A DNA stretch of 20,960 nt from a virus, in IMG/VR virus record IMGVR_UViG_3300017950_000080, positions 1-20,960 of that record. One strand, given 5' to 3'. Within the stretch, counting starts at the first letter, position 1; each line of letters opens with the position of its first letter. Both the position numbers and the translations under genes were made by a program. This document shows positions 1-20,960 of the stretch, piece by piece. A model generated the notes under the pieces. The model worked only from the letters and a program-made list of their open reading frames with translations, was not told the DNA's origin and made no database searches.

Positions 1-1
1 A

Positions 2-2185
2 TTGATAGAACCAGACATAGCATCATTAATCACAGCAAAATCTATTATCAACTCAATAACTATTGCAAGAAAACTTACAAGTGCAGCCATAAATGTGGCC
101 AGTAAGATTGAAGATGAAGTAGCGTTAAGAACGTTTGAAGAGTCCAATCCAGAGCATTATGGAATAGTAAAAACAGACCTAGATAAAAGGTCGTTTGGAT
201 ATATGTACAAAAGAAGGAAACTTAGAGAGTCTGCTCAAAAAAATAAATTAGAGTGGGTGTTGTGGACAAGAAGTGAAAAAGTTCACGTTGGTTACAAACT
301 TATTGAATTAATGGTTTTATCTACTGGCTTGTGTGAAGTGAAAGCGCAGCTCAAAAGAAAAAGACAAGAGAAAGTTTTATTGCCAACTGAAAAAACATTG
401 CAATGGATTAATGATAGAAATGATTTCTTAGAAGTTCTTGCACCAGAATATTTTCCAACTTTAGTTGTCCCTAGAATGTGGGAGGAAGGTAAAGTTTCAG
501 GTGGTGGTTACTATTCAAGACACATAAAACCATTAACTTTAGTTAAATATAGAAACAGAGATAACTTACAGCAAATCAAAGATGTTAAAATGCCTATTAT
601 TTATAGAGGCATAAATGCAATGCAAAGCACACCATATAAAATTAATAATTTTGTATTAAAAGTTTTACAAAAAGCTTGGGACAAAAATATTCCAATTGGA
701 GGATTACCGAAAGCTGAACTGGAAGATTTGCCTAATAAACCGCATGACATTGAAACTAACACCGAAGCTCGTAAACTTTACAGACAACAAGCTGTATTAA
801 TTCACACTGAAAATGCTAGACAAAAATCTAAAAGATTATTGTTTGCAAAAGTTTTGTGGATTGCTGATATGTTTAAAGACAAAGTTTTTTATCACGCACA
901 CACATTAGATTTTCGTAGTAGATGTTACCACGTAACTAATTATTTAAATGGACAGGGCGTTGATTTTGCAAAGGCTTTACATTTATTTGGTACTGGTAAA
1001 AAAATTACAAAAGAAAACAATGGTGAATTTTGGTTGGCAGTTACGGGTGCAGCTCTATTTGGAATAGATAAAGTTAGTCGTAAAGAACAGCTAGAATGGG
1101 TAATGAGTAACCAACAAATGTTTGACGAAATACAATCAGACCCGTTTACATTTAAAGAATGGGAACACGCAGACAAACCTTTTCAATTTCTTGCGTGGGT
1201 AAATGAGTGGTGTGAATTTAAACAAAAAGGTTACGGTTATGAAAGTCATTTTATTTGTAACCAAGATGGGAGTTGCAATGGTATTCAGCATTACAGTGGA
1301 ATACTAAAACATACACCTTCAGCAAAAGCTGTTAATCTTGCAAACAGTGAAAGACCGCAAGATGTTTATACAGTAGTAAAAGATAAAGTTATTGAAAATT
1401 TAAAAACAATGACTGACAGTGAGTTCGCAAAACTTTGGTTAAAGTTTGGAGTTAAACGTTCAACTGTTAAAAGAGCAATTATGACTAGTCCTTATGGTTC
1501 AACAAGATACTCATGTAGTGATTTTGTTGATGAGGACATCGTAAAAAGAAAAGACCAGGGTGACCTACATCCATTTGGGACAGCATCATTTCAAGCTTGT
1601 ACATTTTTGGCAGGAGTGATTTGGGACTCAATGGGTGAAGTTTTATCTTCGGCAAGATTAGGTATGTCATTCTTACAAGATTGCGCTAAAGTTTTAGCAA
1701 AATCTGGACACGCTGTACGTTGGAATAATCCAGTTGGATTTCCAGTGATACAAGATTATCCAGAATTTAAATCTATGAGAGTTAAAACTAAATTGTTTGG
1801 TGAAATAATAAAACCAAGAATAAACGTTGAGACAGAAAAGTTTTCAGTTAATAAAGCTAAAAACTCCTGTCCACCAAACTACATACACGCACAAGACTCA
1901 GCACATTTATTTATGACGGTTGTAAAATCACATGAAAAAGGTGTGTCTCATTTTTGTAATGTGCATGACTCGTTTGGAACATTGGCTGCAGACAGTCAAA
2001 CTTTAGCTGACACTATCAGAGAAACATTTGTTGATATGTATTCTCAAGGTTGTCCTTTAGAAGATTTTAAACAATCAATGTTACCTATCTTAAATGACAC
2101 ACAAAAAGAAAAATTACCTCAAGTACCTCCACAAGGAGACTTCGATATTAACGAGGTTTTAAAGAGTGAATTTTTCTTTGCTTAA
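2..2185 (+). CDS. T7-type single-subunit DNA-directed RNA polymerase (5' end cut off)
   Basis: The enzyme transcribes phage middle and late genes from phage-specific promoters. The frame is open from the window edge for 727 codons; T7 RNAP has 883 residues, so part of the N-terminal domain lies upstream and the TTG at base 2 is probably not the true start. Catalytic residues are visible, numbered from base 2. The metal-binding Asp of DGSCNGIQH is codon 422 (T7 D537). The KRAIMTSPYG block has Lys490 and Tyr498 (T7 K631 and Y639). The VHDSFG block has His655-Asp656 (T7 H811-D812). The C-terminus is FFFA, like the FAFA foot of T7 RNAP that reaches the active site. The region before PPNYIHAQDSAHL corresponds to the promoter-specificity loop and differs from T7, so a different promoter sequence is expected. 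Family assignment is firm; the start is unknown. Confidence 0.97.
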   Translation: MIEPDIASLITAKSIINSITIARKLTSAAINVASKIEDEVALRTFEESNPEHYGIVKTDLDKRSFGYMYKRRKLRESAQKNKLEWVLWTRSEKVHVGYKLIELMVLSTGLCEVKAQLKRKRQEKVLLPTEKTLQWINDRNDFLEVLAPEYFPTLVVPRMWEEGKVSGGGYYSRHIKPLTLVKYRNRDNLQQIKDVKMPIIYRGINAMQSTPYKINNFVLKVLQKAWDKNIPIGGLPKAELEDLPNKPHDIETNTEARKLYRQQAVLIHTENARQKSKRLLFAKVLWIADMFKDKVFYHAHTLDFRSRCYHVTNYLNGQGVDFAKALHLFGTGKKITKENNGEFWLAVTGAALFGIDKVSRKEQLEWVMSNQQMFDEIQSDPFTFKEWEHADKPFQFLAWVNEWCEFKQKGYGYESHFICNQDGSCNGIQHYSGILKHTPSAKAVNLANSERPQDVYTVVKDKVIENLKTMTDSEFAKLWLKFGVKRSTVKRAIMTSPYGSTRYSCSDFVDEDIVKRKDQGDLHPFGTASFQACTFLAGVIWDSMGEVLSSARLGMSFLQDCAKVLAKSGHAVRWNNPVGFPVIQDYPEFKSMRVKTKLFGEIIKPRINVETEKFSVNKAKNSCPPNYIHAQDSAHLFMTVVKSHEKGVSHFCNVHDSFGTLAADSQTLADTIRETFVDMYSQGCPLEDFKQSMLPILNDTQKEKLPQVPPQGDFDINEVLKSEFFFA

Positions 2186-2187
2186 AT

Positions 2188-2201
2188 CAATCCATAGGTG
2201 G
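2188..2201 (+). repeat. Short repeated motif CAATCCATAGGTGG, copy 1
   Basis: This 14-nt string lies directly after the RNAP stop codon. It matches 12 of 14 positions of CAATCCGTAGGAGG at 7617-7630, which also directly follows a stop codon. In the second copy the AGGAGG part is the ribosome binding site of the exonuclease gene. Here the GGTGG is too far from the next start (2240) to serve that role. Function is unknown and chance similarity is possible. Confidence 0.3.
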
Positions 2202-2207
2202 GTTAAT

Positions 2208-2224
2208 TAGTACCCCTATTAGAA
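2208..2224 (+). promoter_or_regulatory. Putative phage RNAP promoter, copy 1 (TAGTACCCCTATTAGAA)
   Basis: This 17-nt motif lies in the 54-bp gap between the RNAP stop and the next start codon. It recurs at 11998-12014 with a single mismatch (C to A at position 9). Both copies lie between modules, close upstream of a start codon (2240 here, 12025 there), and directly ahead of a ribosome binding site (CGGAG at 2230-2234 here). T7-like phages place promoters for their own RNAP in such gaps. The motif does not resemble the T7 consensus, which fits the divergent specificity loop. Promoter function is inferred from repetition and position. Confidence 0.55.
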
Positions 2225-2239
2225 CTAACGGAGTAAAAA

Positions 2240-2341
2240 ATGAAGTACGTTCAAATGCCTTTAGACGAAGGCGTAGCCCTAATTGAAAAAGGCTATTTAG
2301 ATGAAGAAACCACAAATGAGGAAAATGACAATGAAGAATAA
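2240..2341 (+). CDS. Small acidic protein, 33 aa, position of T7 gene 2
   Basis: This 33-codon ORF starts MKYVQMPLDE and ends TNEENDNEE. It has 11 Asp/Glu against 2 Lys, and no Arg or Cys. CGGAG at 2230-2234 lies 5 nt before the ATG, a good ribosome binding site. The gene directly follows the candidate promoter, and its 3' end overlaps the start of the ssDNA-binding protein gene, which suggests translational coupling. In T7 the same slot just before gene 2.5 holds gene 2, a small inhibitor of host RNA polymerase. I see no sequence match to gp2, so a shared role is only a positional guess. No family is recognised. It could also be a short leader peptide that sets SSB translation. Confidence 0.6.
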   Translation: MKYVQMPLDEGVALIEKGYLDEETTNEENDNEE

Positions 2342-2960
2342 GTACATAAAGATTGTTACACCAAAAGGAGTTGCACAATATCCGTGGCTCAGTTCACCGG
2401 ACACTAAGTTCAGTGAAATAGGTGAATATAAAACAAATCTTATACTAAATAAAAAAGACGCTCAAGATATTGTAAAATCAATTGAAGGAGTAAGAGAAGA
2501 AAGCATGAAACTTGCTGCCGAAAAATCAAATGGCAAAAAAGTTAAACAAGCTGATGCACCATACTTTGATGAAGTAGATGAAGAAGGTAAACCCACTGGA
2601 AATGTAATTTTTAAATTTAAATGCAAAGCAAAAGTTACAACAAAGAGTGGAGATACTTTTGAAAACAAACCTACATTATTTGATGCAAAAGGAAAACCAA
2701 TGTTAAATGTAAATGTATGGGGAGGTTCTGAAATAAAAGTAAGTGCAGAACTTATTCCGTATTTTACCAGTATGGTTGGGGCAGGAGTCTCAATGAGACT
2801 TAGAGCTGCACAAATAATTAATTTAATTGAAGGTGGCTCAAATTCTTCTGGTTACGGTTTTAAAGAAGAAGAAGGATATGAACACTCGGCTACGCAATCC
2901 ACTGAGGAGTTCACAAATGATGCACCGACTGAGATACCAGAAGATAAAGACGACTTCTAA
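2331..2960 (+). CDS. ssDNA-binding protein, T7 gp2.5-like
   Basis: The protein coats single-stranded DNA at the fork and recruits the polymerase and primase-helicase. The chosen start at 2331 gives 209 aa (T7 gp2.5 has 232). GAGG at 2318-2321 lies 9 nt before it, whereas the in-frame ATGs at 2325 and 2301 are less well placed. The N-terminal part, with KIVTPKGVAQYPWLSSPDTKF, has the beta-rich character of the gp2.5 OB-fold. The last residues, PTEIPEDKDDF, form the acidic tail with a terminal Phe that is the hallmark of gp2.5; in T7 this tail docks onto gp5 and gp4. Placement between RNAP and endonuclease I matches T7 order. The first 11 nt overlap the preceding small ORF and the last 44 nt overlap the endonuclease gene. 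Confidence 0.88.
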   Translation: MKNKYIKIVTPKGVAQYPWLSSPDTKFSEIGEYKTNLILNKKDAQDIVKSIEGVREESMKLAAEKSNGKKVKQADAPYFDEVDEEGKPTGNVIFKFKCKAKVTTKSGDTFENKPTLFDAKGKPMLNVNVWGGSEIKVSAELIPYFTSMVGAGVSMRLRAAQIINLIEGGSNSSGYGFKEEEGYEHSATQSTEEFTNDAPTEIPEDKDDF

Positions 2961-3336
2961 ATATAGAAGTGGTTTAGAAGAACAAATTGCTCGACAATTA
3001 AAACTTAAAAATATTAGTTTCGAGTACGAAACAAAAACTTTAAAATATACGAAACCTGAAAAGGTACATAGATACACTCCAGATTTTATCTTAATGAAAA
3101 AAAATGGTGAGCCTATGTATATAGAAGGCAAAGGTAGGTTTTTAACAGCAGACAAACAAAAAAGTTTGTTAGTAAAGACTCAGTATCCTAATCTAGATTT
3201 AAGATTTGTATTTTCAAATTCTAAAACTAGGATTTCTAAAAAATCCAAAACAACATACGCAATGTGGTGTGAAAAGCATAATTTTAAATATGCTGACGGT
3301 TTCATTCCAAAAGAGTGGATAACGGAATTAAATTAG
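2917..3336 (+). CDS. Endonuclease I, Holliday-junction resolvase, T7 gp3-like
   Basis: The enzyme cuts branched DNA such as four-way junctions and takes part in host DNA breakdown and concatemer resolution. The protein from 2917 has 139 aa, against 149 in T7. The PD-(D/E)XK active site is visible: Glu21 in SGLEEQ, Asp56 in YTPDF, and Glu70 and Lys72 in IEGKG, matching T7 E20, D55, E65 and K67. GAGGAG at 2904-2909 is 7 nt before the ATG. The frame is open further upstream to 2827, but that part runs against the SSB C-terminus and has no ribosome binding site. ATG at 2920 is an alternative start. The first 44 nt overlap the SSB gene in another frame, so the SSB acidic tail is encoded by DNA that also starts this gene. 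Confidence 0.93.
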   Translation: MMHRLRYQKIKTTSKYRSGLEEQIARQLKLKNISFEYETKTLKYTKPEKVHRYTPDFILMKKNGEPMYIEGKGRFLTADKQKSLLVKTQYPNLDLRFVFSNSKTRISKKSKTTYAMWCEKHNFKYADGFIPKEWITELN

Positions 3337-3340
3337 GATA

Positions 3341-3384
3341 TACCTTTTATAGGTAGTGAGTTCATATGCACTACTTTTGTAGTG
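3341..3384 (+). promoter_or_regulatory. Overlapping alternative hairpins upstream of the primase-helicase gene
   Basis: Three short stems share sequence. TACCT at 3341-3345 pairs with AGGTA at 3351-3355. GTAGTG at 3353-3358 can pair with CACTAC at 3369-3374 across a 10-nt loop. The same CACTAC can instead pair with a second GTAGTG at 3379-3384 across a TTTT loop. The last G (3384) is also the first base of the terminator-like stem that follows. These pairings cannot all form at once, which is the layout of an attenuator or RNA-processing region. The stretch fills the place of T7 gene 3.5 (lysozyme), which is absent here. A regulatory role is inferred. Confidence 0.45.
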
Positions 3385-3427
3385 ACCCCTACGAATACTT
3401 AACTGTACCGTAGGGGTCGTTTCTTTT
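3384..3427 (+). terminator. Terminator-like hairpin before the primase-helicase gene
   Basis: GACCCCTACG at 3384-3393 and CGTAGGGGTC at 3409-3418 form a perfect 10-bp stem with a 15-nt loop. GTTTCTTTTC follows, a pyrimidine-rich but interrupted U tract. It ends the transcript of the SSB and endonuclease genes or reduces read-through into the replication genes. It could also act as an RNase III processing site, as many T7 intergenic hairpins do. Confidence 0.6.
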
Positions 3428-3429
3428 CA

Positions 3430-3447
3430 GACCAAATATTTTGGGTC
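3430..3447. other. Small hairpin ahead of the primase-helicase RBS
   Basis: GACCAAA at 3430-3436 pairs with TTTGGGTC at 3440-3447 around a TAT loop, with one bulged G. A run of seven A residues and TTT follow. Read on the minus strand this gives a stem preceded by an A/T-rich tract, so it is not a convincing terminator in either direction. The ribosome binding site of the next gene (AAGGA, 3459-3463) lies just after it, so the stem could affect translation. Function is unproven. Confidence 0.3.
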
Positions 3448-3472
3448 AAAAAAATTTCAAGGAAATATCAAA

Positions 3473-5053
3473 ATGGAAAAAAGTGATTTCACTTATCACG
3501 CACCATGTTTCGAATGTGGTAGCAAAAATAATGTTGGCGTTTTTTCTGATGGACACGGCCATTGTTTTGGTTGTGGACATTATTACAAACAATACGAACC
3601 TAAAGAGGAAACGAAATTGACAAACAATTTAATACAAGGAGAACTTAAACCTCTCAACAAAAGACATATTAATTTGGCAACGACTACCAAATTTAATTAT
3701 CAAACTGGAAAACATAATAATAAAACAGTTCAAATTGCAAACTACTATGACAAACATAATAAATTAGTTGCACAGAAACTACGTTATCCAGACAAGTCAT
3801 TCCAATGGCTAGGAGATAGCAAACAAGCTACGCTCTTTGGTCAAAATTTATGGCGTGACACAAATAAAAAGATTGTAATTTTAGAAGGAGAGATAGACGC
3901 AATGTCTATGGCTCAAGCGCAAGGTTTAAAATGGGCTTGTGTTTCTGTAAAGACTGGCAGTCAAGGTGCAAAAAAAGATTTGCAACAACAACTTGAATGG
4001 TTGGAACAAGCAACAGAAATTGTTTTAATGTTTGACTCCGACACTGCGGGTAAGACTGCAGCTCAAGAATGCTCTAAATTATTTACTCCAGGTAAATGTA
4101 AGATTGCAACACTCCCAAGAAAAGATGCCAATGAAATGTTGGTTGAAGGAGAAACTGCAAAACTTATTGATTGTATGTGGGGTGCAAAAACTTATAGACC
4201 CGATGGTATCGTATCTGGAACAGAGGTTTATGATTTAATAACTCGTGAAGATACAACACAAACTATTCCATACCCTTTTGAATGTTTAAATAAAAAAACA
4301 TTGGGCATGAGAAGAGGTGAGTTAATAACTATCACAAGTGGAACTGGACAAGGTAAGTCACAACTTTGCAGACAAATAGCACATCATCTTTTAAAACAAG
4401 GTGAGAGTGTAGGTTACATTGCACTGGAAGAAAGTGTTAAGCGTTCTGCATTAGGTATAATGGGAATTGATTTAAAAAAACCATTACACTTATCTAAAGA
4501 CAACGTAAGTAAAGAAGATTTTAAGAAAAGTTTTGATAGCACAGTTGGAAGTGGTTTGTTTTATATGTTTGACCACTTTGGCTCAACTCAATCAGAAAAT
4601 TTATTATCTAAAATTCAATATCTTGCAAAAGGATTAAATGTAAATTGGATAATACTTGACCACTTATCTATTGTTATTAGTGGACTTGAAAGTTTTGATG
4701 AACGTAAATTAATTGATGTCACAATGACTAAACTAAGAAGTTTAGTTGAGTCTACTGGCATAGGTTTATTTGTTGTTAATCATTTAAAAAGACCCGAAGG
4801 AAATAAGGGTTACGAAGACGGATTACAAACATCACTAAATAGTTTGAGAGGCAGTTCAGCCATTAGTCAATTAAGTGATGGCGTAATTTCTTTAGAAAAA
4901 AACCAACAAGATGATGAGAATAAAAATTACACAACGTTACGTGTATTAAAAAACCGACACACAGGAGACACTGGCAAATGCGGACTATTGTATTTTGACT
5001 CTGAGACTGCGTGTCTAACTGAAATAAAGGAAGGGCATGAAAAGGATTTCTAA
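3473..5053 (+). CDS. DNA primase-helicase, T7 gp4-like
   Basis: This bifunctional replisome protein makes RNA primers and unwinds DNA as a hexamer. It has 526 aa, against 566 in T7. An N-terminal zinc ribbon has Cys12, Cys15, Cys31 and Cys34. The TOPRIM primase domain shows the LEGEID motif at 137-142 and DSD at 188-190. The RecA-like helicase domain shows the Walker A motif SGTGQGKS at 289-296, Walker B with Asp396 in IILDHLS, VVNHLKRP near 434-441, and LRGSSAISQLSDG near 458-470. AAGGA at 3459-3463 supports the ATG at 3473. All domains look intact, so it should be active. It begins the replication operon after the terminator-like hairpin; its 3' end overlaps the next small gene by 17 nt. 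Confidence 0.97.
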   Translation: MEKSDFTYHAPCFECGSKNNVGVFSDGHGHCFGCGHYYKQYEPKEETKLTNNLIQGELKPLNKRHINLATTTKFNYQTGKHNNKTVQIANYYDKHNKLVAQKLRYPDKSFQWLGDSKQATLFGQNLWRDTNKKIVILEGEIDAMSMAQAQGLKWACVSVKTGSQGAKKDLQQQLEWLEQATEIVLMFDSDTAGKTAAQECSKLFTPGKCKIATLPRKDANEMLVEGETAKLIDCMWGAKTYRPDGIVSGTEVYDLITREDTTQTIPYPFECLNKKTLGMRRGELITITSGTGQGKSQLCRQIAHHLLKQGESVGYIALEESVKRSALGIMGIDLKKPLHLSKDNVSKEDFKKSFDSTVGSGLFYMFDHFGSTQSENLLSKIQYLAKGLNVNWIILDHLSIVISGLESFDERKLIDVTMTKLRSLVESTGIGLFVVNHLKRPEGNKGYEDGLQTSLNSLRGSSAISQLSDGVISLEKNQQDDENKNYTTLRVLKNRHTGDTGKCGLLYFDSETACLTEIKEGHEKDF

Positions 5054-5249
5054 AACAAAAAAAGATTGGAACATTACTCGTGAAGTACATGACGCTATCG
5101 AACTTTGTAGAAAGAATCCTTCAATGATGGCTACCATAAGTGTTCCAAACACTTTGGTTAGACTTGCTGCAGAAATGATGTTGAATGAAATTTCAATGTA
5201 CGATGAAGCAGCTTGTCGTGTTGAAGTAGCACAAGCCACGGTACATTAA
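5037..5249 (+). CDS. Hypothetical protein, 70 aa
   Basis: No family is recognised. The ORF starts inside the end of the primase-helicase gene and has an AAGGAAGGG ribosome binding site just upstream. The N-terminus is basic (MKRISKTKKDW). A probable helical stretch (EVHDAIELCRKN) and an alanine- and methionine-rich segment (LVRLAAEMMLNEI) follow. The C-terminal half is mildly acidic. There is no signal peptide, membrane span or metal-binding pattern. Its place between helicase and polymerase and the overlapping start indicate co-translation with the replication genes, so a replication or accessory role is plausible but unproven. Confidence 0.65.
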   Translation: MKRISKTKKDWNITREVHDAIELCRKNPSMMATISVPNTLVRLAAEMMLNEISMYDEAACRVEVAQATVH

Positions 5250-5250
5250 T

Positions 5251-5532
5251 ATGAAACTACCAACTATAAATAAAAAAATACTTAACGCACCATTTGTGCA
5301 TTGTCACTGGAAAGATATTAACTCAAATGCAGCTTGGTTAAATTTAAAAGAAGCTAAAGCTAGTAAAGTTACAATCTGTATTACAGCGGGATGGCTGATT
5401 AGAGCAGACAAAGATGTTCATATCATAGCGGGTGACGTTAATTTTAATGACGATGGAACATTAGGTGATGTCGGCAATGTAACAACAATGCCAACAGTTA
5501 ATGTTTTAAAAATAAGGAAAATAAAATCATGA
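5251..5532 (+). CDS. Hypothetical small phage protein, 93 aa
   Basis: No named family is assigned. The chain runs HCHWKDINSNAAWLNLKEAK, then CITAGWLIRADKDVHIIAGDVN, then GDVGNVTTMPTVNVLKI. This W-then-GWL-then-D-then-MP layout resembles small beta-rich proteins common in phage replication regions; that is my recollection of a pattern, not a search result. The ATG lies one base after the previous stop and has no clear Shine-Dalgarno, so translation probably depends on the upstream gene. The stop overlaps the polymerase start (ATGA at 5529-5532), which couples the two. There is no signal peptide or membrane segment. Confidence 0.75.
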   Translation: MKLPTINKKILNAPFVHCHWKDINSNAAWLNLKEAKASKVTICITAGWLIRADKDVHIIAGDVNFNDDGTLGDVGNVTTMPTVNVLKIRKIKS

Positions 5533-7238
5533 GTAAATACTGTTTTGATATAGAAACAGACAACTTATTAGAAGAATGTACGAAGGTGCATTGCATAGTA
5601 TTAAAAGATATAGAGACTAAAGAAGTATTAACTTTATCTAACGACCAAGCTATAGACAAACTATGTAATGCTGAACTTATTATCGGACATAATATAATTA
5701 AGTTTGATGTTCCTGTATTAGAAAAATTATATAACTTCAAAACTAAAGCAAAAGTTTTTGACACATTAGTTGCTACCCGTTTGATTTGGTCTGACTTATT
5801 AGAGTCTGATATGAAACGAGTACATACAAAAAATTTTCCTACAAAATTAGTCAACAAGCACAGTTTAAAAGCATGGGGTGTTAGACTAGGAAATTATAAG
5901 CAAGAGTTTGAAACAGACTGGAAAGAATTTTCAAATGAAATGTTAGAATATTGTGTTCAAGATGTAGAAGTGACTTTCAATCTTTACCAAATAATTTTGG
6001 GTAAAAAATATTCGGAAGAATCTTTAAATCTCGAACACTCTGTAGCCACTCTTATATCTAGACAAGAAAGATATGGTGTAATGTTTGACAAAGAAAAAGC
6101 TGTCAAGTTATACGCAGACCTGTCCGGTCAAAGAGATAAGATAACTAAAGAAATGGAAGAAACATTTAAACCTATAGTGGTTAAAAGAGTTTCTGAAAAA
6201 ACTGGTAAGCCATTAAAAGATAAAATTGTAGAGTTCAATCCTTCAAGCAGAATGCATATAGCTGAAAGATTAATTGATAAATACAATTGGAAACCAAAAG
6301 ACTTTACACCAGATGGTAAACCAAAAGTAGATGATACTGTTTTAAATAATTTAGATTATCCAGAAGCAAAACTGTTAGCAAAATATTTTCTTTTAGAAAA
6401 AAGAATTGGAATGTTAGCCGAAGGTAATCAAGCTTATCTAAAACTAGAACGTAATGGTAGAATACATGGAACAGTAAATACAAACAACGCAGTCACAGGC
6501 CGTGCTACTGCAATGAAACCAAACTTACAACAAGTTCCCTCTGTCAATGTTCCTTACGGAAAAGAGTTTAGAGAATTATTTACTGTACCAAAAGGTAAAG
6601 TATTAATCGGAATAGATGTAAGTGGTCTTGAGTTGCGATTGCTTGGACATTACATTGCTAAATTTGATGGTGGTGCATACGCTGACGTTGTAGTCAACGG
6701 TGATATACACACTACTAATCAACACAATGCGGGTTTAGAAACCAGAGACCAAAGTAAGAGATTTTTGTACGCCTGGCTTTACGGTGCGGGAGTTTCAAAA
6801 ATCGCAGAGGTAACTGGCAAAACTAATAAAGAAGCAGCAAAAGTTAAAAAGCGTTTCTTAGATAGATTGCCTGCATTAAATAAATTAATCAAACAAGTAC
6901 AACTTTCTGCTGAACGTGGTTATTTGGTTGGTCTTGATAAAAGACAAATCAAAGTAAGAAATACTTTCAGCGCACTTAACACTTTGTTGCAAGGGGCAGG
7001 CGCAGCCGTTTGTAAACAATGGTTAGTTGAGTTTGATAACACTGTTAAAAACACTTTAGGCGTTCAACAAATATTATGGGTACATGATGAAATACAAGTT
7101 GAGTGTGATGAAGACAAAGCAAAAGAAATAGGAGAGTTGGCTGTCGAATGTATTAAACGAACTGGTGAACACTTCCAATTACGAGTGCCGTTAACAGGCG
7201 AATATAAAATAGGTAACAATTGGAGTGAAACACATTAA
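5529..7238 (+). CDS. DNA polymerase, family A, T7 gp5-like
   Basis: This is the replicative polymerase with 3'-5' proofreading. It has 569 aa, against 704 in T7. The exonuclease domain has Asp7 and Glu9 (FDIETD), Asp60 (KFDVPV) and Tyr141/Asp145 (YCVQD). Polymerase motif A is GIDVSGLELR with Asp363. Motif B is RDQSKRFLYAWLYG with Arg406, Lys410 and Tyr414. Motif C is VHDE at 518-521. The catalytic set is complete. Only about 22 residues (214-235) separate EETF from EFNPSSR, where T7 carries the ~76-residue thioredoxin-binding loop, so that clamp is largely missing. Tyr414 equals T7 Y526 (E. coli F762). The start overlaps the previous stop and the stop overlaps the next start (TAATG). Confidence 0.97.
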   Translation: MSKYCFDIETDNLLEECTKVHCIVLKDIETKEVLTLSNDQAIDKLCNAELIIGHNIIKFDVPVLEKLYNFKTKAKVFDTLVATRLIWSDLLESDMKRVHTKNFPTKLVNKHSLKAWGVRLGNYKQEFETDWKEFSNEMLEYCVQDVEVTFNLYQIILGKKYSEESLNLEHSVATLISRQERYGVMFDKEKAVKLYADLSGQRDKITKEMEETFKPIVVKRVSEKTGKPLKDKIVEFNPSSRMHIAERLIDKYNWKPKDFTPDGKPKVDDTVLNNLDYPEAKLLAKYFLLEKRIGMLAEGNQAYLKLERNGRIHGTVNTNNAVTGRATAMKPNLQQVPSVNVPYGKEFRELFTVPKGKVLIGIDVSGLELRLLGHYIAKFDGGAYADVVVNGDIHTTNQHNAGLETRDQSKRFLYAWLYGAGVSKIAEVTGKTNKEAAKVKKRFLDRLPALNKLIKQVQLSAERGYLVGLDKRQIKVRNTFSALNTLLQGAGAAVCKQWLVEFDNTVKNTLGVQQILWVHDEIQVECDEDKAKEIGELAVECIKRTGEHFQLRVPLTGEYKIGNNWSETH

Positions 7239-7615
7239 TGAAAAACAGTAAATTTGATATTGATTTAAAATATGGACAAGAGCGAGAACAGAAAGTTGTT
7301 TCGTTGTTAGACAAAAATAAAAACAAACTAGAAGTTAAAACAGAAAGAGACTGGTGGGCAAAGACTGGCAACATTGCAATAGAAATTGAGTGTTGGGGTA
7401 AACCTAGTGGTTTAGCTAAAACGGAAGCTGACTATTGGGTTCACATATTAGCAATAGGTAAAGAGGATTATTGTAAATTAATCTTTGAAGTACCAAAACT
7501 TAAAAAGATTGCTGATAAATTTAAAGACAATTTTAAAATGATTGGTGACCACCATGCAAGTAAATGCATTTTAATTCCTTTGAAAGAATTATTCCAATCA
7601 AAAAATTTAACTTAA
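7238..7615 (+). CDS. PD-(D/E)XK-like small nuclease, putative
   Basis: This 125-aa protein follows the polymerase with a 1-nt stop/start overlap. The N-terminal part has a helix with Glu15 and Glu17 (YGQEREQKV), then LEVKTERDWW with Glu32-x-Lys34, then a strand NIAIEIE, GKPSGL, and TEADYWVHIL. A helix with Glu, a beta hairpin with (D/E)-x-K, and a following strand is the core of PD-(D/E)XK nucleases, and very similar small proteins sit next to the polymerase in marine T7-like phages. Cleavage of host DNA or of branched DNA is a possible role. No metal-site Asp is certain, so it could be a catalytically altered member of the fold. Confidence 0.65.
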   Translation: MKNSKFDIDLKYGQEREQKVVSLLDKNKNKLEVKTERDWWAKTGNIAIEIECWGKPSGLAKTEADYWVHILAIGKEDYCKLIFEVPKLKKIADKFKDNFKMIGDHHASKCILIPLKELFQSKNLT

Positions 7616-7616
7616 C

Positions 7617-7630
7617 CAATCCGTAGGAGG
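7617..7630 (+). repeat. Short repeated motif CAATCCGTAGGAGG, copy 2 (contains the exonuclease RBS)
   Basis: This matches 12 of 14 bases at 2188-2201, and both copies follow a gene-ending CTTAA. The AGGAGG at 7625-7630 lies 9 nt before the exonuclease ATG at 7640 and is the strongest Shine-Dalgarno in the replication region. The similarity beyond the ribosome binding site is unexplained. Confidence 0.35.
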
Positions 7631-7639
7631 ATATAATCC

Positions 7640-8386
7640 ATGAAGAGAAGACTCTTAATTGATGGAGACATCATTGCTTACAAAGCATCTACTATGGCAG
7701 AACATAGTATTAAGTGGGAAGACTCAACAGTATGGACATTACACGCTGATGAGAACCAAGGTAAATATAATATTTTATCTGAAATAGAAAACTTAAAAGA
7801 AAATCTAAACGCCAGTAATATAACAATTGCACTAACAGATGGTGTCAACTTTAGAAAAGACATCTTACCTAGCTATAAAGATAACCGTAAAGAAAAACGT
7901 AAACCTTTAATATTAGGGGCAATGAGAAAATGGCTTATAGAAGAATACGATGCAGTCATCTATCCTAATTTAGAGGCAGATGATGTCCTAGGCATACTAG
8001 CTACTGAACCAAATAATAAAGAAGAAAAAATTATTTGTTCTTTAGATAAAGACCTAAGACAAATTCCAGGAAAACTATCACAAGATGGTAGAACTATAAT
8101 TAAACGTTCTAAAACTGAATGTGATTGGTGGCACTTAATCCAAACACTGACTGGAGATTCTGTTGACAATTTTTCTGGCTGTCCAAAAATTGGAATTGTT
8201 ACAGCACAGAAAATATTAAAAGATAAAAAGCTACCTATAAAAGAACAATGGGACTTAGTAATTAAAGCTTACGCAAAAGAAGGATTGCAAGAGCATGATG
8301 CATTACAACAAGCTAGGGTAGCCAGAATACTACGACACGGGGAATACAATAAACAAACACATGAGGTTACACAATGGCAGATTTAA
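7640..8386 (+). CDS. 5'-3' exonuclease, T7 gp6/FEN-like
   Basis: The enzyme degrades duplex DNA from 5' ends, removes RNA primers and helps recycle host nucleotides. It has 248 aa, against about 300 in T7 gp6. Conserved metal-site acids are present in order: Asp8 (IDGDIIAY), Asp67, the YKDNRK block with Lys80 and Arg83, Glu112/Asp114/Asp115 (LEADD), Asp136/Asp138 (SLDKD), and Asp173/Asp176 (TGDSVDN). These are followed by a helix-three-turn-helix, CPKIGIVTAQKIL, that binds duplex DNA. The AGGAGG ribosome binding site supports the start. The 3' end overlaps the DUF3310-like gene by 13 nt. All active-site acids are intact. Confidence 0.93.
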   Translation: MKRRLLIDGDIIAYKASTMAEHSIKWEDSTVWTLHADENQGKYNILSEIENLKENLNASNITIALTDGVNFRKDILPSYKDNRKEKRKPLILGAMRKWLIEEYDAVIYPNLEADDVLGILATEPNNKEEKIICSLDKDLRQIPGKLSQDGRTIIKRSKTECDWWHLIQTLTGDSVDNFSGCPKIGIVTAQKILKDKKLPIKEQWDLVIKAYAKEGLQEHDALQQARVARILRHGEYNKQTHEVTQWQI

Positions 8387-8589
8387 TTAAAGAACCTCCG
8401 CACTACACACAGCATAAAATTGAACCAATCGATTTTATCATAGCAAACAAATTAGATTTTTGTACTGGGAACGTTATCAAATATCTTTTGAGACACACTA
8501 AGAAGAACGGTGTTCAAGATTTATTGAAAGCTAAACAGTACATAGATTTTATTATTAATAAACAACTTAAAAAAACGGAACAGGAATAA
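8374..8589 (+). CDS. DUF3310-like protein, 71 aa
   Basis: This short protein has the DUF3310 pattern: PPHYTQHKIEPIDFI, then LDFCTGNVIKYLLRH, then DLLKAKQYIDFII. The family occurs widely in phages beside nucleotide or replication genes and is sometimes annotated as a nucleotide kinase-like protein, without firm biochemical support. The pattern covers nearly the whole chain, so the gene is complete. It starts inside the exonuclease gene and ends one base before the nrdA ATG, which places it between DNA degradation and dNTP synthesis. A role in nucleotide metabolism is plausible from context only. Confidence 0.82.
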   Translation: MADLIKEPPHYTQHKIEPIDFIIANKLDFCTGNVIKYLLRHTKKNGVQDLLKAKQYIDFIINKQLKKTEQE

Positions 8590-8590
8590 C

Positions 8591-10351
8591 ATGGATTATA
8601 GTAAAGACGCATTATTGTCAGACGCAGGACTGAGAATATTAAAAGATAGATATTTAACTGACGAAGAGAACAGTCCTCAAGAAGCTTTCTATAGAGCATC
8701 GAAAACATTTTCAGATGATACTGCTATGGCTGACAGAATATATTCGTATGCGTCTAATCTATGGTTCATGTTTTCCACTCCTATTTTAACTAATGGTGGA
8801 ACTAAAAGAGGAATGCCTATTTCGTGCTTTCTAAATTATGTTCCAGATAGTCGAATAGGATTAACCGAACACTACACAGAGAATGCATGGTTAGCTACAG
8901 TGGGTGGTGGAATAGGTGGACATTGGGGACACGTTAGAAGTGATGGTTCAGAAACTTCTGGTGGCTCAATCTCTACTGGAAGTATTCCATTTATGCACGT
9001 AGTTGACTCTGAAATGTTAGCATTCTCTCAAGGTAAAACTAGAAGAGGAAGTTATGCAGCATATCAAGATATATCCCACCCAGAAATTGAAGAGTTTATT
9101 GAAATGCGTAAACCAAGTGGGGGTGACGTGCATCGTAAGTGTCTTAATCTTCATCATGGTATTAACATATCTGATAAGTTTATGTCTGTTATTGACAATT
9201 GCACTATTGACCCTAGTGCCGATGATACTTGGGAACTTGTTGACCCACACACAGGAAAAATTGTTAGAAAAATCTCTGCTAAAAAACTATGGCAAAAAAT
9301 TCTTGAGACTAGAGTGGCAACTGGTGAACCTTATATCTGCTACATTGACACAGTGCAAAAGTCTTTGCCGGAGTCTCAGAAGAAAATTGGATTAAAAGTA
9401 CACCACTCAAATCTTTGCAGTGAAATTACATTACCAACCAACGAAGAACGAACAGCTGTTTGCTGTTTGTCTTCTCTTAACTTAGAAAAATATGATGAAT
9501 GGAAAGACAACGATAAGTTCATACCTGATGTCGTGCGTTTTCTCGATAACGTATTGGAGTATTTTATTAATAACGCTACTGATTTTCTGCATCGTGCTAA
9601 GTATTCAGCTATGCGTGAGCGTAGTATTGGACTTGGCACAATGGGTTTCCACTCTTACTTACAAAGTAAAAAGATTCCTTTTGGAAGTGTTTTAGCAAAA
9701 GCACAAAACAATATTATTTTTGAAAATATAAAAAAACAAGCTACGGAAACATCAAAACAATTAGCTGTAGAAAAAGGTGAAGCTCCAGATATGGTTGGCA
9801 CTGGATTACGAAACGCACACTTACTAGCCATTGCACCTAACGCAACAAGCAGTATTATTTGTGGAAGTACCAGTCCATCTATCGAGCCAATCAGAGCAAA
9901 TGTTTATAGTCAAAAAACTATGAGCGGTACATTTTTAATGAAAAATAAATTTTTACAAGCTTTGTTAAAAGAAAAAGGAATTGACAATGACAACACTTGG
10001 AAAAGTATTTTAGCAAAAAGAGGTTCAGTAAAACATTTAGATGAATTGACTGAGTGGGAAAAAGATGTTTTTGCTACAGCTATTGAGATAGACCAACGAT
10101 GGATTATTGACCTAGCTGCAGACAGACAAAAACATATTTGCCAATCTCAAAGTGTAAACATATTTGTACCTGCTGATGTTAATATAAAAGAATTACATTT
10201 GTTACATTTGTCAGCCTGGAAAAAAGGTTTGAAGACACTTTATTATTGCCGTTCAGAGGCAATTAAAAGAGCAGAAATTATATCAACAAAAATTGAAAGG
10301 AAGATTAGACCAGACGCTATTGAAGATGAGTGTCTTGCTTGTCACGCATAA
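8591..10351 (+). CDS. nrdA: Ribonucleotide reductase class I, large (alpha) subunit
   Basis: NrdA reduces ribonucleotides to deoxyribonucleotides with the NrdB radical. It has 586 aa, well short of the 761 of E. coli. The active site is complete: Cys79 (PISCFL), Asn274, Cys276 and Glu278 (SNLCSEI), and Cys291 (VCCLSS), matching E. coli C225, N437, C439, E441 and C462. Tyr551-Tyr552 in TLYYCRSEA are the radical-transfer pair. The C-terminal tail has Cys581 and Cys584 (CLACHA) for re-reduction by thioredoxin or glutaredoxin. The N-terminus begins directly before the catalytic barrel, so the ATP-cone domain is missing and dATP shut-off is not expected. nrdB follows after three small genes. Confidence 0.97.
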   Translation: MDYSKDALLSDAGLRILKDRYLTDEENSPQEAFYRASKTFSDDTAMADRIYSYASNLWFMFSTPILTNGGTKRGMPISCFLNYVPDSRIGLTEHYTENAWLATVGGGIGGHWGHVRSDGSETSGGSISTGSIPFMHVVDSEMLAFSQGKTRRGSYAAYQDISHPEIEEFIEMRKPSGGDVHRKCLNLHHGINISDKFMSVIDNCTIDPSADDTWELVDPHTGKIVRKISAKKLWQKILETRVATGEPYICYIDTVQKSLPESQKKIGLKVHHSNLCSEITLPTNEERTAVCCLSSLNLEKYDEWKDNDKFIPDVVRFLDNVLEYFINNATDFLHRAKYSAMRERSIGLGTMGFHSYLQSKKIPFGSVLAKAQNNIIFENIKKQATETSKQLAVEKGEAPDMVGTGLRNAHLLAIAPNATSSIICGSTSPSIEPIRANVYSQKTMSGTFLMKNKFLQALLKEKGIDNDNTWKSILAKRGSVKHLDELTEWEKDVFATAIEIDQRWIIDLAADRQKHICQSQSVNIFVPADVNIKELHLLHLSAWKKGLKTLYYCRSEAIKRAEIISTKIERKIRPDAIEDECLACHA

Positions 10352-10515
10352 TGCCTAAAAAGAAAAACAATTTACTTAATGAAGTAACACATGAAACAAG
10401 TGCTAAGTATAAAAAAACCAGTATTGGTAAAAACCCTAGCACTAGCATGATGAACAAAAAAAAACGTCAAGGACGTACGAGAAAACAATTAAAAAATAAA
10501 GGACAAGGAAAATGA
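10351..10515 (+). CDS. Small basic hypothetical protein, 54 aa
   Basis: The start ATG overlaps the nrdA stop (TAATG). The in-frame ATG at 10330 lies within nrdA and is less likely. The chain is strongly basic, with KKTSIGKNPSTS, then MNKKKRQGRTRKQLKNKGQGK at its end, and has no Cys or hydrophobic core. It resembles short lysine-rich proteins with a GQG end that I recall from marine phage genomes; no function is known for them. Binding nucleic acid through charge is possible. The stop overlaps the next start (ATGA at 10512-10515), so the gene is part of one translational chain. Confidence 0.65.
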   Translation: MPKKKNNLLNEVTHETSAKYKKTSIGKNPSTSMMNKKKRQGRTRKQLKNKGQGK

Positions 10516-10682
10516 CAAATAGCAGTATATTTGACGACATCGACAAACCTAGAGTTAAATGTTGTGGCGCTCACAAAAAACAAAAACAATCTGTCTTATG
10601 GACAATATACCATACGGTACTTGCAGTAGAACTATTAGTTATAATAATAATTGAAGGTATAGAATTGTGGAGGTCTTTTTAA
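10512..10682 (+). CDS. Small single-span membrane protein, 56 aa
   Basis: The ORF reads MTNSSIFDDIDKPRVKCCGA, then a Lys/Gln-rich HKKQKQ, then a hydrophobic stretch from about residue 28 to 47 that includes LAVELLVIIII, and ends EGIELWRSF. This fits a single membrane helix with a positively charged N-terminal flank, predicting a cytoplasmic N-terminus. A Cys17-Cys18 pair lies before the span. AAGGA just upstream of the ATG and the ATGA and TAATG overlaps with both neighbours support it as a gene. No family is recognised. A lysis or superinfection-exclusion role could be imagined for a small membrane protein, but it sits among nucleotide genes and nothing shows it. Confidence 0.65.
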   Translation: MTNSSIFDDIDKPRVKCCGAHKKQKQSVLWTIYHTVLAVELLVIIIIEGIELWRSF

Positions 10683-11050
10683 TGGAACACCGCCACATAA
10701 TTATTAGAGCGGAAGTTCACAAACCTCCTACTGATATTCGTAAAATAAAAAAATGGATTAAAAAATTAATTGTTTCTATTGGTATGAAACGATTAGGACA
10801 ACCAATTGCTGTCTATTGTAATAAAGAAGGCAACCGTGGACTAACGTGTGTTTCGTGTATTGAAACTTCTCACATTGCTCTGCATTCTTGGGATGAAATA
10901 AATCCAAGTGTAATACAATTAGATGTGTACACTTGTAGTCATTTAAATAAAGAAATTGTTTTTGAATATTTAAATGAGTTTGAACCAATCAATATAAGTT
11001 ACGCACTTTTAGATAGAAAAAATTTAATTAAAGTAGAGGAAGATAAATGA
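10682..11050 (+). CDS. speD: S-adenosylmethionine decarboxylase-like protein (SpeD family)
   Basis: AdoMet decarboxylase makes the aminopropyl donor for spermidine. The 122-aa chain has the size and order of the short prokaryotic form. HIIIRAEV is the first strand, then comes a helix. The core block is TSHIALHSWDE with Ser63 and His68, the positions of the pyruvoyl-forming Ser63 and catalytic His68 of Thermotoga maritima. LDVYTC places Cys85 as the counterpart of its Cys83. The residue before Ser63 is Thr instead of the usual Glu; the Glu is one step earlier. GGAGG at 10669-10673 is 8 nt before this ATG, favouring it over the upstream GTG at 10667. The stop overlaps the nrdB start. The protein could be active or a repurposed member. 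Confidence 0.78.
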   Translation: MEHRHIIIRAEVHKPPTDIRKIKKWIKKLIVSIGMKRLGQPIAVYCNKEGNRGLTCVSCIETSHIALHSWDEINPSVIQLDVYTCSHLNKEIVFEYLNEFEPINISYALLDRKNLIKVEEDK

Positions 11051-11997
11051 GTTTATTAAAATCAAGAGAATATTACAAACCGTTTCAATACCCTTGGGCA
11101 TTTGAAGCTTACGACCAACAACAAAAAATGCATTGGTTACCTAGTGAAGTGCCTTTAGCTGAAGATGTTAGAGATTGGAATGAAAGATTAAATCCAAAAG
11201 AAAAAAATTTAATTACACAAATTTTAAAATTCTTTACTCAAGGCGATGTAGATATTGCTCAAGCTTATCTTGATAATTATATTCCTAAATTCAAACCACC
11301 AGAAATTCGTATGATGCTTTCATCTATAGCTACTAGTGAAGCAAATCATGCACACTCATATTCATTACTTAATGATACAATAGGTTTACCAGACAGTGAG
11401 TATAAAGCTTTTCAAGAATACAAAGCTATGTCTGATAAACACGATTATCTTTTTAGAACTAAAGGTGATGGCATTGAAGGTATGGCCAGAGAACTTGCTA
11501 CCTTTTCTGCTTTTGGAGAAGGCTTACAATTATTTGCATCGTTTGTAATGTTGTTAAATTTTCAACGTTACGGCAAAATGAAGGGAATGTGTCAAATCGT
11601 AACTTGGTCTATAAGAGATGAAAGTCACCACGTAGATTGTTTGATAAAATTATTTCATTCTTTAATTGATGAAAACAAACACATTTGGAATGATGATTTC
11701 AAAAAAACTTTATACGATATTGCTAGAGATATGGTAGCACTAGAAGATAAGTTTATTGATTTAGCATTTGAGCAAGGCGGTGTTGAAGGTATAGAACCTA
11801 ATCAAATTAAACAATACATCAGACATATTGCAGATAGAAGACTACTACAATTAGGATTGAAACCTAATTTTGCTGTAAAAGATAACCCATTGCCTTGGCT
11901 TGATTGGGTTCTAAATGGCGTAGAACATACAAATTTCTTTGAAAATCGTTCTACTGAATATGCTAAAGGCAGTATGACTGGAGATTTATGGGGCTAA
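11047..11997 (+). CDS. nrdB: Ribonucleotide reductase class I, small (beta) subunit
   Basis: NrdB holds the metal-tyrosyl cofactor that starts the NrdA reaction. It has 316 aa, against 376 in E. coli. All cofactor residues align: Asp67 (QGDVD), Glu98 and His101 (SEANHAH), Glu158 (FGEGLQ), and Glu192 and His195 (DESHH), matching E. coli D84, E115, H118, E204, E238 and H241. Tyr105 matches radical Tyr122, so this is a tyrosyl-radical enzyme and not the Phe-containing class Ic type. The C-terminal tail, with Tyr in STEYAKG, supplies radical transfer and NrdA docking. The start overlaps the SpeD-like stop. The candidate promoter for the virion genes begins on the base after its stop codon. Confidence 0.97.
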   Translation: MSLLKSREYYKPFQYPWAFEAYDQQQKMHWLPSEVPLAEDVRDWNERLNPKEKNLITQILKFFTQGDVDIAQAYLDNYIPKFKPPEIRMMLSSIATSEANHAHSYSLLNDTIGLPDSEYKAFQEYKAMSDKHDYLFRTKGDGIEGMARELATFSAFGEGLQLFASFVMLLNFQRYGKMKGMCQIVTWSIRDESHHVDCLIKLFHSLIDENKHIWNDDFKKTLYDIARDMVALEDKFIDLAFEQGGVEGIEPNQIKQYIRHIADRRLLQLGLKPNFAVKDNPLPWLDWVLNGVEHTNFFENRSTEYAKGSMTGDLWG

Positions 11998-12014
11998 TAG
12001 TACCCATATTAGAA
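11998..12014 (+). promoter_or_regulatory. Putative phage RNAP promoter, copy 2 (TAGTACCCATATTAGAA)
   Basis: This matches 16 of 17 bases of the motif at 2208-2224. It fills the 27-bp gap between nrdB and the first gene of the virion module, exactly where T7-like phages switch to late genes. AGAAGGA at 12011-12017 overlaps its end and forms the ribosome binding site of the next gene. Part of the similarity at that end could come from this, but TAGTACCC and TATTAG are outside any ribosome binding function. Confidence 0.6.
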
Positions 12015-12024
12015 GGAAAACAAT

Positions 12025-12222
12025 ATGAATGAACTAGATGATATTCAATTGCCTTACACTGTGGATGAACTTATTAAAACTTTAGACAAAGTTTTTCCAG
12101 AGAAAGCACCAGACTTAAAAGATTCTGAACGTACTGTTTGGCATAAAGCAGGACAAAGAAGTGTAGTCAATTGGTTACTTGAATTAAAAAATAGAAACGA
12201 AAACAATTTATTAGGAGGTTAA
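12025..12222 (+). CDS. Hypothetical protein, 65 aa
   Basis: The chain YTVDELIKTLDKVFPEK, then DLKDSERTVWHKAGQRSVVNWLLELKNR looks like a small all-helical protein with a conserved WxxAGxRxxVxWL core. I recall similar short proteins ahead of the structural genes in other marine T7-like phages, without a known function. It is acidic in the first half and mixed in the second, with no signal peptide or membrane helix. It is the first gene after the candidate late promoter. An AGAAGGA ribosome binding site supports the start. Confidence 0.75.
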   Translation: MNELDDIQLPYTVDELIKTLDKVFPEKAPDLKDSERTVWHKAGQRSVVNWLLELKNRNENNLLGG

Positions 12223-12226
12223 CACT

Positions 12227-12436
12227 ATGTGTATGTCGTCAACAAAAACTGCACCTGTAGTTAAAAGACCTGACCCTAATTTAAAATATGTTGATGGTAA
12301 CATTAACGACCCAAAAGATTCTCCACCAGAAATAGATACAACACCGGTGAAGAAAACAACTAAGAAAAGTAGCGTGTCTCAATCTTCAGATGTTATGACA
12401 AGTCAATCATCTGATTTAACGATACCTCAATATTAA
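12227..12436 (+). CDS. Small virion-associated-like protein with N-terminal MCMSS, paralog 1
   Basis: This 69-aa protein is low in complexity: MCMSSTKTAPVV, proline-rich to about residue 40, then TTKKSS, and SQSSDLTIPQY at the end. It shares its first five residues and a C-terminal DL(T/N)IP motif with the next gene, so the two are probable tandem duplicates. T7 has short disordered virion proteins upstream of the portal (gp6.7, gp7.3); gp6.7 also begins Met-Cys, as does the ejected protein gp14. A role as an ejected or tail-assembly virion protein is inferred from position and these ends. GGAGG at 12215-12219 precedes the ATG. Confidence 0.75.
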   Translation: MCMSSTKTAPVVKRPDPNLKYVDGNINDPKDSPPEIDTTPVKKTTKKSSVSQSSDVMTSQSSDLTIPQY

Positions 12437-12451
12437 TAAGGAGAAATAACT

Positions 12452-12661
12452 ATGTGTATGAGTAGTCCCTCACAACCACCTGTACAAGAAGCGATTACAC
12501 CAGTAAGACAAGCAGTTTCATCTGGTGATGAATTAGCGCCTACAATTGAATTAGCGTCAGAAGATTCTATGGAAATTGCAAAAAAGAAAAAAGCTAAAAC
12601 AGGTACAGTTGCGATGCAAACTGATTTAAATATTCCAGGTTCTAGTGGAACAATAATATAA
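12452..12661 (+). CDS. Small virion-associated-like protein with N-terminal MCMSS, paralog 2 (gp7.3-like)
   Basis: This 69-aa protein has the same length, start (MCMSS) and end motif (TDLNIP) as the preceding gene. Its middle differs: PVRQAVSSGDELAPT, an acidic EDSMEIA, then AKKKKAKTG. The sequence of a lysine cluster followed by a small-residue tail ending SSGTII recalls T7 gp7.3, which has a basic segment and ends SSGGGINI and sits directly before the portal gene. AAGGAG at 12438-12443 gives a good ribosome binding site. The gp7.3 link rests on my memory of that protein and needs a profile search. Confidence 0.77.
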   Translation: MCMSSPSQPPVQEAITPVRQAVSSGDELAPTIELASEDSMEIAKKKKAKTGTVAMQTDLNIPGSSGTII

Positions 12662-12671
12662 GGAATTTCAA

Positions 12672-14231
12672 ATGGCAGATAATTTAGTCAATACGGCAGA
12701 AAGCCGATACAATTCTCTGTCTGAAAGAAGAGAACATTTTTTAGAACGTGGACGTGAATGTAGTGAGTTGACGATACCAACCTTAATTCCTGAAAATTCA
12801 TTTACACCAACGCAAGATTTTTATAGTCCTTTCCAATCAGTTGGAAGTAGAGGTGTTAACAATCTAGCAAGTAAACTTTTACTTTTATTACTTCCCCCCA
12901 ACCAACCTTTCTTTAGATTAGCAATACAAGGCAAAGCTAAAGAACAAGTTCAAGAACAACCAGAACTTAAAACATTAATTGAAAAATCATTAGCAAAAAT
13001 TGAACGTGACGTTATGAGTAAAATAGAGTCACTAGCAATAAGAGTACCAATTTTTGAAGCGATAAAACATTTAATTGTTGGTGGAAACGTTTTATGTCAT
13101 ATGCCTAAAAATGGAACAATGAGAGTTTTTCCATTAAATCAATATGTATGTAAAAGAGACGGTGACGGAAATTTATTAGAAATAGTTGTAAAAGAAAATG
13201 TATCTGTATTAGGATTAGAACCTGATGTCAGAGATTTAGTGTTACAGCAGATGAGCAAAGAAGATGCTAAGTCTGAAACTTCATGTGAACTGTACACACA
13301 TATTTATAAACTAAATAATAAAAAATATTATGTTTGCCAAGAAGTAAAAGGAATTAAAATACCTTCTTCTATTGGTGAACACAACGAAGACCAACTACCG
13401 TGGTTATGTTTAAGAATGGTACGTGTGGATTCTGAGGACTATGGACGTAGTTACGTAGAGGAATTTATCGGAGACTTGAAAAGCCTTGAAGGATTATCGC
13501 AATCACTTGTTGAAAGTGCTGCAGCATCTTCCAAAATGGTTTTTATGGTTAAGCCAAATTCTACTACAAAGAAAAGAGATTTAGCAGTAGCACGTAACGG
13601 TGATATTATATCTGGTAATCAAGATGATGTTAGCGTGTTACAAGCACAAAAGTTTTATGATTTACAAACAGTTGAGAAAGCAATTGGTAGACTAGAAGAA
13701 AGACTAGCATACGCCTTCTTACTTAACACAGCAATTCAACGTCAAGCAGAGAGAGTTACTGCTCAAGAAATTAGATATATGGCTAATGAACTTGAAACAG
13801 CTATGGGTGGAATATATTCTTTACTATCACAAGAATTACAATTGCCTTTAGTTTCTCTTCTAATGACAAGAATGGGAAGTAAAAACGAAATACCAAAACT
13901 TCCAAAAGGGTCTGTAAGACCTACAATTATTACTGGTGTTGAAGCACTAGGTAGAGGTAATGACTTACAGAAACTAAGAGAGTTCGTAGCTGAAATTGGA
14001 CAATTAGCACAAATCAATCCTGAAGCTATTCAATTATTAAACATAGGTGATTTAATTGAAAGACTTGCAACAGGACACGGAATTGAAACTGAAAATCTAA
14101 TTAAAACTCCAGAACAGTTACAAGCAGAACAACAACAGCAAATGCAGATGCAACAACAACAACAGATGATGGAAACAGCACAAGCTGTTGCACCTAAAGT
14201 TGCAGACAATGTTACAAAACCAAGAGGATAA
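12672..14231 (+). CDS. Portal (head-tail connector) protein, T7 gp8-like
   Basis: The portal forms the dodecameric ring at the packaging vertex through which DNA enters and leaves. It has 519 aa, against 536 in T7. The N-terminal YNSLSERREHFLERGRECSELTIPTLIP and FQSVGSRGVNNLASKLLLLLLPPNQPFF are characteristic of podoviral portals. The middle LPWLCLRM, EDYGRSYVEEFIGDLKSLEGLSQ and LNTAIQRQAERVTAQEIR motifs are the stem and clip region. The C-terminus has a glutamine-rich run near 482-505 coded by CAA/CAG repeats, as often seen in this family. The scaffold gene follows after 4 nt. The gene appears intact. Confidence 0.96.
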   Translation: MADNLVNTAESRYNSLSERREHFLERGRECSELTIPTLIPENSFTPTQDFYSPFQSVGSRGVNNLASKLLLLLLPPNQPFFRLAIQGKAKEQVQEQPELKTLIEKSLAKIERDVMSKIESLAIRVPIFEAIKHLIVGGNVLCHMPKNGTMRVFPLNQYVCKRDGDGNLLEIVVKENVSVLGLEPDVRDLVLQQMSKEDAKSETSCELYTHIYKLNNKKYYVCQEVKGIKIPSSIGEHNEDQLPWLCLRMVRVDSEDYGRSYVEEFIGDLKSLEGLSQSLVESAAASSKMVFMVKPNSTTKKRDLAVARNGDIISGNQDDVSVLQAQKFYDLQTVEKAIGRLEERLAYAFLLNTAIQRQAERVTAQEIRYMANELETAMGGIYSLLSQELQLPLVSLLMTRMGSKNEIPKLPKGSVRPTIITGVEALGRGNDLQKLREFVAEIGQLAQINPEAIQLLNIGDLIERLATGHGIETENLIKTPEQLQAEQQQQMQMQQQQQMMETAQAVAPKVADNVTKPRG

Positions 14232-14235
14232 TTAA

Positions 14236-14979
14236 ATGGTACAACAAGTAGAAATAAAAGCTACAGAAGAAACATCAGATAAACCAATAGAAGAGTCTAA
14301 ACCCCAATCGGATAGACCTGAATGGTTACCTGAAAAATTTAAATCACCAGAAGATATGGCAAAAGCCTATGGTGAATTAGAAACTAAATTAGGACAGCCT
14401 GAAACAAAAGAAGAAGTTGCTAAGACTGAGCCTAAAAAAGAAAATGATTTGTCAATTGATGATGCTGAAAAAGCTGTAGAGAATGCAGGTTTAAGTATGG
14501 ACTCATTGCAACAAGAATATAATGAGAGTGGCCAGTTAAATGATAAATCTTATGAAGCTTTAGAAAAAGTAGGAATACCTAAAGAGTACGTAGATGCATT
14601 TATTAAAGGACAAGAATCTATAGCACAACAAACTTCCAACTCATTAAAACAAGAAGTTGGTGGTGAAGAGTCTTATAATTCTTTAATGTCTTGGGCTTCA
14701 GAAAATTTAAGTGAAGCTGAGATTAATGCATACAATACAACTGTTAACGGAAAAAATATTGAAGCAACTAAACTAGCAATCGCAGGATTGAATGCTAGAT
14801 ATAAAAATGCTGAAGGTATTGAACCTAATTTATCAAAAGGTGAACGACCAAGTTCTAGTAATGCTAGTGGTTATCGTTCATGGGCTGAAGTTACTGCAGC
14901 AATGTCTGACCCTAGATATGGAAAAGACGAAGCATACCAAGCAGACGTTCAAGCTAAAATAAAAAACAGTAGACTATAG
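14236..14979 (+). CDS. Capsid assembly scaffold protein, T7 gp9-like
   Basis: Scaffold directs procapsid assembly and leaves before maturation. The 247-aa chain is acidic and helix-rich, shorter than the 307 of T7. Residues 28-52 carry the motif PEWLPEKFKSPEDMAKAYGE, typical of podoviral scaffolds. A long charged region follows. The C-terminal part, GYRSWAEVTAAMSDPRYGKD, is the segment expected to bind capsid protein. Its position between portal and major capsid protein matches T7 order. A 164-bp structured gap follows. Confidence 0.93.
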   Translation: MVQQVEIKATEETSDKPIEESKPQSDRPEWLPEKFKSPEDMAKAYGELETKLGQPETKEEVAKTEPKKENDLSIDDAEKAVENAGLSMDSLQQEYNESGQLNDKSYEALEKVGIPKEYVDAFIKGQESIAQQTSNSLKQEVGGEESYNSLMSWASENLSEAEINAYNTTVNGKNIEATKLAIAGLNARYKNAEGIEPNLSKGERPSSSNASGYRSWAEVTAAMSDPRYGKDEAYQADVQAKIKNSRL

Positions 14980-15143
14980 GAAAGCCTAAGTAAGGCAAAA
15001 GATAGTTGTGTTACCTGTTTAGGTAGCAACTCGCTGACACAAAGTTAAGTACATTAACTTGACCGTTCTGAGGAACGACAATCTTGTGAAGAATAAGACT
15101 AAGTGAAAGCTTTTTAAATAACAAAGCTATAAGGAGAAATAAT
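14980..15143 (+). other. Structured leader upstream of the capsid gene
   Basis: This is the longest gap in the window and holds no ATG-started ORF. Visible stems, in order: AGTTG 15004-15008 with CAACT 15027-15031 enclosing TACCT/AGGTA (15012-15016, 15021-15025, loop GTTT); AAGTTAA 15042-15048 with TTAACTT 15054-15060; CGTTC 15064-15068 with GAACG 15073-15077, loop TGAG; AGCTTT 15108-15113 with AAAGCT 15123-15128. A weaker GCCT/AGGC pair lies at 14984-14996. AAGGAG at 15131-15136 is the capsid ribosome binding site, just after the last stem. It may be a processed, stabilised 5' leader, hold a late promoter, or be a small RNA. T7 places a promoter and an RNase III site in this gap. Confidence 0.55.
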
Positions 15144-16130
15144 ATGGCAAACGCAATACCTGCTGATATAGGCAGAATAAATAGCGCTAATGCTGAAGAT
15201 GCTTTGTTTTTGAAGGTTTTTTCCGGAGAAGTTTTAACTTCATTCGAGAGAGCATCAAAAACAGAGGGTGCAGATATGGTAAGAAGTATCGCATCTGGCA
15301 AAAGCGCAACTTTCCCAGTAATGGGCAGAATCGGTGCAGAATATCATACACCTGGTGCTGAAATAAACGGTTCATCAGTGAACCACAATGAGAAGGTAAT
15401 TACAATTAACGACCTTCTTATATCTCATGTGTTTTTATCTAATATCGAAGAGGCAAAGAACCATTGGTCGGTTAGAAGTGCGTATTCTTCAGAAATTGGA
15501 AGAGCATTAGCTTTTCAAAAAGATAAACACATCTTACAAACAATCGGTCAAGCAGCTAAAACTACAGTTGCAAATGTTGGTGACACTAACTACCCATCGG
15601 GTACAGTAATCACTAACACTTCAATTGCTAGTGCAACTGCAGCAACTTCAGCTAATGCATTTATCGATTCATTATTTGACGCAGCTAAAACTTTAGATAA
15701 CAACTATGTTCCATCTGAAGGAAGAGTATGTTTCTTAAAACCAGAAATGTACTACAAATTAGCTAACGCAACTAATGCAGTAAATGTAGATTTTAGCGGT
15801 GGTGCAAACGGTGGTGTAGCATCTGGAAGAGTTTTACAAATTGCAGGAATTAGATTAATTGCAGTTCCTCATTTTGTAGCATCTAACATTACTACAGGAA
15901 CAGACGCAGGTTCAGCAACTCAAGGTGGTTCAACACCTCAAGCTGTTGACTTATCAAACTATGAAGGTTTGGTGTCTCACCCTAGTGCAATCGGAACTGT
16001 GAAGTTAATGGACTTGTCAACAGAGATGGAATACCAAATCCAAAGACAAGGTACTTTAATGGTTGCTAAATACGCGATGGGACATGGCGTCCTTCGTCCG
16101 GAAGCAGCAGTAGGAATTAAAGAAGTTTAA
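15144..16130 (+). CDS. Major capsid protein, T7 gp10A-like
   Basis: This protein forms the icosahedral head with the HK97 fold. It has 328 aa, against 344 in T7. Typical segments are DALFLKVFSGEVLTSFERAS near the start, GADMVRSIASGKSATFPVMG, HTPGAEI, LLISHVFLSNIEEAKNHW, then AIGTVKLMDLSTEMEYQIQRQGTLMV and MGHGVLRPEAAVGIKEV at the end. Codons look more G/C-rich and regular than in nearby genes, as expected for a highly expressed gene, though I have not computed this. A strong AAGGAG ribosome binding site lies 7 nt before the ATG. A structured leader precedes it and a strong terminator follows. I see no frameshift extension like T7 gp10B. Confidence 0.97.
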   Translation: MANAIPADIGRINSANAEDALFLKVFSGEVLTSFERASKTEGADMVRSIASGKSATFPVMGRIGAEYHTPGAEINGSSVNHNEKVITINDLLISHVFLSNIEEAKNHWSVRSAYSSEIGRALAFQKDKHILQTIGQAAKTTVANVGDTNYPSGTVITNTSIASATAATSANAFIDSLFDAAKTLDNNYVPSEGRVCFLKPEMYYKLANATNAVNVDFSGGANGGVASGRVLQIAGIRLIAVPHFVASNITTGTDAGSATQGGSTPQAVDLSNYEGLVSHPSAIGTVKLMDLSTEMEYQIQRQGTLMVAKYAMGHGVLRPEAAVGIKEV

Positions 16131-16157
16131 TTTTTAGACATCTTTAAACTTATAAGG

Positions 16158-16197
16158 AGTGGGGGAAGAGGGAGACTTAATCCCCCACTTTATAATT
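16158..16197 (+). terminator. Terminator after the capsid gene, T7 T-phi position
   Basis: AGTGGGGGA at 16158-16166 pairs with TCCCCCACT at 16181-16189 as a perfect, GC-rich 9-bp stem with a 14-nt loop. TTATAATT follows. This is the most GC-rich patch in the window. In T7 the only main terminator for the phage RNAP lies in the same place, between genes 10 and 11. It should give partial termination and so more capsid than tail mRNA. Confidence 0.85.
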
Positions 16198-16212
16198 AAC
16201 AAAGGAAAATCA

Positions 16213-16824
16213 ATGGCAACACAAATAACACCTACAACGGAATTACAAGCGATAAATACCATGCTTAGTTTTATTGGAGAGAGTCCTGTAAGTGCAATCA
16301 CTGGTAATATTGGAACAGACGTTGCTGTTGCTATAAATATTTTAAATGAAACATCTATGAGTATTCAATCTCAAGGATGGTATTTCAACAGAGAATTTGA
16401 CGTAACACAAAATAGAGATTCTAATAATAAAGTACCTTTAGACTCAAATTGTGTTCAAGCTGAAGCTTCAGCGCCTTATCAATACCTTTATCAATTTACA
16501 ATTCGTAACGGATTTTTATATGACTTAAAAAATCATACAGATGTATTTACGTTTAATCCAAAGTTAGACAAAGTTTTAGTTCAACAATTTGAACACCTAC
16601 CAGAATATGCAAGACAATATATTGTTGTTAAAGCAGCAAGAAGATTTGCAGCTCGTTACATTGGTGCAAACGAATTAGTTAAACTAGCAGGATTAGATGA
16701 GAACGAAGCACACGTAGCTTTTGAACAAGCTGACTCAAGAGCAATGGACGCTAATATGTTAAGGGATGATTACAATTTAAATTATATTACTAACCGTAGC
16801 AGCAAACGTTCTTCGAGGAGTTAG
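16213..16824 (+). CDS. Tail tubular protein A (adaptor/gatekeeper), T7 gp11-like
   Basis: A ring of this protein joins portal to tail nozzle. From 16213 it has 203 aa, against 196 in T7. The N-terminal TELQAINTMLSFIGESPVSAI, SIQSQGWYFN in the middle, and PEYARQYIVVKAARRFAARYIGA near the end align with gp11 motifs. The open frame reaches 16159, but that extra part would run through the terminator stem; AAAGGAAAA just before 16213 and the MATQ start are better. The tail nozzle gene follows after 3 nt. Confidence 0.94.
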   Translation: MATQITPTTELQAINTMLSFIGESPVSAITGNIGTDVAVAINILNETSMSIQSQGWYFNREFDVTQNRDSNNKVPLDSNCVQAEASAPYQYLYQFTIRNGFLYDLKNHTDVFTFNPKLDKVLVQQFEHLPEYARQYIVVKAARRFAARYIGANELVKLAGLDENEAHVAFEQADSRAMDANMLRDDYNLNYITNRSSKRSSRS

Positions 16825-16827
16825 ACA

Positions 16828-19320
16828 ATGGCATTAATATCTCAGTCTATACCTAACTTAATAAACGGAGTTAGCCAACAAAACCCTGTTCAAAGAAATG
16901 TATCTCAAGCTGAGAACCAAATTAATTTTCAATCTAATATAATTAATGGTTTATCAAAAAGAGCGGGAACTCAATTTGTCGCTAATTTATTAAGTAATCA
17001 AGCTATTCCTAATAACTGTGCTGTTCAATGGATTAACAGAGATGCTAACAATCAATATGTTGCATTATTTTATAACCAAGGTGTAAAAGTTTTTGATTTA
17101 AATGGAGTAGAAAAAACAGTTACGTTCCCAAATGGAACAGGATATTTAACATCCACCAACCCTTTAGAAGATTTTAAATTTACTAACATAGCAGACTATA
17201 CTTTTGTATCTAATGGTCAGAAAACAATTGCAGAGAACAGTGTAACAACACCTGCAAAAGTTCAAGAAGCTTTAGTGTATGTAGTAAGTTCACAATACGG
17301 TAGACAATATAGTGTTACTTTAAATCATTCTACGTGGTCTTATCCAATAGAAGTTTCTTTTCAAATGCCTACTGGTAATGACGCATCAACAGATGGAAAT
17401 TTTAGAGACACTGAAAAGATTGCACATATATTATTATATGGAACAGCATCATCTTATTGGTCAAGTGCTGCAGATGGAATTGGATTTAAAACAATTAGAA
17501 CTGATACTGGTGCTACATTAAGTACCTCACAAGGAATTGCTAACTATTCTGGAATTACTGGAACATTCACAAACACACAATATGGAAATACAATTTATAT
17601 TTCTTGTGCAAGTGGAACATTTGGAATTGAAACTACAGACGGTTTTGGTAACCAAGCTATGTATGCAGTAAAAGACTCTATACAAGATTTTACAGATTTA
17701 CCTTATTACGCCAAACCAAATATGATTATTCAAATTACTGGTGAAGAAGGTGATGCTCTTTCAGATTATTATGTTAAATTTATAGCTAACGGTGTTTGGA
17801 AAGAAACTGTCGGCCCAGGTGTAAAACTTGGATTAGATAATTCTACTATGCCACACGCTTTGGTCAATAACAATAACGGTACATTTACTTTTGAAGAACA
17901 AACATACACTGATAGAGTTGCCGGAGATGCAGACACTAACGCAGCACCAAGTTTTGTAGGTCAAAAAATTAATAATTTAACTTTCTTCCAAAATAGATTT
18001 GGAATTATTTCTGGACAAAATTTAATTATGTCAGAAAACGGTGCATATTATAATTTCTATGCTACAACTGGAACAGATGTTTTAGACACTGACCCAATTG
18101 ACATTGCAGCTAGTGGTACTACTGTTAATACACTTTACAACTCTATCGATTTTAATGAACAACTTTTATTATTTTCTTCAGAGTCTCAATATATCTTAGA
18201 GTCTTCGGGTGATAGTATTACACCAACAACTGCTGTACTTTCTAAAACAAGTACCTTCTCTCACGATATAAAAGTAGAACCTAAAGCGGCAGGAAAATTT
18301 GTTTACTTTGCACAAAAGAGAAATGACAAAACAGCGTTAACTGAATATTTTGCAGATGATGATACTTTAACTAATGACGGCTTAGATATTACTATTGGTG
18401 TAAATACATTGATACCATCTAATGCATACAAAATTGTATCAAATAACATTGAAGATACAATGGTTGTATTGTGTCACGATACTTTAGATACTGTTAATAC
18501 AACGCCTTACACACCTAGTTCAAATGTAACTGGAACTAATGCTAATAAGATGTTTGTTTATAAATATTTTTGGGATGCGGATAAAAAAGTACAATCAGCA
18601 TGGTCAACATTTACTTTACCAAATATGCAAATTGTTTCTGCGGAAGCTTATGACAGTTATTTATATTTAGTAGTTAATGAAAAAACTAATTTAAAATTAT
18701 TAAGAATAGATTTAAGAAATCCTAATTTTGGTAATTTAACTTTTCCAATCAATATAGATTTACAAACACAAACATTAACTGGAACATATGACAGTGTAAC
18801 AAACAAAACTACATTTACATTACCGTATGAACACAACCAAACATTATTAGCTGTTGATGCTACTAATGGTTCAGATTTAACAATCGACAGTCAAACTGGA
18901 ACTACAGTAGTAGTTTTAGGTAATCATACTTCTTGTATCTTTGGTGTTGCTTTTGAGTCTTTGTATGAATTTTCGAAACCATACATTAGAGAGTCTGGCG
19001 CAACTGGACAAGTAGCAATAACTTCTGGACGTTTCCAAGTTAGAACTATGAGAATAGATTATCAAGACAGCGGTTTCTTTACCGCAACAGTATTACCAAA
19101 TGGTAGGAGTACATCAACATATGAGATGTCTGGAAATGTAATTAACTCAGCATCCTCAGTTGTAGGACAACCTAACATAGCAAGTGGAACATTTAATATT
19201 CCAATACAATCTAAAAATACAGAATTTGTATGTAAGTTAATATCTAGTTCACATTTACCATGTCACTTTATATCAGCTGAGATTGAAGGATTTTATCATA
19301 GAAGAAATAGAAGGATGTAA
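16828..19320 (+). CDS. Tail tubular protein B (nozzle), T7 gp12-like
   Basis: Six copies form the tail nozzle. It has 830 aa, against 794 in T7. The N-terminus MALISQSIPNLINGVSQQ is close to the T7 gp12 start (MALISQSIKNLKGGISQQ). The NGLSKRAGTQF motif follows. The body is rich in Thr, Asn and Gly with many beta-type segments, as expected for a beta-propeller nozzle. The block NLTFFQNRFGIISGQNLIMSENG is the typical conserved core of this family. The C-terminus RRNRRM is basic. GGAG at 16817-16820 lies 7 nt before the ATG. The stop is one base before the next ATG. Confidence 0.96.
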   Translation: MALISQSIPNLINGVSQQNPVQRNVSQAENQINFQSNIINGLSKRAGTQFVANLLSNQAIPNNCAVQWINRDANNQYVALFYNQGVKVFDLNGVEKTVTFPNGTGYLTSTNPLEDFKFTNIADYTFVSNGQKTIAENSVTTPAKVQEALVYVVSSQYGRQYSVTLNHSTWSYPIEVSFQMPTGNDASTDGNFRDTEKIAHILLYGTASSYWSSAADGIGFKTIRTDTGATLSTSQGIANYSGITGTFTNTQYGNTIYISCASGTFGIETTDGFGNQAMYAVKDSIQDFTDLPYYAKPNMIIQITGEEGDALSDYYVKFIANGVWKETVGPGVKLGLDNSTMPHALVNNNNGTFTFEEQTYTDRVAGDADTNAAPSFVGQKINNLTFFQNRFGIISGQNLIMSENGAYYNFYATTGTDVLDTDPIDIAASGTTVNTLYNSIDFNEQLLLFSSESQYILESSGDSITPTTAVLSKTSTFSHDIKVEPKAAGKFVYFAQKRNDKTALTEYFADDDTLTNDGLDITIGVNTLIPSNAYKIVSNNIEDTMVVLCHDTLDTVNTTPYTPSSNVTGTNANKMFVYKYFWDADKKVQSAWSTFTLPNMQIVSAEAYDSYLYLVVNEKTNLKLLRIDLRNPNFGNLTFPINIDLQTQTLTGTYDSVTNKTTFTLPYEHNQTLLAVDATNGSDLTIDSQTGTTVVVLGNHTSCIFGVAFESLYEFSKPYIRESGATGQVAITSGRFQVRTMRIDYQDSGFFTATVLPNGRSTSTYEMSGNVINSASSVVGQPNIASGTFNIPIQSKNTEFVCKLISSSHLPCHFISAEIEGFYHRRNRRM

Positions 19321-19321
19321 T

Positions 19322-19792
19322 ATGGAAAAATGTGTAAGGAAAGCAGTTGTAAAAGACTGTTTAGACTTAGCACCTAAGATGCGTCTAGCAGATAGACGTG
19401 AGATACAAGCATCAGATAACCTAAGTCCATTAAAAGCATTAGTTCTTCCCTTCACTTATGAAGGTTCAAGAAACTATTCCATAATTGGAAATAAAGACGA
19501 AGGTGTTATTGGAATGTTTGGGTCATCCCCATGTCAATTTAAAAAAGGATATGGTGTAGCTTGGATGTTATCTAGTGAACAATTAAAAAACCATGCAAGA
19601 CAATTTCTTAGAGAGTGTCCAAAATGGATTGAAGAAATGGGACAGGGTTATGAATATCTTTATAACTTTGTAGATGAGCGTAATTGGGAAACTTTAAAAT
19701 GGTTACAGTTTTTAGGATTTGAAGCCAAAAGAAAATTACCATACGGCCATGAAAAATTAAATTTTATATTAGTAATGAAGGAGTTAAAATAA
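19322..19792 (+). CDS. Internal virion protein A, T7 gp13-like (GNAT-fold)
   Basis: T7 gp13 is needed for virion assembly and has a GNAT acetyltransferase-like fold. From 19322 this protein has 156 aa, against 138 in T7. Matching features are VRKAVVKDCLDLAPKMRLADRREI at the N-terminus, then AWMLSSEQL (T7 has CWFVTSDQV), a helix with RQFLRECPKWIEEM, YLYNFVDERNWETLKWLQFLGF, and LILVMK-like FILVMKELK at the end. The last two blocks are the usual acetyltransferase-type C-terminal motif. AAGGA at 19311-19315 supports the start, 6 nt away. The frame is open upstream to 19283 within gp12, which is unlikely to be translated. Confidence 0.88.
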   Translation: MEKCVRKAVVKDCLDLAPKMRLADRREIQASDNLSPLKALVLPFTYEGSRNYSIIGNKDEGVIGMFGSSPCQFKKGYGVAWMLSSEQLKNHARQFLRECPKWIEEMGQGYEYLYNFVDERNWETLKWLQFLGFEAKRKLPYGHEKLNFILVMKELK

Positions 19793-19793
19793 T

Positions 19794-20312
19794 ATGTGTA
19801 CAGCAGAAGCAGGCTTTGCGTTAAACGTTGTCAGTGCAGTAGCAGACCATAACGCTAAAAAAGAACAAGCCTATAGAACCTCTGTATCAAATTTTCATGC
19901 TAAAAATGCTGCGAGTTCAGCTTTGTTTGATGACTACGGTCAAATAGACCAAGGTAAAATTAATGCAGGAAAAGAAAAATCAGCTGAAAAGTTTAAAATT
20001 AAAAAAGAGAAAATTAAAGAAATTTCAAAACAATTAGCTTTGAACGTAGGAAACGCTACAGCAATATATAAAGATGTAGGCGGAGACAAAGACACTGACT
20101 TTAGAGATGTTAACATGGGTTTCACTAAAGATATGTTATCTTTCAATAGACAAGAAAACGAAGCATATTCGGCTTACGCTAACACAATTAACAATCTTCC
20201 AGTTCCAGTAGAACCTAGCAACATGGCATTAGCTATTAACATAGCAGGTGCAGGAACAGACTACGCAGGAAATGATAGTAGAAAATTCTTTAACAGTAAG
20301 GCAACAGCATAA
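19794..20312 (+). CDS. Internal virion protein B, T7 gp14-like
   Basis: T7 gp14 is ejected into the host and forms the outer-membrane part of the DNA-ejection channel. This protein has 172 aa, against 196 in T7. It begins MCTAEAGFALNVVSAVADHNA; T7 gp14 also begins Met-Cys and has an alanine-rich helix there. A long helical, Lys/Glu-rich stretch follows (residues about 58-80). The C-terminal part contains ALAINIAGAGTDYAG. AAGGAG lies 10 nt before the ATG. The stop overlaps the next start (TAATG). Order gp12-gp13-gp14-gp15 is as in T7. Confidence 0.85.
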   Translation: MCTAEAGFALNVVSAVADHNAKKEQAYRTSVSNFHAKNAASSALFDDYGQIDQGKINAGKEKSAEKFKIKKEKIKEISKQLALNVGNATAIYKDVGGDKDTDFRDVNMGFTKDMLSFNRQENEAYSAYANTINNLPVPVEPSNMALAINIAGAGTDYAGNDSRKFFNSKATA

Positions 20313-20960
20313 TGGCATATAAATCACAATACAAAAATATTTCTTATCAAAAAACTTCAACAGGCAGACCTAGAGAAGCTACCGATAGTGAATTAAATCA
20401 AATTTCAAATTCACTAAAGAACTTTAATAAAAGCTTTGCTAATTTTACTGAGTCTTACAAAAAAGAACAACAAAGTGAAACACAAGATGTTTTTGATAAT
20501 TTAAAAGCACAAGGTATTACTGACCCAGATGAAATTAAAAAGTTAGTAGACAAAGGTGACCCTAGAGTTGAAAATTTAAAAGGCTATTACAGTCAAGCTA
20601 TTGTCAATGCTAATTTTGGTTTATCTCACGCTATACAAGATTTTAATTCAGTACAAACTAAAGTATCAAACATTACTGGTGGAGATGAAAAAGGTGATGC
20701 AATGGCTAACCTTGATGTTGACAGCTTATTTCAGTCTGTTGATGAAAATGATAATCCTACTGGAAATCCTATGAGGGATTTAAGTACACAGGATAAATCT
20801 TACACTAGAGCATACACAGATTCTATTAATCAAATGAGAGTAGAGTTAGATAGTAAAGTATCACTAGCAAAAGGCTTACAATTAAACAGAGAAACAAATG
20901 CAACAGCATTTCAAATTATAGCAAAGTCTTGGGAACAAGGTGGTGCATGGTCTGAAGAAA
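20312..20960 (+). CDS. Internal virion protein C, T7 gp15-like (3' end cut off)
   Basis: The frame from ATG 20312 stays open for 216 codons to the window edge; it has no stop in view. It starts MAYKSQYKNISYQKTSTGRP, then a charged helical region: EATDSELNQISNSLKNFNKSFANFTESYKKEQQ, DNLKAQGITDPDEIKKLVDKGDP, and YYSQAIVNANFGLSHAIQDF. The high helix content, the large open size and its place directly after the gp14-like gene match T7 gp15 (747 aa), which lines the periplasmic part of the ejection channel. The pattern also fits the start of a fused gp15/gp16-like protein. Assignment rests mainly on order. Confidence 0.8.
   Translation, partial: MAYKSQYKNISYQKTSTGRPREATDSELNQISNSLKNFNKSFANFTESYKKEQQSETQDVFDNLKAQGITDPDEIKKLVDKGDPRVENLKGYYSQAIVNANFGLSHAIQDFNSVQTKVSNITGGDEKGDAMANLDVDSLFQSVDENDNPTGNPMRDLSTQDKSYTRAYTDSINQMRVELDSKVSLAKGLQLNRETNATAFQIIAKSWEQGGAWSEE

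Follow-up and report, generated by a model that had tools for sequence, protein, structure and literature searches.

Promoters read by the single-subunit RNA polymerases (RNAPs) of phages T7, T3 and SP6 have about 17 bases before the initiating G, a zone from -11 to -7 that corresponds to the specificity loop, an AT-rich melting box, a C at -7 and a purine start; T7 carries 17 such promoters. The T7 RNAP loop (residues 739–770) contacts -11 to -7, with N748 reading -10 and -11 and R756 and Q758 reading -9 and -8, and no change is tolerated at -9 to -7 (PMC5937735; PMC7948468). In the Pseudomonas phage LUZ100 (OP329100), which encodes a T7-like RNAP, an integrase and a MarR protein, phage promoters of the form ATTACCACACAGTTATG have been mapped at the transcript level by ONT-cappable-seq (PMC10134795). 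The sequence-only reading of the DNA described here called promoters of pelagiphage-type RNAPs poorly defined. For these enzymes, the open-access literature offers no described promoter except a PHIRE prediction for the HTVC031P enzyme (R20), AACTAATGCTCAATTTAGAGATA (PMC11475235). The same study reports that all 16 of 16 enzymes with less than 30% DNA-binding-domain identity to T7 were inactive (PMC11475235).

The DNA analyzed here, termed the window, is an entire IMG/VR record of 20,960 bases that starts within a T7-like single-subunit RNAP gene (2..2185, + strand, 5' end lost at the window edge), whose product is the proposed promoter reader. This protein matches T7 RNAP by sequence (E 9e-111) and is 47–90% identical to pelagiphage RNAPs. 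A 17-nucleotide motif occurs twice on the + strand, as TAGTACCCCTATTAGAA at 2208-2224 and TAGTACCCATATTAGAA at 11998-12014; a check of the letters bore out the sequence-only reading, which had placed the copies there with one mismatch in 17. They are the sole matches at up to three mismatches on both strands of the whole window, while dinucleotide shuffles gave a mean of 0.12 such matches and none of 100 held two. Both copies fall within the non-coding portion of the window, about 3.3% of its length under our choice of genes. The conserved element starts slightly further upstream than the 17-mer and, counted from the proposed start G, covers about -17 to +4 (AATTAGTACCCCTATTAGAAC, 2205..2225, + strand, and TAATAGTACCCATATTAGAAG, 11995..12015, + strand).

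The initial reading further located the copies in short gaps at module borders, the first directly downstream of the RNAP gene and before the gene for single-stranded DNA-binding protein (SSB), the second between nrdB and the virion genes. Both do lie at gene borders, and the RNAP gene ends just upstream of copy 1, at 2185; the first border, however, separates RNAP from a small open reading frame as well as SSB. This 33-aa ORF (2240..2341, + strand), at the equivalent place of which the relative S42-C7 is annotated with a hypothetical protein, is the first gene past copy 1 and overlaps the start of SSB (2301..2960, + strand), where the proposed middle (replication) operon begins. The proposed +1 of copy 1 is G2222, giving an 18-nt leader with GGAG at 2230-2233 before the ATG at 2240. 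Copy 2 begins right after nrdB's stop codon (11995-11997) and shares bases with the Shine-Dalgarno sequence of the next gene (12025..12222, + strand), the proposed start of the late (virion) operon; here the proposed +1 is G12012, with AAGGA at 12013-12017 in a 13-nt leader before the ATG at 12025.

The motif shares with the T7, T3 and SP6 promoters each of the features listed above, including, in an alignment made by eye with LUZ100 and T7, a recognition stretch of about 17 bp, an AT-rich melting box and an initiating purine. It differs from T7 in having CCC rather than CTC at -9 to -7 and TATTA rather than TATA, and there are five sites per genome in this group, fewer than in T7. Membership of the T7 promoter group itself (TAATACGACTCACTATAG) was rejected, with CCC replacing CTC and identity only scattered. 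The LUZ100 promoters, aligned by eye, have the same length from an A/T-rich start to the initiating G and occupy homologous borders upstream of RNAP, between RNAP and SSB, and after the terminase. Their core is ATTACCACACAG and the window-type core is ATTAGTACCCC; the LUZ100 RNAP is 37% identical to that of the window, and the loop 19–25%. The equal length up to the G in mapped LUZ100 promoters supports a +1 at G2222 and G12012, an assignment good to about two bases, since the end points annotated for the LUZ100 features vary slightly. LUZ100 has eight mapped promoters, one of them close to the capsid gene; those of the window are predicted from sequence.

A counterpart of the LUZ100 capsid-gene promoter was sought and rejected, the motif being absent from the corresponding gap. 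That gap (15002-15086 in the window) and its equivalents in 12 relatives instead hold a conserved structured RNA leader of two hairpins, the first AGUUG...CAACU enclosing a variable inner stem and the second ACC-NN...NN-GG. Both sides change in 7 of 13 pairs, 92% of cells are paired versus 78% in shuffles, and the leader has no Rfam match at E 0.5, as is also the case for the window as a whole.

The nearest complete genome is that of the uncultured phage MedDCM-OCT-S42-C7 (Sieqvirus; S42-C7 above), whose RNAP is 90% identical to the window's. It contains exactly five sites with zero or one mismatch, all on the + (coding) strand and all at gene borders: RNAP/SSB (start 566), nrdB/virion, past nrdB (10029), internal virion protein/tail fibre (25223), past the large terminase, where the first bases of the site overlap the terminase stop (33827), and integrase/RNAP (40380). 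With about 10% of the genome non-coding, the chance of five out of five falling at borders is near 1e-5. The same five sites, with more variation, occur in HTVC309P, S46-C10, HTVC134P, HTVC120P and Unn; in HTVC309P the predicted transcript starts are at about 6682, 9214, 18586, 33402 and 40458. In the window, a scoring matrix made solely from these five relatives gave its two highest scores to copy 1 (29.8 bits) and copy 2 (19.9 bits), with 10.4 bits for the next position and at most 16.0 in 30 shuffles. In S42-C7 the five sites took the top five ranks with 29.8 to 19.9 bits; the runner-up scored 11.6 and the best shuffle reached 19.5. Contig L003, which is 99.94% identical to the window across 8.1 kb and extends it leftward, has the expected site upstream of RNAP. 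The check proposed in the earlier reading, whether the motif is restricted to intergenic, coding-strand positions, came out in its favor in related complete genomes, where it sits at gene borders in the coding orientation.

A related but different motif is found at the same borders in deeper relatives: AAAGTACCCATAGTAGAA and similar sequences in HTVC031P, HTVC109P, Eistla and HTVC142P, and AAAGTTACACTATTAG and similar sequences in HTVC019P, HTVC304P and HTVC022P. HTVC022P has sites starting at 6673, 16489, 31016 and 41891. In HTVC031P the motif sites are at 2716, 5227, 15030 and 29784, all at gene ends. A matrix built from the HTVC031P group fails to separate the HTVC309P sites from background because -11 and -10 vary there. 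In the L033 genome, TATTAG has become TATATG jointly in four of the five sites while the remaining one keeps TATTAG, as expected if one trans-acting enzyme reads all sites; L033 (a contig of 42,597 bases) and L047 form a subclade with the TATATG start box at four sites.

Sampling was widened with an IMG/VR scan for AGTACCCMTATTAGAA. Among the matches listed, pelagiphage-like sites lie at the five borders in gene orientation; the other matches are mostly chance occurrences in unrelated DNA, some of them within nrdA, and such chance matches to the 16-mer, in nrdA or unrelated contigs, are a minority of those listed. In 31 distinct RNAP/SSB gaps from the window clade, mean information within the motif is 1.94 bits per position, a figure inflated by choosing gaps that hold it, against 0.58 upstream and 0.96 downstream. 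The motif is conserved in relatives, the second check proposed in the earlier reading. It forms a conserved block within an otherwise variable gap and is still present in L024 and L028, where the gap is reduced to the RNAP stop codon. In six contigs (L220, L232, L233, L235, L236 and L240), the motif just past RNAP has an additional base separating the core from the start box (AGTACCCGTACTTAGAAC), and the spacing may tolerate one base. Tandem promoter-like arrays, in which AATTAGTACCCATATTAGAAGG alternates with TTAAAGTACCCTTATAGA, follow the terminase in L127 (approximately 1970-2130), L088, L090, L083, L103 and L079, which are other, more distant contigs.

Alignment with T7 RNAP and 25 relatives places the specificity-loop region of the window RNAP at residues 583-608 of its ORF (IQDYPEFKSMRVKTKLFGEIIKPRIN, 1748..1825, + strand). 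RNAPs with a GE[IV]IKPRIN loop are followed by [AG]GT[ATG]CCC in 55 of 55 distinct loci, and those with a FAPQIK loop by A[GC]TTACA in 19 of 22, with search patterns shaped by examples seen beforehand and with loop classes that cluster by ancestry, such that the 55 and 19 loci represent few independent events. The other three FAPQIK loci (L266-L268, loop CSHLMGEVFAPQIK), HTVC019P relatives of the HTVC021P type, had no match within 150 bases after RNAP, which counts against the promoter reading. For HTVC021P-type RNAPs, the RNAP-adjacent site was not found, and two other sites were. The promoters proposed for HTVC019P, HTVC304P and HTVC022P share syntenic borders and the TATTAG/TTTTAG start box with the window, but pair AGTTACA or ACTTACA with a FAPQIK loop, whereas the window pairs AGTACCC with IKPRIN. 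The strongest single contrast is that of HTVC031P with HTVC019P and the window. With the loop left aside, HTVC031P RNAP shares 69% identity with HTVC019P RNAP and 48% with the window RNAP. In the second half of the loop, by contrast, it has GEVIKPRIN (GEIIKPRIN in the window), and its promoter core, AGTACCC, is that of the window, while HTVC019P has the loop GEVFAPQIK and the core AGTTACA. These comparisons strongly support a core that tracks the RNAP specificity loop and not RNAP ancestry.

Smaller groups, read by eye, pair IQPVIR with GTCTCCC, IQPQIR with CCTGCAC and IQSTIR with CCTGCCC; CCTGC forms recur at several places in contigs of the latter two types. When +1 is set at the G of TAG, most of the differences between groups map to -12 to -7; a C at -8 and the TATTAG box are retained. 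The variable positions coincide with the contact zone of the T7 loop (PMC5937735; PMC7948468). Tentatively, and with slightly less than even confidence, we suggest a recognition code in which the loop residues (IKPRIN, FAPQIK, IQPVIR, IQPQIR, IQSTIR) would set the -9 to -7 triplet (CCC, ACA, TCC, GCA and GCC, respectively), phages switching the loop and about five promoters together to give mutually orthogonal pairs; that these residues alone set the triplet is something we infer. HTVC031P RNAP belongs to the same loop class as the window RNAP, and the PHIRE-predicted AACTAATGCTCAATTTAGAGATA occurs once in its genome, at 33805, within the gp42 coding sequence. The published promoter for HTVC031P is probably wrong.

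Based on the presence of a single-subunit T7-family RNAP in the same genome, the location of a short element at operon starts on the coding strand with few or no copies within genes, its T7-like architecture, and the correspondence, through co-variation across clades, of bases about -11 to -7 to the specificity loop, we consider it very probable that the phage's own RNAP uses the motif as its promoter, as the sequence-only reading had proposed. The specificity loop would read about -12 to -7 (GTACCC, whose CCC occupies -9 to -7), the A/T-rich box TATTA (-5 to -1) would melt, and RNA would begin at G2222 and G12012, leaving very short leaders with Shine-Dalgarno sequences. We infer the following temporal roles: the host RNAP would make the early transcripts, that of the phage RNAP among them, after which the phage enzyme would fire five promoters. 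The site upstream of RNAP would provide self-amplification, the RNAP/SSB site would serve the middle genes and the nrdB/virion site the late genes, with one further site preceding the tail fibre and another following the large terminase, the latter at the genome end like T7 phiOR. Because the record starts inside the RNAP gene, other copies in the full genome are invisible from the window, which would hold only two of the five promoters. RNA-seq of HTVC022P infection shows early, middle and late genes in neighboring clusters, with RNAP expressed early (PMC12753301), and this arrangement fits the five-promoter model.

A host promoter is a very improbable alternative. TATTAG somewhat resembles a -10 box at which SAR11 RNA polymerase could start with sigma-70 or another sigma factor, but neither copy has a sigma-70-like pair (-35/-10, 16–18 bp spacing), and such matches are rarer in the window than in its shuffles. 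Moreover, conservation is concentrated at -13 to -7 rather than at -35, and the core changes with the loop of the phage enzyme. Exact matches to the extended 20-mer are also absent from 84,980 bacterial and archaeal genomes (one per species), on which basis a cellular origin of the element was rejected as well.

Equally slight is the probability that the motif terminates transcription or directs RNA processing where operons end. Several relatives have a weak hairpin (e.g., CCACTAGTGG) before the RNAP/SSB copy, and a foldable GGGGGCTAnAAGTCCC-type sequence follows two of the five sites. The hairpins are nevertheless absent from other sites and from L024 and L028, where the motif adjoins the RNAP stop codon; the motif has neither a stem nor a T-run, and no terminator-like site (GC-rich hairpin plus T-run) was found at either window copy. 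The GGGGGCTAnAAGTCCC-like sequence opens the would-be transcript at the RNAP-upstream and post-terminase sites (L003 from approximately 1720; L057 from 40394 and from 33841 onward; L058 from 6682 onward) and folds in two of three tested examples (approximately -9 kcal/mol), not convincingly better than shuffles.

The motif might instead bind another phage regulator, such as a MarR-type protein, or mark a replication or packaging site, with the RNAP involved indirectly; this too we regard as highly unlikely. The post-terminase copy is near a genome end, and in four Foussvirus-type genomes the RNAP-upstream copy lies within a perfect palindrome, ATTGGTTC-N8-GAACCAAT (L058 6666-6689 and the same place in L060, L061 and L062). 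However, the palindrome is unique in each genome, does not recur at MarR, and is missing from both the window clade and S46-C10. The records of HTVC031P, HTVC142P and Eistla list no MarR or integrase gene and yet have the motif, and its core tracks the RNAP loop. Perhaps the palindrome is an operator over the promoter. A tRNA-like fragment (GCTCTTAGCTCAGTTGGATAGAGCATCGGTTTTCTAATC) also lies in the integrase/RNAP gap of L057 (approximately 40210-40280), where other pelagiphages have different tRNA-like pieces; judged by eye, it is likely an attachment site.

Least probable of all is a conserved translation-initiation or leader element whose copies resemble each other through shared Shine-Dalgarno context: copy 2 overlaps AAGGA and a start codon immediately follows three of the five sites, but AGTACCC, the best-conserved stretch, lies upstream of the Shine-Dalgarno, the RNAP-upstream and post-terminase sites are not directly before a start codon in complete genomes, and the motif is missing at most start codons of these genomes.

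A promoter of the phage's own RNAP, the reading we favor, is an element of a well-known kind; what is new, as far as found in the open-access literature, is the class of sequence, the arrangement in five sites and the series of loop/promoter pairs. SAR11, the most abundant bacteria in the sea, are the hosts of HTVC019P-type phages. A defined promoter would provide a transcription map for these phages, with five sites and five operons, and would make pelagiphage RNAPs testable and usable in vitro. The co-variation of loop and promoter would offer natural specificity variants of T7-like RNAPs for studying how the loop reads DNA.
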